A stretch of 64,000 nt of DNA from positions 2,651,189-2,715,188 of the forward strand of contig NZ_HG964497.1 of NCBI RefSeq assembly GCF_000613125.1. Reading direction: 5' to 3'. A model generated the notes under the pieces. That model was not told the DNA's origin. It saw nothing but the letters and a program-made list of their open reading frames with translations, and did not search any database. The position numbers and the translations under genes were made by a program. Positions 1 to 64,000 of the stretch are shown here, piece by piece (position 1 is the stretch's first letter; every line of letters starts with the position of its first letter). The stretch comes from Bacillus sp. EB01 (GTDB lineage Bacteria; Bacillota; Bacilli; Bacillales; Cytobacillaceae).

Positions 1-618
1 AACCTGAATAAACTGCGGATCCCTTAAATGTTTTTGTGCAAGCTTTCGCACTTCAGGGGGCATAGTAGCAGAGAAAAGCATAGTTTGCCTAGTTGGTGGA
101 GTTTCTTGAATGATCGCTTCAACTTCATCCAAAAAACCGATATGGAGCATCTGATCGGCTTCATCCAGGACGAGGGTGTAAAGTTCATCTAACCTAATTG
201 TTCCCCTCCGGATATGGTCAAGCAGCCTGCCAGGTGTTCCAACAACGATATGGACACCCTTATCCAGTTTTTTCAGTTGCTTGTCTACATCTTGACCCCC
301 ATAAGCTGCTAACACTCTAACATCATGGAGTTCTTTAACAATTCTCTCAAGCTCAGCAGTAATTTGGATGGCAAGCTCACGAGTCGGCGTTACAATGAGG
401 GCTTGAATATGGGCTGCATCGAGCTCAAGCCTTTCGAGGATTGGCAATAGAAAAGCGAAAGTCTTTCCTGTTCCCGTTTGCGCCTGTGCAATGATATCCT
501 TTCCTTCAAGTGCAAGGGGAATGACTTTCTCCTGGATTGGAGTCGGAACGGCTATCCCGTTTGAAGCCATTATATTTGTAACTTTTTTAGATATACCCAG
601 TTTTATAAATTCTGACAT
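1..618 (-). CDS. DEAD-box RNA helicase (C-terminus beyond window)
   Basis: The first 206 residues of an ATP-dependent RNA helicase; the gene runs off the left edge. The RecA1 domain is complete in its motifs: Q-motif TPIQ (about residues 26-29), Walker A AQTGTGKT (46-53), PTREL (78-82), GTPGR (127-131), DEAD (152-155) and SAT (183-185). The helicase C domain, which would separate CshA-, CshB- and DbpA-like types, lies outside the window, so no symbol is given. The ATG at 618 follows an AGGAGA ribosome binding site. Such enzymes remodel RNA in ribosome assembly and decay. Confidence 0.93.
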   Translation of the reverse strand, partial: MSEFIKLGISKKVTNIMASNGIAVPTPIQEKVIPLALEGKDIIAQAQTGTGKTFAFLLPILERLELDAAHIQALIVTPTRELAIQITAELERIVKELHDVRVLAAYGGQDVDKQLKKLDKGVHIVVGTPGRLLDHIRRGTIRLDELYTLVLDEADQMLHIGFLDEVEAIIQETPPTRQTMLFSATMPPEVRKLAQKHLRDPQFIQV

Positions 619-860
619 TTAGATTCTCCTGTTTTCAACAATTTCACTTTCTTGATTGTGCTTGTTTTCTTTATAAAAAGCAAATACAAAAAAACAAAAG
701 CGGCAGCTCCCTTATGACAGCTTAGGAACAACTTTCCCTCCCAGAGTATTCTGGAAAGCTTTCTAGTGGGTATCGCCGTACAAACTGACAGGCCCTCTTC
801 CAACTTATATAGAAGGATCATCTTTTTTGAGATGGACAAGTAAATTCTCTATCTTATAAC

Positions 861-893
861 AAAAGAAAGACCCGGCATATTCATTATGCCGGG
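861..893 (-). terminator. Intrinsic terminator of the ferritin-like gene
   Basis: An 8-bp GC-rich stem (CCCGGCAT / ATGCCGGG) is followed on the minus strand by a T-rich tract, just past the stop codon at 900. Confidence 0.8.
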
Positions 894-899
894 CCTTGC

Positions 900-1334
900 T
901 TAATGAACAAGTTTTTTCAAATAATCCAGGTGGCGCCTATCGGTATCAATAATGCTTTCAACCATGTTCTTGCTTTCGGGATCCAGATCACCTTTTACAA
1001 TTTCCTCCGATAATTGGATACCGTACAAATCCTCACCTTTGATCGCCATATTGATGATATTTTCTGTGCTTTCAGGCATCATGATTTGACTAATGAATCC
1101 CTGGATTTTCCCTGTCAGTCCCTCGTTGTTTACTGGTACCCCTCCAAGAGTTTGGATTCTCTCGGAAATCATGGCAGCATGAAGGCGGTGGTCTTGCTGC
1201 ATCGTTTGGAACTCCTTTTTGATCTCAGGATCCTCAAGCTTCGCAATCAGATGTTCATATGCCCTTATTCCCATGTACTGCCCTTGGAGGAATGCATTTA
1301 ATTCCTTGATCACAATATCCTTTTCATTTTGCAT
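900..1334 (-). CDS. Ferritin-like four-helix protein (DUF2383-like)
   Basis: A 144-aa soluble, all-helical protein of the ferritin-like/DUF2383 type. Visible are an N-terminal helix with an EHL motif (about residues 26-28), a QQDHRLHA segment near 46-53 with paired acidic/His residues, and a C-terminal DTDRRHLDYL helix, spaced as in di-iron four-helix bundles. Members are often stress- or sporulation-associated in Bacillus, but substrate and role are unknown. It stands alone with its own terminator, and an AGGAGG-like site precedes the ATG. Metal binding is inferred from residue pattern only. Confidence 0.72.
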   Translation of the reverse strand: MQNEKDIVIKELNAFLQGQYMGIRAYEHLIAKLEDPEIKKEFQTMQQDHRLHAAMISERIQTLGGVPVNNEGLTGKIQGFISQIMMPESTENIINMAIKGEDLYGIQLSEEIVKGDLDPESKNMVESIIDTDRRHLDYLKKLVH

Positions 1335-1512
1335 CCAAAAACCTCCTTTTACGCATAGGTTTAGGAAAAAGGCAAGAATTATTCATACCTGGCATTCGGG
1401 TCCAAAGTATGAAATGCTGCCCTATGGACACAGGGAGAAAATAACCCGGCTTTTGAGGGGAATCGAAGTCAGTGTTGAAAACTTCATTGGTTCTCAACGT
1501 AAATCGATGTTT

Positions 1513-2313
1513 TTAGATGTCACTATTTTGAATATCTTTCAGTCGTTCAAGGATTCTTCTTTTTTTATAGAGCATCCGCCCTGTCTCCGCAAGGTCTGCA
1601 ATTGCCGATCTATTGGTAAATGCGCCGAAAATAATTCCCGCTACAGGAACCATTTGAAAAAGCTTTTTCCAGCCAAAGCTGTCCCTATAGGCATACACAA
1701 CTTCGCGCCAGCCCTGAATCTCCGACATGACTTCACCCTGACGCTCATTTGCGGACAGGCTGTTTAGTATAGCCTGTTTTCCGACAATATCAGCAGATGT
1801 AAATTGCAGGCATTTTACTATGAAGATCCGCTCACTTTTTACCTTTGGATCATATCCATATATAAGGGCAATCTCTTGTAATGTTTTTAGTGAAATGGCT
1901 AACAGCGCCGGAATGTCTGCGGCGAGAGTAAAAATACCGCCAATCCCAGTACTGGCGCCTTGAAAGGCAGCGACCTTTTTTCTTTGATTTGTTAGTTCTG
2001 CACTCGCTTGATCCATAGCAGAAAGCGGCAATTGGGCAGCATCGCCTAAAGACTCAACTGGTTTTCCAGCACTTGCCTCAAGGCGTTTGAACGCAGCTTT
2101 TTCATTTATTAGATACCTTCCCCCAGTTTGGACGTAACTGCCCAGTTCATCGAGGAGCACGCCGATTTTTTCATGAATAAACTTCGGTGTAATTTTGTCC
2201 AATAGCTTATAAGGGAGCCGGCCAATCCGGTCCCATATCATCATTCCGTTTTGATCCTTTTCCCACCTCTTGATTGCCTCCAGTTCTTTATTGAGCCATT
2301 CATTCGTTTCCAA
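1513..2313 (-). CDS. EcsC-family protein
   Basis: A 266-aa protein resembling EcsC, the third product of the Bacillus ecs locus, whose biochemical function is not established. The N-terminal half (ITPKFIHEKIG, then GGRYLINEKAAF) and a hydrophobic glycine/alanine-rich centre (GASTGIGGIFTLAADIPALLAIS, roughly residues 117-140) are typical. A second hydrophobic stretch lies near residues 220-232. It is not next to ecsA/ecsB here, so it is a paralogue outside the ABC transporter operon. A peripheral or membrane-inserted location is likely. Confidence 0.8.
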   Translation of the reverse strand: METNEWLNKELEAIKRWEKDQNGMMIWDRIGRLPYKLLDKITPKFIHEKIGVLLDELGSYVQTGGRYLINEKAAFKRLEASAGKPVESLGDAAQLPLSAMDQASAELTNQRKKVAAFQGASTGIGGIFTLAADIPALLAISLKTLQEIALIYGYDPKVKSERIFIVKCLQFTSADIVGKQAILNSLSANERQGEVMSEIQGWREVVYAYRDSFGWKKLFQMVPVAGIIFGAFTNRSAIADLAETGRMLYKKRRILERLKDIQNSDI

Positions 2314-2544
2314 AAAGCTTCACCTCTTCAGTTTATTTTCCTTGATTAAAAGCATTATGTAAAACCTATTGGTCATAAGCCATACGAAAATTCTTCTTTA
2401 AGGTTTCACTTCAGCTCCTTGTTAATAAGTCCTGATACATAAATTTCAATTTAACTCTTTCCAAAAATCTTCCAGAATGCTATTCTAAAAATATCTATTT
2501 TTTCGATACCTTCTATCGTTTTTATAAATAAGGGGGCGAAACCC

Positions 2545-3453
2545 GTGGACTTCCATCAATTAGTTGTATTTACAAAAGTAGTCGAGCATAAGAGTTTTTC
2601 CAAAGCTGCTGAGGAAATTTTCCTTAGCCAATCAACCGTTTCTTCCCATATCCAATCTTTAGAGAAAATGCTGAACGTCAAACTATTTGACCGAGTTGGA
2701 CGTGAGAATATCCTCACTCCCCATGGGGAAAGACTTTACCATTGGGCTCAAAAGCTATTGCTGATGAAAGACGAAGCCCTGCTTGACCTGAACCAGGGAA
2801 TGACAGAATTCCGTGGCGTTATCAGAATGGCGGCAAGCTCAGTTCCCTCCCAGTTCATACTCCCTAAAATGGTGAAGCAATTTCGGAATGAATATCCAGC
2901 TGCCATGTTCAATATATCTCAATTCCCTTCAAGGTCTGTGGCAGATAAGGTTTTAAACGGATCTGTCGATTTCGGTGTACTTGGTGAAAAATATGAAAAT
3001 GAGAAACTCGAATACTTCCCACTTTTAAAAGAAAAGTTAGTACTTGTTACCCCATTAGAGTTAAAACTGAAGGAAAAGGTACAGATTCAGGATGTGGTCT
3101 CATATCCATTTGTTATGAGGCATTCCGATTCTGGAACCAATTCTATTTTTGAACGGTTCTTGAAAAAAAACGGTCTGCCTAAGGACCATTTAAATATCAT
3201 TACCTATACGGATTCGGGTCAGAGCTTAATCCAATTTGTCAGGCAGGGAATCGGAATTTCAGTCATGTCGGAAATTGCAGCAAGGGATTATGCAGATCAA
3301 AACCTTGTAAATCTCTATTCTATAGAAGGCTTTGAGGAGGACCGCTATTTTTACTTGGTTTACAACCTGCAAAAGACATTACCGCTTATCTCCAGGTTAT
3401 TTGTCAATTTTGTCACAGGGAATAAAGGATTCCACCTTGTGGACAAAGAATAA
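2545..3453 (+). CDS. LysR-family transcriptional regulator
   Basis: A 302-aa LTTR. The N-terminal winged HTH is clear (SFSKAAEEIFLSQSTVSSHI, residues 17-36), followed by the linker helix and a two-lobed effector-binding domain (about 90-290). The GTG start at 2545 is preceded by AAGGGGGCG. The sequence looks closest to the CysL/selenium-metabolism-associated LTTR group, but no selenium or sulfur gene is adjacent, so the effector is unknown. The divergent neighbour is the EcsC-like gene, and autoregulation from the 230-bp intergenic region is likely for the family. Confidence 0.9.
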   Translation: MDFHQLVVFTKVVEHKSFSKAAEEIFLSQSTVSSHIQSLEKMLNVKLFDRVGRENILTPHGERLYHWAQKLLLMKDEALLDLNQGMTEFRGVIRMAASSVPSQFILPKMVKQFRNEYPAAMFNISQFPSRSVADKVLNGSVDFGVLGEKYENEKLEYFPLLKEKLVLVTPLELKLKEKVQIQDVVSYPFVMRHSDSGTNSIFERFLKKNGLPKDHLNIITYTDSGQSLIQFVRQGIGISVMSEIAARDYADQNLVNLYSIEGFEEDRYFYLVYNLQKTLPLISRLFVNFVTGNKGFHLVDKE

Positions 3454-3515
3454 TGTAAAGGGTTATTTTTCAAAGATAGAATTGGCTGCGGCCTCTTTTT
3501 CGAGGGGGATTCATA

Positions 3516-4343
3516 TTGGTACTAACTGTAAACCAGCTAAAGGAAATAAAACAATTGCAACAAGTATGCGAACAAGAAGGCAACTTTGGCCTAAAACTGA
3601 ATTGGGAGATGCTCTCCGCACGCATGGAAGGCAGAAAAGATGATTTTCTTCATTATGAGGATGGGAATCTTGTCGGATTTCTTGGCATTTACGGCTTCGG
3701 AAATAAGACTGAAATTTGCGGGATGGTGCATCCAAATTATAGGCGCAGAGGGATTTTTACAAAGCTCCTTAAGGAAGGGATAATTGAATCGAAACTCAGG
3801 GGCACCAGACAAATCCTTTTGAATGCACCAGCTGGATCATCTTCTGCAAAAGAATTTTTAACTAAGATACCGAACCATCATCATATGACCGAATACCAAA
3901 TGAAATGGGAGGGAAAACTGCCGCAATCGAATCCCGCAATCCTGCTCCGCCCTTCAACAGAAGAAGACACTGCCCTAAAAATCCGGCTCGAAATCGAATG
4001 CTTTGGTTTCACCCCGCAAGAGGCGGAAGAATTTTACAAAGAATATAGAACTTCCAGTAATGAAGATTCTTATATTATTGAAGCAGAAAGAAGCCCGGTA
4101 GGAAAAATGCGTGTAGATCACCATGATGGAGAGGCTTGGATATATGGATTTGCTATTCTTCCCGAGCACCAGGGTAAGGGAATTGGCCGCAACGCTCTTG
4201 CCTGGATTATAGAAAAAGAACATAGGAGTGGATTTCCCGTGTTCCTTGAGGTCGAGGCGAAGAATACCCATGCCCTTGGGTTGTATGAATCTGTCGGTTT
4301 CAAGTCCTATCATGCCCAGGATTACTATGAATACACAGGCTAA
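3516..4343 (+). CDS. Tandem GNAT-domain N-acetyltransferase
   Basis: A 275-aa protein with two GNAT folds. The first has the acetyl-CoA loop YRRRGIFTKLL (about residues 75-85); the second has HQGKGIGRNALAWI (about 218-231) and a C-terminal ALGLYESVGF motif typical of a complete GNAT domain. The TTG start at 3516 follows CGAGGGGG at proper spacing; no better ATG is upstream. It is separated from the LysR gene by only 62 bp and may share its transcript. The substrate cannot be deduced. Confidence 0.85.
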   Translation: MVLTVNQLKEIKQLQQVCEQEGNFGLKLNWEMLSARMEGRKDDFLHYEDGNLVGFLGIYGFGNKTEICGMVHPNYRRRGIFTKLLKEGIIESKLRGTRQILLNAPAGSSSAKEFLTKIPNHHHMTEYQMKWEGKLPQSNPAILLRPSTEEDTALKIRLEIECFGFTPQEAEEFYKEYRTSSNEDSYIIEAERSPVGKMRVDHHDGEAWIYGFAILPEHQGKGIGRNALAWIIEKEHRSGFPVFLEVEAKNTHALGLYESVGFKSYHAQDYYEYTG

Positions 4344-4346
4344 ACA

Positions 4347-4380
4347 AAAGAGCCTCTGCCGGACCGGGCAAAGGCTCTTT
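4347..4380. terminator. Bidirectional terminator between GNAT and trmO
   Basis: A 14-bp stem with one mismatch (AAAGAGCC.. / ..GGCTCTTT), A-rich on one side and T-rich on the other, lies between convergent genes. Confidence 0.85.
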
Positions 4381-4382
4381 AT

Positions 4383-4841
4383 TCATTTCCAATAATTTTC
4401 CATTAATTCTGTCGACCAGGAAGGCTGCCTGATTTCATCTTTTGGTAAAAATTCTTTCATCACTGGCTTAATGTCAATCACCGGTGTGCCATCTATCGCA
4501 TCAAGACCTGCTACGGTAAGCTTAGTTCCTTCCCTCTTCAAAAGACGTACAATAGTAGAGCCGATCCGGTTCGGCCGGTTCTTTCCCCTTTGCGCAAAGA
4601 TTCCTGTCATTGGCCAATCAGGATTGTCTCTCGGCCTTCTCGCACACGTTTCAATACTGTCTTCACTGACAAGATGGAACAAAAATAGAATCTCCAGATG
4701 CGAAAAATCATCGATTCCTTCCAGACAATTACCATCGAGGATTTCGTTCATTTCAATAACGGATGTGACTTCTCCCCAATGATCATCCTCTGGTGTTTTG
4801 CGAGAATTGAGCACCCTTCCGACTGGCTTAACCATAAACAT
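4383..4841 (-). CDS. trmO: TrmO-like tRNA m6t6A37 methyltransferase
   Basis: A 152-aa member of the TrmO/TsaA (UPF0066) beta-barrel family, which uses SAM to methylate N6-threonylcarbamoyl-adenosine at position 37 of some tRNAs. Family signatures visible are the N-terminal PVGRV strand, GIDDFSHLEILFLFH (about 41-55), RPRDNP (69-74), GIFAQRGKNRPNRIGST (80-96) and DAIDGTPVIDIKP (114-126). Length is typical of short single-domain members. It is monocistronic, with its 3' end against the terminator shared with the GNAT gene. Confidence 0.85.
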   Translation of the reverse strand: MFMVKPVGRVLNSRKTPEDDHWGEVTSVIEMNEILDGNCLEGIDDFSHLEILFLFHLVSEDSIETCARRPRDNPDWPMTGIFAQRGKNRPNRIGSTIVRLLKREGTKLTVAGLDAIDGTPVIDIKPVMKEFLPKDEIRQPSWSTELMENYWK

Positions 4842-5325
4842 GATGATTCCTCCATATAAGATGATTTTGCTTCTTCCATTATAACCATTTAGTGGATTTG
4901 GTTTTCAAACAATGCGTTTCGCTGATTGATTTTGGAAATACATTTAACAGGACTATATTTGTCACTTTCAATAGTTACCGGTTAGGAATAGATCGTATTA
5001 GAGGAGGCAGCGTCCTCACCCAATTCAACAACCCTTGAAGGTGCTTCCTTGATAGAAAAACTGACATTCCCTCACTATCAGTCCCGGTAATTTGTTTATA
5101 TACATTCCTTACCTGGATAATAACCACAATATCCCCCCTTCTAAACTTGTTCCAGCCATCTTTATCTTAATCTACCCCTTTGGAAAAATCGATACACGAA
5201 TTCCAGTAATATCCTTTTTCTACTTACATATAAAAAGTGTACTTCTTGAAGGCACCTCCACGCTTACCGGTAGTGGAACAAAACACTGTGGAACAAGAAA
5301 AACCGAGGAGTGACAGTCACCCCCA
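4842..5325. other. Intergenic stretch with no recognisable gene
   Basis: About 480 bp between the trmO start and the terC terminator. Short open frames occur on both strands, but none has a ribosome binding site, a recognisable motif or a persistent frame. No tRNA or riboswitch was recognised. Confidence 0.5.
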
Positions 5326-5355
5326 TTAAAAAAACGGGACCACTCAGGTCCCGTT
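5326..5355 (-). terminator. Terminator of the fbpB-spo0M-terC operon
   Basis: The perfect 8-bp stem AACGGGAC / GTCCCGTT is followed on the minus strand by a T-run, just past the terC stop. Confidence 0.88.
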
Positions 5356-5363
5356 GCAATTGA

Positions 5364-6143
5364 TTAAATATGCCCTTCCAATTCCTTTTCAGGGTCCTTT
5401 TTTTCCTTTGACAAGAACCAACCTGCGAGCGCAATTATTACGAGTACGAAGTAAAATGTTAGTTTCCATCCAGTTGAAGTTGCAAAGCCTTCTGGCAGTA
5501 TCCCTAGTGCCGGATGAGATAGTGTGTAAACGGAAAGCTTGACACCAACCCAGCCCACAATCGCGAAAGCAGCAATTTCCAAACCAGGTCTTGTTTGAAG
5601 CAATTTAACAAAGAAGTTTGCTGCAAAACGCATGATAATGAGTCCTATTAGCCCGCCCGCAAAAATGACGAGGAACTGGGCACCATCAAGGCCGCCTATT
5701 TGTGGCAAATTGGTATTGGGGAGGCTGACAGCCAGGGCCACAGCAGCAAGTATTGAGTCGACAGCAAAGGCGATGTCAGCCAATTCAACCTTAAATACGG
5801 TTCCCCAAAACCCGGATTTTTTCTTCGGCTTTGTTTCCTTTTCCTTTTCTTTTTTAAAGACCAGTTTTCGCAGAATGTGATTGGCAGCAATAAATAGGAG
5901 GTATAAGGCGCCAATTGCCTGAACCTGCCATACATCAACAAGGAAGGAGATAATAAACAGGGAAGCAAAACGGAAAACGAATGCTCCTGCAAGACCATAA
6001 AAGAGCGCCTTTCTTCTTTCTTCTTCCGGCAAATGTTTAACCATGATAGCCAGGACTAGCGCGTTGTCGGCTGCGAGAAGTCCTTCAATGGCAATTAATA
6101 ATAGCAATACCCAGCCATACTCAAGTAAAATTGAAAATTCCAT
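5364..6143 (-). CDS. TerC-family membrane protein, probable Mn2+ exporter
   Basis: A 259-aa polytopic protein (about seven membrane segments) of the TerC family. Conserved acidic helices are visible: EGLLAADNALVLAIM (about 20-34) and ELADIAFAVDSILAA (about 119-133), the Asp/Asn-containing motifs proposed to bind metal. A charged Lys/Glu loop (about 96-110) separates the halves. Bacillus paralogues are linked to Mn2+ efflux and metalation of exoenzymes. The start codon overlaps the Spo0M-like stop (TAATG), implying translational coupling, and the operon leader carries a yybP-ykoY Mn2+ riboswitch, which supports a manganese role directly. Confidence 0.9.
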   Translation of the reverse strand: MEFSILLEYGWVLLLLIAIEGLLAADNALVLAIMVKHLPEEERRKALFYGLAGAFVFRFASLFIISFLVDVWQVQAIGALYLLFIAANHILRKLVFKKEKEKETKPKKKSGFWGTVFKVELADIAFAVDSILAAVALAVSLPNTNLPQIGGLDGAQFLVIFAGGLIGLIIMRFAANFFVKLLQTRPGLEIAAFAIVGWVGVKLSVYTLSHPALGILPEGFATSTGWKLTFYFVLVIIALAGWFLSKEKKDPEKELEGHI

Positions 6144-6550
6144 TATGATACCTCCAGGTTAGGTGAAATTATAGTAATATAATCATAATCCGTTGTTTCG
6201 ATCCCTTTATTAAAGGACAGGGTGGTTTTAAAACAAATCTTTTTGCCTTTAGCATTACTTTCTAGTGACTCAGGTATACGGAATGAAAAAGGTATGTTTT
6301 TTGTAGTATTGGGAGGAATTACTTTACTTGTAAGAATGGTTATGGAATCAAGGACTTCTTCCATTCCCCCCGTATTCCCATCTATTTTTACGTCACAATC
6401 AATCCGCTTAAGTTTACGTTCAACAATGCCGCCTTTTATTAAGTAGAAACCATCTACTACATCTCCCGGCTTGCACTCAGCCTTTCCAAGAACTAAATCA
6501 ATAGAAGCTGAACCAATGCCTGCATACGCTAAATATTTTCTAAGCAACAA
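6143..6550 (-). CDS. Short Spo0M-like arrestin-fold protein
   Basis: A 135-aa protein matching the N-terminal half of Spo0M, the arrestin-like sporulation-control protein (about 258 aa in B. subtilis). The segment YLAYAGIGSASIDLVL near the N-terminus and the VIPPNTTKNIPFSFRIPESL strand (about 76-95) are characteristic. The C-terminal half is missing, with a clean stop overlapping the terC start, so this is a genuine short form and not an obvious truncation. The TTG start at 6550 follows AAGGAGA; the nearer ATG is in the wrong frame. It lies between an FbpB-like gene and terC; its role there is unknown. Confidence 0.82.
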   Translation of the reverse strand: MLLRKYLAYAGIGSASIDLVLGKAECKPGDVVDGFYLIKGGIVERKLKRIDCDVKIDGNTGGMEEVLDSITILTSKVIPPNTTKNIPFSFRIPESLESNAKGKKICFKTTLSFNKGIETTDYDYITIISPNLEVS

Positions 6551-6578
6551 ACTTCATTCTCCTTATTGTTTGATGATT

Positions 6579-6722
6579 TCACTTTAGGCCATGCGATTCA
6601 ATATTTGCTAATTTCTCTTCGACTCTTTTTTCTATTTCATCAAGCTGTTCCTTATTCTCCAGTAACTCATCTTTATTTGCTTCTACAAGATCTAAAAATG
6701 ATACCTTGATTGGCTTTCTCAC
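6579..6722 (-). CDS. FbpB-like small basic protein
   Basis: A 47-aa protein starting at GTG 6722 after a strong GGGAGGATA site. It begins with a basic segment (RKPIKVSF) followed by a charged helix (LVEANKDELLENKEQLDEIE), the pattern of the FbpB family; in B. subtilis FbpB is a Fur-regulated small protein that works with the FsrA sRNA in iron sparing. No clear Fur box was seen upstream. Instead the gene follows an Mn2+ riboswitch and lies 28 bp before the Spo0M-like gene. A closer promoter (TTGGTC-18-TATGAT) overlaps its leader. Confidence 0.75.
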   Translation of the reverse strand: MRKPIKVSFLDLVEANKDELLENKEQLDEIEKRVEEKLANIESHGLK

Positions 6723-6810
6723 TTTGTATCCTCCCTGCCATCATAAATTGCGTATAATCAATTGACCAAGCCTTCCTTTTGCCCCTCGTTTCCCTTACAA
6801 GAAAACAAAA

Positions 6811-6845
6811 AAAGCCTTTACCATATTAATTGGCAAAGGCTTTCC
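6811..6845 (-). terminator. Second hairpin terminator in the riboswitch leader
   Basis: The stem AAAGCCTTTGCC / GGTAAAGGCTTT has a T-rich tail on the minus strand, directly after the riboswitch expression platform. Confidence 0.75.
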
Positions 6846-6847
6846 AA

Positions 6848-6886
6848 AGAAAAAATAAAGACCCTTACCAGTCAGGTAAAGGTCTT
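6848..6886 (-). terminator. Riboswitch expression-platform terminator
   Basis: AAGACCTTTACC, the 3' strand of aptamer stem P1, can pair instead with GGTAAGGGTCTT followed by a T-run. Aptamer folding and termination are therefore mutually exclusive, as expected for a metal-induced on-switch. Confidence 0.85.
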
Positions 6887-6970
6887 GCTAACAACACTAA
6901 TGCTGCCAACATGGCCGAAGGCGAATGCCCCGTAATGACGACCATATTGTAAAAGCTACTCCCCTTTAGG
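6876..6970 (-). ncRNA. yybP-ykoY manganese riboswitch
   Basis: The minus strand carries the conserved landmarks of the yybP-ykoY (Mn2+-sensing) aptamer in order: AAAGGGGAGTAGC at the 5' side, GTCGTCATTACG, the CCTTCGG-capped hairpin, CATGTTGGCAGC and GTTAGCAAGACCTTT at the 3' side. P1 forms between AAAGG and CCTTT. The downstream operon ends in a TerC-family exporter, the commonest target of this class. The expression platform is a terminator sharing the P1 3' strand, so Mn2+ binding should permit read-through. Confidence 0.92.
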
Positions 6971-6999
6971 AGAAAAGAAATATTCAACTTGTTACCAAT

Positions 7000-7029
7000 A
7001 CTATATGAGATTTACGACAGTTTCGTCAA
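7000..7029 (-). promoter_or_regulatory. Sigma-A promoter for the riboswitch operon
   Basis: TTGACG (7029-7024) and TATAGT (7005-7000), spaced 18 bp on the minus strand. Transcription would start near 6993, about 20 nt before the aptamer. Confidence 0.75.
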
Positions 7030-7143
7030 TTGATTTACATGAATTTACGAATTCTTAACAAATAAGTTCGCACTTGATACTAATTTTTTTTCTTCACAAT
7101 TTGTTATTATTATGATATATTAATTGTGCTGCTTTTTTCTTTT

Positions 7144-7227
7144 GCGGGTGTGGCGGAATCGGCAGACGCGCTAGATTCAGGTTCTAGTGGGGGCAACCCC
7201 GTGGAGGTTCAAGTCCTCTCATCCGCA
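7144..7227 (+). tRNA. tRNA-Leu (CAG)
   Basis: An 84-nt cloverleaf with acceptor GCGGGTG / ATCCGC, long variable arm GGGGGCAACCCC, T-loop GGTTCAAGTCC and anticodon CAG in loop TTCAGGT. CCA is not encoded. Confidence 0.93.
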
Positions 7228-7256
7228 TCGTTATTTTTTATTGATTTGCTGACTGC

Positions 7257-7292
7257 TAGGAGTCACAGGTTCAAATCCTGTCTTCCCGACCA
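7257..7292 (+). pseudogene. 3' fragment of a tRNA-Pro gene
   Basis: The T-arm (ACAGG-TTCAAAT-CCTGT) and 3' acceptor strand CTTCCCGACCA match the 3' third of Bacillus tRNA-Pro. The expected 5' acceptor strand (CGGGAAG), D-arm and anticodon arm are absent, replaced by T-rich sequence. It cannot make a functional tRNA. Confidence 0.75.
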
Positions 7293-7312
7293 TTTATATG
7301 TATAGTCTACCT

Positions 7313-7386
7313 GCGGGTGTAGTTTAATGGTAGAACTCCAGCTTCCCAAGCTGATGGCGGGGGTTCGATTCCCCTCACCCGCTCCA
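7313..7386 (+). tRNA. tRNA-Gly (CCC)
   Basis: A 74-nt cloverleaf with encoded CCA, acceptor GCGGGTG / CACCCGC, D-arm TAGTTTAATGGTAGAA, T-arm GGGGGTTCGATTCCCCT and anticodon loop TTCCCAA, giving anticodon CCC. Confidence 0.93.
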
Positions 7387-7392
7387 ATATTT

Positions 7393-7480
7393 GGAGAAGT
7401 ACCCAAGTGGTTCAAGGGGGCGCACTCGAAATGCGCTAGGGCGGGCAACCGTCGCGTGAGTTCGAATCTCATCTTCTCCT
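7393..7480 (+). tRNA. tRNA-Ser (CGA)
   Basis: A class II cloverleaf with acceptor GGAGAAG / CTTCTCC, anticodon loop CTCGAAA (CGA) on stem GCGCA/TGCGC, and a long variable arm containing GGGCAACC. The discriminator base reads T where G is usual for serine, and CCA is not encoded. Confidence 0.88.
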
Positions 7481-7487
7481 TATCGTA

Positions 7488-7513
7488 ACCGGCCTAATTG
7501 GCCGTTTTTTTTT
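7488..7513 (+). terminator. tRNA operon terminator
   Basis: A CGGCC / GGCCG hairpin followed by nine T residues, 8 bp after tRNA-Ser. Confidence 0.85.
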
Positions 7514-7601
7514 GCACAAATTTAAACACAGATAACTCTTCCTTTCTTTCTCCATATATTTTATCGCATTACTTGTTTTCCCACTTGCCCGTTTACATAA
7601 A

Positions 7602-7645
7602 AAGACCCTGTGCAGTTAACGGGTTCGGATACCTATCACAAAAAG
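7602..7645 (+). repeat. Left imperfect inverted repeat
   Basis: Contains GACCCTGT, GCAG, TAACGGGTTC, then TACCTATCACAAAAAG. The same blocks occur in reverse complement at 12236-12302, where about 25 extra bases lie between the first two blocks. They may be element ends or copies of an intergenic repeat. Confidence 0.55.
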
Positions 7646-7702
7646 TTAATTTACAATGTAAAATGTAATGTTTGTTGTATTCAAATATGTTATTGGTTTT
7701 GT

Positions 7703-7740
7703 GGACCAAATTGCTATGCCGGCGATTTGGTCCTTTTATT
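7703..7740 (+). terminator. Orphan terminator-like hairpin
   Basis: GGACCAAAT / ATTTGGTCC stem with a T-rich tail. No plus-strand protein gene precedes it, so it may mark a lost gene. Confidence 0.55.
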
Positions 7741-7896
7741 TATTGAGCACATATAAACATTATTACATTGGAGGATTTACGCCCCTTTTTATCGAATTTC
7801 TTATTACACTAACGTGGCAGGTTAGCACAAGAAGGAGATGACGAGTCAAAACGTAGAACTTATTATCAATATGTTCTAGGAATGGGGTAATTTTAA

Positions 7897-8334
7897 ATGA
7901 CAGGAAAGAAACGTACCCGAATCAAAATTGGGGATGTATATGCTATACCTTTACCTAATGGCAAATATGCTTTCGGTAGAATATTTAAAGATGCTGGTAT
8001 AGGAATTTATAAATACATCGGAGAAAATATTGAAGACATTCCAAAGGATGAGGAGTACCAATTTATTGTTGGTGTATATAAATATGTTCTAAAGTCAGGA
8101 GATTGGACGGTTGTAGAAAATCGCCCTTTTAAAAGTGATGATGAAGCATTTCCGCCTCCTTCTTGTATCATTGATAGTATTTCAGGTGAATATTCCATTT
8201 ACCATAAAGGTGAAATTCGAAGTGCAACAAAATCGGAATGTGAAAAATTAGAAGTAGCGGCAGCTTGGGCGGATAATCACATCATTGATAGGATTATGGG
8301 CGATGATAAATGGCACAAAGATGATAAAATTTAA
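7897..8334 (+). CDS. Imm26-family immunity-like protein
   Basis: A 145-aa soluble protein resembling the Imm26 family of polymorphic-toxin immunity proteins; the N-terminal strands RIKIGDVYAIPLPNGKYAFG (residues 8-27) and the following GRIFKDAGIGIYKY are the recognisable part. No toxin or WXG/LXG secretion gene is adjacent, so if it is an immunity protein it is an orphan. The ATG at 7897 follows GGAATGGGG. It has its own downstream terminator. Base composition is AT-rich relative to the core genes, consistent with acquired DNA. Confidence 0.68.
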   Translation: MTGKKRTRIKIGDVYAIPLPNGKYAFGRIFKDAGIGIYKYIGENIEDIPKDEEYQFIVGVYKYVLKSGDWTVVENRPFKSDDEAFPPPSCIIDSISGEYSIYHKGEIRSATKSECEKLEVAAAWADNHIIDRIMGDDKWHKDDKI

Positions 8335-8353
8335 TTTTCCCTTATCCCACTAT

Positions 8354-8392
8354 AGGGTGCTTTGATCCAAGAAGGATTAAGGCACCTTTTTG
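8354..8392 (+). terminator. Terminator after the Imm26-like gene
   Basis: A GGGTGC..GATCC / GGATT..GGCACC stem followed by TTTTTG. Confidence 0.7.
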
Positions 8393-8486
8393 TTGAATTC
8401 CTTATTAAGCTAAAGGAGCAGTTTAGTTTAAGAAACATATATGGTAAAATTAGGTATTGGAGTCAGTGAGAAAGGGGTGGAATAAG

Positions 8487-9101
8487 TTGGTGTTAATAAA
8501 TGGCAGTCTGTTTGTAGCTGCGGGAATGCTAATCTATCTTATAGTTCGATCCATTTTTATTGTAAGAAGGTACAGAAACCAAAAAACAATATACTGGTTT
8601 AAGGAAATTATTAACTTATTATTTAGTATCTACATATGCTTGGTTGTTTCTGTTACTTTATTTCCTATACCAATAGGTTTTGAAATGGACTACAAAAATT
8701 TTTTCCGCTCAATAAATATTGTGCCCCTTGTATCAATTATTAGGAATATCAGTCAGGTAGGAACTGCTTATGATGGTGATGTTTTCTTTATGATTTCACT
8801 TATTGTTAGAAATGTTGTTGGAAATATTTTATTATTAATGCCTTTTGGATTTTTACTGCCAATTGTAAGTAATAAGATTAGAGGTTTAAAATCAGTTGCA
8901 ATTCTAGGTTTAGCTGTGTCGGTAACTATTGAACTTATTCAGTTGTTAGAATCCTTTGGTGGTGGATGGGGACGAATTACTGATATAGATGATGTTATTT
9001 GTAATCTATTAGGTGTGGTTATCGGGTACCTAATTTATGTTGTTATTTTTAAAACTGGTCAGAAATTTAAAATAAGATTAATTACCAATTTAAATACGTA
9101 G
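8487..9101 (+). CDS. VanZ-like membrane protein
   Basis: A 204-aa protein with about five hydrophobic segments and the VanZ-like motif series: VTLFPIPIGFEMDY with NIVPLVSIIRN after it, NVVGNILLLMPFGFLLP in the middle, and ITDIDDVICNLLGVVIGYL near the C-terminus (GR-TDIDDVI-N-LG is the family hallmark). VanZ relatives confer low-level teicoplanin resistance in some contexts, but most are uncharacterised. The TTG at 8487 follows AAAGGGGTGG; an upstream in-frame TTG at 8457 lacks a good ribosome binding site. Confidence 0.85.
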   Translation: MVLINGSLFVAAGMLIYLIVRSIFIVRRYRNQKTIYWFKEIINLLFSIYICLVVSVTLFPIPIGFEMDYKNFFRSINIVPLVSIIRNISQVGTAYDGDVFFMISLIVRNVVGNILLLMPFGFLLPIVSNKIRGLKSVAILGLAVSVTIELIQLLESFGGGWGRITDIDDVICNLLGVVIGYLIYVVIFKTGQKFKIRLITNLNT

Positions 9102-9120
9102 TTTAGGCTACTCTATCGAG

Positions 9121-9155
9121 TGCGTTAATCACAAGAGGATTAATGCATTTTTTGC
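9121..9155 (+). terminator. Terminator after the VanZ-like gene
   Basis: TGCGTTAATC / GATTAATGCA stem with seven-base loop and a T-run. Confidence 0.8.
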
Positions 9156-9317
9156 TTTTTGAACAAACGGGGCAGTATTGTCCAATAAGGATTTGAATAA
9201 AAAGTTTCAAATGGGATATAAGGATTTCAGAAAATATTCTTAAACTTGTATTCATTATAGGTTCTAAGGGTGTTAAAATGTACTTATCCATTTATTGTAA
9301 ACAGAAGGAGTGGTAAG

Positions 9318-9692
9318 ATGAAAAATCGTATACTTTCACTTTTAATTTTTTCCTTTTTGATTGGGTTGTCTGCTTGTTCAGGTACAGATAATACTGCCCC
9401 TAAAGAAAATTCAAAAAAAGCCGAAGAAGTAACAAAAAGAGATGTCCGAGAGTCTGTGTGGAATCAGCTAAGTGTTTCAAATAAAGATAGAATAGATGGG
9501 TCTTGGAAAGATGCAAAAGTTAGTAAACTAACCTTAAAACCAGGTATGGGTAAGATTGATAAAGGAGAATACATCGGGAAGGAAGTGTATATTGTTGACT
9601 TCCCTATAAAAAGCACTACAAGCAATAATAATATGCTTTTCTATGCAAGCATTGAAAACCAAGAACTTATCGGACAGGGATATACGGATTAA
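9318..9692 (+). CDS. Small predicted lipoprotein of unknown function
   Basis: A 124-aa protein with a lipoprotein signal: basic start (MKNR), hydrophobic core and lipobox LSAC at about residues 18-21, followed by a Lys/Glu-rich linker. The mature domain (WNQLSVSNKDRIDGSW to the C-terminus) has no recognised family, though it resembles small DUF lipoproteins next to other accessory genes in Bacillus. The ATG at 9318 follows AGAAGGAGTGG. It is probably anchored to the outer face of the membrane. Confidence 0.72.
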   Translation: MKNRILSLLIFSFLIGLSACSGTDNTAPKENSKKAEEVTKRDVRESVWNQLSVSNKDRIDGSWKDAKVSKLTLKPGMGKIDKGEYIGKEVYIVDFPIKSTTSNNNMLFYASIENQELIGQGYTD

Positions 9693-9829
9693 CAATATAT
9701 GTACGTTAACCCTAAGGATTCAAGGGCTTACTAAGTAACTCTTGCTGTATTCCTCCTTCCAAAATAGTTAAATTTGTGAAAAAATGTACTTAAACTAACG
9801 GGTGCTTTAGTTGAAGAAGGCCATATGTA

Positions 9830-9871
9830 AATAAAGATAAATCGCTTAACGGTCCCGTTAAGCGATTTATC
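9830..9871 (-). terminator. Terminator of the transposase gene
   Basis: A near-perfect 15-bp stem (GATAAATCGCTTAAC / GTTAAGCGATTTATC) overlaps the transposase stop codon, with a T-rich tract on the minus strand. Confidence 0.8.
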
Positions 9872-11801
9872 TTTTGTATATAATATCCTCCCAAGTATAT
9901 ACCTTATCCGATATACCAAGGCGTTGAGCTGGAGTCTGTAAAGTGTTGCCGGATTTTATTGGTTTACAGAAGTTATAAAAGGTCCTTAATATTGTCACGG
10001 CCATCTGTGCATACTTGGGGTTAAAGTTTGAATAAATGTGAGATACCCCGTCCCCTCTAGAGGTAACTAGCGGTCTTTCAAGAAATGATAAACTTCGCCT
10101 AATTTCCTGAAGGAAAGCATTTACTGAATTATCATTAGCTCTGACAATCAATCGTGCTAAATGTTCATCGGTAAGCATAGATGTATCTGTGATAACATCT
10201 ATAAAACGATTGCCCCTGTCAGCCATCGCTAAAGGATGTTCTATCTTGTTAGACTTATGAACTACATAAGGTGTACCGTTAGGTGCCATCTTTTCCTCAA
10301 AAAACTTATGCGTTGACAGCCTTCTCGTCATATACTCAACCGCTTTGTCATAAAACGAGGATTCCTCAAATCCATTTGTTGCTGCCCACTCGTTTAAATA
10401 CTTATTAGACTCTATATATTCACTATAAGCATCTTCTCTGGAAAGCGTTTTATCAAAAGTGTTGACGAAATAGTGCAGCTCCCCGGCTTTTATTTCATCT
10501 GAAAAAATCTTCTTCACTGCGGATTTCAAGACCATATCATCATCGCTTACGACTCTCCATTTATCCGTATTAATCATTTGTTTGATTAGAAAAAGTTGGG
10601 CCATAACTGTATAAGTGTGATTGACGTGTAATCCGTCAACGTACTTACTTCTACGTATAAACTCTGCCAATTCATTATTATAATCATCCATAGTTTGTGT
10701 GTCGGTTGCTATTGGTTTCATTGGATAATAGGAAAACTTAGTGTATTTGGCGAACTTACGTAATTCAACCGGTAAGTGATCATCTTTATACAGCTCTGTT
10801 TGTGATTGTATATTTGAAAAGTCAATATTCCAGTCATAAGCTAAATCTGCTCGAAATACATATCGTGAGATTAAATCCGTGGTTATGACAATTTGTGTTT
10901 GAATCTGTTTCTCTCGAATTTCACCCGGTAGTCTTTTTTGCCCTTTCTTCCTAACGTTATTGAGGTAATAAGCCATCATATCTGTGTTCAACCATATGCG
11001 TGGATATGTTTTTTTGCTCAATTTTTTGGTTTCTCTAGTTTCCAGGAATTCAATGCAGCACCGATATAACCACTCTAACTTCTCATAAAAAGTTCCTTTT
11101 CCAATGTTCAATATATCGCAAGTACTCGAAACTGGAACTCGATTAATCAAATGTTTTGCAAACTGTAAGAGAATGTCGTTTCTCTTTTGATTATAAGAAG
11201 TAGTTCTGGTTTTATCGGGCAATAGATTCGTGTATTTTTTACACGTTTTGCATTGAATTTTCTGTGCTTTAGATGAAGCTATCCCACGCTTATAAAAAGC
11301 CTTCGAATTGTCAAAATATGAATCCGTGTTATCACAATCGTCTTTATGGAAGTTGTATTCCGGCTCCAATGGAACAACAGAGTTAATTCGAATTAACCTC
11401 TCTATTTCGGTTGCTAGAGACCAATTGGAAAAGGTTTTTGTTAAACACCCTAAAGTCGGTATTCCCTCTGGGTCGGTTGGATCAGGCGTGCATCTTAATA
11501 CACGTTCATTTTTCCCGCTTAATCCATATCGATGACTCTTCCCCACTTCATATTTGGTCTGAGGCTCATTATGATTTTTACAAAAAGGGTTAGAGCAATA
11601 ATTTAACTGAATGACAAAATCTTGTTTCTTCCAGTGGAGGTGTACCGGCCGATATATGCTTTTGATATACTTGGTTTTCATCTTCTTATCAGAAAGAATG
11701 CAGTAATCAAGCTGCCGATTCCTAACTTCTTCAGGAGATATGCCGGGATCAATGCTAATAATGGAATCATCCATAGTAGCGAGCCGTTTAATTTTAACCA
11801 T
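9867..11801 (-). CDS. Unclassified DDE-type transposase with N-terminal Cys clusters
   Basis: A 644-aa protein. Residues 69-190 hold Cys clusters suited to zinc binding (C69-x4-C74, C104, C119, C184-x2-C187), then a helical segment resembling an HTH (about 215-240). The core looks like a retroviral-integrase-fold transposase: LNTD with Asp274, SDDD with Asp420-422, and a helix with Glu566 or Glu575. The C-terminus carries TFYNFCKP followed by TPAQRLGI, a tail seen in several DDE transposase families. It fits no IS family I can name. Its start overlaps the stop of a 75-aa partner by 8 bp, so the two are co-translated. Confidence 0.68.
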   Translation of the reverse strand: MVKIKRLATMDDSIISIDPGISPEEVRNRQLDYCILSDKKMKTKYIKSIYRPVHLHWKKQDFVIQLNYCSNPFCKNHNEPQTKYEVGKSHRYGLSGKNERVLRCTPDPTDPEGIPTLGCLTKTFSNWSLATEIERLIRINSVVPLEPEYNFHKDDCDNTDSYFDNSKAFYKRGIASSKAQKIQCKTCKKYTNLLPDKTRTTSYNQKRNDILLQFAKHLINRVPVSSTCDILNIGKGTFYEKLEWLYRCCIEFLETRETKKLSKKTYPRIWLNTDMMAYYLNNVRKKGQKRLPGEIREKQIQTQIVITTDLISRYVFRADLAYDWNIDFSNIQSQTELYKDDHLPVELRKFAKYTKFSYYPMKPIATDTQTMDDYNNELAEFIRRSKYVDGLHVNHTYTVMAQLFLIKQMINTDKWRVVSDDDMVLKSAVKKIFSDEIKAGELHYFVNTFDKTLSREDAYSEYIESNKYLNEWAATNGFEESSFYDKAVEYMTRRLSTHKFFEEKMAPNGTPYVVHKSNKIEHPLAMADRGNRFIDVITDTSMLTDEHLARLIVRANDNSVNAFLQEIRRSLSFLERPLVTSRGDGVSHIYSNFNPKYAQMAVTILRTFYNFCKPIKSGNTLQTPAQRLGISDKVYTWEDIIYKR

Positions 11802-12021
11802 TCACTAACCCCAACTCACGTTTCATCCTCAGGTTACTCCGTTTACTTTCCACAAATTCGATAAAGTCTTCATCACCTAATAATTCCGGAACCATTTCCT
11901 CTAAGATCTGTGCAGGGGTTAACCCTGTATATTCAGAATAGTGTTCTAATATTTTTCTTGTTTTTAGTGTCAGTTTAAATGTGGTTTCTTCTGTACTGGT
12001 GTACCTCGGCTTAATCTTCAC
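11794..12021 (-). CDS. Small RHH-like partner of the transposase
   Basis: A 75-aa protein starting at GTG 12021 after AAGGGAG. It has a strand-helix-helix pattern (TFKLTLKTRKILEHYSEYTG, then TPAQILEEMVPELL) compatible with a ribbon-helix-helix DNA-binding protein, and a basic C-terminus (KRSNLRMKREL). Its stop overlaps the transposase start. By analogy with small upstream ORFs of other elements it could repress the pair or assist transposition; the large palindromes 60-110 bp upstream are plausible operators. Function is inference. Confidence 0.6.
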   Translation of the reverse strand: MKIKPRYTSTEETTFKLTLKTRKILEHYSEYTGLTPAQILEEMVPELLGDEDFIEFVESKRSNLRMKRELGLVNG

Positions 12022-12078
12022 TAATTTTCTACTCCCTTAATTTATTTGTGAGGTAAATTAACTGTTAAAATGTATGGC

Positions 12079-12130
12079 AATTTGCATACTTACAGAAGTT
12101 TCTGTAAGTCTACATTTTGATATGCAAATT
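12079..12130. promoter_or_regulatory. Nested palindromes upstream of the transposase operon
   Basis: An inner perfect dyad with 9-bp arms (ACTTACAGA / TCTGTAAGT, 12088-12109) sits inside an outer perfect pair of 10-bp arms (AATTTGCATA at 12079-12088, TATGCAAATT at 12121-12130). The position, 60-110 bp before the small gene, suggests operator sites or transposon-end binding sites. Confidence 0.6.
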
Positions 12131-12180
12131 CTATAACAAAAAATAAGGTAATAGTAAAATTAATGCCCATATATCAATAA

Positions 12181-12221
12181 AAATAGACCAACAAATTAAA
12201 ATACAATTTGCTGGTCTATTT
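12181..12221. terminator. Large bidirectional hairpin
   Basis: A 17-bp stem with one mismatch (AAATAGACCA.. / ..TGGTCTATTT), A-rich before and T-rich after. It would insulate the transposase operon from dps. Confidence 0.6.
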
Positions 12222-12235
12222 GCCTTACATATTAT

Positions 12236-12302
12236 ACTTTTGTGACAGGTAACTGAACCCGTTACTGTGCAGTGGTCCTTTTTAAGGTCACTTTACAGGG
12301 TC
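12236..12302 (-). repeat. Right imperfect inverted repeat
   Basis: The reverse complement contains GACCCTGT, an extra insert that itself forms a GTGACC / GGACCAC hairpin, then CAGTAACGGGTTC and TACCTGTCACAAAA. It mirrors the repeat at 7602-7645 and lies immediately after the dps stop codon. Confidence 0.55.
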
Positions 12303-12315
12303 CAATAAAATTTTA

Positions 12316-12756
12316 TTATTTACCTAGGAAAGAGTTCAGCATCCATACATGCTTTTCAAGGCTTGCATGAATTGCTAGCAGCATGTCCCCAGTAGTTTCG
12401 TCACCAGTTTCGGCTGCGAGATCCATTCCCTCTTTCAACTCACCAATCAAAACGGAAAAGTCATTTACGACTGACATGACCATGTCAGTAGCACTCTCTC
12501 CTCCATCCGCTTCCTTTACCGAAGACAATTCGAGGATTTCCTTCATTGTAGCAACTGGTTTGTCCCCTAATGCAAGGAGCCTTTCTGCCAATTCATCGAT
12601 ATGAAGATTTGCCTCATTGTATAGCTCTTCGAATTTTGCATGCAGAGTAAAGAATTCCGGTCCATTCACATACCAATGATAATTATGGAGTTTAATATAT
12701 AAAACGCTCCAGTTTGCTACTTGCTTATTGACAATTGCTGTAAGATTATTAGCCAT
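12316..12756 (-). CDS. dps: Dps-family ferritin-like DNA protection protein
   Basis: A 146-aa Dps protein. Ferroxidase-site residues are visible: [24 protein letters not shown] with the conserved His (about residues 27 and 39), and [18 protein letters not shown] (about 42-59) with the E/D pair. Dps dodecamers oxidise and store Fe(II) with peroxide and may coat DNA in stationary phase. An AGGAGG-like site precedes the ATG. The upstream region has a 37-bp dyad next to the -10, a likely operator. Confidence 0.92.
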
Positions 12757-12792
12757 TTTAATCCTCCTATTTTAATTAGTCTGCCCATATCA

Positions 12793-12838
12793 TTATAGTC
12801 CAACAATTTCCTTTAGCCTAAGCTAAAGGAGAATTGTT
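12793..12838. promoter_or_regulatory. Dyad operator and -10 region upstream of dps
   Basis: Inverted repeats AACAATT (12802-12808) / AATTGTT (12832-12838) enclose CCTTTAGC / GCTAAAGG around a CTAA centre. On the minus strand a TATAAT lies just downstream, so the dyad overlaps the -35 region. It does not match the PerR consensus. Confidence 0.5.
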
Positions 12839-12951
12839 CACAATGATGTAATATTTGGCCACTTATAATATACCCTTTAACACTGAAATGAATCATTCTG
12901 TATTTCCTTTTTCACTTTTAAAAATTTCCTAAATAAAATTATTAAAAAGAA

Positions 12952-12980
12952 TTGACAGTTATCATAAACCCTAATATAAT
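12952..12980 (+). promoter_or_regulatory. Consensus sigma-A promoter of the yceI-like gene
   Basis: TTGACA (12952-12957) and TATAAT (12975-12980) spaced exactly 17 bp. Confidence 0.85.
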
Positions 12981-13046
12981 TAATTTTAGTTAAGTTATCT
13001 CAAATTAAAGATTTTTTAATTAAACGAAAAATTGGAGGAGAAACAA

Positions 13047-13583
13047 ATGACAAAAGTAAAATGGGCAATTGATCCGGCACACAGCAGCGTAGACTTTTCT
13101 GTAAGACACATGATGATTGCAAACGTTAAGGGTACATTCCAATCCTTTGATGCTAAAGTGGTTGCTGATCCAGCTGATTTGACTACAGCCGAACTCGCTT
13201 TTACTGTGGATGCAGCAAGTATCGACACTCGTAATGCAGATCGTGACAACCATCTTCGTTCCGGCGATTTCTTTGATGTAGAAAACAACCCGAAAATTAC
13301 GTTCACCGCAACAAGCATTTCAAAAACAGACGAAGGCGAATATGATGTAACTGGCGACTTGACGATCCGTGGTGTAACAAGACCAGAAACTTTTGCAGTT
13401 GTATATGAAGGAACTGGAAAAGATCCATGGGGCAACCAAAAGGTTGGCTTCAGCGGTACAGGTGCAATTAACCGTGCAGACTATGGACTAACATGGAATT
13501 CCGCATTAGAAACTGGCGGAGTCCTTGTAGGCGATAAAATTAAAATTTCGTTTGAAATCCAAGCTACTCAAGCTGCTGAATAA
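13047..13583 (+). CDS. YceI-family lipocalin-like protein
   Basis: A 178-aa YceI-family protein, an extended lipocalin-like beta-barrel that binds long isoprenoid chains in structurally studied members. Typical sequence: WAIDPAHSSVDFSVRHMMIANVKG at residues 6-29, then NRDAR-type and GDFFDVENNPKITF segments, and the C-terminal DKIKISFEIQA strand. There is no signal peptide, so it is cytoplasmic, as in other Bacillus members. ATG 13047 is chosen because GGAGGAG lies 7 bp upstream; an in-frame TTG at 13032 lies inside that site. Confidence 0.9.
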   Translation: MTKVKWAIDPAHSSVDFSVRHMMIANVKGTFQSFDAKVVADPADLTTAELAFTVDAASIDTRNADRDNHLRSGDFFDVENNPKITFTATSISKTDEGEYDVTGDLTIRGVTRPETFAVVYEGTGKDPWGNQKVGFSGTGAINRADYGLTWNSALETGGVLVGDKIKISFEIQATQAAE

Positions 13584-13598
13584 GACTATTTTCACATG

Positions 13599-13627
13599 AA
13601 GTGCGGGCATTCCCCGCACTTTTTTTG
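13599..13627 (+). terminator. Terminator of the yceI-like gene
   Basis: AGTGCGGG / CCCGCACT stem followed by seven T residues. Confidence 0.9.
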
Positions 13628-13762
13628 TTTACTTCACATTAACTATAGGAGGAAATTCTCAATTTTCTCTAAAAACTAGCTTTTTTAAAAAAGTTTGATA
13701 GATTGGTATAAAGGGAATAAAATTTTGTTAATTATTGAAGCATTTTGTCGAGGAGGTCAGGA

Positions 13763-14530
13763 ATGAAAAAAATTTGGAAATTGGGCGTTGCATTAGCATG
13801 TATTTCTGTTGTTGTAGTAGCCGCATTTGATAATCCATATAAGGAAGAAGCCTCCTCCGCTCCACCTGAACAACTAGTAACATATACGGAAGCACCAGAA
13901 GCAGAACGAACATTGTCTTTAAAAGAGGTTCCAATTTCCCTACCTGATAAAATGATTCTCGATGTACCATTATTTAAACAGATGGCAGCTCCGAGGCTAT
14001 ATAATGGTTGTGAAGTAACAAGCCTGGCAATGATATTAACCTTTCAAGGAATCGATGTATCCAAAAATGAATTAGCTGAATCGATTGAGAATGTTCCCCT
14101 AAACTACGGGAACGGTAAAAAGGGAAATCCGAATGCCGGCTTTGTTGGCGATATGGAAAATGGGCCTGGTTTGGGTGTTTATCATAAACCTATTTTTAAC
14201 CTGGCAAAAAAGTATGCAGGGGAACGAGTAGAAAATCTCACTGGCCAATCTTTTGATAGAGTAATTGAAAAGCTTTCCGAAAGTAAACCTGTCTGGGTAA
14301 TTATCAATACAATTTACGCCCCTCTTGGAGAAGGTAATTTCGAAACATGGGAAACACCCGATGGGCCCGTACAAATTACTTTTAATATGCACAGCGTTGC
14401 AATAACTGGTTATGATGAAAGCCATATTTACGTAAACGACCCGTATGGGACAAAGAATCTTAAAGTTGATAAAACTAACTTCATAGAGGCTTGGGAGCAA
14501 ATGGGCAGCCAAGCGATTGTTATTAATTGA
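13763..14530 (+). CDS. Secreted C39-like cysteine peptidase domain protein
   Basis: A 255-aa exported protein. A signal peptide or N-terminal anchor (KIWKLGVALACISVVVVAAF) is followed by a Pro/Glu-rich spacer and a Peptidase_C39_2-type domain (about residues 65-250). The catalytic Cys is in NGCEVTSLAMIL (about 83-94); the His in MHSVAITGYDE (about 211-221); the Asp/Asn in YVNDPYG (about 225-231). Many Bacillus homologues are annotated only as C39 family proteins and substrates are unknown. ATG 13763 follows AGGAGGTCAGGA. Confidence 0.82.
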   Translation: MKKIWKLGVALACISVVVVAAFDNPYKEEASSAPPEQLVTYTEAPEAERTLSLKEVPISLPDKMILDVPLFKQMAAPRLYNGCEVTSLAMILTFQGIDVSKNELAESIENVPLNYGNGKKGNPNAGFVGDMENGPGLGVYHKPIFNLAKKYAGERVENLTGQSFDRVIEKLSESKPVWVIINTIYAPLGEGNFETWETPDGPVQITFNMHSVAITGYDESHIYVNDPYGTKNLKVDKTNFIEAWEQMGSQAIVIN

Positions 14531-14532
14531 GA

Positions 14533-14569
14533 AACAGCGGACCTAGAAGGACCGCTGTTTTTATTTTTT
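14533..14569 (+). terminator. Terminator of the C39-like gene
   Basis: ACAGCGG / CCGCTGT stem with a T-rich tail. Confidence 0.85.
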
Positions 14570-14779
14570 CATTAGCTACTAAAATGATTTTTTATGGAAG
14601 CCGCGAAGACTCCTTCATAGATCATCGTTATTCTCAATGTTGCTTTTCCCAACTTACTCCGCTGCAGTTTACGAAACTTTACAGTGGTGGTTTGAAAATC
14701 AATTACATGTTTATTAATACCTTTTTATTCCCGCTTTTCTTTATCTCGAAAATTTTATTTGTATTTTTAGTTAAAAAAA

Positions 14780-14817
14780 TTGACGATAGAAAGAATCCTA
14801 AATTATAATAATTATAA
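14780..14817 (+). promoter_or_regulatory. katA promoter with perfect PerR box
   Basis: TTGACG (14780-14785) and TATAAT (14804-14809), spaced 18 bp. The -10 is embedded in TTATAATAATTATAA (14803-14817), an exact 7-1-7 match to the Bacillus PerR consensus. Repression by PerR and peroxide induction are expected. Confidence 0.92.
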
Positions 14818-14881
14818 AATGATAGTTGTTTTTAATTAATATCATTTTTACTATGATTACATTTGTTAGGGAGGCTGTAAA

Positions 14882-16336
14882 ATGGAAAACAGAAAAAACC
14901 TTACGACTAGCTGGGGTGCACCAGTTGGAGATAACCAAAACTCAATTACTGCGGCACATCGCGGACCTACTTTGATCCAGGATGTTCATTTACTTGAAAA
15001 ACTGGCCCACTTTAACCGGGAACGTGTTCCTGAGCGTGTCGTGCATGCCAAGGGCGCAGGAGCGCATGGCTATTTTGAAGTAACGAAGGACGTATCCCAA
15101 TTTACAAAAGCTAACTTCCTTTCCGAAGTAGGCAAACGGACTCCGATGTTTATCCGTTTCTCAACAGTGGCTGGTGAGCTCGGCTCTGCTGACACAGTAC
15201 GCGATCCTCGCGGTTTCGCAGTAAAGTTCTATACCGAGGAAGGCAACTATGACCTGGTAGGCAACAATACTCCGGTATTCTTCATCCGCGATGCAATCAA
15301 GTTCCCTGATTTCATACATACACAAAAGCGGGATCCTAAGACTCACTTGAAAAATCCTAATGCAGTTTGGGATTTCTGGTCTCTCTCGCCAGAATCACTT
15401 CACCAGGTAACCATCCTAATGTCTGACCGCGGCATTCCTGCGACTTTCCGCCATATGCACGGTTTTGGCAGCCATACCTTCAAATGGGTCAATGCAAAAG
15501 GTGAAGCATTCTGGGTTAAATACCACTTCAAGACAGAACAGGGCATTGCCAATCTAGCACCTGAAACTGCAGCTGAAATTGCTGGCATAAACCCTGATTA
15601 TCATATTGAAGACCTGCACAACTCAATCGAAAAAGGCGACTATCCTGCATGGACCCTATATGTTCAAATCATGCCTCTAGAGGATGCTGACACATATCGT
15701 TTCGATCCATTCGATGTTACTAAGGTTTGGTCCCAAAAGGATTATCCTCTTCAGGAAGTTGGCCGAATGGTTCTTAACAAAAATCCTGAAAACTATTTTG
15801 CCGAAGTTGAGCAGGCTACCTTCTCACCTGGCAGCTTTGTGCCTGGTATTGAAGCTTCACCTGATAAAATGCTTCAGGGGCGTTTATTTGCATACTCGGA
15901 TGCACATCGCTATCGCGTAGGAGCAAATCATAACCTTCTTCCTATCAACCGTCCACGTGTGGAAGTGAACAACTATCAGCGCGACGGCCAAATGAGGTTC
16001 GACAATAATGGAGGCGGCTCCGTATACTACGAACCAAACAGCTTCAGCGGTCCCGTTGAAACACCGCAGAACAAAATTGCTCCATTCGCTGTTTCCGGTG
16101 AGGCACAATCTGTAGCTTACGACCGTAACGACCATTATACTCAAGCTGGCGACCTTTACCGGTTGATGAGCGAAGAAGAAAGAAATCGCCTTGTTGCCAA
16201 CATCGTTGCTGCAATGAAGCCGGTTGAGTACGAAGAAATCAAGCTTCGTCAAATCCAGCACTTCCTGAAGGCTGATAAAGAATATGGAACCCGTGTAGCT
16301 GAAGGCCTTGGCATCCAGCTTACTGTTGAGGCATAA
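14882..16336 (+). CDS. katA: Monofunctional haem catalase
   Basis: A 484-aa small-subunit (clade 3) catalase converting H2O2 to water and oxygen in the cytoplasm. Active-site His lies in [12 protein letters not shown] (about residues 51-62), the distal Asn in [12 protein letters not shown] (about 126-137) and the proximal haem-ligand Tyr in [15 protein letters not shown] (about 335-349). Length and residues match B. subtilis KatA. It is monocistronic, with a perfect PerR box over its -10 and a strong terminator behind. Confidence 0.97.
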
Positions 16337-16352
16337 TTTACTTTATAAAGAA

Positions 16353-16396
16353 AAACAAACATCCGTGGGGTTACTGCCCCACGGATGTTTGTTTTG
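16353..16396 (+). terminator. katA terminator
   Basis: A long perfect stem (AACATCCGTGGGG / CCCCACGGATGTT) followed by TTTGTTTTG. Confidence 0.92.
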
Positions 16397-16480
16397 TATA
16401 CAAAGGCTAATTCTTGTACGGTAGTTCCGCTTTTTACTGCATGTGAAACAATAAATCCGGGTGGTGCCAGGTACCCCCAC

Positions 16481-16502
16481 AAAAAAGACCACATAAGTGG
16501 CC
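16481..16502 (-). terminator. Terminator of the PrsA-like gene
   Basis: GGCCACTT / AAGTGGTC-type short hairpin followed on the minus strand by a T-run. Confidence 0.65.
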
Positions 16503-16510
16503 CCTATTTT

Positions 16511-17389
16511 CTAGCTTAGGAATGTCTCAATTTTGTATTCTTTTTTTGCATCTTCCAGCCATGTCGGATACTCAGTTTGGAATTTCTGCTGGAAGATCTG
16601 TTCCTTTACATCTTCCTTGCTCTCTTCGTAAACTGCCTCTTTTGCAGCCTGCTTGTCGGTAACTTTAATAATATGGTAGCCATACTCGGTTTTAACTGGT
16701 TCACTTATTTGGTTAACATCCAACTTAAAGGCTACATCCTCAAATTCCGTTACCATGTCACCCTTGCCAAAAAAGCCAAGTTCCCCGCCGCTTTCCGCAT
16801 TTCCCGTGTCTGTGGAATACTCCTTAGCAAGCGCAGCAAAGTCCTCTCCTTTATCAAGTTTGTCCTTCACTTCCTTGGCTGTTTTTTCGTCCTTCACAAG
16901 AATATGGCTTGCCTCCACCTGCTCTTCTGTATTAAAGCTTGCTTTATTTTCCTTAAAAAATGTTTTCATTTCGTCATCAGTAATCTTTATCTTTTCCCTC
17001 ATTAGCTTGTCCGCCAATAAATAATCCCCAATATCCTGTTTCAATATTTCTTTGGAGACACCATTTTGCTCAAGCGCCGCATCCATAGCCTCGTCTCCGC
17101 CATAAGCCTCAACAAGTTTATCAAACTCAGCGTCAATTTCCTTTTGGGTAACAGCCACATTTTCCTTTTTGGCCTCAAGTTCGACAACCTTGTTATTGAT
17201 CATCGTTTCAAGCATAGTGTTCCCATATGCTTGACTTAGCTTCGTATTCAGTTCATCCCTGGTGATTTTTTCACCATCAATTGTAGCAGCTGCTTTCGGT
17301 CCTGAAATTGCAGAAACGAGAACAAATACTGCAATAATAACAATTCCGCCTACTATCGTTAGTACTTTCTTGTTCATAAACTTTTTCAT
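16511..17389 (-). CDS. PrsA/SurA-like peptidyl-prolyl isomerase without lipobox
   Basis: A 292-aa extracytoplasmic foldase: an N-terminal membrane anchor (residues 10-28), a SurA/PrsA-type helical chaperone region and a parvulin domain (about 155-250: EASHILVKDEKTA, SGGELGFFGKGDMV, EYGYHIIKV). PrsA proteins fold exported proteins at the membrane-wall interface. Unlike B. subtilis PrsA there is no Cys anywhere in the protein, so it cannot be a lipoprotein and must be anchored by its uncleaved TM segment or released. It is co-oriented 140 bp behind an htrA gene, which fits a secretion-quality role. Confidence 0.87.
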   Translation of the reverse strand: MKKFMNKKVLTIVGGIVIIAVFVLVSAISGPKAAATIDGEKITRDELNTKLSQAYGNTMLETMINNKVVELEAKKENVAVTQKEIDAEFDKLVEAYGGDEAMDAALEQNGVSKEILKQDIGDYLLADKLMREKIKITDDEMKTFFKENKASFNTEEQVEASHILVKDEKTAKEVKDKLDKGEDFAALAKEYSTDTGNAESGGELGFFGKGDMVTEFEDVAFKLDVNQISEPVKTEYGYHIIKVTDKQAAKEAVYEESKEDVKEQIFQQKFQTEYPTWLEDAKKEYKIETFLS

Positions 17390-17437
17390 ATATTTTCCCC
17401 CTGGATTTCACTTTATTTTTATATGTGATATTTCATC

Positions 17438-17475
17438 AAAACGAAGAGCTGTTTGCGTCTATGAAACAGCTCTTC
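17438..17475 (-). terminator. htrA terminator
   Basis: Perfect 12-bp stem GAAGAGCTGTTT / AAACAGCTCTTC followed by GTTTTG on the minus strand. Confidence 0.8.
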
Positions 17476-17528
17476 CAAAGATCATTTTCGAAATTCATCC
17501 TGCATTAACAGCCTCAGTAACATCAGGA

Positions 17529-18788
17529 TTAATGAACAATACTATCTCCAGTCAGTATCACATCTGCTGTTTCTTTTTTTCCATCACGGTAAAACGTGAG
17601 TGTTATTTTTTCGCCCGCCTCTGCATTCGAGTACAAATATTTGCGTAGCGCAGATGAATTTTCAACTTTTTCGCCATTAATTTCAACAATCACATCCTGC
17701 TGCTTTATGCCAGCTTTATCGGCACCAAATCCAGGCTGGACATATGTGACCATGGTTCCTGCTTTTACCCCATCAGGGAGATTCTCAAGATAGGAAGCAT
17801 GGATTTCCTCGAGGTCAGCAAGGCTTACTCCTAGATATGGGCGTTCAACCTTCCCTTTTTCAATCAATTCATTAACAATTGGAACGACATCATTACTTGG
17901 AATGGCAAAACCTAAACCCTCAACTCCACTATTAGATATCTTTAGAGAGTTGATACCAATAACCTGGCCTGCTGTATTAATTAATGCACCACCAGAATTC
18001 CCTGGATTTATGGCTGCATCTGTTTGAATAACATCCAATTCCCATTGACCTGCTGAAGTTGATACGTCAATACTGCGGTCTATCGCACTGACAATTCCCT
18101 GGGTAACAGTCCTTGAGAGGTCCAAGCCCAGCGGATTTCCAATTGCAAATACCTCATCCCCAGGTCTTAGGGTAGATGAATCTGCAAAGTCGAGAGTTTG
18201 TGAAGCATATTTTGCATCAACTTTTATTACTGCAAGGTCGGTCAATGCATCTGCTCCGACAACTTGAGCAGTTGCCTTCTCTCCATCGAAGAAGGAGACC
18301 TCTACCTTTGTTGCATTCTCAATGACGTGGTTATTGGTCACGATGTAGGCAAAATCTCCTGATTTCTTAAAAACTACACCCGAACCTGAACCACTTTCTA
18401 CACTTCCACGATTTCCAGTGAACGGGTTGCTATTTTCCTGAATATTGACAATCCCAACAATTGCCTTGGATGCTTTCTCTACCATATCTGCAATCGAACC
18501 CGCTTCTCCATTGCTAGTAGTAGCAGCCGGTACAAGATTAGCTGATGCGTTGGAGATAGACTCCGTTTCGGCTGCTTTTATCCCTTGGTCGGAACCAGAA
18601 GGATTGAAATCTGTATAGTAAACTGCCCCCAAAGTAACAGCAGACCCAATGATCCCTGCAGAAACAGTCGAAAGGAAACGTTTGAATTTACTTGGTTTCT
18701 TTTCTGTCTTCTGTTCTTGGCGTTGCTCAGGCTGATGCTGAGGTTCTGGAAGGAATGGTCCATAGTTTTTATTAAAATCATCCATCAT
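17529..18788 (-). CDS. HtrA/DegP-like membrane serine protease
   Basis: A 419-aa Do-like protease: Gln/Glu-rich cytoplasmic N-terminus, one TM segment (about residues 37-56), a trypsin-like domain with His in TNNHVIENA, Asp in ALTDLAVIKV and Ser in GNSGGALIN, then one PDZ domain (about 320-410). It degrades or refolds misfolded exported proteins. It matches the HtrA/HtrB/HtrC group of B. subtilis, but which paralogue cannot be assigned. The upstream minus-strand genes are a two-component system, an arrangement reminiscent of CssRS and HtrB, though these regulators do not look like CssRS. Confidence 0.93.
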   Translation of the reverse strand: MMDDFNKNYGPFLPEPQHQPEQRQEQKTEKKPSKFKRFLSTVSAGIIGSAVTLGAVYYTDFNPSGSDQGIKAAETESISNASANLVPAATTSNGEAGSIADMVEKASKAIVGIVNIQENSNPFTGNRGSVESGSGSGVVFKKSGDFAYIVTNNHVIENATKVEVSFFDGEKATAQVVGADALTDLAVIKVDAKYASQTLDFADSSTLRPGDEVFAIGNPLGLDLSRTVTQGIVSAIDRSIDVSTSAGQWELDVIQTDAAINPGNSGGALINTAGQVIGINSLKISNSGVEGLGFAIPSNDVVPIVNELIEKGKVERPYLGVSLADLEEIHASYLENLPDGVKAGTMVTYVQPGFGADKAGIKQQDVIVEINGEKVENSSALRKYLYSNAEAGEKITLTFYRDGKKETADVILTGDSIVH

Positions 18789-18833
18789 GTATACCTCCCG
18801 CTTCTTTTTTATTTATCTTAAGGATAGACCGGA

Positions 18834-18857
18834 GATATGAACAAATTATTAACAAAC
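18834..18857 (-). promoter_or_regulatory. Tandem TTTGTT repeats upstream of htrA
   Basis: On the minus strand GTTTGTTAATA is followed directly by ATTTGTTCATA, an 11-bp-phased direct repeat as used by OmpR-type regulators. The adjacent response regulator is a candidate, but the evidence is only the repeat and proximity. Confidence 0.3.
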
Positions 18858-19089
18858 TGAGGCAAGGCTTTTAAATTTGTAATAAGAAATGGGGATAGGA
18901 GAAATAATAGTTGCTGCGGGAATTTTGGAAAGTGAAGCAGCTCATGCCAGGTAAATTTCGACCTATCCGTGCCCAGGATATTCCTAGAAACTTACCTTTG
19001 TCTCACTTCGATGATGATTTTTGGAAGCTTCCCTTTGCGAAGCGAAATCAACAGCTAACTTCATTACATAAGTTCATTTTATAAAGCCG
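18858..19089. other. Intergenic region, no gene
   Basis: No supported ORF or RNA. The stretch ending GCGAAGCGAAATCAAC (about 19037-19052) resembles the end of the GTTGATT-family dispersed repeat at 30766-31082, suggesting a decayed copy. Confidence 0.4.
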
Positions 19090-19119
19090 AAAAAAATACT
19101 GCAGGGTTTTTCCCTGCAG
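19090..19119 (-). terminator. Terminator of the two-component operon
   Basis: CTGCAGGG / CCCTGCAG stem followed by a T-run on the minus strand. Confidence 0.88.
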
Positions 19120-19124
19120 CAGAA

Positions 19125-20561
19125 TCAATAACCTTTTGGCATTGGGATCACAATTGTAAATTTCGTTCCTTTTCCTTTTTGACTCTCTACACGGATGTCA
19201 CCGTCATGGAGCTGCACCAGCCTTTTTACAATCGAAAGCCCGAGACCGAAAGCACCATACGGATTGTTCCTTCTCGATGTATCAGCTTTGTAAAAACGGC
19301 GCCATATTTTCTCAATTTCGGAAGCGTCAATTCCAATACCAGAATCCTCAATTTCAATAAAGCTGTAGCCTTCTTTTTCATAACCGGTAAGGCTGATCTT
19401 TCCATCTGTAGTAAACTGAATACTATTTTTGGTAATGTTAATTAAAATTTGTAGGAGCCGGTCATAATCCGCAAAAATCATAATATCCTCACTAACATTG
19501 AGCTCGATTTTATTACCGCGCTCCTCCGCCTGCATGTCGAGCTGCTCCTTGATAATTTCAAAAGCTTCTGCAAGCTGAATTTCTTCCTTATTCAATATGA
19601 CCTGGTTGGAACGGATTTTCTCGTAGTCCAGGTTCTCATTAACAAGCCTGATCAACCGTTTCGTTTCTTTGCTCACCAAGTTTATGCCCTTTTCTTTTTC
19701 CTGCTCCGGTATCATATCATTCCTGAGCCCTTCAATAATCCCGCTAATTGTAGTAAGCGGAGTCCGCATTTCATGGGAGACGTCCGCCATGAATTGCCTT
19801 CGCCTGTTTTCAAGGCTGTCGATTTCCTCCATGGACTGACTAATCTTATCAACCATATGGTTAAAATCATTTGAAAGCTCTCCGATTTCATCATCGAAAT
19901 GTGAAGAAGGCACATGGACACTATAATCTCCTGCGGCTACCGCAGAAGCAGCCTTTTGAATACGCTTGATGCGGATTACGTGAATTCTAGATAGTAGCCA
20001 GCTGAGAAGGAAGGAAACGCCGAGTGCAATCAAGACTGTGTACAGCAAATATTCATTGATACCGCTAATCATTTCCCTAGGACCTTTAACTGGGGAAATT
20101 AACAGAACACCACCAACGAATCCACCACTCGTAATGTAAGGTACGGTTACAATCGATACATTTTGATTATAGCGTTTCAAGTCTGACTTGATTACTACTG
20201 GACTTCCAGAACGAAGCTGTTCCCAGTCATTCTGAGTCAAAACAATTGCTGGGCCACGCCAGTCAATTGGATTCAGCAAATCAACACGATTTTCATTTAC
20301 CTCAAATACACTGAATTGAATATCCCTTCCAAACAGCACCCTTGCATATTGATTGATGACCGTCTCAACTGCTCTTGGGTTTTGCCCGCTGCGCCCCAGG
20401 TCGATGAGAATATTTCGTCCGTATTCAAGCAGCTCGTCTGTTTTATTTTGAAATACAACTTTTTCAACATAACTGGTGAACAGCAGACTGAGGACGAGGA
20501 ATGCTGCAATCAGTACCCCGATATGGCTGAATAACTGCTGATAAAAGTACTTAATTTTCAT
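19125..20561 (-). CDS. Membrane sensor histidine kinase
   Basis: A 478-aa kinase: TM1 (about 13-33), an extracytoplasmic sensor domain (35-170), TM2 (171-192), HAMP (about 193-245), HisKA with the phosphoacceptor in ADVSHEMRTPLTT (about 259-271), and HATPase_c with N, G1 (EIEDSGIGID) and G2 (YGAFGLGLSIV) boxes. The start overlaps the response-regulator gene by 11 bp. Its position before htrA and prsA suggests an envelope-stress signal, but the sensor domain is unidentified. Confidence 0.93.
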   Translation of the reverse strand: MKIKYFYQQLFSHIGVLIAAFLVLSLLFTSYVEKVVFQNKTDELLEYGRNILIDLGRSGQNPRAVETVINQYARVLFGRDIQFSVFEVNENRVDLLNPIDWRGPAIVLTQNDWEQLRSGSPVVIKSDLKRYNQNVSIVTVPYITSGGFVGGVLLISPVKGPREMISGINEYLLYTVLIALGVSFLLSWLLSRIHVIRIKRIQKAASAVAAGDYSVHVPSSHFDDEIGELSNDFNHMVDKISQSMEEIDSLENRRRQFMADVSHEMRTPLTTISGIIEGLRNDMIPEQEKEKGINLVSKETKRLIRLVNENLDYEKIRSNQVILNKEEIQLAEAFEIIKEQLDMQAEERGNKIELNVSEDIMIFADYDRLLQILINITKNSIQFTTDGKISLTGYEKEGYSFIEIEDSGIGIDASEIEKIWRRFYKADTSRRNNPYGAFGLGLSIVKRLVQLHDGDIRVESQKGKGTKFTIVIPMPKGY

Positions 20562-21258
20562 TTATGTCTACCGTTTCATCGAATTTATAGCCTACCCCCC
20601 ATACGGTATGGAAAAAAGGCTGTGCGCTTGTGCCAACTTTTTTCCTGAGGCGTTTAATATGGACGTCGACCGTTCGTTCATCCCCATAAAACTGGTAGCC
20701 CCAAACCCTTTCAAGCAGTTGGTCTCTAGTAAAAACCTGCCTTGGATTGGTTGCCAGGAAGGATAGTAGGTCAAATTCCTTTGGTGTCAAGTTTGTTATC
20801 GTTTTTCCATCCAAATTGACTTCCCTTGTATCTTTATCAATAACAAAATGCTTTGTTGAAATGACATTCCTTGGTTCTTGCGTGCCTTCAGCCGTATTTT
20901 GATAGCGGCGGGCAACAGCTCTGATTCTGGCCATTAGTGTTAAAGGGCTGAATGGCTTCGTTACATAATCATCCGCGCCCATCTCAAGCCCCAGCACTTG
21001 ATCCGATTCACTATCCTTTGCAGTAAGCATAATAATTGGCACTGAACTGTTTTCTTGCCGGATTTTCCGGCAAAGCGTCACACCATCCATGCCTGGCAAC
21101 ATCCAGTCGACAATCAGTAAATCCCATCCGCCCGCTTTATAGCGGTTATATCCCTCAAGCCCATTATGGACAAACTGGCCTTCTATTCCTTCCTTTAGGA
21201 AAAACATCCCGATCATTTCACATACACTTTCATTATCCTCTATGACAAGAATTCTCAT
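20551..21258 (-). CDS. OmpR/PhoB-family response regulator
   Basis: A 235-aa regulator. The receiver domain has the acidic pair ED (residues 7-8), phosphoacceptor Asp in LIVDWMLPG (about 49-57), and the conserved Thr and Lys in MLTAKDS and VTKPFSP. The winged-helix DNA-binding domain (about 135-230) contains LTPKEFDLLSFLATNP and ERTVDVHIKRLRKKVG. It forms one operon with the kinase. Targets may include htrA, which lies downstream and is preceded by phased direct repeats. Confidence 0.94.
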   Translation of the reverse strand: MRILVIEDNESVCEMIGMFFLKEGIEGQFVHNGLEGYNRYKAGGWDLLIVDWMLPGMDGVTLCRKIRQENSSVPIIMLTAKDSESDQVLGLEMGADDYVTKPFSPLTLMARIRAVARRYQNTAEGTQEPRNVISTKHFVIDKDTREVNLDGKTITNLTPKEFDLLSFLATNPRQVFTRDQLLERVWGYQFYGDERTVDVHIKRLRKKVGTSAQPFFHTVWGVGYKFDETVDINEN

Positions 21259-21393
21259 AAAATCTCCTCCAAAATAAAACCCTTACTTCAAAGTTAAAAC
21301 TAATTTGGCCGTGAATCAACTTGTTTGCTGTTTGTTACAGATTAATTAATTGTTTGGAAATAGTTTGTTCATTTTTCAAAAGGTGTGTTAAAA

Positions 21394-21438
21394 CAAATTT
21401 GTTGATTTCCGCTACTGGCGTTGCAAATCAAATTTGTA
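21394..21438. repeat. Hairpin derived from the GTTGATT repeat family
   Basis: ACAAATTTGTTGATTT is followed by CCGCTACTGGCG and the inverted AAATCAAATTTGT. The GTTGATTTCCGCTAC core matches the end of the repeat at 30766-31082, so this is a deleted or minimal copy. Confidence 0.55.
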
Positions 21439-21674
21439 AATAAACTTTCTCCTATAACACAGCTTTTCCATTAAAAATTTCTTTTATAGATTGTAGTACT
21501 ATCCCTGTCTTGCCATTTATTTTACATAAAAATAACGGAGACTTAACACTATCTTGGCTGAATATTATTAAGGGAATGGTAATGTAAATATATCCTTTTA
21601 TCTGAGCTTTTAATTTAATGTCACTTTGTTCCTGGCTAATGCAGAAAAACGAATATAACTTTTGGAGGTAGTGT

Positions 21675-22715
21675 ATGGCTATTTTAGTTACCGGTGGCGC
21701 AGGATTTATTGGGTCTCATACGTGTGTGGAACTTCTAAATGCAGGTTATGACATTGTCTCAATTGATAACTTTACAAATAGCAATCCTGAGGCTTTAGAA
21801 AGAATAAGACAAATAACAGGTAAAGATTTTCCTTTTTATGAAGCTGACTTATTGGACAAGAGCACCCTTGAAACAGTATTTACCGAGAATAAGATAGAGG
21901 CTGTCATTCATTTTGCCGGACTAAAAGCTGTAGGAGAATCGGTAACGGATCCACTTCGCTATTATCATAATAATGTGGGTGGCACCTTAATCCTTTGTGA
22001 TGTTATGAAAAAATTCGAGGTAAAGAAAATGGTATTCAGTTCCTCGGCAACTGTGTATGGAGTTCCTAAAGCAGTTCCTATCCCGGAAGATCTTCCCCTG
22101 GGGTCGACGAACCCGTACGGCCGATCCAAGCTATTCATTGAGGAAATCTTAAAAGATCTTTATATTTCAGATCCGGAGTGGAGCATATCCTGTCTTCGAT
22201 ACTTCAATCCAATCGGGGCGCATCAAAGCGGCCTTCTCGGGGAAGACCCCAATGGAATTCCAAATAACCTGATGCCATATATCACCCAGGTAGCAGCCGG
22301 GAAATTAAGAGAGCTGAAGGTTTTTGGATCTGATTATCCAACAAAAGATGGTACGGGTGTAAGAGATTATATCCATGTTGTTGACTTGGCCCTTGGACAT
22401 TTAAAAGCATTAGAAAAAGTACAATCAGAAACAGGATTCAATGCATACAACTTGGGCACCGGAAAAGGTTATAGTGTCCTCGAGGTGATCCGGGCTTTTG
22501 AGAAAGCAACCGGAAAAACGATCCGTTATAAAATAACCGAACGCAGGCCAGGTGATATTGCCGAATGCTTTGCTAATCCAGAGAAAGCGAAAAATGAGCT
22601 TGGGTGGTACGCCGCAAAAGAAATTGAAGAAATGTGTACGGATTCATGGAGATGGCAGTTGAATAATCTTAATGGTTATGTAAAAAGCAACCCTGTTGAG
22701 AAGCAGCCGGTTTAG
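21675..22715 (+). CDS. galE: UDP-glucose 4-epimerase
   Basis: A 346-aa extended SDR epimerase. NAD-binding GGAGFIGSH (residues 7-15), the active-site Ser-x23-Tyr-x3-Lys set (SSSATVYG, then NPYGRSK about 148-154) and the C-terminal [16 protein letters not shown] are typical. It interconverts UDP-Glc/UDP-Gal and often UDP-GlcNAc/UDP-GalNAc, which would supply GalNAc for teichuronic acid made by the genes just downstream. GGAGG precedes the ATG, and a terminator separates it from tuaA. Confidence 0.95.
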
Positions 22716-22732
22716 AAAAAGTCTAACTACAT

Positions 22733-22779
22733 GACGAAAAAGAACATCGGAGCCTAATTCCGGTGTTTTTTTTCGTCAA
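22733..22779 (+). terminator. galE terminator
   Basis: ACATCGG / CCGGTGT core extended by GACGAAAAA / TTTTTCGTC, with an eight-T run. Confidence 0.82.
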
Positions 22780-22981
22780 GGGGTGTTTTCGATTCCGAAT
22801 GACCGCCCTGTCACCAAGTTGCACACCTTTAAACATTAATGATGAAAAAGAAATGGTTTACTTATTTATTTCTTCAAAGTACCAATCAGAAAGGTTACCT
22901 TTATGACAAAAATGTAACACTTTGTGATTGGTCAGTCCCCTTTTCCTTCTATTATATATCCTCCACTTTTCCTTTCTTAAA

Positions 22982-23060
22982 TTTACACAGGCGTAAAAAA
23001 GCTTACAAGAAATCAAATTTTTAGAAAAATCTTAACAATCCTTACAAAGTATTAGTAAAG
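22982..23060 (+). promoter_or_regulatory. PhoP-like direct repeats upstream of tuaA
   Basis: TTAGAA (23021), TTAACA (23032), TTACAA (23042) and TTAGTA (23052) recur at 10-11 bp, with further TTTACA (22982) and TTACAA (23003) upstream. B. subtilis tuaA is activated by PhoP~P through TTAACA-type repeats of this spacing. Confidence 0.6.
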
Positions 23061-23134
23061 ACTCAATATCTTCTTCACGAATTAGGGCTAAACTCTATAT
23101 GTCAGTTACAAAATGTGGCTTGGGTGGTGTGTTT

Positions 23135-23797
23135 GTGAGTACAGAAAAGGCCTACAATTTCTATCACGATTATGCAAGAGTCAAAGAAATCTCCAATCTA
23201 TCACTTTCAAGAGATGCATATCAATACCTCTATTTAAAGAGAATTATTGATATTGTAATTGGTGGCTTCGGCATTGTGCTGTCTCTTCCCGTCATCTTAT
23301 TTTTTGCTCTGCTAATCATTTTGGAGACCCCTGGTTCTCCTTTCTATTTTCAGGAGAGAGTTGGCCAGAATGGCAGAACCTTTAAAATCATTAAACTCAG
23401 GTCGATGAGAATGGATGCAGAAAAGCAAGGTGCTAGATGGGCGGCGAAATGCGATCCCCGTGTTACCAGGGTGGGTGCATTTATTCGAAAAACACGGATT
23501 GATGAACTGCCGCAACTGCTATTGGTTTTAAAGGGAGACATGTCAATTGTTGGGCCAAGACCTGAACGGCCCGTTTTTGTAAAGAAGTTCAATCAGGAGA
23601 TTGCAGGATTTGAAAAACGCCTGCTCGTTAAACCAGGACTGACAGGGCTTGCCCAGGTAAACGGCGGCTATGATATTACACCTGAAGAAAAGCTTCAATA
23701 TGATTTGGAGTACATTCAGAAACTAGCGTTCAAGTTTGAAATGAAAATTATGATGAAGACATTCAAGATTCTTTTTACTGGTGAGGGAGCGCGTTGA
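23135..23797 (+). CDS. tuaA: Teichuronic acid initiating sugar-phosphate transferase
   Basis: A 220-aa bacterial sugar transferase that would load the first sugar phosphate onto undecaprenyl phosphate. One TM hairpin region (about 37-60) precedes the catalytic domain with RVGQNGRTFKIIKLRSM, RKTRIDELPQLL, DMSIVGPRPERP and KPGLTGLAQVNG, all family hallmarks. GTG 23135 follows GGGTGGTG and gives a length close to B. subtilis TuaA; the open frame extends 36 bp further upstream without a ribosome binding site. It heads a tua-like gene series, after PhoP-like repeats. Confidence 0.88.
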   Translation: MSTEKAYNFYHDYARVKEISNLSLSRDAYQYLYLKRIIDIVIGGFGIVLSLPVILFFALLIILETPGSPFYFQERVGQNGRTFKIIKLRSMRMDAEKQGARWAAKCDPRVTRVGAFIRKTRIDELPQLLLVLKGDMSIVGPRPERPVFVKKFNQEIAGFEKRLLVKPGLTGLAQVNGGYDITPEEKLQYDLEYIQKLAFKFEMKIMMKTFKILFTGEGAR

Positions 23798-23965
23798 TTT
23801 CGAACGCAAGTAGAACTAAAAGCAAAAATGAACCAATAGCAAGCAAATCAATCGTGGTGTGAAATGGATTGAACATTTCCACTATCTTGATAAGTACTAC
23901 TCCTTTACAAATGTTATCCGCAGTTTATCTCATTAGTCATGAAGCGGACAGGAGGCCGGCCAACT
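23798..23965 (+). other. Gap where tuaB would be expected
   Basis: In B. subtilis tuaB, a Wzx-like exporter of about 480 codons, separates tuaA from tuaC. Here only 168 bp remain. No convincing TuaB remnant could be translated, so a clean loss or an ancestrally different order is possible. Confidence 0.6.
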
Positions 23966-25168
23966 ATGAAGGTTTTATGGATAACAAGTGTATATCCAAG
24001 CCCCGAACAGCCCGGGAGCGGAGTTTTTCATGAAACACAAGTACAGGCGCTCGCCAGGCTAGGTATTGAAGTTACTGTCATCTGCCCGGTACCAAGAAAC
24101 CCGGTGGTAATCCGTTATATGAAAAAAAAGTACCGGGTCTTGGATAACATGCCACTCAGGTATGTACGTAAAGGTATTACAGTTTATCGGCCTCCTTATA
24201 CGGCATTTCCGGGGCAGCTTAGGTGGGTTCAGCCTGACCAAAGAATAGCTGCCGTTGTATTAAAGACGATAATCGAATTCAACATCGAGTCCGACTTGAT
24301 TCATGCACACTTTGCCATGCCCTCTGGAGGAGCTGCTAGGCTTGTCGCTCAAGCAACAAGCCTTCCCTGGCTATTAACCTTGCATGGCAGTGATGTAAAT
24401 GTCTATCCACACTATAGCAATAGTGCGATGAAAGCATTTCTCCAGTCTGTCAAAGGAGCAACCCATGTCGTGTCAGTGGGCAGAAATTTGCAAGTAACAG
24501 CGAAAGCAATGAGCGGAAGAGATAGCTCCTTTCTTCCAATCGGGGTTGATTTATCCCGCTTTAAAGAACCAAAGCAATTTAAGCTGGAAATTCGTAAGCA
24601 GCTGGCACTTCCGCTTGATAAAAAACTTGTCTTATTTATCGGGAGATTAACAGAGACAAAGGGAGTTTTCGAACTTGCCAAGGCGCTTGAGGAACTGCCA
24701 GCAGAGGTTGCTGCTGTCTATGTCGGGGATGGGCCAGCTTATGGAAAGTTAAAATCGCATCCGGAATTAAATAAACGGCTATTCCTAATCGGACAGGTAG
24801 AAAATGAAAGGGTAAAAGATTACTTGGCTGCCAGCGATATATTCGTACTTCCCTCCTACCGGGAAGGCATGCCAACGGTTGTGATAGAGGCACTTGCCTT
24901 AAAGGTGCCAGTTATTTGTACCAGAGTTGGCGATGTCCCGGAGTTGTTTGGGGAGCATGGCCAGCTTTTAATTGAACCCCAATCCGTTGAAGACCTTGTC
25001 GCGGGAATTCAGGAGTATCTGTATGGAAACGTAAACCTTAAAAAGATTGGGTATGAGCTGCGTTCCCGTGTACAAGAACACTATGATGCCAGAAAGAATG
25101 CTGATGAACTCGTTGCGTTGTATCAAAAAGTACTTAAAGGAGACCAACTTTTGAGCAAGAGTAAATAA
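23966..25168 (+). CDS. tuaC: Teichuronic acid glycosyltransferase, GT4 family
   Basis: A 400-aa GT-B glycosyltransferase. N-terminal ITSVYPSPEQPGSGVFHETQ is typical of TuaC-like enzymes; the C-terminal domain has FIGRLTETKG (about 222-231), the E-x7-E region in LPSYREGMPTVVIEALA (about 302-318), and a DVPELF donor-site segment. ATG 23966 follows CAGGAGG. The cytoplasmic enzyme would add sugars to the lipid-linked repeat. It is the third gene of the canonical tua order, directly preceding tuaD. Confidence 0.88.
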   Translation: MKVLWITSVYPSPEQPGSGVFHETQVQALARLGIEVTVICPVPRNPVVIRYMKKKYRVLDNMPLRYVRKGITVYRPPYTAFPGQLRWVQPDQRIAAVVLKTIIEFNIESDLIHAHFAMPSGGAARLVAQATSLPWLLTLHGSDVNVYPHYSNSAMKAFLQSVKGATHVVSVGRNLQVTAKAMSGRDSSFLPIGVDLSRFKEPKQFKLEIRKQLALPLDKKLVLFIGRLTETKGVFELAKALEELPAEVAAVYVGDGPAYGKLKSHPELNKRLFLIGQVENERVKDYLAASDIFVLPSYREGMPTVVIEALALKVPVICTRVGDVPELFGEHGQLLIEPQSVEDLVAGIQEYLYGNVNLKKIGYELRSRVQEHYDARKNADELVALYQKVLKGDQLLSKSK

Positions 25169-25191
25169 ATGTACAAAAGGGGACGATCATT

Positions 25192-26529
25192 GTGAAGAAG
25201 ATAACGGTAATCGGGACTGGATATGTGGGCCTTGTATCTGGAACTTGTTTTGCAGAGGCAGGCAATCACGTGACATGCGCTGACATAAATCAAAGCAAAA
25301 TATCGAGCCTCTTACAAGGGATTATGCCCATATATGAGCCAGGATTAGAGGAGCTCGTGGAGAGAAACGTGGAAAAAAAGCAACTTGATTTCACTACGGA
25401 TATTGAACAGGCGATCAGACAGGCTGAAGTAATTTTTATTGCGGTCGGTACCCCGATGTCAGCAAATGGAGAAGCAGATTTGACTTATGTCAAACAGGTT
25501 GCAGAAACCATCGGCAAAAATCTGAATAGCTATAAGGTGGTTGTCACGAAAAGTACTGTACCAGTTGGGACAGGCAAGCTTGTAGAGACGATTATCCGAA
25601 GCCATGCTCCTAAGAACCAACAGTTTGATATTGCATCAAACCCCGAATTCTTGCGTGAAGGAACAGCTATTAAAGACTGCATGAATATGGATCGTGCCGT
25701 GATTGGCACTACAAGCGAAAAAGCCTATGAAATCCTGGCTGAGCTTCATAAGCCGTTTACATCAACGATAGTTAAGGCCACGGTAGAAAGTGCAGAGCTA
25801 ATAAAATATGCAGCAAATGCCTTTTTGGCGACAAAGATATCATTTATTAACGACATTGCCAACATATGTGAGCGTGTGGGCGCCGATGTATGCAAAGTAT
25901 CCGAAGGAATTGGACTGGACAAAAGGATTGGCAATAAGTTTTTACAGGCTGGGGTTGGATTTGGAGGCTCTTGTTTTCCAAAGGATACAGCAGCCCTTTT
26001 GCATATAGCAAGTGATTGCGGATATGATTTTCAGCTGATTAAAGCGGTCATGGAAACAAACGAACATCAGAGGAACCAGGTTGTAGAAAAGCTGATCGAT
26101 TCCTTAGGATCTTTAAAAGGAAAAACCATCAGTGTTCTTGGTCTTGCCTTTAAGCCTAATACGGATGATGTCCGATATTCCCCTGCGCTCGATATTATCC
26201 CACAGTTGAAAAAACTTGGCTCCTATGTAAAAGCTTTCGATCCAATTGCAATCGATGAGGCGAAAAAACATCTTGGGAATCAGTGTGATTATTCAACAGA
26301 TATGTATGAAACGTTAAAATATGCAGATGCATGTGTGATCCTTACTGACTGGACGGAAGTGAAACAGCTTGATTTAACCAAGGCAAAGCGCCTTTTGAAA
26401 CGGCCTATTATGATTGATGGACGGAATATATTTGATCTCGGCCTTATGCATAAGCTTGGGTATACTTACATTTCAACAGGACGCCCTGCAGTATATAGCG
26501 AAAACACGCTTGTGTCCCATGTAATTTAA
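25192..26529 (+). CDS. tuaD: UDP-glucose 6-dehydrogenase
   Basis: A 445-aa NAD-dependent enzyme oxidising UDP-Glc to UDP-GlcA, the acidic sugar of teichuronic acid. The Rossmann motif GTGYVGLVSG (residues 7-16), KSTVPVGTG, NPEFLREG, catalytic Cys in GVGFGGSCFPKD (about 253-264) and GLAFKPNTDDVR (about 316-327) are all present. GTG 25192 follows AAGGGGACG. The substrate would come from GtaB, encoded 6 kb downstream. Confidence 0.96.
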   Translation: MKKITVIGTGYVGLVSGTCFAEAGNHVTCADINQSKISSLLQGIMPIYEPGLEELVERNVEKKQLDFTTDIEQAIRQAEVIFIAVGTPMSANGEADLTYVKQVAETIGKNLNSYKVVVTKSTVPVGTGKLVETIIRSHAPKNQQFDIASNPEFLREGTAIKDCMNMDRAVIGTTSEKAYEILAELHKPFTSTIVKATVESAELIKYAANAFLATKISFINDIANICERVGADVCKVSEGIGLDKRIGNKFLQAGVGFGGSCFPKDTAALLHIASDCGYDFQLIKAVMETNEHQRNQVVEKLIDSLGSLKGKTISVLGLAFKPNTDDVRYSPALDIIPQLKKLGSYVKAFDPIAIDEAKKHLGNQCDYSTDMYETLKYADACVILTDWTEVKQLDLTKAKRLLKRPIMIDGRNIFDLGLMHKLGYTYISTGRPAVYSENTLVSHVI

Positions 26530-26607
26530 CAGGGAAGTGAACACTCCCCCGGATGGGGAATAGTAGGGTGGCCATTTAGAGCCTTGGTAAAAAGGAGAAG
26601 GGAAAGT

Positions 26608-28092
26608 ATGGAGAGAAAAATCAACATTAAACATGCAACAATAACATCCGCTTTCCTATTTATTGGCCTGATGACAATCTGTTACTTCGCCGGTGTGATG
26701 GGTCAATTTCTAGCCTTTTCTGGAGTTTGGGCTTTATTAATCCTGGCGGCATTTATAAAACCGAATGTAAGCTTCAGGCAACTATCTGTTGCCACTATGT
26801 ATCTGCTTGTAGCTTCTACTTTTCTCAACCAATCGTTTCTAAGCATCGAAGTTGGTTTCTTTACTTTATTTCTTTACAGGCTGCTTCTAATTGCTGCCGT
26901 GTGCATTTTCCTGGTTCATATTGCGCGGGACCGGATGCTGCCTCGCTATTGGAGTGAAGTGCAGGTTAAAGGCGTAATGTTATTTCTCTTGTTTTGGCTC
27001 GCATACGCCTGCGTATCATTGCTTTGGGCAAAATCGGTGATAGATGGAATAAAATACATATTTCTTCTTGGTATTGGAATCTTGTTTGTGTTCTTGGCAG
27101 TTTTTACGTTTAAAAGTCTTACAAAGCTGTGGATGGTGTATACCCTTTGGATGCTGATGAGCATTCCATTGATGATCGTCGGCCTGATGAATCATTTTCT
27201 TCACAGACAGTTGCCCTCCTCCACCCTATACGGAGGACCAGAATACAAGCTGGGATATCCAACATCGGTATTTTATAACCAAAATGATTTTGCCACTTTT
27301 TTAACCATCTCATTTTTCTTTTATCTAGTTGCTGCTAAGAACTGTGCAAATGGTACATTAAAAACGATCATGACACTGCTTGCCCTTCTTTCCGGTTATC
27401 TTATTTATTTAACTGAATCAAGGGCCAGCCTACTTGCCCTGTTTGCCGGGCTTTCACTTTATCTCTTTTTATACCTGCCTAAGGTTCTGAAGAAGTTAGC
27501 AATATATCTTGCTGCAGCTGCAGTAGTTGTCGTGGCATTTCTAATGTTTAGCCAGTTTGAAAAACTTTTCAGCCTCTTGTTCCAGTCTTCAGGCTATCAA
27601 CCGAAATACGAGGCACTGGCCTCCAATGTATCACGTATAAATCTATTGAAAAATACATTGCATTACCTGGGAGATTCACTCGGCTTTGGTGTCGGCGCAG
27701 GCAATATCTCATACTATTTGAAAAACAACCCTCTCTTTCATACTAATTATGTCGTGGAAGTCCATAACTGGTTGGCGGAAATACTAGGGAACTTTGGAAT
27801 CATCGTGTTTTTAGGTTATGTCCTAATGTATGGCTATCTCTTTTTTAGCCTTTACAAGCTATATGGATCGGGAGAAGGAAAAGTTAAAGTTCTTCTTGAA
27901 GCCTGCCTGCTGGCTATGGCGGCTTTCCTCGTTTCCAGCATTAGCCCAAGTACAATGATTAACCTTTATTTCCATTGGGTCTTTCTGGGCTTTGTTATTT
28001 CGGTTGTTTCTGTTATGAAATCTTTACCCGCTCGGGAATTATCCTTCTCACCAGGAAATAAAGAATCTTCCCTATCCAAAATAATAGTTTAA
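26608..28092 (+). CDS. tuaE: Teichuronic acid polymerase-like O-antigen ligase family protein
   Basis: A 494-aa polytopic membrane protein with 10-12 hydrophobic segments and the large extracytoplasmic loop with the conserved His-Asn signature (VVEVHNWLAEILGNFG) typical of Wzy/WaaL-type proteins. ATG 26608 is preceded by AAAAGGAGAAGGG. Size and position (between tuaD and tuaF) match B. subtilis TuaE, thought to polymerise the teichuronic repeat outside the membrane. Confidence 0.86.
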   Translation: MERKINIKHATITSAFLFIGLMTICYFAGVMGQFLAFSGVWALLILAAFIKPNVSFRQLSVATMYLLVASTFLNQSFLSIEVGFFTLFLYRLLLIAAVCIFLVHIARDRMLPRYWSEVQVKGVMLFLLFWLAYACVSLLWAKSVIDGIKYIFLLGIGILFVFLAVFTFKSLTKLWMVYTLWMLMSIPLMIVGLMNHFLHRQLPSSTLYGGPEYKLGYPTSVFYNQNDFATFLTISFFFYLVAAKNCANGTLKTIMTLLALLSGYLIYLTESRASLLALFAGLSLYLFLYLPKVLKKLAIYLAAAAVVVVAFLMFSQFEKLFSLLFQSSGYQPKYEALASNVSRINLLKNTLHYLGDSLGFGVGAGNISYYLKNNPLFHTNYVVEVHNWLAEILGNFGIIVFLGYVLMYGYLFFSLYKLYGSGEGKVKVLLEACLLAMAAFLVSSISPSTMINLYFHWVFLGFVISVVSVMKSLPARELSFSPGNKESSLSKIIV

Positions 28093-28104
28093 GGAGCCGT
28101 TGGC

Positions 28105-28785
28105 ATGGAACTTGTCGCTGCTAGATTGATTGAAAGAACGAAGAAGTATTTCATTTTACTAATTGTTTTCCCTGTTTTCCTTGGTGCCCTCGGCTGGTTT
28201 CTTCCAGTTGGTTCATCTGAATCTGATATACCTGCTCATGCCGAAATCTCTTTAGGAAGCTATGAAAATCCCAATTTAAACAAAACAAAGCAAGTGATTG
28301 TTTTATTATCTAATTTACCTTTTTACAAAGAAAATCTTCCTGATATCTACGAAGAATATAAGGAAGATATTCTTAACGATTTGAGTGTGACACCTGTGTC
28401 TGAAACAAATATCAGGATTTCCTTTAAGAATCACTCCCAAGAGGATTCCATTCAGGTAGTCAACAAAATCGCGGAGGCGTTTTTAAAACTTGATCAATCC
28501 CACTATGAACAAAAACAGGACATTATGAAAAAGTCGATTGATCAATTGAGAAATGAAACTGTCGGGCCAGACGCCAAGGTTGATCAACAGCGCTTTTTAT
28601 ATGAACTGCAATCAGCACACCTTACGATGAAGCCAGCTGTGCTTCTAAAAGCAGCTGACCAACAAGAAATCGGAGCAAACGCAGTTTCATCAAAAGCTCG
28701 TGCTGTACTGGGAGTGTTGATAGGGTTGACCCTAGCCTTATTATGGATAGTTATACCGGAACTTGTTCGTGAGCAAAAACAGTAG
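28105..28785 (+). CDS. tuaF: TuaF-like chain-length/co-polymerase protein
   Basis: A 226-aa protein, the same length as B. subtilis TuaF. It has a TM segment near each end (about 17-35 and 199-216) with an extracytoplasmic helical domain between, the Wzz/polysaccharide co-polymerase layout. It starts 12 bp after tuaE, with AAGGAG before the ATG. It probably modulates polymer length or assembles the polymerase complex, inferred from topology and context. Confidence 0.82.
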   Translation: MELVAARLIERTKKYFILLIVFPVFLGALGWFLPVGSSESDIPAHAEISLGSYENPNLNKTKQVIVLLSNLPFYKENLPDIYEEYKEDILNDLSVTPVSETNIRISFKNHSQEDSIQVVNKIAEAFLKLDQSHYEQKQDIMKKSIDQLRNETVGPDAKVDQQRFLYELQSAHLTMKPAVLLKAADQQEIGANAVSSKARAVLGVLIGLTLALLWIVIPELVREQKQ

Positions 28786-28798
28786 GAGGTTGACAAAG

Positions 28799-29557
28799 GT
28801 GAATAAGAAGCTGCCTCTTGTTTCAATTATTACACCCTCATATAATGCCAGCGAGTTTATAGGAGAAACGATTGAATCTGTGCAAAACCAAACCTTTAGA
28901 GACTGGGAAATGATTATTGTTGATGATTGCTCGACCGACGAAACATTTCTGCAGCTAAAAAAGTATGCACAGGCTGACGAGAGGATACGGGTAATCTCCC
29001 TAAGTGAAAACGGTGGTGCTGCAGTTGCCAGAAATACTGCGATTGGACTAGCAGCAGGAAGGTACATCGCTTTTTTGGATAGCGATGATAGATGGAAGCC
29101 GGAAAAACTTGAGAAACAGCTGCAATTTATGCAGCAACATCATCATGCATTTACTTTCACAGCGTACGAAATGATTAATTCAGATGGAAAACCTGTAAAT
29201 AAGCACGTATTGGCTCCAGAACAAATTTCTTATGATCATTTGCTAAAAAACACCATTGTCGGAACGCTAACTGTCATGATTGACAAGCATCAAACCGGGG
29301 CATTCAAAATGCCGAATATAAGGACAAGACAGGATCTTGCCACATGGCTGTCTATCCTGAAAAAAGGGTTTACTGCTTATGGCTTAAATGAAATCCTTGC
29401 TGAATACCGAGTCGGGAATTCGTCGATCTCAAAAAACAAATGGAAAGCCGCGAAGATGAACTGGTTCGTCTATCGCAAGGTAGAAAAGCTAAATGTAGTA
29501 AAGGCATTCTGGTGCTTCTCGCATTATGCCTTTAATGCGGTAGTAAAAAGAATTTAA
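28799..29557 (+). CDS. tuaG: Teichuronic acid glycosyltransferase, GT2 family
   Basis: A 252-aa GT-A enzyme, equal in length to B. subtilis TuaG. The nucleotide-sugar site SIITPSYNASEFIGETIES (about 9-27), DDCSTDET, the DXD-type AFLDSDDRWKPEK (about 88-100) and a C-terminal amphipathic region are visible. GTG 28799 follows AGTAGGAGG; codons upstream lie within the tuaF end. It is a cytoplasmic inverting transferase for the repeat unit. Confidence 0.9.
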   Translation: MNKKLPLVSIITPSYNASEFIGETIESVQNQTFRDWEMIIVDDCSTDETFLQLKKYAQADERIRVISLSENGGAAVARNTAIGLAAGRYIAFLDSDDRWKPEKLEKQLQFMQQHHHAFTFTAYEMINSDGKPVNKHVLAPEQISYDHLLKNTIVGTLTVMIDKHQTGAFKMPNIRTRQDLATWLSILKKGFTAYGLNEILAEYRVGNSSISKNKWKAAKMNWFVYRKVEKLNVVKAFWCFSHYAFNAVVKRI

Positions 29558-29569
29558 GGGGTGGAGCAA

Positions 29570-30757
29570 ATGAAAAACATTCATATTATTGTTGCAACAG
29601 GTGAATGGGGCCAGGATAGCTTAAGGTATCGAAGGCACAGATTAGCCGAGTATCTCCATGGCCTGCCGGAAACTCAAGATGTAATCTGGCTATGCCCAAC
29701 CCCTACTAAAAACGATACTTCCATTGTCACTCTGCCAAATGGTATTAGACAGTGGGCAATTCAGGATTTGCTTCCGCAAAAAGTGTTCCGCTTTGGCAGA
29801 TACATAGATCGCTTTTATAAAATTAAAATGAACCCTTTCCTTGAGTCCCTTAAACAATCTGGGGATCAATGTAAGTTGATTCTGTGGTACACGTTTCCGG
29901 GATACCCCCTTCTGGCTGACCTTTACTCATGGGACAAGGTTATCTATGACTGCAGTGATTTTTGGTCTTCCCCATTAAGCGGCTCCCCCTCTATGGCTGC
30001 TGCTTTAAGAAAAAACGTAATTTCTGCCGCAGAAGAACGGATTATAAAACGAGCGGACCTTATCTTCTGCACATCCGATTACTTGCGTGATCAAATCGTC
30101 AGGAAGCTCGGAGCTTCAGCAGCTTCTCACGTTTACACCTTTGAAAATGGTGTGGAATATTCTTTATTTGCAAACGAGAATAGGACTGCTGACGTTGTAC
30201 CAGGATTTGAAGGAACCATCTTAGGGTTCATTGGCGGCATCAAACCGAAGCTCGATTTCTCCCTAATTACAAAGGCGGCACGCCAAAAACGAGAATGGCT
30301 ATTTCTGTTTGTCGGCCCCGACGGAACAGGGGGAAATCTCGAATTTAAAGAGATGCTGGAAGAGCCAAATGTCATCTGGACAGGAAGTATACCTCCAGAA
30401 AACGTTCCAAAATATATGAATTTAGTGGATATTGGAATGATGCCTTACAAACCGTCACCTTATAATAATGCCGTTTTCCCTTTAAAGCTGTATGAATTTT
30501 TGGCAGCAGGAAAGCCAGCCGTAGGAGTCCATCTTCCCTCCACAAAGAAGTATGCAGAAGACATGATTTACGAGTATGCCGAGGATGGGAACAGCTTTAT
30601 CCAAGCTTGTGAAAAGGTTGAAGGAACAGTTGGGATTCAGTCTTATATAAACAGGCGAAAAGAATTGGCCAAAACAAAAGACTGGGGTTCCATTTTTGAG
30701 GAGATGATGGATCTTGTTTCTGAAAAGGCTGGATTAATGGATAAGGTTGTTTTATAA
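29570..30757 (+). CDS. tuaH: TuaH-like glycosyltransferase
   Basis: A 395-aa GT-B-type protein close in length to TuaH (397). The N-terminal VATGEWGQDSLRYRRHRLAEYL and DKVIYDCSDFWSS (about 125-137), and the C-terminal VDIGMMPYKPSPYNNAVFPLKLYEFLAAGKP (about 284-314), are typical. ATG 29570 sits behind AAGGGGTGGAG. It ends the operon; a dispersed repeat begins 9 bp after the stop. Confidence 0.87.
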   Translation: MKNIHIIVATGEWGQDSLRYRRHRLAEYLHGLPETQDVIWLCPTPTKNDTSIVTLPNGIRQWAIQDLLPQKVFRFGRYIDRFYKIKMNPFLESLKQSGDQCKLILWYTFPGYPLLADLYSWDKVIYDCSDFWSSPLSGSPSMAAALRKNVISAAEERIIKRADLIFCTSDYLRDQIVRKLGASAASHVYTFENGVEYSLFANENRTADVVPGFEGTILGFIGGIKPKLDFSLITKAARQKREWLFLFVGPDGTGGNLEFKEMLEEPNVIWTGSIPPENVPKYMNLVDIGMMPYKPSPYNNAVFPLKLYEFLAAGKPAVGVHLPSTKKYAEDMIYEYAEDGNSFIQACEKVEGTVGIQSYINRRKELAKTKDWGSIFEEMMDLVSEKAGLMDKVVL

Positions 30758-30765
30758 ACAGCGTT

Positions 30766-31082
30766 GATTGCAGCGGAAGGCGCGAAGACTCGTTCGAAAA
30801 TGCAGAAAACGCATTTTCTCCTGCGATGCTGTCCTTGGGAGCTTACTCAACGTCCTACGGGAGAAAAGGTCAGTGGGAGACCCCACAGGCGCTCGCGCCG
30901 AGGAGAAAGAAATGCGGAGGCGACTGACCAGCTCCGACAAGCGCTGGAGGGACTGAAGCAGAAGTCGTTTTTTGACTTCAGCCGAAGGACCGAAGCGACC
31001 TCGAGGAGCTAGGAGCCGTAGCAAGACAGGCTCCCAGGCCGCCCGTGGAAAGCGAAGCGCCTGTAGCGGAAATCAACAATCT
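30766..31082 (+). repeat. GTTGATT-family dispersed Bacillaceae repeat (full-length copy)
   Basis: About 315 bp starting GCGTTGATTGCAGCGGAAGG and ending GCGGAAATCAAC, so the two ends are inverted copies. It is GC-rich inside, with several hairpins (GAAGTC / GACTTC around 30962-30980, CCTCGAGG nearby). The type is common between genes in Bacillaceae. Decayed copies occur at 14586-14625, 19037-19052, 21394-21438 and 61725-61775. Confidence 0.75.
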
Positions 31083-31165
31083 TGTTTAACACAGGTTGTG
31101 AAAATGGAGTAAATTGCCATATAGTGCTGGTTAATCCGAAATCATGTAAGCACTTAGTCGTATCC

Positions 31166-31255
31166 TTTACAAATCAACACAATATTTACATTCTAACCAG
31201 ATCCTAACAAAACCTTTACACCCCGGTAACCATACCTTTTCAAGCAAAGTTTACA
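31166..31255 (+). promoter_or_regulatory. PhoP-like direct repeats upstream of the gtaB unit
   Basis: TTTACA (31185), TCTAAC (31192), CCTAAC (31203), CTTTAC (31214) and GGTAAC (31225) mostly recur at 11-bp intervals, with more TTTACA at 31166 and 31250. The 11-bp phasing is that of Bacillus PhoP~P sites. Confidence 0.6.
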
Positions 31256-31332
31256 CTTAGGTTGTAGGAAGTTACATGCGTCTTCAAAAACCAGTAATAC
31301 CAGTTTCCCAGATTCCTGGTAGGAGGTAAAAG

Positions 31333-31512
31333 ATGGCTCACATACTTAATATCCTGTTCCTGATCTTTGTTTCGGCGTGTTTTGGAGTCATATTCTATTA
31401 TTCTTTTTTTGTCCCGAAGGAGAGGCGAAATCCAAAGCCCTCCCATTCGGAGAGGACAACACTTTTCAAAATCATTCTGAAGGGATTTGGTGTTAGTGAA
31501 AAAAGTGCGTAA
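31333..31512 (+). CDS. Small membrane protein preceding gtaB
   Basis: A 59-aa protein with a textbook ribosome binding site (TAGGAGG, 8 bp before ATG 31333). Residues 3-27 form one TM helix ([20 protein letters not shown]), followed by a basic cytoplasmic tail. Its last codons overlap the gtaB start by 17 bp, so translation is coupled. No family is recognised. The PhoP-like repeats upstream imply phosphate control and a possible accessory role in UDP-glucose use at the membrane. Confidence 0.75.
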
Positions 31513-32380
31513 GGCGATAATACCTGCCGCGGGGCTGGGAACACGATTCCTTCCGGTAACGAAGGCAATGCCTAAAGAGATGCTGCCCATCGTCGATAAG
31601 CCAACTATTCAATATATTGTGGAGGAAGCGGTTCAGGCCGGAATTGAAGACATCATTATCGTAACGGGAAAAGGAAAACGAGCCATTGAAGATCATTTTG
31701 ACAGAAATGTAGACCTTGAACAAAACCTTTTGCATAAAGAAAAGTACGAATTGCTAGAAAAGGTCCAGGCAGCTTCGAATTTCGATATCCATTATATCCG
31801 GCAAAAGGAACCAAAGGGGCTTGGCCATGCGGTTTGGTGCGCCAGAAATTTTATTGGCGATGAACCATTTGCTGTCTTGCTTGGAGATGACATTGTTAAA
31901 AGTGAAGTTCCTTGTTTAAAGCAGCTCACGAATGTATATGATGAAACACGAAGCTCAGTCATCGGTGTTCAGCGAGTTGCGGAAAGTGAAACTCAGCGCT
32001 ACGGAATTGTGGAGCCGATTGACCAGAACGGACGGCGTTATCAGGTTGCCAACTTTGTTGAAAAGCCGAAGCCTGGAACCTCCCCTTCCAATATAGCCAT
32101 CATGGGAAGGTACATATTGACACCTGAGATATTCATGTTTCTGGATTCTCAAGAAATGGGTGCTGGTGGTGAAATACAGCTGACAGATGCCATACAAAAG
32201 CTTAACCAAATTCAGCGTGTATTCGCATATGAATTTGAGGGCAAACGTTACGACGTCGGTGAAAAAGCCGGGTTTATTAAAACCTCAATTGAATTCGCCA
32301 TGGATGATCCTGACTTGAAGTCTGAAATACTGCCGCTGATGCGAGAACTTCTTGAAGCGGAACATGTTGTGAAATCATAA
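31496..32380 (+). CDS. gtaB: UTP-glucose-1-phosphate uridylyltransferase
   Basis: A 294-aa GalU/GtaB-type enzyme making UDP-glucose from UTP and Glc-1-P. Signature [25 protein letters not shown] (about 7-31), the [13 protein letters not shown] segment, and [13 protein letters not shown] are conserved. GTG 31496 follows AAGGGA and gives a length near B. subtilis GtaB (292). It supplies TuaD and GalE, completing the sugar-nucleotide set for the tua cluster. Confidence 0.96.
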
Positions 32381-32382
32381 CG

Positions 32383-32413
32383 AAAGCCGGACACTAAAGG
32401 GTGCCCGGCTCTT
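32383..32413. terminator. Bidirectional terminator between gtaB and glcB
   Basis: AAAGCCGG / CCGGCTCTTT stem with inner CAC/GTG pairing, between convergent genes. Confidence 0.78.
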
Positions 32414-32427
32414 TGCGCGTTGAATTT

Positions 32428-34611
32428 CTATCTATTTTCCACCAGAAATTTCGCCTTTGCCTCTTGGCGTCTTCTGTGAAGGATAGGCTCCGTATAGCCG
32501 CTAGGCTGCTCGTATCCCTGTAACACCAGGTCGAGGGCTGCCTGGAAGGCAACAGACCCTTCATAATCCGTGGACATTGGCCTGTAAAACGGGTCTAGTT
32601 CATTTTGCTTATCAACCACTTTTGCCATCCGCTTGAAGGTTTCAAGAACCTGCGCTTCGCTGCAGATTCCATGGTGAAGCCAGTTGGCCATATGCTGGCT
32701 GGAAATACGAAGTGTTGCACGGTCCTCCATGAGACCAATGTTGTTGATATCAGGAACTTTGGAGCAACCTATACCCTGCTCTACCCAGCGGACCACATAA
32801 CCAAGGATGCCCTGTGCATTGTTATCGAGTTCTTCCTGAATTTCCTCAGGACTCCAGTCTTTATTTTCGGCAACTGGTATCTGAAGGATTTCATCCCGTA
32901 AATCTTGTGCTTCAGCCTTTAATATATCCTGGATTTCCTTAATATTGACCTGATGATAATGAAGCGTATGCAGGACAGCAGCAGTCGGGGACGGTACCCA
33001 TGCTGTATTCGCGCCAGACTTCGGATGGCCTATTTTCTGCTTGAGCATAGCTGCCATCAAGTCAGGCATAGCCCACATTCCTTTGCCAACTTGGGCACGG
33101 CCCTGAAAGCCTACTGAAAGGCCAGTGAACACATTGGACTTTTCGTAGCCAGCAAGCCACTTGGAAGACTTCATATCGTTTTTGCGAATCATTGGCCCAG
33201 CTTCCATTGACGTGTGGATTTCATCTCCAGTCCTGTCTAGGAAACCAGTATTGATAAACACAATCCGGTCCTTGACTTCCCGAATGCACGCTTTAAGATT
33301 GAGTGTGGTTCTTCTTTCTTCGTCCATAACACCAATCTTCAATGTATGGCGGTTCACTCCGATGAGGTCTTCAATCCTATTAAACAACTCATTGGCAAAT
33401 GCAACCTCTTCAGCGCCATGCATTTTGGGCTTGACGATATAGATTGAACCCTTTTTCGTATTTTGGTAGTTTCCATTGCCAAGCAGCGTATGCTTTGCAA
33501 TAAGGCTTGTAAAGACACCATCCATGATTCCTTCCGGGACTTCATTCCCCTCGGAATCAAGAATTGCATTCGATGTCATCAAGTGCCCGACGTTTCGGAT
33601 GAACATAAGCGAGCGCCCGTTCAAGGAAAACTCATCGCCATTCGGTGAAAGATAGGTACGGTCAGCGTTCATGCTCCTGGTCATTTCACGGCCGCCCTTA
33701 GTGAACTTCGCAGTCAGGTCTCCCCTCATCAATCCAAGCCAATTCCTGTACACACGAACCTTATCTTCTGCATCAACAGCAGCTACCGAATCCTCGCAGT
33801 CCATTATTGTCGAAATTGCCGCTTCAATTAGGATGTCCTTTACACCGGCCTTATCGGTCTTTCCAATAGAATGGGAAGGGTCAATCTGAATTTCAAAATG
33901 CAATCCATTGTTTTTTAAAAGTATAGCTGTCGGTTCTTCAGCTCTGCCATTATAGCCAGCAAATTTTTCTTGCTCCTTTAGATAAGCTTTCTTGCCGCCC
34001 TCAAGTAATCCAGCGATGTATCCATCCTCAATGATATAATTTACAACATCTTTATGGGATGCCCCGTCAAGAGGTGCTGCATTGTCAAGAAAATTCCTTC
34101 CGAACTCAATAACACTGGCTCCTCGAACAGGATTATAGCCGATTCCCTTTTCAGCCCCACCTTCTTCTGGTATGGCATCTGTTCCATACAGAGCATCGTA
34201 CAGGCTTCCCCAGCGGGCATTCGCTGCATTCAATGCATAACGGGCATTGTCAACTGGAACAACTAGCTGTGGACCAGCCTGAAGGGCAACCTCGTTATCG
34301 ACTGCTTCGGTACCAATTTTGAAGTCTTCCGGTTCCTGCTCAAGATAGCCAATCTCTTCAAGGTACGCTTTGTATTCCTCAAAATTGAACGCTTCGCCTT
34401 GTTCGCGGTGCCATCTGTTCAGTTTTTCCTGAAACTCATCACGCTTGGCCAGCAATTCCCGGTTCTTTGGGGCCAAATCCTTTACCAGCTTGCCAAAGCC
34501 GTCCCAGAACCCCTTGCTTTCTACTTGTGTACCAGGCAGAACTTCCTTTTGAATGAACTTGTACAGTTCACTTGATACCTGCAAAACTCCTGCCTTCTCA
34601 TAATTCCCCAA
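32428..34611 (-). CDS. glcB: Malate synthase G
   Basis: A 727-aa malate synthase of the monomeric G type, condensing glyoxylate with acetyl-CoA. Visible are [25 protein letters not shown] (about 257-281), [10 protein letters not shown], the RTYLSPNG segment, [13 protein letters not shown] (about 424-436) containing the Mg-ligand/catalytic acidic residues, and [15 protein letters not shown] near the active-site loop. No isocitrate lyase or glycolate oxidase gene is adjacent. It is monocistronic, between repeats and gtaB. Confidence 0.96.
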
Positions 34612-34786
34612 CTTTCCTACCTCCCTTTTTTCGCTGCCTGTTCCGAACCATTAGCGTAGCAAATAATTTAAAAATATTAAACTTTATGAAAATAATATCA
34701 TGGAACTAAATCCAAGAACAATTGTTAGGGGTACTTTTTCCAATAGAAGAAATAAATAGAAGGACATAAGATTTACTTATGGTAAC

Positions 34787-35198
34787 AAAAGCGAAAGCGC
34801 CTTGCCCAGCGCCGTATGGACTGGAGGGCCTCGAAGGAGATAAAGGAAACACGATGAGCGCTAGCGAATCGATGTTGACTTATCGTAACGAGGGGACCGA
34901 AGTACACTAGGCGCTAGGCGCTCCTCATTCCGCTATCGCGTAATTTCGTGCGATGCATTTCGAGGAAGCTTTCCTTGTGGAGCTAGACGGAACAAATGCG
35001 CAAGCGCCTTGATCAGCGCCGTACAAAATGGAGGGACTACGAAGAGCGATAGCGAATCGATGATGACTTATCGTAGGGAGGAGGCCTGAAGTTTGCTAGG
35101 CGCTAGGCGCTCCTCCAGTTAGCTATCGCGTAATTTCGTGCGATGCATTTCGAGGAAGCTTTCCTTGTAGAGCTAGACAGAACAAAAGCGCAAGCGCT
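34787..35198 (+). repeat. AGCGCAAGCGC-family dispersed repeat, two tandem copies
   Basis: Two head-to-tail copies of about 205 bp (34787-34991, 34992-35198). Each begins AAGCGCAAGCGCC-like, contains GACTTATCGTA, CTAGGCGCTAGGCGCTCCTC and CGCGTAATTTCGTGCGATGC, and ends GGAGCTAGACAGAACAAA. The family recurs at 42745-43010 (inverted) and 53023-53400. Confidence 0.85.
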
Positions 35199-35253
35199 AT
35201 TGTTTCGCTGCTATGTATAAAAATGGAATCTTTCCTGTTGGAGATTGGCGCAT

Positions 35254-35283
35254 AAAAAAACATTCCAGCCGTAAGCTGGAATG
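35254..35283 (-). terminator. Terminator of the coiled-coil protein gene
   Basis: CATTCCAGC / GCTGGAATG perfect stem followed by a seven-T run on the minus strand. Confidence 0.9.
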
Positions 35284-35291
35284 CTCAATAA

Positions 35292-36482
35292 TCACCATGT
35301 TTCTGCATATAGTTTATTTCCTTCCCGGTATACCCGGAAGTATTCTGCTTCGTTTTCGAACGGAGAGCCAGATTTAACAACATTCTCTACATCCTTTAAC
35401 GTAATTGGAAAACCTCTTGAGGAAAGAAGGTCTGCCAAGAGACTAGCCTGGCTTATATCTGTGGTGATGGAGCCAGAACTTAAGGTAAGGATTGACTTCT
35501 TGTTTTTAACAATCAAGCCAACATCGGATCCAGGCAAGTAGTAAAGTGCTGCACCATGCTTTTTGGCAACTTTCCAATCTGAATTGGTGCCAAGCCCATC
35601 GCTCAATATGAACATTGTGCCATCAGAAGCAGTAAAGTTTTTTGCTTCCAGTGCTTCTGCCTTTTTCTTTTCTTCTTCCTTTATCTTTTCCTCTTTCTTT
35701 TTCTCTTCCTTACGCCTTGTATCCATTGAACCAAAAGACTTAACCGCATTATTAAGCTTACTAGTTAGCTTTTCTTTGACTGAGTCATTGGCAAGCTCGT
35801 CAATTAACTTCTTTGCTTCCTCAACCTTAGTATCAAAATCAGCTTTTTCTATCCTAATATCGGTGGACATGTCTATAACAATTTGGACCGCCTGCTCGGC
35901 TGTCACAAACACGGTCATTATTTTCTCAAGCCTTTCAATTTTTTCAACATATTTATTCAAGAACAGGCTTGAAAAAGGATCTTTTAGCTCTTTGAATCGT
36001 TCATTTTCTCTCTTAACAGTTTCTTTTAGTAATGGGAGATTTGCTATCAATTCAGGCGATAGTGGATTTTCCGCAGCCATCTTTTCAGCATCATCTATCC
36101 TCTCATACAGCAATAGGGAAATTTCCGCCCCTTTGTTGTATTCCTTAACCTGTTCAATTCTCGGGGATATAGATTCAGCAAGCTTCTTCCCATATTTCTG
36201 AATCACATCTTTTGAAGCTTCCTCCAAGTCTGTCCTGGCAACAATGGTCAAAGCTTCGGCTTGGAGAATCTTCTCTTTATCAATTTTTATAAACTTGCCG
36301 CTCTCTTTACCTTCATTTATTCGGGTTTGCATTTCCTTATATAATTCAGCAACCGAGGCACTTGCCTCATCCACTGATTTTTCAGCCTTTTTATCTTTAT
36401 TCATTCCATAGGCAGCATATCCACCTGCTGTAACAGCCATAAACAAAACAGCAAGCAAACTGATCCAAATTCTCTTTTTCAA
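35292..36482 (-). CDS. Exported coiled-coil protein of unknown function
   Basis: A 396-aa protein with an N-terminal signal/anchor (MKKRIWISLLAVLFMAVTAG) and a long, highly charged helical region (about 35-290), including a Lys/Glu run near 258-282 (RRKEEKKKEEKIKEEEKKKA) that should form a coiled coil or single helix. A small C-terminal globular part (about 285-396) contains DGTMFILSDGLGTNSDWKVAKKHG. No family is recognised. It probably lies on the outer membrane surface or wall. Confidence 0.7.
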   Translation of the reverse strand: MKKRIWISLLAVLFMAVTAGGYAAYGMNKDKKAEKSVDEASASVAELYKEMQTRINEGKESGKFIKIDKEKILQAEALTIVARTDLEEASKDVIQKYGKKLAESISPRIEQVKEYNKGAEISLLLYERIDDAEKMAAENPLSPELIANLPLLKETVKRENERFKELKDPFSSLFLNKYVEKIERLEKIMTVFVTAEQAVQIVIDMSTDIRIEKADFDTKVEEAKKLIDELANDSVKEKLTSKLNNAVKSFGSMDTRRKEEKKKEEKIKEEEKKKAEALEAKNFTASDGTMFILSDGLGTNSDWKVAKKHGAALYYLPGSDVGLIVKNKKSILTLSSGSITTDISQASLLADLLSSRGFPITLKDVENVVKSGSPFENEAEYFRVYREGNKLYAETW

Positions 36483-36663
36483 TACTCCCCCTCCTTACTT
36501 AAAATATTTTGTCATACAAAAGGCCTTAAATCTAGATACAAAATATCTATATTCGATGGTAAACAATCAAAAATTCGACAAAAATTGCTACTTTTTTCAC
36601 ATACTATTCATATTGACTTGATAATAATTATTACGGATGCATTCCAAAATGGAATAAATAAAT

Positions 36664-36706
36664 AAAAAAAGTGTGCGGCTCTTTAAATTTGGGCCACACA
36701 CTTTTT
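36664..36706 (-). terminator. Terminator following the DUF3298 pseudogene
   Basis: AAAAAGTGTG / CACACTTTTT stem with inner GGCC pairing. It lies directly after the original stop codon of the interrupted gene, which supports the reconstructed reading frame. Confidence 0.8.
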
Positions 36707-37467
36707 CTAACCAAACATCTTTTGAAGCGGGCTTTGCTCGGAAATAATATCCTGAATACTATAACGTGAATCTTCCATCAGTGGGGGTTTTCCTCTTTCC
36801 CCCACTGATGGTTAGATGAACCAATCGGACCTTTACGGGCAGTTGATCCCCACCTATCTTCTTCGATTCCTCTTAATCTTGAGGTGGGGTCTTACCGTTA
36901 AGAGTGGGATAAATGGATATTGGAAAATAGGGAAATCCATAAGCATATGGAGCAAGATCATACAGCTGGAAAAAGAGAACTATAGCTTTGTCTGCAATAT
37001 AATAGTCCTGATTTGGTTTGATACCCGTAAAAGGTTCAAGTGTCATGATGCTGCGTTCCTTAATTTGTGCTGCTACCATTTCAGAAAGCACTTTTACATA
37101 ATTGCTTTCTGGTTTGAATAATTGGTCCAGTCTGTACAGCCGGCCTGTTGAACTGTCCCAAGTAAGTCCATTGATATACGTAATGCCATGAGCACCGCCT
37201 GCATAGGAATGCTGCTCAAGTGTGAGACTTAAAACACCCCGCTCGTTTGTCTTTAGATCGAAAACGCCTGTGATTTCAGTTTTCTGATTTTCATAGTAGC
37301 CAGATTTCTGAATAAGCTGCCTTGTTACACGGAGAATATCATTATTGATTGCTTTCTCTGCTTTATTGTTCGCTAACCCCTATACATATGGTATGGATAT
37401 GGCGAGATTGGGCTGCCGAATCTGGTTGACTCCAATATAAACCGGTAAGTGAAAAGGCAATTTCCTC
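36707..37467 (-). pseudogene. DUF4163/DUF3298 protein gene, interrupted twice
   Basis: Translating the minus strand gives LPVYIGVNQIRQPNLAIS, an in-frame TAG, then an open frame with LTLEQHSYAGGAHG, LDQLFKP and FFQLYDLAPYAYGFPYF, the DUF3298 signature. The family includes RsiV-type and PdaC-type extracytoplasmic domains. The frame stops early in a 148-bp insert (36761-36908). Beyond the insert, SIQDIISEQSPLQKMFG and a stop restore the usual C-terminus, followed by a terminator. The first in-frame start is a TTG near 37467, behind AAGGAG. No signal peptide is seen. Confidence 0.75.
36761..36908 (-). mobile_element. 148-bp insertion resembling an IS200/IS605-type right end
   Basis: The insert interrupts a DUF3298 gene. 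It contains a perfect 13-bp hairpin (CCATCAGTGGGGG / CCCCCACTGATGG, 36775-36811), the conserved stretch TAAAGGTCCGATTGGTTCA and a second imperfect hairpin (CCCCACCT / AGGTGGGG). Removing it at the shared tetranucleotide TTAT restores the host frame. No transposase is encoded. Subterminal hairpins and lack of a longer target duplication fit a non-autonomous IS200/IS605 derivative (PATE/MITE), but the family is inferred. Confidence 0.65.
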
Positions 37468-37649
37468 ACTGCTCCTTTTAATTTACATACCTATTTCTAT
37501 TCAGTAGTAAAGTATCCTAAAACAAACTCGCTCACCTTATTACCAGTTGTTCCCTACTTAATTCCTATACATTTTTTGGTATAATGAAGATAGTCCGGGT
37601 GGGGAAAGCGCCATGCGGAACTTTTCGCGACTCTATGAAAGGAGCATCG

Positions 37650-38468
37650 ATGGTCATAAAAACATTTATCATTGTTGCGGTAGTCATAGTCCTTGGTATT
37701 GCTGGATGGCTCTATTATCCTCAATATCAAATTCAGCAAATGAAGAAACAGTCATTGGAGGCTTCGAAGAATGAAAGCATTCCAACTTATATAGATTATT
37801 TTTCGAGTTCAGACAAGAATTCACTGTACCACCTTGCTATTGGGGATTCAGTCATTAGCGGATATGGGGTTGGCCAAAATCAAAACCTTGTCAGTGAGTT
37901 TTCGACTGAACTCGAAATGCAGACGGGTAAAAAGGTTTCTTTTCAGAATGAAGGAATCAATGGGATCACTAGTACGGAATTGAAGCAGCTTGTTAATTCA
38001 GGAAAGTATGATGTGTATATTAAAAAATCCGATATTGTTACTGTAAATGTAGGCGGGAATGATGTATTGAGGGCCGCTCGGAAGCAGCATGATATCCAGT
38101 CAGCCTTCAAGGCTTTTGATACTCTTCAGGCTGACTTTTCGGAGAACCTTAAGGATATAACAAGCAGGATCACCGAGGTTAACCCAAAAGCAACGATCGT
38201 TTACCTTGAACTTTATAATCCAGTTAACCCCGATATGGCTTATTACACCCTCGCTGAGAAGCTTTTGCCAAAGTGGAACATCAATATTTATAAAACAGCC
38301 AAAGCAGTTCCGGGATCAATTGTTGTTGAAACCTCAAAGGTCATTAATGGAGAAAACCTGGAGAACCTGTCTCCTGACGGCATTCATCCAAGCCAGCTTG
38401 GTTATAAAGCAATCGCTTCACTTATTATCGAAACATTTAGGACAAGTCCAAAGAAAGCGGCAGTTTAA
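37650..38468 (+). CDS. Exported SGNH/GDSL hydrolase
   Basis: A 272-aa protein with an N-terminal TM segment (about 6-22) and an SGNH hydrolase domain. Block I AIGDSVISGYG (about 63-73, nucleophile Ser), block III VNVGGNDVL (about 133-141) and block V SPDGIHPSQLGY with Asp-x-x-His (about 246-257) are present. Such enzymes are esterases or lipases; the substrate is unknown. ATG 37650 follows GAAAGGAG. It is monocistronic. Confidence 0.88.
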   Translation: MVIKTFIIVAVVIVLGIAGWLYYPQYQIQQMKKQSLEASKNESIPTYIDYFSSSDKNSLYHLAIGDSVISGYGVGQNQNLVSEFSTELEMQTGKKVSFQNEGINGITSTELKQLVNSGKYDVYIKKSDIVTVNVGGNDVLRAARKQHDIQSAFKAFDTLQADFSENLKDITSRITEVNPKATIVYLELYNPVNPDMAYYTLAEKLLPKWNINIYKTAKAVPGSIVVETSKVINGENLENLSPDGIHPSQLGYKAIASLIIETFRTSPKKAAV

Positions 38469-38490
38469 CACTATCTGGGACTTATTTACA

Positions 38491-38519
38491 TTGAATAATT
38501 TAGCTAAACATTGTATGAT
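38491..38519 (+). promoter_or_regulatory. Sigma-A promoter of the candidate ncRNA
   Basis: TTGAAT (38491-38496) and TATGAT (38514-38519), spaced 17 bp; predicted start near 38526. Confidence 0.6.
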
Positions 38520-38525
38520 ACTACT

Positions 38526-38766
38526 ATCAAAGCTGCGTTGTTCGTATTCATACTAAAGTTTTAACCTTTAAGCTGTAACAGGGAGTTTTTGAACGGAGCT
38601 GAAATGACATGCCTCTGCCTATACGGCAAGGAGGACAAGCAGGAACGCTTCTGGAGACACCCACTTTGAGGAGTGGTGGTTTAAAACTTTCTTATTTCCT
38701 ACGGCAAATGCGGCTTTCCCTTTTTAACAAAATGACCGGTTCCCATATGGGAGCCGGTTTTTGTTT
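38526..38766 (+). ncRNA. Candidate structured non-coding RNA
   Basis: A stand-alone transcription unit of about 240 nt between a promoter and a strong terminator, without a convincing protein. AAAGTTTTAACC (38555-38566) can pair with GGTTTAAAACTTT (38678-38690), closing about 110 nt that holds hairpins such as CCTCTGCC / GGCAAGGAGG and ACCCACT / AGTGGTGGT. A 21-codon ORF (MTCLCLYGKEDK...) behind a CGGAG site is the only peptide. I do not recognise an Rfam family. Confidence 0.45.
38735..38766 (+). terminator. Terminator of the candidate ncRNA
   Basis: ACCGGTTCCC / GGGAGCCGGT stem followed by TTTTGTTTT. Confidence 0.88.
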
Positions 38767-38875
38767 TATCTGGGTAGTTTAGTGGATTTACTTAATTGGG
38801 GGGCAAGCTCTTTTTTGTGGAGTAATCTTTGTTTCTGCTCTGTTGAAGTTATTATAGTACTATTCATTTTGGGGT

Positions 38876-39337
38876 GATTGCCTAGTGAGTCTCGGAGTAC
38901 CACTAGTGAAAGTTAACTATTCGCGAAACTCAACTAGCAATAAAGTATTGTCCAAGAAGATAGTCATTTTTAGTACTACAGAGTATTACTAGTTTTTTTA
39001 GCCGATTGCCTAGTGAGTCTCGGAGTACCACTAGTGAAAGTTAACTATTCCAGAAGCTCAACTAGCAATAAAGTATAGTTCAGGAAGGTAGTCATTTTTA
39101 GTACTACTCAGAGTATTACTAGTTTTTTTTAACTGATTGCCTAGTCAGTCTCTGAGTATTGCTAGTGAAACTTAACTAATCCCGAAACTCAACTGGCAAT
39201 AAAGTATAGTTCAGGAAGGTAGTCATTTTTAGTACTACTCGGAGTATTACTAGTTTTTTTAGCTGTTTGCCTAGTAAGCGTCCAAGTACTGCTAGTGAAA
39301 GTAAACTTTCCCGGAAGCTCAACTAGCAAAAAAGTGA
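38876..39337 (+). repeat. CTAG-rich tandem repeat, four units of about 130 bp
   Basis: Units begin at 38876, 39004, 39135 and 39265 (128, 131 and 130 bp, last one partial). Each starts GATTGCCTAGT or a variant, has CACTAG/CTAGTG or related dyads, a TCAACTAGCAATAAAGT block, a TAGTCATTTTTAGTACTAC block and a T-run. Copies 1-3 are about 85-90% alike; copy 4 diverges in its second half. There is no ORF. Confidence 0.92.
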
Positions 39338-39375
39338 TACTCTAAAAGGGTTTAGCTCCTCATCTTATAGCGAAA

Positions 39376-39406
39376 TAAAAAAGGACCCGGCCCGTCCAGC
39401 CGGATC
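39376..39406 (-). terminator. Terminator of the ubiB-phasin operon
   Basis: GATCCGGC / GCCGGGTCC stem and a T-run on the minus strand after the ubiB stop. Confidence 0.8.
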
Positions 39407-39418
39407 TAATAGGAAAAT

Positions 39419-41095
39419 CTAAAACCTACCCGATTTTAAAATAGAATAGAGTATCCATAAAAACATGAGGAAGGCAACAGCAAATCCAATTTCCAGTGCA
39501 TGGATGCTTGTAAGGAATGTGTCTGTCCCAAACGTCGCACCCACAATTAACCCTAGAACAACAATACTGAATGCAAGCAGAGTCAGGCTAAACGATACCT
39601 GATTTGAAATCCGGTCGATTTTGTTAAAAATCGAATCAATTTGCGATAGGCTAATTTTTAGCTTCAAGTCGCCTTCTGCTGCTTGTTCAAGTACATCATC
39701 CACCCGGGTTGGAATTTTGGCTACCTTTTCAGCGAATTCTTCCCCGTTTTCAAGCAATCTTTTACCCATTTTAATGGGATTGTAGCGTTCAATCACCAAC
39801 TCTTCCGCATATGGCCGCGCAAGCTGAAGAAGATTCAGTTTCGGGTCAATTCCTGAAATGATTCCTTCGACCGTAATCAAGGTCTTCCCCAGCATCGTTA
39901 ATTCCGTAGGCACGATAATACGGTGCTGCTGTGCTGTTGAAAGCAAATCCTGGACAGTCATCCCGAGATCCAACTCCCCGAAAGGAACCCGGCTCACGGT
40001 TTTACTGATTCGTTCAACATCAGCATAAAAGTCACTTTCATCAACATCTGACGGTACATCGGACATACGGTAAATTGATTTAACAATCATCTCGGTGTCT
40101 TCCTGCATGAGTCCAATCATCATTGATGTCGTATCATACCTCATTTTGGCCGAAAGCCTGCCAATTTGCCCGAAGTCAATGAATGCAAGCTGGCAAGTCT
40201 CCTTAATGTACAGCATATTCCCAGGATGCGGATCCCCATGGAAAAAACCTTCCCGTAATATTTGGGTCACAAAGGATTGAACGAGGAGGTCTGCAACTTC
40301 ACGCTTTTTTTCTTCATCGGTTTCTACTTTATTAATTTCAGATATCTTGATTCCGTTTATTTTTTCCATCGTCAGAACTTGGGAGGTTGTGTAGTCCCAG
40401 TAAATTTCCGGAACCTTGATTTTATCGGTATCTTCAAACTGCATTGCGATCATTTCAGTATTGCGGGCTTCCTGGAGATAGTCCAATTCTTTACGGATCG
40501 ATTCAGAAAGTTCCTCAGATATTTCGGTTACTTTGTTCTGCTCTGCCCACTCATAGTGCTGTTCAAGAAGCCTCGATAAATCTATCAGAATATCAAGATC
40601 GGTATATATCTTGCTTTTAATATCAGGTCGTTGCACTTTAATCATGACTTCCTCGCCGGTCCAAAGCCTTGCTTCATACACCTGCCCAATGGATGCGGCT
40701 GCTACATAGTCCTCATTGAAATACTGGAATAATTCATCCGGCGGCTTGCCAAGCTCAATTTCCAGACGTTCTTTAATTTGCTCAAGCGGAACTGGTGGCA
40801 CATTATCCTGTAAAGTCTCAAGCTCCCGGATGATATCGGCCGGAAGAAGATCGCTTCTTATACTCAGCAGCTGGCCAAGCTTAATGAACGTTGGACCTAA
40901 TTCTTCAAGAAGCCCGCGTATCCGGATACCAAGTTCCTGTGTATTTTCCTTTTGGAAATCTGTTTTAATCCGATCCTTGAAAGAAAGAAGCTGGCTAAGG
41001 CCAACTTCTTCAATTAAATAGCCGAAGCCGTATTTCCCGAATAGGGAAATGATTTCTCTGTATCTACCCAAACGCCGCAATTTACCCGTCAACAT
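39419..41095 (-). CDS. ABC1/UbiB (AarF) family atypical kinase
   Basis: A 558-aa UbiB-like protein. The KxGQ motif (IKLGQLLSIRSDLLP, about 71-85), the Ala-rich loop AAASIGQVYEARL, IKVQRP, FHGDPHPGNML (about 284-294) and AFIDFGQIGRL (DFG-equivalent, about 303-313) are all present, with two C-terminal TM helices (about 500-550). These ATPases support quinone or other membrane-lipid metabolism; Gram-positive members are poorly characterised. It starts 14 bp after a phasin-like gene in the same operon. Confidence 0.93.
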   Translation of the reverse strand: MLTGKLRRLGRYREIISLFGKYGFGYLIEEVGLSQLLSFKDRIKTDFQKENTQELGIRIRGLLEELGPTFIKLGQLLSIRSDLLPADIIRELETLQDNVPPVPLEQIKERLEIELGKPPDELFQYFNEDYVAAASIGQVYEARLWTGEEVMIKVQRPDIKSKIYTDLDILIDLSRLLEQHYEWAEQNKVTEISEELSESIRKELDYLQEARNTEMIAMQFEDTDKIKVPEIYWDYTTSQVLTMEKINGIKISEINKVETDEEKKREVADLLVQSFVTQILREGFFHGDPHPGNMLYIKETCQLAFIDFGQIGRLSAKMRYDTTSMMIGLMQEDTEMIVKSIYRMSDVPSDVDESDFYADVERISKTVSRVPFGELDLGMTVQDLLSTAQQHRIIVPTELTMLGKTLITVEGIISGIDPKLNLLQLARPYAEELVIERYNPIKMGKRLLENGEEFAEKVAKIPTRVDDVLEQAAEGDLKLKISLSQIDSIFNKIDRISNQVSFSLTLLAFSIVVLGLIVGATFGTDTFLTSIHALEIGFAVAFLMFLWILYSILKSGRF

Positions 41096-41109
41096 TCCAT
41101 CACCAACTA

Positions 41110-41565
41110 TTAATCTGTAACAATATCAGTTTTCGGAGGGATGCTTGTACCATTGGAATCAGTCAAATTCCCGGAAAATCCAGCTTCCTTATTGATATCG
41201 GTAATTATCGTCCCGTCCGCTGACACTGATTCTGTTCCTGATTTAGAATCTGTATTTGTTTTGTTCCGGAGAACAGCAATTTCCTGTTGCAAAAGAACAA
41301 TCTGCGCCTGAAGTGTATCAACCTGGTCCTTGGTGACAAAGCCTAGTTCCTTAAGCTGATCCGTAACGGAGGTTCTGATGTCATTGTTCCAGCTTTCGCT
41401 TTTTTCGGCACCTTTTTTAACTAAATCGTTAAATAGTGTGTCCGCTTCATTTTTTGACACCATTCCCTGATTCACCATTTTCAAGATTGTATCTTCAAGC
41501 TTTTCCTTTCCAGCTACCGCAGCTCCTAATCCAAGCAGAATACCCCTGCTGAATAAATCACTCAT
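41110..41565 (-). CDS. Phasin-family-like protein
   Basis: A 151-aa protein with an N-terminal GILLGLGAAVAGKEKLEDTILKMVNQGMVSK segment and a heptad-like coiled coil (LGFVTKDQVDTLQAQIVLLQQEIAVLRNK, about 75-103), the layout of the PHA-granule phasin-like family next to UbiB genes in many Bacillales. The tail (about 105-151) is Ser/Thr/Asp-rich and likely disordered. It is the first gene of a two-gene operon with ubiB. A role in granule or membrane association is inferred from family and context. Confidence 0.72.
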   Translation of the reverse strand: MSDLFSRGILLGLGAAVAGKEKLEDTILKMVNQGMVSKNEADTLFNDLVKKGAEKSESWNNDIRTSVTDQLKELGFVTKDQVDTLQAQIVLLQQEIAVLRNKTNTDSKSGTESVSADGTIITDINKEAGFSGNLTDSNGTSIPPKTDIVTD

Positions 41566-41672
41566 CCTCTTCTCAGCCTCCTTATTGTTCTATCAATTTC
41601 TAATACCCATAAATAAGAAAATGTACCCATCTCGATTTAGAAAAATAATCTAAATCGTAAATTGCTAACAAT

Positions 41673-41706
41673 AAAAGGAATCGGCCAAAACGGCAGATTC
41701 CTTTTA
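41673..41706 (-). terminator. Terminator of the phosphatase gene
   Basis: AAAAGGAATC / GATTCCTTTT stem with inner GGCC/GGC pairing. Confidence 0.8.
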
Positions 41707-41726
41707 TTCGATGCTCGAGTTCCCAC

Positions 41727-42512
41727 TTATTCCACTAGCATCATCTTTATTTTTTTGATTTTCGACAGTTTCAGTCCACATCCCTTATTCAAGTATGTTT
41801 CGATCGTGCCGTAATCTTTCCGAATCTGGCCAATAACGAAATCAAGATGCTTTCGGTCAACAGCCAACATTGGCTTGAATTTTTCGGAAGGTATCCGGTA
41901 AAGGCTCAGCAGCCTCAAATATCTTTCGGTCTTCTTCATCTTTCCAGCAATTCGTTCATTTGAGAGCAGGTACTGGCTTACAACTGTCTCATATTCAACC
42001 CCCGCCAAAAGCTGGAACAAAGCAGCGATATAACCGGTCCGATCCTTGCCGCCTGTGCAATGAATGAGTGCAGGTATGTTATCCTCTTCATCGACCAGCT
42101 CGAATATTTGCCTGACTTGTTCCTTCCGCTCCTCAACAAGACAACGGTAGAAGTCATGAATGATTTTTGCGAAATCCAAGCTGTCAGTGTTGCCATTAAG
42201 GGTTCTAAAAAGATCGAACGTGCTCATGTCCTGGCTCCCGTGATGAATGGGAACATGAATCTCTTTTATTTCCCAATGTGGCGGGATTCGGTCTGGCCTA
42301 GATTTCCGCTCATTCACTGTTCTTAAATCGCAAACCATTTTCAAATCGAGTTCTTCCAGAACGGTCAGGTCATTCTTGCTAATAGCCGACAACTCATCGG
42401 ATCTATACAAAATCCCTGCCTTCATCCTTCGCCCGTCCCTCGTGGGCAATCCGCCGATATCCCTTAAATTATGTATTTTTTCAAACACTAAATTACGCGC
42501 AGCAGTTAGCAT
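41727..42512 (-). CDS. Tyrosine/dual-specificity phosphatase (Y_phosphatase3 type)
   Basis: A 261-aa cytoplasmic phosphatase. The N-terminal NLRDIGGLPTRDGRRMKAGILYRSDEL (about 16-42) and the P-loop HCTGGKDRTG (about 153-162, catalytic Cys and Arg) are diagnostic of the MptpB/LipA-like family, which can act on phosphotyrosine and sometimes phosphoinositides. Monocistronic; no partner kinase is nearby. Confidence 0.9.
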   Translation of the reverse strand: MLTAARNLVFEKIHNLRDIGGLPTRDGRRMKAGILYRSDELSAISKNDLTVLEELDLKMVCDLRTVNERKSRPDRIPPHWEIKEIHVPIHHGSQDMSTFDLFRTLNGNTDSLDFAKIIHDFYRCLVEERKEQVRQIFELVDEEDNIPALIHCTGGKDRTGYIAALFQLLAGVEYETVVSQYLLSNERIAGKMKKTERYLRLLSLYRIPSEKFKPMLAVDRKHLDFVIGQIRKDYGTIETYLNKGCGLKLSKIKKIKMMLVE

Positions 42513-42654
42513 GTTCTAACTCCTTCCGTAGAATCCCTATTTATTAGACGATTCAAAATCAAAAATGATTCATAAATTGGAAAATAAATTGAAATTTTCA
42601 CACTATTAAGGTAAAGCGAGAAATAGATGGAGAGATTCAGAAGTAAACCAAACC

Positions 42655-42688
42655 AAAACCGCCAGCATTTCGCTGGCGGCTTCTTTAA
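42655..42688. terminator. Hairpin terminator upstream of the phosphatase gene
   Basis: Perfect CCGCCAGC / GCTGGCGG stem; TTCTTTAATT follows on the plus strand and GGTTTTGGTTT on the minus strand. Confidence 0.65.
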
Positions 42689-42744
42689 TTGTTAAAGAAA
42701 TTATAAATTTCGCGACTGTGGTTAACTTTCTTATCAAGTTTGTC

Positions 42745-43010
42745 TACGTCTAGCTCCACAAGGAAGGCTTCCCCGAAATTGCATCGCACGAAATTACGCA
42801 ATTAGCGTTATGAGGAGAGCCTACGCGTGCGCAAACTTCAGGCCTCCTCCCTACGATAAGTCAATGGGCTATTGCTCTTCGTGATTCCTTTATCTCAGTC
42901 GAAGTCCCTCCATTTTGTACGGCGATGACCACTAAGGAAAGCTTCTGAGAGTAATCATCGCAGGGATAGGCGCTTTTTGCCTGTCACGAAGGCGCTTGCG
43001 CTTTTGTTCT
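42745..43010 (-). repeat. AGCGCAAGCGC-family dispersed repeat, inverted copy
   Basis: The reverse complement of the family at 34787-35198: GTCTAGCTCCACAAGGAA, CATCGCACGAAATTACGC, CTACGATAAGTCA and a terminal GCGCTTGCGCTTTTGTTC. It ends 7 bp from the stop codon of the formate/nitrite channel and carries an internal insertion (about 42925-42985). Confidence 0.8.
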
Positions 43011-43016
43011 CTCTAA

Positions 43017-43850
43017 TTATCCTTTACTGCCTTTAAGCATGACGAGTGCAGCCTTCCCTTTTTCTATTTTCTGTGTACTTTGCTTTTTGTATGCCAGCCA
43101 GTAGGCAAGTCCAATAAATACAACCCCTCCTGTTGCATTTCCCAAAAAAACAGGCACAAAGTTAGTTATGTATTGAGTCCAGGTGAAATGCCCTTCAAAT
43201 ATAGCAGCCGGGATGACAAACATGTTTGCAACCACGTGCTGAAATCCTATTGCAACGAATGTCATGGTCGGGAACCAGATGCCTGCTATTTTGCCAATAA
43301 CATCTTTGGCCCCATAGCAAAGCCACACTGCGGCTGCTACTAGCCAGTTGCATCCGATACCAGATACAAATGCTTCCAGGAAGTTTGCTTCGAGTTTATG
43401 CTCTGCTATGCTTACAGTTTTTTCGAGGAAAACTCCTTCGGAAGTCAATCCAGCCAGATGACCAAACATATAGGCAACAAAAATGGCGCCAATGAAATTG
43501 AAGAAGCTAATAATCGCCCAGTTTTGCAGAATGCTCCGAATTCTAATCTTTTTAGCAAAACCAGCCAATGGCACTGCCATCATATTGCCTGTAAGGAGCT
43601 CCCCGCCGGCAAGCAAGGTTAAAATAAGACCAATCGGAAAGACGCTTGCCCCTAGGAAAGTTCCGAGGCCGGCTATGTCACCTGTAAGCGGAGCGGTAAT
43701 CCTGATATAAAGCAAATACCCTAATGCAATGAACGCTCCAGCCTGGAAACCAAGGATGGCTGAGGTTTTAGAAGAGTATTTTGTTTTTTTTACTCCGTTT
43801 TCTATTGTTATATCCAGTATTTCGTCAGGTTTATAATACGCGGATGACAT
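43017..43850 (-). CDS. Formate/nitrite transporter family channel
   Basis: A 277-aa FNT protein with six TM helices. GLGTFLGASVFPIGLILTLLAGGELLTGNM (about 81-110) holds the FNT signature with the first half-helix, and IGFQHVVANMFVIP (about 205-218) carries the central pore His. These pentamers conduct formate or nitrite. A perfect Fnr-type palindrome lies 20-35 bp before the ATG, and a formate dehydrogenase is encoded 12 kb away, so formate is a reasonable substrate guess. Confidence 0.92.
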   Translation of the reverse strand: MSSAYYKPDEILDITIENGVKKTKYSSKTSAILGFQAGAFIALGYLLYIRITAPLTGDIAGLGTFLGASVFPIGLILTLLAGGELLTGNMMAVPLAGFAKKIRIRSILQNWAIISFFNFIGAIFVAYMFGHLAGLTSEGVFLEKTVSIAEHKLEANFLEAFVSGIGCNWLVAAAVWLCYGAKDVIGKIAGIWFPTMTFVAIGFQHVVANMFVIPAAIFEGHFTWTQYITNFVPVFLGNATGGVVFIGLAYWLAYKKQSTQKIEKGKAALVMLKGSKG

Positions 43851-43869
43851 AAGGACCTACTCCTTCTTT

Positions 43870-43885
43870 TGTGAATCATTTCACA
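43870..43885. promoter_or_regulatory. Perfect Fnr/Crp-type palindrome
   Basis: TGTGA-ATCATT-TCACA, an exact match to the Bacillus Fnr consensus. It lies very close to the start codon, overlapping the likely transcription start, so repression or an unusual promoter position is possible. Confidence 0.75.
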
Positions 43886-43987
43886 TCTGATGATACCACC
43901 CTTCTTCCTTCTATAACGGTATACACTGTGAACAATTTTTATCATTTTAACTACTCCGCCAGTGTTATACATCAGATTTTTCTGTAT

Positions 43988-44017
43988 TAAAAAGGGAACA
44001 GTGCTGAACTGTTCCCT
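43988..44017 (-). terminator. Terminator of the B12 ECF operon
   Basis: GGGAACAG / CTGTTCCC stem followed by TTTTTAAT on the minus strand. Confidence 0.87.
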
Positions 44018-44043
44018 AACCAAATCTGATATATAGTATAAAC

Positions 44044-44739
44044 TCATTCCAATAATCCATATTTTCGCTTAAATCGCCCAAGGCTCTTCACCCAGCCATT
44101 CGCAAATAGAAGCAGGAAAAAGACGTTTGAAGCGGCATGCATAAAGTCAAAAAGCGAGCTGGCTGCAAAATAGGCAAGCAAGGAAGAAACCGAAATCTCC
44201 CCCCCAGTTTGAACAAATCCGAGATACCCCCACAGATTCATAATCCAGCCAAATAGAAAGCCCCAAACAAAACCGAAAACAAGCTTTCCCGTCAGCGAAC
44301 TCATAAAGCTCGTCCGGCGAAGCAGCCCAGCCGTTAAACCGACAAGTCCCCAGGCGGCCATTTGCCAAGGCGTCCATGGTCCCTGCCCAAGAATCATATT
44401 GGATGCGAGTGCTGCAACTGCACCAATCAGAAAGCCACTTTCAGCGCCAAATACGAGCCCAGACATCATAATAACAAAAGTTGTCGGCTGGACACCCGGA
44501 ATACTGGCAAATGGTATCCGGCCAACAGCAGCGATTGAAGCGAGTACAGCAATAAGGACAAGCTCCCTTGGTTCAACCTGTCTATTTTCAAAACGGAACA
44601 GGAGAAAAGCGAATGATAGTCCTGCGATGGCTGTGCTGGACCACATAAAGCTCTCCGGATGGATAGATGAATAGACAAGCAATATGATAATGAAAGAAAT
44701 AAGCAGAATAGAAATAAGTAATTGTTTGCCCTTCATCAC
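44044..44739 (-). CDS. ECF transporter S component, probably for cobalamin
   Basis: A 231-aa membrane protein with about six TM helices. ELVLIAVLASIAAVGRIPFASIPGVQPTTFVIMMSGLVFG (about 60-99) is the substrate-binding helix region of ECF S components related to the CbrT/cobalamin group. It is the last gene of an operon that starts with a cobalamin riboswitch and also encodes the energising EcfA and EcfT modules and two DUF4430 surface proteins. Substrate assignment rests on the riboswitch and context. Confidence 0.85.
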   Translation of the reverse strand: MMKGKQLLISILLISFIIILLVYSSIHPESFMWSSTAIAGLSFAFLLFRFENRQVEPRELVLIAVLASIAAVGRIPFASIPGVQPTTFVIMMSGLVFGAESGFLIGAVAALASNMILGQGPWTPWQMAAWGLVGLTAGLLRRTSFMSSLTGKLVFGFVWGFLFGWIMNLWGYLGFVQTGGEISVSSLLAYFAASSLFDFMHAASNVFFLLLFANGWVKSLGRFKRKYGLLE

Positions 44740-44767
44740 ACCATCCCTCTCTTTAATAACAAACAGT

Positions 44768-46366
44768 TTAATTTCGGAACAACCGCTGAATCATAGTGCT
44801 ATAAAAAAAGTTTCCGCTAAAGAATTCTTCTGGAGTAGCCTCGGATGTAATTTCACCCTGGAACAGCATACCGCATCGGGTTGCATGATTGGCAGCGAAC
44901 TCAATATCGTGAGTCGAAATTACAATTGCCTTCCCGTTCTCTTTCTGTTTTTGCAATACCTGTGCTAGGGCTGCCTTTGAAACCGGGTCAAGCCCTTTCG
45001 TAGGTTCATCCAGCAATAGCACTTCTGGTTTCCTTAGGAGCAAACAAACAAATGCAGCTTTTTGGAGTTCGCCGCCGCTAAGGTCATACGGATGCGATTG
45101 AAGCAAGTTGCTAAGTGAGAATTGCTCAATCAAAATGTCTGCCTCCTGGGCAGGTGTTCCCCATTGGTTGCAAACTGCCGAAATTTCACTGCCGACCGTA
45201 TCATGAAGAAAAAACAATTTAGGATTTTGTGGCAAATAGCCAATTCTGCGGGCTAAATCAATCTCCTTTAGCTTTTTAAAAGGAATACCCTCGAGTGTTA
45301 GCTTTCCTGTTTCAGGCTTCATGACATTACTCAACAACTTTAGCAGCGTTGATTTGCCAGAGCCATTACCGCCAAGAAGAGCATATATTTCACCTATCTT
45401 TAAGTCGAAATTCAGTTCATCAAGGACGGGGCTGTTGTTTTTTTCATACCTGAAACCAAGATTTTTCGCCTTGAGTACAGGCTTTTCTATAGTTTGCTCT
45501 GTCCCAATGCTGCTTTCCTTTTTTCCATCAAGCTTTCTCTCGGGAATTAGATGCAGGAGTGTTCTGCCTTCCTTGACCGAAAGCGGCAGTGTCTTTATGT
45601 CACTTCGCTTTACTGTTTCAGACTCTGTTAAGCTGAGGGCCTCAAGGAAAAAGGATGGGATGCCAGGAACGAACGCCCTTTCCCCTTCTTTCCAAAGCTG
45701 CTCCATCACTGACCTTGGGTCGCTGTCATAGACGATCCTTCCCTTGTCCATCATGGCCATCCTGTCTGCAAGAATGATGCAATCATCAAGACGGTGCTCG
45801 GCAAGGATGATGGTCATCCCGAATTCTTCATTTAGCCTCTTCAGCATGTCGAGCAGTTCACGGGTACTGACAGGATCAAGCTGGGAGGTTGGTTCGTCAA
45901 GGACTAAAATGTCCGGCTGCATTAACAAGACGGAGGCAAGATTCATTTGCTGCTTTTTCCCGCCCGATAGCTCGTGCATTTTTTTATGCAAAATCGGCTC
46001 CGCGCCAAAGAATGAAACGATTTCCGCAACACGGTTCCTCATTTCATTCGACGGAAGACCCTGGTTTTCAAGCCCGAATACCATTTCATGAAGAGGATCA
46101 TCGGCAACTACCTGGTTTTCGGGATCTTGAAAGACGAAGCCGATACTGCTCGAATCGGCCCCTTTTAGCAAAATAGAGCCTCGAAGCTCTCCATACGGGC
46201 GGATTTCTTCCTTCAATAAGCGAAGCAAGGTGCTTTTTCCAGAACCTGAAGGGCCAAAGAGGACAACAAATTCTCCCTTCTGAACTGACAGGTTTATCGA
46301 GTCAAGTGCAGGGACAAGGGCTTCAGGATAGGTAAAGCTTACGTTGTTCAATTCGATGTACGCCAT
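44768..46366 (-). CDS. ECF transporter ATPase, A1-A2 fusion
   Basis: A 532-aa protein with two complete ABC cassettes. Cassette 1: Walker A GPSGSGKST (about 37-45), signature LSGGKKQQ, Walker B ILVLDEPTSQLD. Cassette 2: Walker A GGNGSGKST (about 328-336), signature LSGGELQKA, Walker B VLLLDEPTKGLD. It replaces separate EcfA1 and EcfA2 subunits. Its start overlaps the ecfT end by 19 bp, so translation is coupled. Confidence 0.94.
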   Translation of the reverse strand: MAYIELNNVSFTYPEALVPALDSINLSVQKGEFVVLFGPSGSGKSTLLRLLKEEIRPYGELRGSILLKGADSSSIGFVFQDPENQVVADDPLHEMVFGLENQGLPSNEMRNRVAEIVSFFGAEPILHKKMHELSGGKKQQMNLASVLLMQPDILVLDEPTSQLDPVSTRELLDMLKRLNEEFGMTIILAEHRLDDCIILADRMAMMDKGRIVYDSDPRSVMEQLWKEGERAFVPGIPSFFLEALSLTESETVKRSDIKTLPLSVKEGRTLLHLIPERKLDGKKESSIGTEQTIEKPVLKAKNLGFRYEKNNSPVLDELNFDLKIGEIYALLGGNGSGKSTLLKLLSNVMKPETGKLTLEGIPFKKLKEIDLARRIGYLPQNPKLFFLHDTVGSEISAVCNQWGTPAQEADILIEQFSLSNLLQSHPYDLSGGELQKAAFVCLLLRKPEVLLLDEPTKGLDPVSKAALAQVLQKQKENGKAIVISTHDIEFAANHATRCGMLFQGEITSEATPEEFFSGNFFYSTMIQRLFRN

Positions 46367-47214
46367 CCAAATGCCCCCTTCAGTTCGATGATGATTGGAT
46401 ATCCGATAAACAGCAGGAAGGCTGTAAAGGTAATTCTGTCTTGAATGGAAAGGCCAAATGGTTCCATAACCGGGTAGACGGCCAGAAGTCCCCAGCCGTT
46501 CATCCTGCCATAAAATGCGATCCCCAGGAGCACAACAAAGAGCAGCAGCGTCACTCGGTCGAGAGATTTAAAACGGAAATGGTGGTAAGCAGAACGCCTG
46601 CCTGTCCCATAGGCTCGAGCCTTCATTGAGTCAGCCGTTTGAATCGCTTCCTCTAGTGCAAAAACAAGCAAGGTCTGGATGAAGCTCATCCCATTTTTTG
46701 CCCGTTCCCATATGGTTCCGGACTTTAATGAAATCCCCTTGCTTGCCTGGACGGAAGAGATTTCTTCAAGGCGCCGCCGCATCAGCGGGATGAACCGGAG
46801 TGTCAACATGAGTAATACCGCAAACTGCGGTGCCACCCGGGCGAACAAAAATAGCAGCTTGTTTGGTGTCATGATTTCGTTATACGAGACGAATATGGCG
46901 ATAATCCCCATAATCGACAGGGCCGACATCGCTCCGAGCGTGGCGGCTTCCAGGGTGATTCGATGAGTGCCAATTTCAAACAGGACGTGGCGGCCGCGTT
47001 CATTGAATAAAGGATTAATGAAAAGGATGAGCAGTCCTGACGTTAATAGAAATACAAGCCAGCGCCGCAGCCCTCTGAAGCAATCCTGGACATAATTCAA
47101 AGTCAAAACACCAACAAATCCGGCCAGGAGAAAGGCCGGATGCTGGAATAGTATGAGCAAGGCAAGTGCTCCGGCATAGTAAACAAATGCCGTTAATGGA
47201 TGGAGCCTATTCAT
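46348..47214 (-). CDS. ecfT: ECF transporter transmembrane component T
   Basis: A 288-aa protein with about five to six TM helices. The coupling helix motif SMKARAYGTGRR (about 196-207) and LTLRFIPLMRRRLEEISSVQASKG (about 136-159) are EcfT hallmarks that contact the ATPases. The ATG overlaps the lipoprotein stop by 4 bp (ATGA). Confidence 0.92.
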   Translation of the reverse strand: MNRLHPLTAFVYYAGALALLILFQHPAFLLAGFVGVLTLNYVQDCFRGLRRWLVFLLTSGLLILFINPLFNERGRHVLFEIGTHRITLEAATLGAMSALSIMGIIAIFVSYNEIMTPNKLLFLFARVAPQFAVLLMLTLRFIPLMRRRLEEISSVQASKGISLKSGTIWERAKNGMSFIQTLLVFALEEAIQTADSMKARAYGTGRRSAYHHFRFKSLDRVTLLLFVVLLGIAFYGRMNGWGLLAVYPVMEPFGLSIQDRITFTAFLLFIGYPIIIELKGAFGWRTSN

Positions 47215-48041
47215 TCTTTTTTCAGGAAGTCTTCAGTATAAATCCACTCAATCCTGTCACCTTTAGAAACCTTAGTTGAGCCGGCTCCTTTTTCAAGGGT
47301 TACTCCGTTCTTTTTGCAAATCCATCCGCTTCTTTGGCCGTAATCAAACTCGTAAACATTGTCGATTCCAGCGACGTATGCGGTTGCCCCGCTGCCAGAA
47401 TAATCAACAAAGATATCTTCTTCTTTAGCTGTACGGAGCAGAATATCAATAATCCTGTCACCCTCTTTAATCTCAACCTTTTTGGCACCCATAATCATGC
47501 CGACATCATCAGGCCCTTTGATTGAGATTGTTGCGGTTTCAACAGGAACCGTCTCGGGTTTTGTCTTGGTTGGAGCGGTTTTCTTTGGTGCAGGTTTGGA
47601 GGCTGGTTGAGTGCTCTCCTTAGAGCTTGCAGTACCGGTTCCTTTCGAAGCGGATGCTGTCTCTGTTGTGGCTTTCGGTTTTGGTTGAGATTCGGTGCTG
47701 GCCTTATTTCCGGAATCAGAGGAGGAATCATTCGTTCCACTAAAAGGCTTGGCCGATTTTTCTGATGACGTTGCTGTTTCCTTGGAAATTGATTTTTCTT
47801 CGTCTTTGCCATTTGAAACAGAAGTGTTGGGATCCTCAATCGCTTCTGCAGATTCATCAAGAGACTTTTCCTCTTGCATAATAGCCTGCTTACTGGCGGC
47901 ATCTTCCGTAAGGGCAATATCTGCTTTTTCATTGTCAGAGTGTTGCTGTGATGATTCAGCGGCCGTTCCACAACCGGCTAGTGCAAGGGCTGCAAGCAAT
48001 GAAAAAATAAGCAGCCATCTCTTTTTTATACAGTTTCCCAT
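47211..48041 (-). CDS. DUF4430 lipoprotein, probable cobalamin-binding
   Basis: A 276-aa protein with lipobox LAGC (about 21-24), a long low-complexity Ser/Thr/Lys/Pro linker (about 30-170) able to span the wall, and a C-terminal DUF4430 domain (about 172-274: DRIIDILLRTAKEEDIFVDYSGSG, YVAGIDNVYEFDYGQRSGWICKKNG). DUF4430 shares the beta-domain fold of transcobalamin and intrinsic factor. AAGGAGG precedes the ATG at 48041. Context suggests it receives B12 and passes it to the S component. Confidence 0.82.
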   Translation of the reverse strand: MGNCIKKRWLLIFSLLAALALAGCGTAAESSQQHSDNEKADIALTEDAASKQAIMQEEKSLDESAEAIEDPNTSVSNGKDEEKSISKETATSSEKSAKPFSGTNDSSSDSGNKASTESQPKPKATTETASASKGTGTASSKESTQPASKPAPKKTAPTKTKPETVPVETATISIKGPDDVGMIMGAKKVEIKEGDRIIDILLRTAKEEDIFVDYSGSGATAYVAGIDNVYEFDYGQRSGWICKKNGVTLEKGAGSTKVSKGDRIEWIYTEDFLKKE

Positions 48042-48059
48042 TGCTAGAACCTCCTTATC

Positions 48060-49946
48060 TTAAGCTTGTTTACGCCTTCTGATTGAATACAGGGTGTTTC
48101 CAGCAATAAGCAGAATTGCACCGAGTGCTAACAGAGAATAACTGTCGGTTGCAGTGTCCGGCAGTCTATGCCCCTGACTTTCAGCAACTGTACCGTTTTC
48201 CGGTGATTCTGTCCTCGGAGCTTCAGAATTTGGCGCTGCTGGTGCTGCTGGTTGAGCTGGTTGAGCTGGTGTTCCTGGCGTTGCTGGCACTTCAGATTCC
48301 TGTTCTTCGTCTTCAGGCAGGTTCGGCTCTACTGGCGTCTCGGATAATTGCAGAGTATATAATGATCCTTTTCCATCCTTGTAAAGCTGGTATGCAACCA
48401 AGCCTTGAAGTCCCTGTGTTGTAGATACCACATCAGACTTATCGCCTGATTTCCAGGCAAAACCGCCGTCATTTGTTTGGAAGGCTGATAGATAAGCTAA
48501 AAGAGTTTTACCATCAACAGTTATGGTATCGCTATTTGCGTCGATTCCCAGCGCTGACAGAGCGATTACAGCCTGTGCTGCAGCCGGGCTGTTATCCACC
48601 TTGGATGCCGCGAACAGACCTTTGAGATACTGTAATCCATTGTCAATGGCTGTCTTGACCTGATCGTCATTTTTATATGGAGCAAGTGCTGTTAATACCA
48701 TTGATGTTGTATCGGGATCGCTGCCAGCTTCCTTATCAAAGCCCCAACCGCCATCATTTCCTTGGTTTGCAAGCAGATAGGTTACTAGTTTCTCCTGATT
48801 CCATTTCGCATTATCTGGAATATCAAAGTTTGCACTATCCAGTGCAATCAACGCATAGGCTGCCCCGTTTAGTCCCTGTTTGGAAAAATCACCATTGTAG
48901 ATTCCTTCTACTAGGTTGTAGCCGGCAAAGTCTGCTGGATTCCCTCCGGCTGCCAGAATGCCAAGTGTATAACGTTCATATTCAGTAATCGTACGGAACT
49001 TTCCTTCTCTCTCAATCACACGCTTAGCTACACCATCGAGGTATCCGGAAGGAATCGGCTTGCCTGCCTGCTTCAAAGCAATTGCTTCCCACTCACCGAT
49101 TTGATTGTTTGATTGAATATAGGAAAAAGTATTATTCACAGCTTTTGAAAGGTTTGCTGCCGGATATGGTTCTGCCCCAGGTGCTGGATTTTCCTCTCCG
49201 GGAGCTGGATTTTCCTCACCAGGCTCGGTGTCACCTGGCTCTTCGACGGGAGGTGTGAAGGTTTCATATTTAAACTGAATTGTTTTTCCATCCTGTAATG
49301 GATAGTCCTCCGCACCGATCATCTGCATTTCATCATTTACATAAAAGCTCCAAAAGCTAGTATCATCAGATTTTAGACCGAAAATAGAAGAAATCATTTT
49401 TCCAAAACTGTACTGGTCATACGTGACATTCTCGGCTCCTGCCATGGCTATGAGCAGTTGGAAGGCATTTGGCTCATTTATGTATGAAATTCCCTCGTAC
49501 AATTTAGTTGTCGATTTGTCGTTACCGATAATTTCAAGGTTGACCTTTTCAGCTGCAGCACCATTGTCATAAAGGAATGTCAGTGTGTCCCCTGACTGAG
49601 GTTTGAAAGTATCAGCACCTGTCCAGGATGAAATTCCATTTGTATAAAATCCCCAGTAATAATTATCTTTTGCTTCTAGTCCTTTTATGGAATTGATCAT
49701 TTTGCCAAAAGAATACTCTATGACTCCAACCTGGTCCGCGCCAACTGTTTTTATCAGGGCGTCGTAGGCCGTTTCACCTTCCTCCAGTACCGCCTCTCCA
49801 GAAGCTAAAACCGCATCCTGTTCACCAATGACCTTAACGGTAACTGTTGAAGCTGCTGCGTTAGCATGTTGAGGAAATACACCGGCAAATAGCGAAAACA
49901 CAAGCATTAAAACAACAAATAATTTTGGATACCGATTTACTGCCAT
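48060..49946 (-). CDS. Cell-wall protein with two DUF4430 and alpha/alpha-barrel repeats
   Basis: A 628-aa surface protein. Signal peptide to about residue 30 (PQHANAAAS), DUF4430 copies at about 35-125 and 130-230 (each with YSFGKMI..I.GL and WGFY/WSFY), a Pro/Glu linker, then a squalene-cyclase/prenyltransferase-like repeat region (about 265-540: GNDGGWGFDKEAGSDPDTTS, TNDGGFAWKSGDKSDV). After a Pro/Ala-rich stretch come LPDTA, a TM helix and RRRKQA, a sorting signal with A after T. ATG 49946 follows GGGGAG; an ATG 15 bp upstream overlaps that site. It is the first gene behind a cobalamin riboswitch. Confidence 0.87.
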   Translation of the reverse strand: MAVNRYPKLFVVLMLVFSLFAGVFPQHANAAASTVTVKVIGEQDAVLASGEAVLEEGETAYDALIKTVGADQVGVIEYSFGKMINSIKGLEAKDNYYWGFYTNGISSWTGADTFKPQSGDTLTFLYDNGAAAEKVNLEIIGNDKSTTKLYEGISYINEPNAFQLLIAMAGAENVTYDQYSFGKMISSIFGLKSDDTSFWSFYVNDEMQMIGAEDYPLQDGKTIQFKYETFTPPVEEPGDTEPGEENPAPGEENPAPGAEPYPAANLSKAVNNTFSYIQSNNQIGEWEAIALKQAGKPIPSGYLDGVAKRVIEREGKFRTITEYERYTLGILAAGGNPADFAGYNLVEGIYNGDFSKQGLNGAAYALIALDSANFDIPDNAKWNQEKLVTYLLANQGNDGGWGFDKEAGSDPDTTSMVLTALAPYKNDDQVKTAIDNGLQYLKGLFAASKVDNSPAAAQAVIALSALGIDANSDTITVDGKTLLAYLSAFQTNDGGFAWKSGDKSDVVSTTQGLQGLVAYQLYKDGKGSLYTLQLSETPVEPNLPEDEEQESEVPATPGTPAQPAQPAAPAAPNSEAPRTESPENGTVAESQGHRLPDTATDSYSLLALGAILLIAGNTLYSIRRRKQA

Positions 49947-49979
49947 CTTTCTTCTCCCCATTCCTAAATTTTAACCATA

Positions 49980-50010
49980 AAAAAAATCCCCCTGTTTAAG
50001 GAGGTGGTCT
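49980..50010 (-). terminator. Riboswitch-controlled terminator
   Basis: CACCTCC / GGGGG hairpin followed by eight T residues on the minus strand. GGGAGGGTG upstream can pair with CACCTCC as an antiterminator. Confidence 0.6.
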
Positions 50011-50069
50011 AACGTTAAGCAGGTATTGGAAAAAGCCTGTCTTAACACCCTCCCATCCGCGTAGGCTTC

Positions 50070-50240
50070 GGTGCATTATACAGGCAGGTCTCCTGGCTCA
50101 TGGTCATCGCTTCCTATGCCTTCCCGCCAATTGCTGGCAGTGGCAAAGTGTAGGTTGCTCGCATTTACAGTGGCGGGACCGCGTCGGAATTTAACCAACT
50201 TCCCTTTTAAGCTGATATTTCAACAATTTCAGCACCTGTT
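50070..50240 (-). ncRNA. Cobalamin riboswitch
   Basis: The minus strand contains the B12-box AGCCAGGAGACCTGCC (50098-50083), the GCCACTG core motif preceded by GACGCGGTCCC, and the GGGAAGTTGGT..AATTCCGACG helix, in the canonical order. P1 pairs AGGTGC with GCACC. It lies about 120 bp upstream of the first gene of the DUF4430-ECF operon and should switch it off when cobalamin is abundant. Confidence 0.95.
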
Positions 50241-50338
50241 ATAAAAGATATTTTTATTGTCTTCTTAAGTATAACGATATTCACAATATTTTGTATAGCG
50301 AAAATTCGACAATTAGAGAAATTATTGATTTTTTAAAG

Positions 50339-51451
50339 CTAACTAAGTTTTTTTTTGCCTAAAAAAGAGAATAATCCTTTTATCAAATAGGGTAATGCAA
50401 AGAAGATAAAGAAAAGCCGGAATAACTGGTAGCCTGCAATGATTGATAAATCGGCGCCAGTTTCATGGCCGATGATGCTCATTTGATCCATTCCGCCTGG
50501 AGCCATACTAAGGTAGCTAGTGATGAAGTCCATACGATAGGCTGCCTTTAACAGAAATGCCAATGCTGTTGCCCCCGCAAGCAGCAATACTCCCGAGACC
50601 AAAGCCCATGCTAACCGTACCCCTTGAGCCGCAAAGCTTTCTTTTTTAAACATGAGCCCAAGATGGGCACCAATTAAAAATTGAGACAAATCAAGCACAA
50701 AACCAGGTAAAGCTGGGCCTTCAATTCCCGTTGCTGTAAGTGCAGCGGTAATCAAAAGAGGACCAGTCAAGAATGCAGTAGGCAGTTTTACTTTTTTACC
50801 AAGAAAAGCAAATAAAACAGCAAGTGGCCCGAATACGAAAATCCACGGAAACATGTCTGCCGCCAAACTTTCGGATATGTTTGGCCCTCCATTGAAACTT
50901 GGAGCTGATTTTACGGCAATGAACGGAACAATGAAAATAATTAACAGAAGCCGGGTCACCTGGAAAATCGTAACGACCGAGCTGTCGGTTTCTTTGATTT
51001 CCTCCGACAGTGTAATCATCTGGGAGAGCCCACCCGGGATGCTGCCTAGCAGTACCGTCTGATAATCAACGCCGGAGAGTTTCGATACAATGACAGCCAT
51101 CAAAGAACAATAGCCAATCAACAGGATTGTCATCAACATGATGGAGAGGAAATGGCTTGAAATTTGTCCAACTGCTTCACCCGTAAACGAAAGACCTAGG
51201 GTGTAGCCAAGGATAATCAGCGCTGTGTCCCTAAGCTTAGATGGCCAGTAAAGGTGGAGTCCAAGCATGGAGCCTGTAAGCGTGGCAGCCATAGGGCCGA
51301 GCAGCCACGGTACAGGCAGGCCGCCGCTACTAAAAACAATCCCGCCAAGCAAAGCGAGCATCAATGTAAATAAGATGGTTTTTAAAATTCTGAAGTGTCG
51401 TTTCATGCCTTTCCAATTCTCCAAGCTGAATTTGCTATTAATAAAATTCAT
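50339..51451 (-). CDS. AbrB-family membrane transporter
   Basis: A 370-aa polytopic protein with about ten TM helices and two homologous halves, each with a PWLLGP / PTAFLTGPLL-like motif and PGGLSQM / PGGMDQM loops. This is the AbrB membrane-protein (not transition-state regulator) family, some members of which are linked to ammonia-monooxygenase-type annotations; the substrate is unknown. The ATG overlaps the MFS stop (TAATG), so expression is coupled. Confidence 0.85.
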   Translation of the reverse strand: MNFINSKFSLENWKGMKRHFRILKTILFTLMLALLGGIVFSSGGLPVPWLLGPMAATLTGSMLGLHLYWPSKLRDTALIILGYTLGLSFTGEAVGQISSHFLSIMLMTILLIGYCSLMAVIVSKLSGVDYQTVLLGSIPGGLSQMITLSEEIKETDSSVVTIFQVTRLLLIIFIVPFIAVKSAPSFNGGPNISESLAADMFPWIFVFGPLAVLFAFLGKKVKLPTAFLTGPLLITAALTATGIEGPALPGFVLDLSQFLIGAHLGLMFKKESFAAQGVRLAWALVSGVLLLAGATALAFLLKAAYRMDFITSYLSMAPGGMDQMSIIGHETGADLSIIAGYQLFRLFFIFFALPYLIKGLFSFLGKKKLS

Positions 51452-52650
51452 TAAACTGCAGGATCCTTCCCAGCCTCTTTAGACAATAAGAAAAAGTAAA
51501 AAAGCATGCAACAAAGGACTGAGCCTGCAGAAGTCCAATAAATGCTTGAGTAGCCAAAGCTATGGCCGATTTGTCCGAATAGAAGCGAACCAACGCCAAT
51601 TCCAAGGTCAAAGAACGAGAAGAACGTCGCATTCGCCATTCCCCGGCGGTTTTTCGGAGCTTTTTCAATTGCCCATGCTTGTAAGCCTGGCTGAATGGTG
51701 CCGAATCCCAGGCCATAGAGGATGGCAGCCGCAAAAAGGGAAATTTGGTTCGGAAGCCAGGCGAGCAGAACCATGGCTAAAAGGATTAAGAAGGTTCCGG
51801 GAATAATTACAGCCCTATGCCCCTTCTTATCATAAATTTGACCAGCGAACGCGCGAGTCAGCATTAGTGCGAGCGCATAAATCAAAAAATACAATTCAAT
51901 CCCGCCGATATTCTTCTGTGCTGTATACAACGGTAAGAAAGCTGCGATGCCTCCAAACGTCACGGTAATGAAAAACATCAGGATTGCTGGCTGTATAGCG
52001 CTTTTTTCATAAAAGTCCCACTTAAGGGCGGTCGTTCTGGCATTTTTCTCGACACGTTTGTAACGGATTGTTGAAGCGAGCAGCAACGCGGCCAGTCCTA
52101 AACCCGAACAAATTAGGAATAGGGTTTTAAACGGAATAAACCCAGCAAGGATAAGCCCAAGGGATGGACCTGCTGCCAACGCTAGATTCCCCGATAACCC
52201 GTAATAGCCCATTCCTTCACCTCTGCGGGCAGGCGGTATCAGGTCGGTCGCAATCGTCCCGGATGCTGTTGTTGAAAAGCCCCATCCCGCTCCCTGAATG
52301 AAACGTAACAGAAACAGGAATACAAATCCTGTCGCAAAGCCAAATGAACCAACAGAAAAAACAAAGATTAAAAGCCCGGTTAAAAAGACGAACCGCCTTC
52401 CCTTTGTTTCAAGAAATTGGCCTGCGAAAGGGCGAATAATAAGTGCGGAAAAGGTGAACGCACCAACAACAAAGCCAATCATCTGGTCGTTCCCGCCGAG
52501 ATGCTCGACAAATAGCGGAATCGTTGGAAGCGTCATTTGAAAGCCGAGAAAAACAAAGAAGTTTGCAATACAAATTAAAATAAAATCCCTTGTCCAAATT
52601 TTAGCTGAACTCGTATGATCGGTTTGTTGGTTTTCCTGCCCCATTTGCAT
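51451..52650 (-). CDS. Major facilitator superfamily transporter
   Basis: A 399-aa 12-TM MFS protein. Motif A-like GQFLETKGRRFVFLTG (about 76-91), a GWGFSTTASGTIATDLIPPARRGEGMGYYG stretch between TM4 and TM5 (about 119-148) and a second-half GQIYDKKGHR are typical of drug- or metabolite-efflux members. It is co-translated with the AbrB-type gene. Substrate unknown. Confidence 0.9.
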   Translation of the reverse strand: MQMGQENQQTDHTSSAKIWTRDFILICIANFFVFLGFQMTLPTIPLFVEHLGGNDQMIGFVVGAFTFSALIIRPFAGQFLETKGRRFVFLTGLLIFVFSVGSFGFATGFVFLFLLRFIQGAGWGFSTTASGTIATDLIPPARRGEGMGYYGLSGNLALAAGPSLGLILAGFIPFKTLFLICSGLGLAALLLASTIRYKRVEKNARTTALKWDFYEKSAIQPAILMFFITVTFGGIAAFLPLYTAQKNIGGIELYFLIYALALMLTRAFAGQIYDKKGHRAVIIPGTFLILLAMVLLAWLPNQISLFAAAILYGLGFGTIQPGLQAWAIEKAPKNRRGMANATFFSFFDLGIGVGSLLFGQIGHSFGYSSIYWTSAGSVLCCMLFYFFLLSKEAGKDPAV

Positions 52651-52789
52651 GCCAGGTGTCCTCCCATTATGTATAATTGTATGATGAAAGGTTTTTGATA
52701 TTTTATATGGTTCTTATTTTACCTCAATAGTTATAAAAGAAAGAATATAATCCTTCAGATATCGAAATATTTTTACAAGGGGGAGTACT

Positions 52790-53020
52790 ATGTACTTAAC
52801 GATAAAAGAAACTGCCGAGTATTTGTCTATGACAGAAGCACAGGTAAAATCGCTTGTCAGTCTAAAGAAAATCCGCGCAGTCTTTGATGGTGAGCAATAT
52901 CTTATTAATCGCGACCAATTTAAAAATCATTGGGACCATCTTGAACAAGTGAAACAGCTAATAGAGGAATGGCGGAGTGAGCCAATTCCAGAAGATCCAG
53001 ACATCAAAGATGAAGATTAA
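52790..53020 (+). CDS. Small excisionase-type helix-turn-helix protein
   Basis: A 76-aa protein with an N-terminal MerR/Xis-like winged HTH (YLTIKETAEYLSMTEAQVKSLVSLKKI, residues 2-28, then YLINRDQFKNHW) and an acidic tail. AAGGGGGAG precedes the ATG. No integrase or phage gene is near, so it is probably a stand-alone regulator or domesticated excisionase, perhaps of the divergent MFS operon. Confidence 0.75.
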   Translation: MYLTIKETAEYLSMTEAQVKSLVSLKKIRAVFDGEQYLINRDQFKNHWDHLEQVKQLIEEWRSEPIPEDPDIKDED

Positions 53021-53022
53021 AA

Positions 53023-53400
53023 GAAAAGCGCAAGCGCCTGGTCAGCGCCGTACGGACTGGAGGGCCTCGAAGGAGATAAAGGAAACACGATGAGCGCAAG
53101 CAAATCGATGTTGACTTATCGTAACGAGGGGACCGAAGTACACTAGGCGCTAGGCGCTCCTCATTACGCTATCGCGTCATTTCGTGCGATACAATTTCGG
53201 GGAAGCTTTCCTTGTGGAGCTAGACAGAACAAAAGCGGAAGCGCCTTGATCAGCGCGGTATGGAATCCTCGAAAATCCTCATTACACTATCGCGTAATTT
53301 CGTGCGATGTATTTCGGGGGTGCTTTCCTTGTGCTATCACTTTTTCTTCGTGCGATGTTGATGCTGCCGAAGCCTTCCTTGTGGGGGGCCTCGAAGGAGA
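53023..53400 (+). repeat. AGCGCAAGCGC-family dispersed repeat, full plus decayed tandem copy
   Basis: A full copy (53023-53231) nearly identical over long stretches to the first copy at 34787, followed by a shortened, rearranged copy (about 53232-53400) that keeps GTAATTTCGTGCGATG and CTTTCCTTGTG blocks. It starts 3 bp after the stop codon of the HTH gene. Confidence 0.82.
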
Positions 53401-53606
53401 TCAATGAACCTACCATCAGTGCTTTTTGCTGATGGTATTTGTGTTAGGGGAAAGGTAGCGAATAATGCCAGTAACGCATCGAAGTACTGGTTTGAAAACG
53501 AAGTTTGTGTCAGACTGACTAATGATTTTGAGATAAAGGAGCCATGTGAACCTTTACATTTACTTTTGTTGTAAAGGATTCCTTCAAATTAGGTACTTGC
53601 CTTAGT

Positions 53607-53634
53607 ACAATAGCACACCTACTCTCATACGCTA
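53607..53634 (+). promoter_or_regulatory. Sigma-K promoter of the CotD-like gene
   Basis: AC (53607) - 17 bp - CATACGCTA (53626-53634), an exact match to the Bacillus sigma-K pattern AC-N17-CATANNNTA. It implies late mother-cell expression. Confidence 0.75.
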
Positions 53635-53672
53635 ATACTGTAACAAAAAACCTAATGAGAGGGGAAATTAGA

Positions 53673-54110
53673 ATGTTTTGTCCAAGACCAACGCAGGTAT
53701 TGCCTGCAATCGTCCATCCTACAAAGTGCTGCTATACTCATTCTTACAATAACGTTCTGCAGCCGCATGTGCATCCAACTCATACGACACATGTAAACCA
53801 TACAAATATCCAGAATGCACATTTCTTCCCGCAGTCACAGTCCTTCCAGAACGTGACATCAATGTCAGACATCGGCCCTCAGCCTGGCCTTCCGCCTGGT
53901 CCTTCCGTTGCTGGTGCTTATGCTCCCGGACCTGGAATGGCTCCAGGAATGGCTCCTGGCATGATGCCTGGTATGATGGGACCTGGTATGATGGGACCTG
54001 GCACTGGCGTAGCCGGTGCTTATCAGCCTGGACCAGGAATGGGACCAGGAACAGGTGTAGCCGGCGCGTATTCCGGCAAGCATATGGGCAAAGGCTGCGG
54101 CTGCCGTTAA
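53673..54110 (+). CDS. CotD-like spore coat protein
   Basis: A 145-aa His/Cys/Pro-rich protein. The N-terminus RPTQVLPAIVHPTKCCYTHSY followed by HPTHTTHVNHTN and FFPQS is the CotD signature. The C-terminal half is a Pro-Gly-Met low-complexity region (GPGMAPGMAPGMMPG, repeated PGTGVAGAY), ending in KGCGCR. ATG 53673 is chosen behind GAGAGGGG. A sigma-K promoter lies upstream, so it should be an inner-coat component made in the mother cell. Confidence 0.9.
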   Translation: MFCPRPTQVLPAIVHPTKCCYTHSYNNVLQPHVHPTHTTHVNHTNIQNAHFFPQSQSFQNVTSMSDIGPQPGLPPGPSVAGAYAPGPGMAPGMAPGMMPGMMGPGMMGPGTGVAGAYQPGPGMGPGTGVAGAYSGKHMGKGCGCR

Positions 54111-54124
54111 GGCTTGCTTTAGCA

Positions 54125-54157
54125 CGGGGCAGGGAAATCCTGCCCCTTTTGCTTTTT
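54125..54157 (+). terminator. Terminator of the CotD-like gene
   Basis: GGGGCAGG / CCTGCCCC stem with a T-rich tail. Confidence 0.9.
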
Positions 54158-54266
54158 AGTATTTGTACTTCATACATGTACACTCTTCCTCATTTTTTGA
54201 CCTAGAGTTTTTCCGGTTTAATCTTACTTTCAAGCGGGAATACGGGGAAAAAGAAGGAGACATTAT

Positions 54267-54509
54267 ATGAAATTTTCCATATATAAAGCCAAGCAGAAAC
54301 ACACTTCTTCTATCAGCTTGTTTGGAACAATCGAGGCCTCATCTATAGAAGTTGCTTCAGACCTTCTTTTTAAAAAACTGCGGAGCCACTCTCACCCAAA
54401 AGACGGGGATATCTTCCTGATTGTCCAGGATAACGGGAAACCTCTTCCAGATAACCTTGTAAAAGATGGCACCCGTTTCAGGCTCCTCCATTATCGCGAA
54501 ATTGACTAG
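54267..54509 (+). CDS. Small protein of unknown function
   Basis: An 80-aa soluble protein starting at ATG 54267 after AAGAAGGAG and ending before a good terminator, so it is very likely real. It reads as alternating strands and helices (FSIYKAKQKHTSSISLFGTIEA, VASDLLFKKLRSHSHPKDGDIFLIVQDNG). No family is recognised. Confidence 0.62.
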   Translation: MKFSIYKAKQKHTSSISLFGTIEASSIEVASDLLFKKLRSHSHPKDGDIFLIVQDNGKPLPDNLVKDGTRFRLLHYREID

Positions 54510-54550
54510 AATCCCATCCAGAAGGGTTATGGATGGGATTTTAAATTTTT
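54510..54550 (+). terminator. Terminator of the 80-aa gene
   Basis: AATCCCATCC / GGATGGGATT perfect 10-bp stem with a T-rich tail. Confidence 0.88.
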
Positions 54551-54565
54551 ATTGCTAATTTTTTC

Positions 54566-54601
54566 AAAAAAATTGCCCCTGGCCGTTTTCGGACAGAGGC
54601 T
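54566..54601 (-). terminator. Terminator of the fdh operon
   Basis: GCCTCTGTCC / GGCCAGGGGC stem followed by a seven-T run on the minus strand. Confidence 0.75.
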
Positions 54602-54608
54602 GATTTGA

Positions 54609-54880
54609 TTAGGAAATAATACGTTCCGGGTGGGTATACACATTCATGGAGCCATTTCTTATAAATCCGATGGTGGTAATGCCAAGCTGTTCAGCAAGCT
54701 TTAGTGCAAGTTCTGTAGGCGCGGATTTAGAAAGCACAATAGGCTGCACACCATCGTGACAAATTCTTGGCCATTGACCTTAATGGTGACGGTGTATTCG
54801 GTAACAATTGTATCCTCAAGGATCATGGGCCCGTCTTCACTGAACCGGATGATTTCCCGCTTGACCTCGACTGGTTCCAT
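54609..54880 (-). pseudogene. fdhD: fdhD remnant with a large internal deletion
   Basis: The minus strand reads MEPVEVKREIIRFSEDG, EDTIVTEYTVTVKVNGQEFVTMVCS (an FdhD N-terminus), then jumps in a different frame to PIVLSKSAPTELALKLAEQL and NGSMNVYTHPERIIS plus a stop (an FdhD C-terminus). FdhD transfers sulfur to the molybdenum cofactor of formate dehydrogenase. About 175 central residues, including the catalytic cysteines, are missing. The junction lies in GGTGTGCAGCC near 54744-54752. It sits behind fdhA and DUF1641. Confidence 0.8.
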
Positions 54881-54978
54881 TACGGCCTCCCCCTTGTTTT
54901 TTAAAAAACTGTTTTAAGTTTTAATAAGGACTGTTGGTTCTGCAGCAAATCTAGTAGATATATCGCTGCCTGCATCTA

Positions 54979-55518
54979 TCAGCCTTTGTTTGCCATCGAA
55001 TGTAATTCCTGTTCCTCCGGAAGCTGAGTGTTTCGTTCAAGCTTTGTGGTATCTTCACCCATCCCCTTCAGGAACTCGAACAATAGGGAGACAGCGTTGT
55101 TGACTTCAGGATCCTTCAGTGACCGGACAATGTCGAAATAGCCGATTTCTTCCTGGTTGTCCCGATTGGCAGCAACACGGGCAATTCCGGAATTCAGTTT
55201 TAGAAGAAGAGGTTCGAGCTGCTTAACGTTTAATGTACCAAGCACTCCCACCATCAGCAGGAGGTTTTTCAACGTGTTCGTCGCCTCCGGCTTGTCTGCT
55301 GACTTAACAAAAATATTTAAAACTTTATCACCCTGTCCAAAGAGGGCGGAGGCGAGGCTAAGGACACCTCGCTCCTTCATATGGCCAAGTACCTGAAGGG
55401 TTTCGAGAATGGCATCCTTATTTGTTAATAGAGCATCCTCGACTTCCCTTAGATCTTGCTGACGCTTTTGCTCTTCAGTAAGTTCAATTCGCTCAATTTT
55501 CGTAATTGGCTTAGCCAT
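54979..55518 (-). CDS. DUF1641 formate dehydrogenase-associated protein
   Basis: A 179-aa mostly helical protein of the DUF1641 family (B. subtilis YjgD type). [43 protein letters not shown] (about 36-78) is the conserved core. ATG 55518 follows GAAAGGGGCAG and overlaps the formate dehydrogenase stop by 8 bp. Family members accompany cytoplasmic formate dehydrogenases; their function is not established. Confidence 0.87.
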
Positions 55519-58468
55519 GGTGTCTCTGCCCCTTTCTAAAGGCATCGCCTGGGAAGACGTAATCTGGGCGTGCCCATTTTTTCTGGACTTGAACTCCGAT
55601 TTGCGGCTGTGGGCTTCCATTTCGATGATTTATAGACGGCAACGGATTACTTCCTCCCGTTTGCAGGATTTCAAGTTTCGCCATTGTTTCTTTATAGGCA
55701 GGTGTATCCGTTACATAGTCTGCATGGCTGCTAGTCAAAAGGTTAATAGCTGCATCGCCCGTATCATTCATTGGCAGATAAACCTCTTTCCCCTTTACTC
55801 TGTCGGTAATGACACATTTGACTTTGACATTTCCATATGGTGAGGTAAGCCTGACCAATGTTCCGTCCTGAATGCCTCTTTCCTCGGCAAGCTCTGGAGA
55901 TACCTCCAGGAAAACGCTAGGGGTTTTAGACGTAATGCCCTTTGACCTGTACGTGAGGTTTCCTTCATGGAAGTGCTCCAACAAGCGTCCGTTATTGACA
56001 TGGATGTCATATTCCTCTCCGAATTCAATTGGCACTGACCATTTCACCGGGAAAAGCCTTGCTCTTCCATCAGGGAATGGGAATGATTCTGTATAAAGGA
56101 GAGGCGTATCTGTTCCATCCGGAGCAACGGGCCATTGAAGACTTTTGTATCCTTCAAGTCTTTCATACGTAACTCCAGCGTAAAGTGGAGTTAACATTGC
56201 AATCTCATTCATAATTTCAGACGGATGAGTGTAATTCCAGTTTGCCCCAAGGCGGTTTGCAACTAGCTGTATTATCTCCCAGTCAGGCTTGGATTCTCCC
56301 AGCGGTTCAAGTACTTTGTATAGGCGCTGTATCCGGCGTTCAGTATTGGTAAATGTACCTTCCTTTTCAAAACTAGGGCTTGCCGGGAGCACAACATCCG
56401 CAAATTGGGCTGTCCTGCTGAAGAAAACATCTTGGACAACGAAGAAGTCGAGCTTTTCAAAAGCTGCATGAACGTGGTTGATATTAGAGTCTACCAGTCC
56501 CATTTCTTCACCTTTAATGTACATGGCTTTTACTTCACCATGGTGGATTGCTTCAATCATGTCATGGTTATTGATACCTGCGTTTGGATTAAGTTTAACT
56601 CCCCAGGCTTTTTCAAACTTTGCACGGACATGTTGATCGTCTACCTGCTGATAGCCAGGGTAAACGTTTGGAGCGGCTCCCATATCGCCTGCGCCCTGTA
56701 CATTATTATGGCCGCGGAGAGGATAAGCGCCGGCACCTGGTTTCATATAATTGCCTGTCACTAGCAGAAGGTTGGAAATGGCAGTACTAGTATCACTTCC
56801 GCCAACATGCTGGGTAACACCCATAGCCCAGAGGATGCAAGCTGTTTTTGCCTCAGCAAACATTCCAGCAACTTGAATTAACGTTTCCTTTGGAACTCCG
56901 GTTACTTCTTCAGCATAGCCGAGGGTATAAGGCTTTAAGCTTTCGTAAAATTCCTGGACATTATTGACGTGATTTTTCAAAAACTCCTCGTCTGCCCAGT
57001 CCATATCAAAAATATATTTAGTTACCGCCGACAGCCATACAAGGTCTGTTCCGGCTTTTGGCCTAAAAAAAAGATCTGCCCTGTCAGCCATTTCATGTTT
57101 ACGAAGATCGGCAACTATCAATTTCTGGCCCTTCAGTTTGTGGGCACGCTTTACTCTTGTCGAAAGTACAGGATGTGCCTCGGATGTATTTGACCCCACG
57201 ATAAGAACCAGCTCAGACATGCCTATATCAGTAATGGAGCCTGCATCACCGCCATATCCGACTGTTCTGAATAATCCTGCTGTTGCAGGAGTTTGGCAAT
57301 AACGCGAACAGTTATCAACGTTATTGGTACCAATAACTTGCCTTGCAAGCTTTTGCATAACGTATGATTCTTCATTCGTACACTTAGATGAAGTAATGAA
57401 TCCCATACTATCAGGTCCAAATTCATTCCTGATTTCAGTGAATTTCTTTGCTATCAAATTAAGAGCCTCGTCCCACTCTGCCTCGCGGAACGTTTCTCCT
57501 TCCCGGATTAATGGCTTTGTCAGGCGATCCTCGCTATTGACGAAATCCCAGCCGAATTTCCCTTTCACACACGTCGAGATTCCATTTGCCGGTGCTTCAA
57601 CCTGCGGCTCAACCTTGAGGATTTTGCGGTCCTTCGTCCATACATCAAAGCTGCAGCCAACTCCGCAATATGTACAGACAGTTTTTGTCTTTTTAATACG
57701 TTCATCACGCATTACCGATTCCATATCGGAAATGGCCAGGATAGAACCATATCCTGTTTCAACACCTTTGGTTATTTCTATCATCGGCCTGAGCGTTTGC
57801 TTGGCAATTCCGGTCAGGAACCCCGCCTCGCCAACCATTCCTTTTTCCATCATTGCATTACAAGGGCAGACCGTCGAACAATGGCCGCAGGAAACGCATG
57901 AGGATTCGTTAATTGGCACATCATTATCCCATATGACGCGAGGGCGGTCGCGATCCCAGGCAATTCTCAGCGTCTCTGTGACTTGGACATCCTGGCATGC
58001 TTCAACACATCGTCCGCACAGAATGCACTGGTCAGGATCATAGCGGTAAAAGGGATGGGAATTATCCTCTTCATACGGTTTTTGGTCCAACCGAATACTC
58101 TGATGGTTAATTTTCATTTCTTTTACAGTATTATGGATTTCACACCCGCCGTTGTTATAGTCACAAACCGTACAATACAACTCATGATTAGAAAGAATAT
58201 TGTCCATCGCCATTGTCTGGGCCTTTTTTACATCCGGGGCTACCGTATTGATGACATCACCCTTATTTATAGGTGTGGAACATGAACGGACCAATTCACC
58301 GTTTACTTCGACAATACACGTATCACATGTCTCAATTGCACCCAGGCTCGGATGGTAACATACTTGCGGGATGTCTATTGAACTGGTATTCAAAAAGTCC
58401 AGCACCGACTGCCCACCTTCAGCCTCAGCACTTACCCCGTTTATGTTCACTCTTATCTTTTCTTGCAA
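55511..58468 (-). CDS. Formate dehydrogenase alpha subunit (FdhA/YjgC-like)
   Basis: A 985-aa molybdopterin oxidoreductase. N-terminal 2Fe-2S domain (CYHPSLG, CDTC), ferredoxin 4Fe-4S motifs [11 protein letters not shown] and [11 protein letters not shown], a further cluster site CTYCGVGC, then the bis-MGD domain. The active-site Cys is in [11 protein letters not shown]: Gln follows it where E. coli FdhF has His. TTG 58468 is chosen behind GGGTGGG; an ATG at 58489 has no ribosome binding site. It oxidises formate to CO2, probably passing electrons to NAD or a quinone partner. The neighbouring fdhD is defective. Confidence 0.93.
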
Positions 58469-58489
58469 GCCAATCCCACCCTTTCCCAT

Positions 58490-58837
58490 ATGTAAATCAA
58501 CTAATGCATTGTTCAGGCAGCAGGTTCCTCAGTCCTGCTGATTGATAAGGAAACCAATTTGGGTAAATTACTCTCTTTCTACCACTACCCTTTCTGGTTT
58601 AAAACTAAAACAATATGATTTTTAGGTTATGTACTGACCTGGATTAGTTTGGGGTTTGATTTGGATAGATTACTTTCAGTGACCGTACGAGTATGTTAGA
58701 TGGGGATAGAGAAGCTAGATGATTACTATGTGGCCGAAGCGAGTCACTGATTTGGAAACAGCGACCGAACCATTGCCTCATCGTGAAAAAGATATCTGAG
58801 GGGTATATATTAGGGACCATTCAAATCGGATGATGAA
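58490..58837. other. Intergenic region upstream of formate dehydrogenase
   Basis: No gene, riboswitch or Fnr-type palindrome was recognised in this roughly 350-bp stretch; it must carry the fdh promoter. Confidence 0.4.
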
Positions 58838-58873
58838 ATTATAAAGCAGCCTGGCATATTAGACAGGCTGCTT
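58838..58873 (-). terminator. Terminator of the CotF-like gene
   Basis: AAGCAGCCTG / CAGGCTGCTT perfect 10-bp stem with T-rich tail on the minus strand. Confidence 0.9.
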
Positions 58874-58887
58874 GGTAACCTATGTTC

Positions 58888-59382
58888 TTATTGCATACCA
58901 ATCGCTTTCCTTGCCAGAGTCACATCGTTTTGGAGCAGCCTGCCAAGATCGTAGGAAGGATACAAACCTTTAGAATACATATAGTTATAAATCCGCTCAT
59001 GGCCTTTGACAGCTTTTATCATATGGTTTTGGAATGTGCGCCTCAGCTGGGGAGTTGCAACTTCGGTAATGGCAATTCCATAATTCCTGACCAATGTTTT
59101 GGACATTGCGAGGAGGTCGCCAGCATAAAAAGTTGTATCCTCTCTCAAATCATCCTCATCCCGGCCGCCATAACCTGGGGCGGAAGGATAATACTGAAGC
59201 AGCTCAGTCAGGTTTTCTTCAAGGTCACGGATAGTTCGGCGATAAATCTCGCGTAGTTCTGCATCTGCGATCTTTTTTATGCCTATTTTCATTTTCATAA
59301 CTCCAATGGACTGGAAGGCTACAAGTTCGTGCATCTCAAGTGTTTCATGCCAGGCAAGTGTCCTGCGTTCTTCTTCATTCAT
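58888..59382 (-). CDS. CotF-family spore coat protein
   Basis: A 164-aa protein of the CotF/YhcQ-like family, a helical bundle related to ferritin-like folds. WHETLEMHELVAFQSIGVMKMKIGIKKI (about 10-37) and FYAGDLLAMSKTLVRNYGIAITEVATPQLR (about 85-114) are characteristic. GGAGG precedes the ATG. A near-consensus sigma-K promoter lies 33-60 bp upstream, indicating mother-cell expression. Confidence 0.87.
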   Translation of the reverse strand: MNEEERRTLAWHETLEMHELVAFQSIGVMKMKIGIKKIADAELREIYRRTIRDLEENLTELLQYYPSAPGYGGRDEDDLREDTTFYAGDLLAMSKTLVRNYGIAITEVATPQLRRTFQNHMIKAVKGHERIYNYMYSKGLYPSYDLGRLLQNDVTLARKAIGMQ

Positions 59383-59414
59383 CTCTCATACCTCCGTTTT
59401 CTAAAACATCACTT

Positions 59415-59442
59415 TACGATATTCCAGAGGCAGGAGATTGGT
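59415..59442 (-). promoter_or_regulatory. Probable sigma-K promoter of the CotF-like gene
   Basis: On the minus strand AC (59442-59441), 17 bp, then AATATCGTA (59423-59415); one mismatch from AC-N17-CATANNNTA. Confidence 0.55.
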
Positions 59443-59475
59443 TAAATGTCCCAATCATTTTTTCGGAGCGATTTA

Positions 59476-60639
59476 TTAACCTAGCGCTTGTTCGAGGTCT
59501 TCAATGATCCTCTCGCAGCTTCCCAGGCCAACCGCCAAACGAATCGTGCCTGGATTAATCCGCTCATTAACTAGCTGTTGTTCATTTTGCCCGGTATTGG
59601 GAGAGAGAGCCAGGCTTTCAAATGATCCCCAGGATACACCGATTTTAACATTCTTAAAATTGTCCAGGACGCGTTTTACCCCTTGATAGCCTCCCTCCAC
59701 CTCAAAGCCCATCAGTCCGCTATACCCGGTAAAATATTTTTCTCCACGTTTATATTCCGGATGGGAAGACAGCCCCGGATAATGGACAGTCTGGACTTTT
59801 GGGTGCTGTTCAAGATAGGCTGCTACTTTCATTGCATTTTTTTGATGTTCCAACATCCTGTATGGAAAAGATCGTAATCCCCTTAGCAGCAAGGTTGCTT
59901 CATACGGCGATAATGTACTACCAAGCAGGAGAAATTCTTTTTGAAAAAGAGTATCGATAATGCTTTTGCTAGCAATGGCAGCACCGCCTATTAGATCGCT
60001 GTGACCACCGAGATATTTGGAGAGCGAATGGACAACAATATCGACACCGTGTAAAAGAGGTTTTTGAAATAGCGGAGTAGCCCATGTATTATCAATGATG
60101 GTCCGAATGCCACGGGCCCTCGCCAGTGAGGTAATGCCATTTAGGTCCGCAATTCGGAAAGTCATATAGGATGGACTCTCCATAAATATAACCGTTGTAT
60201 TGGGCTGGATATAGGCTTCTATCGAATCTGCGTCGGTTTCATAGCAGACTGAGTAACTAATCCCGAATTTAGCCAAATATTTTATTAGGTCCATTGACGA
60301 GAAATACAAATTACTTACACAAAGAATATGGTCACCGCTTTTGACAGAATGAAGGAGTGCGGCACTAATTGCGGCCATCCCCGAAGAAAAACAGCGACAC
60401 TTTTCTCCTCTCTCGAGAGCTGCCATCTTAAGTTCGGCAGTTTCGACAGTAGGGTTCGTACCTCTTGTATACACATAGTTGCCCTGCTCATTCAGAACGG
60501 CTTCTGAAAGTTTATCCGTAGTATCATAAACAAATAAAGTGCCTCCAAAAGTGGGGGGCACAACAGCCCCGCCAAATTCCTTGCGTCTATCCCCCAATTC
60601 CAGACAGATTTCCAAATCGCGGGTCCATTGCTCATCCAT
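59476..60639 (-). CDS. Cys/Met-metabolism PLP enzyme (cystathionine synthase/lyase-like)
   Basis: A 387-aa fold-type I PLP enzyme. YTRGTNPTVETAE (about 56-68), SGMAAISAALL, FMESPSYMTFRIADL, DNTWATPLFQKPL and the PLP-lysine motif SLSKYLGGHSDLIGGA (about 189-204) are diagnostic of trans-sulfuration enzymes; gamma-synthase, lyase or O-acetylhomoserine types cannot be separated. ATG 60639 is behind AAGGATGG; another ATG lies at 60651. The longer upstream frame runs through a mobile-element remnant and is not counted. Confidence 0.85.
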   Translation of the reverse strand: MDEQWTRDLEICLELGDRRKEFGGAVVPPTFGGTLFVYDTTDKLSEAVLNEQGNYVYTRGTNPTVETAELKMAALERGEKCRCFSSGMAAISAALLHSVKSGDHILCVSNLYFSSMDLIKYLAKFGISYSVCYETDADSIEAYIQPNTTVIFMESPSYMTFRIADLNGITSLARARGIRTIIDNTWATPLFQKPLLHGVDIVVHSLSKYLGGHSDLIGGAAIASKSIIDTLFQKEFLLLGSTLSPYEATLLLRGLRSFPYRMLEHQKNAMKVAAYLEQHPKVQTVHYPGLSSHPEYKRGEKYFTGYSGLMGFEVEGGYQGVKRVLDNFKNVKIGVSWGSFESLALSPNTGQNEQQLVNERINPGTIRLAVGLGSCERIIEDLEQALG

Positions 60640-60678
60640 AATCCAATCCATCCTTATCCAATTTTCATTAGCTTTTGC

Positions 60679-60745
60679 ATAAAGTGAAACTTCAATCAGT
60701 GGATGGTTTTTCCACCGATTATAAGTTGAACCAATCGGACCTTTA
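60679..60745 (-). mobile_element. Partial copy of the 148-bp insertion element
   Basis: On the minus strand TAAAGGTCCGATTGGTTCAACT is followed by a GGTGGA / TCCACT(G) hairpin and GAAGTTTCACTTTAT, matching the same series of blocks at 36761-36908. The other half is missing. It forms the leader just upstream of the PLP-enzyme gene. Confidence 0.6.
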
Positions 60746-60769
60746 GGGAAGTAGAAGAAAAATAGAAAA

Positions 60770-60807
60770 AACGGCAAAAAAACAGGCTCCCCAGAGGGAG
60801 CCTGTTT
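60770..60807 (-). terminator. Terminator of the cold-shock gene
   Basis: AAACAGGCTCCC / GGGAGCCTGTTT perfect stem and T-run on the minus strand. Confidence 0.92.
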
Positions 60808-60825
60808 GTATGGAGCAAAAACTAA

Positions 60826-61026
60826 TTAGTTTTTGCGAACGTTTGCTGCTTGAGGTCCGCGAGCGCCTTGCTCAACGTCAAAAGTTACTTCTTGGCCTTC
60901 TTCAAGAGTTTTGAAGCCTTCGCCTTGGATAGCTGAGAAGTGAACGAATACATCGTCTCCGCCTTCGCGTTCGATGAAACCGAAGCCCTTTTCTGCATTA
61001 AACCATTTAACTTTACCGTTTTCCAT
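60826..61026 (-). CDS. Cold-shock protein (CspB/CspD type)
   Basis: A 66-aa single CSD protein. RNP1 KGFGFIER (about 13-20) and RNP2 DVFVHFSAI (about 25-33) are intact, and the C-terminus [10 protein letters not shown] is typical. It binds single-stranded RNA/DNA as an RNA chaperone. ATG 61026 follows GAGGAGG; the reading frame upstream lacks a start with a ribosome binding site and is probably the long untranslated leader usual for csp mRNAs. Confidence 0.95.
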
Positions 61027-61158
61027 GTTTGTTGCCTCCTCGTGTGGTTCGCACACAATTGTATTACTATTCTTGCTCAAACGTATCCAGGCGATGTCGC
61101 ATGTTACCGAACAAAAATAATTCTTGATAAGAATAACATGGATAAATAAAAAAGGCAA

Positions 61159-61970
61159 GTCTTGGGGGTAAAAGAATTCATCCTAATTTTGCCATAATCG
61201 AAAAAAAGCTTGTCCCTTAAATGTTTAAGACGTTAAAAATTCTTTCCTTCATCACGTGTCTGACATTCTTACACCCAGTTTAGTCCAAATGTATCTTCTT
61301 CATGATAACAGTCGAGGAAAAACGGTGCCCAAGACTTGCTGCCGTAGTAGTCTGATTCTTCCCGGTATAGAAGCCTGCCCTAATACAGTTTCAACGAAGC
61401 TCGGGATTTTAATGTAATTAACTTCATGTTAATGCTGCTTAATTATGATATCTTTCTTACCAATTGCACGATAACCTCCTGTATAATATATAGGGACTTC
61501 CAGGGATCTGTTCAACCACAGCGGGATACATTGAAACTTTTATTAAATTTCCTGCCCCAAAAAGTACCTCTGCACACAAAATAAGGTACACTAATTAAGT
61601 GGCATCCTTACACTAATTTTTTTTACCTGAAGCCTTAGGGAAAAATATATTCATCCTCGGGCATTCTGGAACCAAATGTGTTTCATAGCCTTAGGGGTCG
61701 GTTTAAAGCTAGATTGCGAGAGTCTAAGAGAAGTCGTTTTTTGACTTCACCTGAAGGTATGGCAGGCCTCGAGCAATTGAAAACTGCTTGTCCCTGCAAG
61801 GATTTACTCTTGGATTTTCTCTTAGTCATATGGAATTCAACAGAGCTGTTTAATATTGCCTTTTTTTAATAACACTTGAAAACAAAAATGCTAAAGATAT
61901 TTTTACATATCCTTAGTGAATAAAATCTGTTAGCTGCCTTACGAAATATTAGAGTAATCGGAGAATGTAA
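61159..61970. other. Long intergenic region without a supported gene
   Basis: About 800 bp. The only recognisable structure is AGAAGTCGTTTTTTGACTTCA with CTGAAGG and CCTCGAG after it (about 61727-61775), matching part of the GTTGATT-family repeat at 30766-31082. No promoter or RNA family could be assigned confidently. Confidence 0.45.
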
Positions 61971-63134
61971 ATGGATAAATCACAACGAAGTTACTTTGAT
62001 GTCACTTTAGTGTTCATCATATTCCTATTTATGATTATAAGCTGTATTTCTATATACAGTGCACAAAAGTATTCACCCTATGATGTCAACTTTGCACTCA
62101 GGCAGGTTGTCTGGTTTTTTGTAGCAATAGGCTTTTCATCCTTTGTCTACCTGTTTGATTTTGAACAGATTAAGAGGATTTCACCTTATATTTACGGGTT
62201 TGGCGTTTTGCTCCTGCTCGTGCTGTTTCTTGCTCCGGAATCCATTGCTCCAGAGACGAAGGGCGCCAAAGCATGGTTTGAGATTCCTGGCTTTGGATCA
62301 CTGCAGCCTTCCGAATTTATGAAGGTATTTCTGATCATTTTCCTGGCCAGGGTTATTGTGAACCATAATGAAGTCCACTTAAATAGGACGTTGCAAACCG
62401 ACTTTCTTCTGCTTTGTAAAATTGGCCTGACTGCCGCCTTTCCGCTCGGTTTTATCCTTTTACAGCCCGATGCGGGAACTGCTATGGCAATGACTGCAAT
62501 TGTCATAGGGATGACCTTTATTTCGGGGATTAACTGGAGAATTATCGCGACACTTGGATTGATTGCTGCTGCTGTACTCGGAGGGCTTGTGTATATGTAT
62601 ATAACCAACCCGGATTGGTTCCTGAATTTCATGGACCAGTATCAGCTCAACAGGATTCATTCCTGGCTGGAACCATTTGAGGACCGCGGAAATACTTCAT
62701 ACCAGCTGGCAAATTCGATTCTGGCTATCGGCTCCGGGACAATGTACGGCAAAGGCTTTAACTTGGCCCAGGTTAATGTACCAGAAGCTCATTCCGATTT
62801 TATTTTTACGATTATCGGAGAGGAATTTGGATTCTTCGGTGCAAGCATTGTCATATCCTTGTATTTTATGCTGATTTATCGAATTATCGTCATCGCCCTC
62901 CAGAACAAGGGTTATTATGAAAGTCTTATTGCAACTGGCGTCATTTCAGTACTCACTTTTCATATTTTTGAAAATATCGGAATGGTTATCGGACTTGTAC
63001 CAATTACAGGTATCCCACTGCCGCTATTGAGCTACGGCGGAAGTTCTCTTCTTGGAACCATGCTTTCACTGGCGCTTGTCCTGAACATTTCCGCTAAAAC
63101 GAAGAAATACATGTTTGGGGAAAATAGTGACTGA
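61971..63134 (+). CDS. rodA: RodA-like SEDS peptidoglycan polymerase
   Basis: A 387-aa polytopic (about ten TM) SEDS glycosyltransferase. APESIAPETKGAKAWF (about 88-103), QPSEFMKVFLIIFLARV (about 111-127), the MTFISGINWR region and the C-terminal NIGMVIGLVPITGIPLPLLSYGGSSLLGTM (about 338-367) match B. subtilis RodA better than FtsW or SpoVE. It polymerises glycan strands with a class B PBP during elongation. Monocistronic, with a terminator shared with the converging peptide gene. Confidence 0.87.
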   Translation: MDKSQRSYFDVTLVFIIFLFMIISCISIYSAQKYSPYDVNFALRQVVWFFVAIGFSSFVYLFDFEQIKRISPYIYGFGVLLLLVLFLAPESIAPETKGAKAWFEIPGFGSLQPSEFMKVFLIIFLARVIVNHNEVHLNRTLQTDFLLLCKIGLTAAFPLGFILLQPDAGTAMAMTAIVIGMTFISGINWRIIATLGLIAAAVLGGLVYMYITNPDWFLNFMDQYQLNRIHSWLEPFEDRGNTSYQLANSILAIGSGTMYGKGFNLAQVNVPEAHSDFIFTIIGEEFGFFGASIVISLYFMLIYRIIVIALQNKGYYESLIATGVISVLTFHIFENIGMVIGLVPITGIPLPLLSYGGSSLLGTMLSLALVLNISAKTKKYMFGENSD

Positions 63135-63150
63135 TTTTGATTCCATTACA

Positions 63151-63180
63151 AAAGGCGCACTCCTTAATGGATGCGCCTTT
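63151..63180. terminator. Bidirectional terminator between rodA and the peptide gene
   Basis: Perfect AAAGGCGCA / TGCGCCTTT stem, with an A-rich flank before it and TTTCGCTG after it, between convergent genes. Confidence 0.8.
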
Positions 63181-63203
63181 CGCTGTATTCGGTTTTCTAG
63201 AGT

Positions 63204-63395
63204 TTATAGCGGTGGGTGAATTGGATGCGCAGTCGTATAACTCTCTACAGAAAGCGGTGGGTGGATCGGATGCGCTGCGGCTGTATCCTCGATCGTTAAC
63301 GGCGGGTGAATTGGGTGTGCTGATGCAGGTGCAGCACCTACTGCGAATAAACCAAGGGCAAATGCCGAACTAAGGATGATAATTGCTTTTTTCAT
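63204..63395 (-). CDS. Phr-like secreted peptide precursor with three AHPIHPPL copies
   Basis: A 63-aa precursor: signal peptide MKKAIIILSSAFALGLF..APASA (residues 1-26, AxA cleavage site), then three copies of HPIHPPL preceded by Ala, joined by TIEDTAA- and SVESYTT-type spacers; the last copy is the C-terminus. ATG 63395 follows GAGGAGGAG, which begins at the stop codon of the TPR regulator gene. The architecture is that of Rap-Phr/NprR-NprX/AimR-AimP quorum-sensing cassettes, in which the exported precursor is trimmed and the peptide re-imported to bind the TPR partner. The repeat is not one I know. Confidence 0.82.
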   Translation of the reverse strand: MKKAIIILSSAFALGLFAVGAAPASAHPIHPPLTIEDTAAAHPIHPPLSVESYTTAHPIHPPL

Positions 63396-63406
63396 TGTAC
63401 TCCTCC

Positions 63407-64000
63407 TCAATTAATTTTATTTAAATAAATGACTGCCTGTTCGAACTTGCCCCCCTGGGTGTAATGTTCGGCAAGCAATTTATAGAAATGGGCAAGATCA
63501 TCTTTGTGCTCTTTCCCATCTTCCAACAAAGGAATAACTTTTGCCTGTAAATACTCGTATGCTTTTGGCTCGGAGGAATCCAGCATCAGGTAGAAAGACG
63601 CAAGATTCTTGTATTTTTTACTGCCCAGCTCGTTCGCTAGGGCAAGGACATCCTCGAAGTATGCCTTTGCTACTTCGGTTTCGAATATAGAATGCTTCGT
63701 CTCACCAATGGTATACAGAGTGACAAGGTAATCTATCCCTTTTTCCTTTTTCATGGACAGGCTTTTTTCGAAAAAGTGGATTGCTTGATTTGGCTTTTGC
63801 ATTTTTTTCTGCAAGAAACCCATATTGTGATAAATCATTGGCAGCAATGCCTGCTCGTTCAAAAGCTCAGCATTGCGGATTAAATGCACAAAGCATGACG
63901 ACGCTTCTTCATAAATTTTGGAGTGGGTGTAGTTGATGCCAAGCAGCATTAGTACATGAAGGATTCGCCTGAAATTATGCTGCTCCATAAAATGCTGAAG
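63407..64000 (-). CDS. TPR regulator of Rap/RRNPP type (N-terminus beyond window)
   Basis: The C-terminal 197 residues of a TPR protein; it runs off the right edge. Helical repeats with Rap/NprR-type consensus are visible: LLPMIYHNMGFLQKKMQKPNQAIHFFEKSLSMKKE, then YLVTLYTIGETKHSIFETEVAKAYFEDVLALANEL and a final HFYKLLAEHYTQGGKFEQAVIYLNKIN. Such domains bind short peptides. The N-terminus, which would show HTH (transcription factor) or Rap-type helical bundle (phosphatase), is outside. Its stop codon lies within the peptide gene's ribosome binding region. Confidence 0.85.
   Translation of the reverse strand, partial: LQHFMEQHNFRRILHVLMLLGINYTHSKIYEEASSCFVHLIRNAELLNEQALLPMIYHNMGFLQKKMQKPNQAIHFFEKSLSMKKEKGIDYLVTLYTIGETKHSIFETEVAKAYFEDVLALANELGSKKYKNLASFYLMLDSSEPKAYEYLQAKVIPLLEDGKEHKDDLAHFYKLLAEHYTQGGKFEQAVIYLNKIN

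Follow-up and report, generated by a model that had tools for sequence, protein, structure and literature searches.

NprR-NprX is the described system to which the locus analysed here stands closest, and its receptor and peptide form a tetramer that is believed to hold two sites at once (PMC4970707). Receptors of the NprR type occur in 21 genera according to PMC9765709, and PMC10075063 lists 21 new candidate RRNPP subfamilies. Precursors carrying NprX in repeated form have been reported (PMC5199041, PMC9765709), and repetition of the pheromone, to as many as six copies, is on record for AimR, NprR, PlcR and Rap systems (PMC9765709). The RopB clan has pheromones that lack a leader (PMC10518010). 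Neither the tandem nor the leaderless kind is new. Here we analyse a gene pair at one end of a window of 64,000 nucleotides (the whole stretch of DNA examined, from a soil bacterium), together with its relatives in other genomes. We consider it likely that the pair works by NprR-type peptide quorum sensing, in which the peptide-loaded receptor would activate its own operon and secreted proteases and a peptide array would multiply the signals released per precursor.

A receptor-precursor pair of NprR architecture

The sequence bears out the original prediction of a 63-residue secreted precursor with three repeats behind a TPR gene, secretion being judged by eye (Table 1). The precursor protein, MKKAIIILSSAFALGLFAVGAAPASAHPIHPPLTIEDTAAAHPIHPPLSVESYTTAHPIHPPL, carries HPIHPPL three times with a period of 15 residues. 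It is a tandem pheromone, defined by at least two mature signal copies per precursor, and since it has a leader it is not a leaderless communication peptide. The predicted adjacency of the two genes also holds; their spacing had been given as 12 bp, but the TPR stop at 63407 makes it 11 nt. A gene for a 387-residue membrane protein, FtsW/RodA-like by eye, converges on the precursor gene, and a similar gene occupies the same place in 8/8 genomes of the genus.

Table 1. Features of the locus in window coordinates.
Feature	Position	Strand	Remarks
Window	G000:C1:2651189-2715188		genome of 5.28 Mb, single contig
Receptor gene, 3' part	63407..64000	-	198 codons including stop; HTH + TPR
Complete receptor gene	L004:6596-7816; extends to window-equivalent 64627	-	406 aa
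Receptor-precursor gap	63396..63406	-	11 nt; Shine-Dalgarno-like GGAGGAG inside
Precursor gene	63204..63395	-	63 aa + stop; same gene order in 8/8 genus genomes
Presumed signal peptide	63318..63395	-	26 aa, ASA end; judged by eye
HPIHPPL copy 1	63297..63317	-
HPIHPPL copy 2	63252..63272	-
HPIHPPL copy 3	63207..63227	-	C-terminal
Candidate terminator hairpin AAAGGCGCA...TGCGCCTTT	63151..63180	-	by eye; loop 12; terminator scan made no call
Membrane protein gene	61971..63134	+	387 aa
Divergent secreted-looking protein gene	L004:9467-9712; window-equivalent 66278-66523	+	81 aa

Reading of the flanking sequence placed 627 nt of the receptor gene outside the window, and with them the N terminus, which turned out to be an HTH domain of NprR-like kind and so lies inside the RRNPP families. 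Pfam matched HTH_3 at residues 7-59 of the full receptor, and TPR as well; an NCBIfam search returned no family above cut-off. NprR was the best match both by sequence and by fold, giving the HTH + TPR architecture of NprR-NprX. At 406 residues, and 11 nt from a short gene whose product appears secreted by eye, the receptor fits the RRNPPA description of a TPR receptor of ~250-500 aa beside a short secreted precursor. The prediction of a Rap/RRNPP-type regulator thus survives for the RRNPP-type pair and fails for Rap, because Rap proteins have a three-helix bundle followed by TPRs and lack an HTH, and the N-terminal HTH_3 domain excludes that identity. The NprX contacts named for NprR are mostly replaced: R126, Y165, W167, H201, D309 and R343 correspond to G121, A160, Y162, H195, V302 and a gap, so that only position 201 is identical, and at the position of W167 most relatives have Tyr or Phe. 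The receptor gene looks chromosomal from sequence comparison, since the phage collection held no match at E 1e-5 and the 12 plasmid records matched were all below 60% identity (best 28%); a mobile-element origin was rejected on these grounds.

A family of pairs with a fixed peptide frame

Orthologs of the receptor occur in Neobacillus notoginsengisoli (71% identity) and N. piezotolerans (70%), and in 8/8 genomes of the window's genus the ortholog is followed by a precursor. Wider searches of 193 genomes of the family and 397 drawn from the larger order, with one receptor truncated at a contig end (G153) removed before the motif count, brought the usable receptors to 105, including the distant L129. 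An open reading frame containing PIxPP lies within 420 nt downstream of the receptor in 105/105 of these loci. In the rest of these loci, beyond that 420-nt stretch, PIxPP turns up a single time in 1,017,040 six-frame codons, and its presence behind the receptors is therefore not due to chance. A further search of 43 genomes added one relative (L223, 332 bits), which has no PIxPP downstream and brings the total to 105/106; in another set of 18 genomes, one was already known.

The 105 loci spread over 17 genera in the grouping used in this analysis. Signal residues 2, 3, 5 and 6 are P, I, P and P in 103/103, and the variants include HPIQPPI, DPIYPPV, PPILPPA, HPIWPPV and HPILPPV. Two receptors outside the main clade, L129 and the second receptor of one genome (L130 of G004), are followed by DPIRPPI and DPIQPPT, respectively, which makes the PIxPP code older than the main clade. 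One receptor gene (L125, G079) is broken, through either an assembly error or a real loss, and was removed before the tree was built.

A conserved box at the operon head

An S8 subtilase gene directly precedes the receptor gene in the same orientation in 67/105 loci, including 8/8 in the window's genus, and is missing in 38/105; in many of the remaining g18 loci a gene resembling the CorA of L026 takes its place, and L129 has another S8 as neighbour. At one locus (L128:3565-5199) a divergent M4 thermolysin-type protease gene lies beside the receptor, as nprA lies beside NprR.

The box TTTCCCAA could be tested for in 82 of the 105 loci, the rest having too little upstream DNA. Of the testable loci with a subtilase, 44/44 have it in the 300 nt before that gene, and 31/38 loci without a subtilase have it upstream of the receptor, which places it at the operon head in 75/82. 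Where the subtilase heads the operon, the box was absent from the 110 nt before the receptor (0/44). Reversing the motif gave 1/44 and 0/38 hits, and shuffling it 1.8 and 1.5. The seven loci without subtilase that lack the box (7/38) include all three leaderless species of family f24 described below. Within the genus, 11/11 subtilase genes have the box at -111 to -119, with a second one 45-47 nt further up in five of them. A promoter scan gave 6 matches against 6.4 in shuffles, so that TTGCTA-18-TATACT downstream of the box is a suggestion only. The subtilase shares its box region with the divergent gene for an 81-residue, secreted-looking protein without a Pfam match. Pairs of TTTCCCAA ~96-110 nt apart also occur after paralogous receptor genes (L065-L067, L069-L071, L131), downstream of which our script found no precursor.

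Across the window's genome ATTTTCCCAA has 71 sites, compared with 27 for the reversed control; 37 of the 71 lie inside long ORFs and 34 outside. Two further subtilase genes have a site in front of them, as do the genes for a PIG-L protein, an M14 carboxypeptidase and an LPxTG-like protein, but so do transporter genes and unrelated ones. The M14 gene is a weak candidate target, its site being kept in 1/3 orthologs. Among genomes of the family, the ratio of box hits to control is 1.53 with the receptor and 1.22 without it (P 1.4e-4, uncorrected for kinship).

Box sites are abundant in genus g7 (2.49 times control), which has no receptor at E 1e-30. This would suit a different reading, in which the box may belong to another regulator and the peptide turns the receptor off, the latter either working as a repressor or, in the manner of apo-NprR, serving mainly to inhibit a response regulator such as Spo0F. 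Precedents exist: in Rap and AimR systems the peptide acts as an inhibitor of its receptor (PMC11343458), and apo-NprR inhibits sporulation via Spo0F (PMC4970707). Against it stand the constancy of the box at the operon head, its shift to the receptor when the subtilase is absent, and the activation by NprR-NprX of the adjoining protease gene nprA (PMC4970707). We regard such a switch-off as a serious but minority possibility, and activation as the better reading.

Selection on the repeated copies

The original prediction took AHPIHPPL as the repeated unit. The three copies stand, but the eighth residue does not belong to them: Ala precedes all three here, G, S, D or E precede many copies in relatives, and the co-variation with the receptor described below begins at residue 1, so that the unit is the heptapeptide HPIHPPL. 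As predicted, the copies encode identical residues with different codons. With the preceding Ala these are GCA CAC CCA ATT CAC CCG CCG TTA in copy 1, GCG CAT CCG ATC CAC CCA CCG CTT in copy 2 and GCG CAT CCA ATT CAC CCA CCG CTA in copy 3. Among 26 copies in eight precursors the differences comprise at least 44 synonymous changes (a minimum count) and no amino-acid change, where random changes would be 25-31% synonymous. It follows that selection maintains the identity of the copies, in agreement with the purifying selection originally proposed.

All eight genomes of the genus, which forms one clade in the receptor tree (support 1.0), have arrays: HPIHPPL in three, three, two and two copies, HPIYPPL in three, and TPIYPPL in five, three and five. 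Outside the genus the signal is single in 97/97 loci and arrays are absent (0/97), so that conservation of the repeats is confined to the genus. The layout of three copies at 15 residues is common to the window's species, its nearest relative G005 and the more distant G007. Each copy and both spacers have their nearest counterpart at the same position in G005; compared with G007, spacer 1 matches by position (2 versus 5 residue differences) and spacer 2 barely so (6 versus 7). The suggestion that recent duplication is less likely therefore holds for the window's species, and does not extend to the genus at large, where arrays must grow and shrink because copy number varies among 2, 3 and 5. 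Two of these species have His at residue 4 in every one of their three copies, and the third has Tyr in every one; from this we conclude that the signal changed in all copies together, whether through conversion between them or through selected changes in parallel.

An array might alternatively have no function in dose, having arisen by neutral slippage and expansion with one copy that matters. The range of two to five copies within one genus would be expected on this account, as would the sufficiency of one copy in 97/97 other loci. Unused copies should decay, however, whereas the 26 copies remain identical in amino acids within their precursors despite the synonymous changes, and species that differ at residue 4 do so in each of the three copies. 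We think a neutral array rather unlikely, and that the array raises the signal dose per precursor is plausible.

Repackaging of the signal

Most precursors of genus g14 hardly extend beyond leader and signal, their length of about 24-35 aa varying with the start chosen, and the shortest precursor with a leader has 23 aa (L128). Six loci lack a hydrophobic leader by eye (L062, L063, L064, L113, L124 and L107); their mini-ORFs of 11-22 aa lie directly 3' of the receptor and fall in three places in the tree. They comprise 3/3 species of family f24 (MNMKAPILPPVT, MKKAPILPPVT and MKRKAPILPPIV), two g17 loci (MNKTIQTAMVPIQPPI and MTQFFQTVVSRSASLGPIWPPI) and one g14 locus (MEKRRASNPPIQPPV). Each of the f24 ORFs follows a Shine-Dalgarno-like AAGGGGGAG or AAGGAGGA, ~25 nt or less from the receptor stop. 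Such a leaderless peptide, acting inside the producer cell, may turn quorum sensing into self-sensing. At one further locus (L090, G162) leader and PIQPPV lie in separate frames, which could be an assembly error or a real loss.

Receptor and signal co-vary

The known NprR contacts were set aside as specificity sites since most are replaced, and for that reason we scanned the variable receptor columns (379) without bias. On a tree of 103 receptors, with L129 and paralogs removed, we set the changes at each signal residue against those at every variable column, using parsimony with random tie-breaking and a null in which changes were placed in proportion to each branch's amount of change; runs of 20,000 and 5,000 simulations were made. 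Signal residue 1 co-changed with receptor Y339 (7.0 co-changes, 1.1 expected) and residue 7 with M157 (10.5, 2.0 expected), both with family-wise values of 0.000 in both runs. Residue 4 co-changed with S194 (9.3, 3.0 expected), with a family-wise value of 0.053 in 20,000 simulations and 0.004 in 5,000. The 17 control positions, namely residue 8, five pre-signal residues and eleven leader residues, gave no value below 0.05, the lowest being 0.084.

By eye in a structure model, sites 339, 194 and 157 each lie on the first helix of a TPR pair, and in the model they are C-terminal, middle and N-terminal in that order. Column 194 follows a logic of size, Gly occurring with Tyr, Trp or Phe in 12/13 cases and Thr with Leu in 20/21. 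Next to it, receptor position 195 ranks second of the 379 columns in a simpler test and aligns to NprR H201, an NprX contact (PMC4970707). Since residues 1, 4 and 7 co-change with the receptor and the controls do not, the sequence data point to the heptapeptide as the receptor's ligand, and no other computed result argues for this as strongly. That the His-rich repeats of a secreted product are a metal-binding or antimicrobial peptide rather than a signal is very improbable, as the His gives way to T, D, P, Y, Q, L, W and other residues in relatives, and co-change with the receptor is confined to residues 1, 4 and 7, being absent from flanking and leader positions.

Proposed mechanism

Our model builds on what was computed, namely the gene pairing, the family-wide xPIxPPx, the selection on the copies, the co-variation of receptor and peptide and the conserved box. 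From these we infer a cytoplasmic HTH + TPR receptor that would act as a transcription regulator. The precursor would be exported by Sec, and signal-peptidase cleavage after ASA would directly free the N terminus of copy 1; proteases would then cleave the spacers, so that each precursor could yield HPIHPPL three times. The neighbouring subtilase may assist in this cutting, because the spacers need cleavage while the proline-rich heptapeptide should resist it. Extracellular proteases of B. subtilis are described as maturing Phr peptides (PMC11343458). The peptide would re-enter the cell, presumably via an oligopeptide permease, and is predicted to bind in the TPR groove, its first residue facing the C-terminal TPRs. 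Once loaded, the receptor most likely binds TTTCCCAA at the operon head, and this would activate the operon of subtilase, receptor and precursor together with some further secreted proteases; more subtilase, receptor and precursor would close a positive loop. This receptor-precursor family probably controls secreted proteases.

Comparison with known systems

Searches of the literature by peptide strings did not find an xPIxPPx signal family, although the supplementary lists of PMC10075063 and PMC9765709 may include members; because those reports already hold NprR types and 21 candidate subfamilies, the branch may sit in such a list. We therefore propose only tentatively that the pairs might form a distinct, apparently undescribed NprR-like branch in 17 genera, with a signal x-P-I-x-P-P-x whose three free letters would be read by three receptor positions and which has been repackaged repeatedly, as single copy, leader plus signal, array and leaderless form. 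The family offers more than 100 natural pheromone-receptor pairs in which the peptide frame is constant and three specificity contacts are predicted. It makes testable how a multi-copy pheromone can alter its code in every copy simultaneously, and what advantage lies in passing from a single copy to an array or a leaderless form, and it predicts density-controlled secreted proteases in soil Bacillaceae.

Like NprR-NprX of the Bacillus cereus group, the pair has an HTH + TPR receptor, a precursor directly downstream and a secreted protease gene nearby. It differs in its signal, which is xPIxPPx here and SSKPDIVG in the NprX of PMC4970707, in the replacement of most named NprX contacts, and in a protease neighbour that is usually a subtilase. 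With the Rap3T/Rap105 Rap-Phr systems it shares a TPR receptor and a precursor with a repeated pheromone (PMC11343458), but Rap has no HTH and the window receptor has one. The six related leaderless loci resemble the RopB clan in placing a pheromone without a leader beside the receptor; that clan, as described in PMC10518010, has Rgg/RopB receptors and other peptides, whereas the receptors here are NprR-like and mostly paired with precursors that have a leader.
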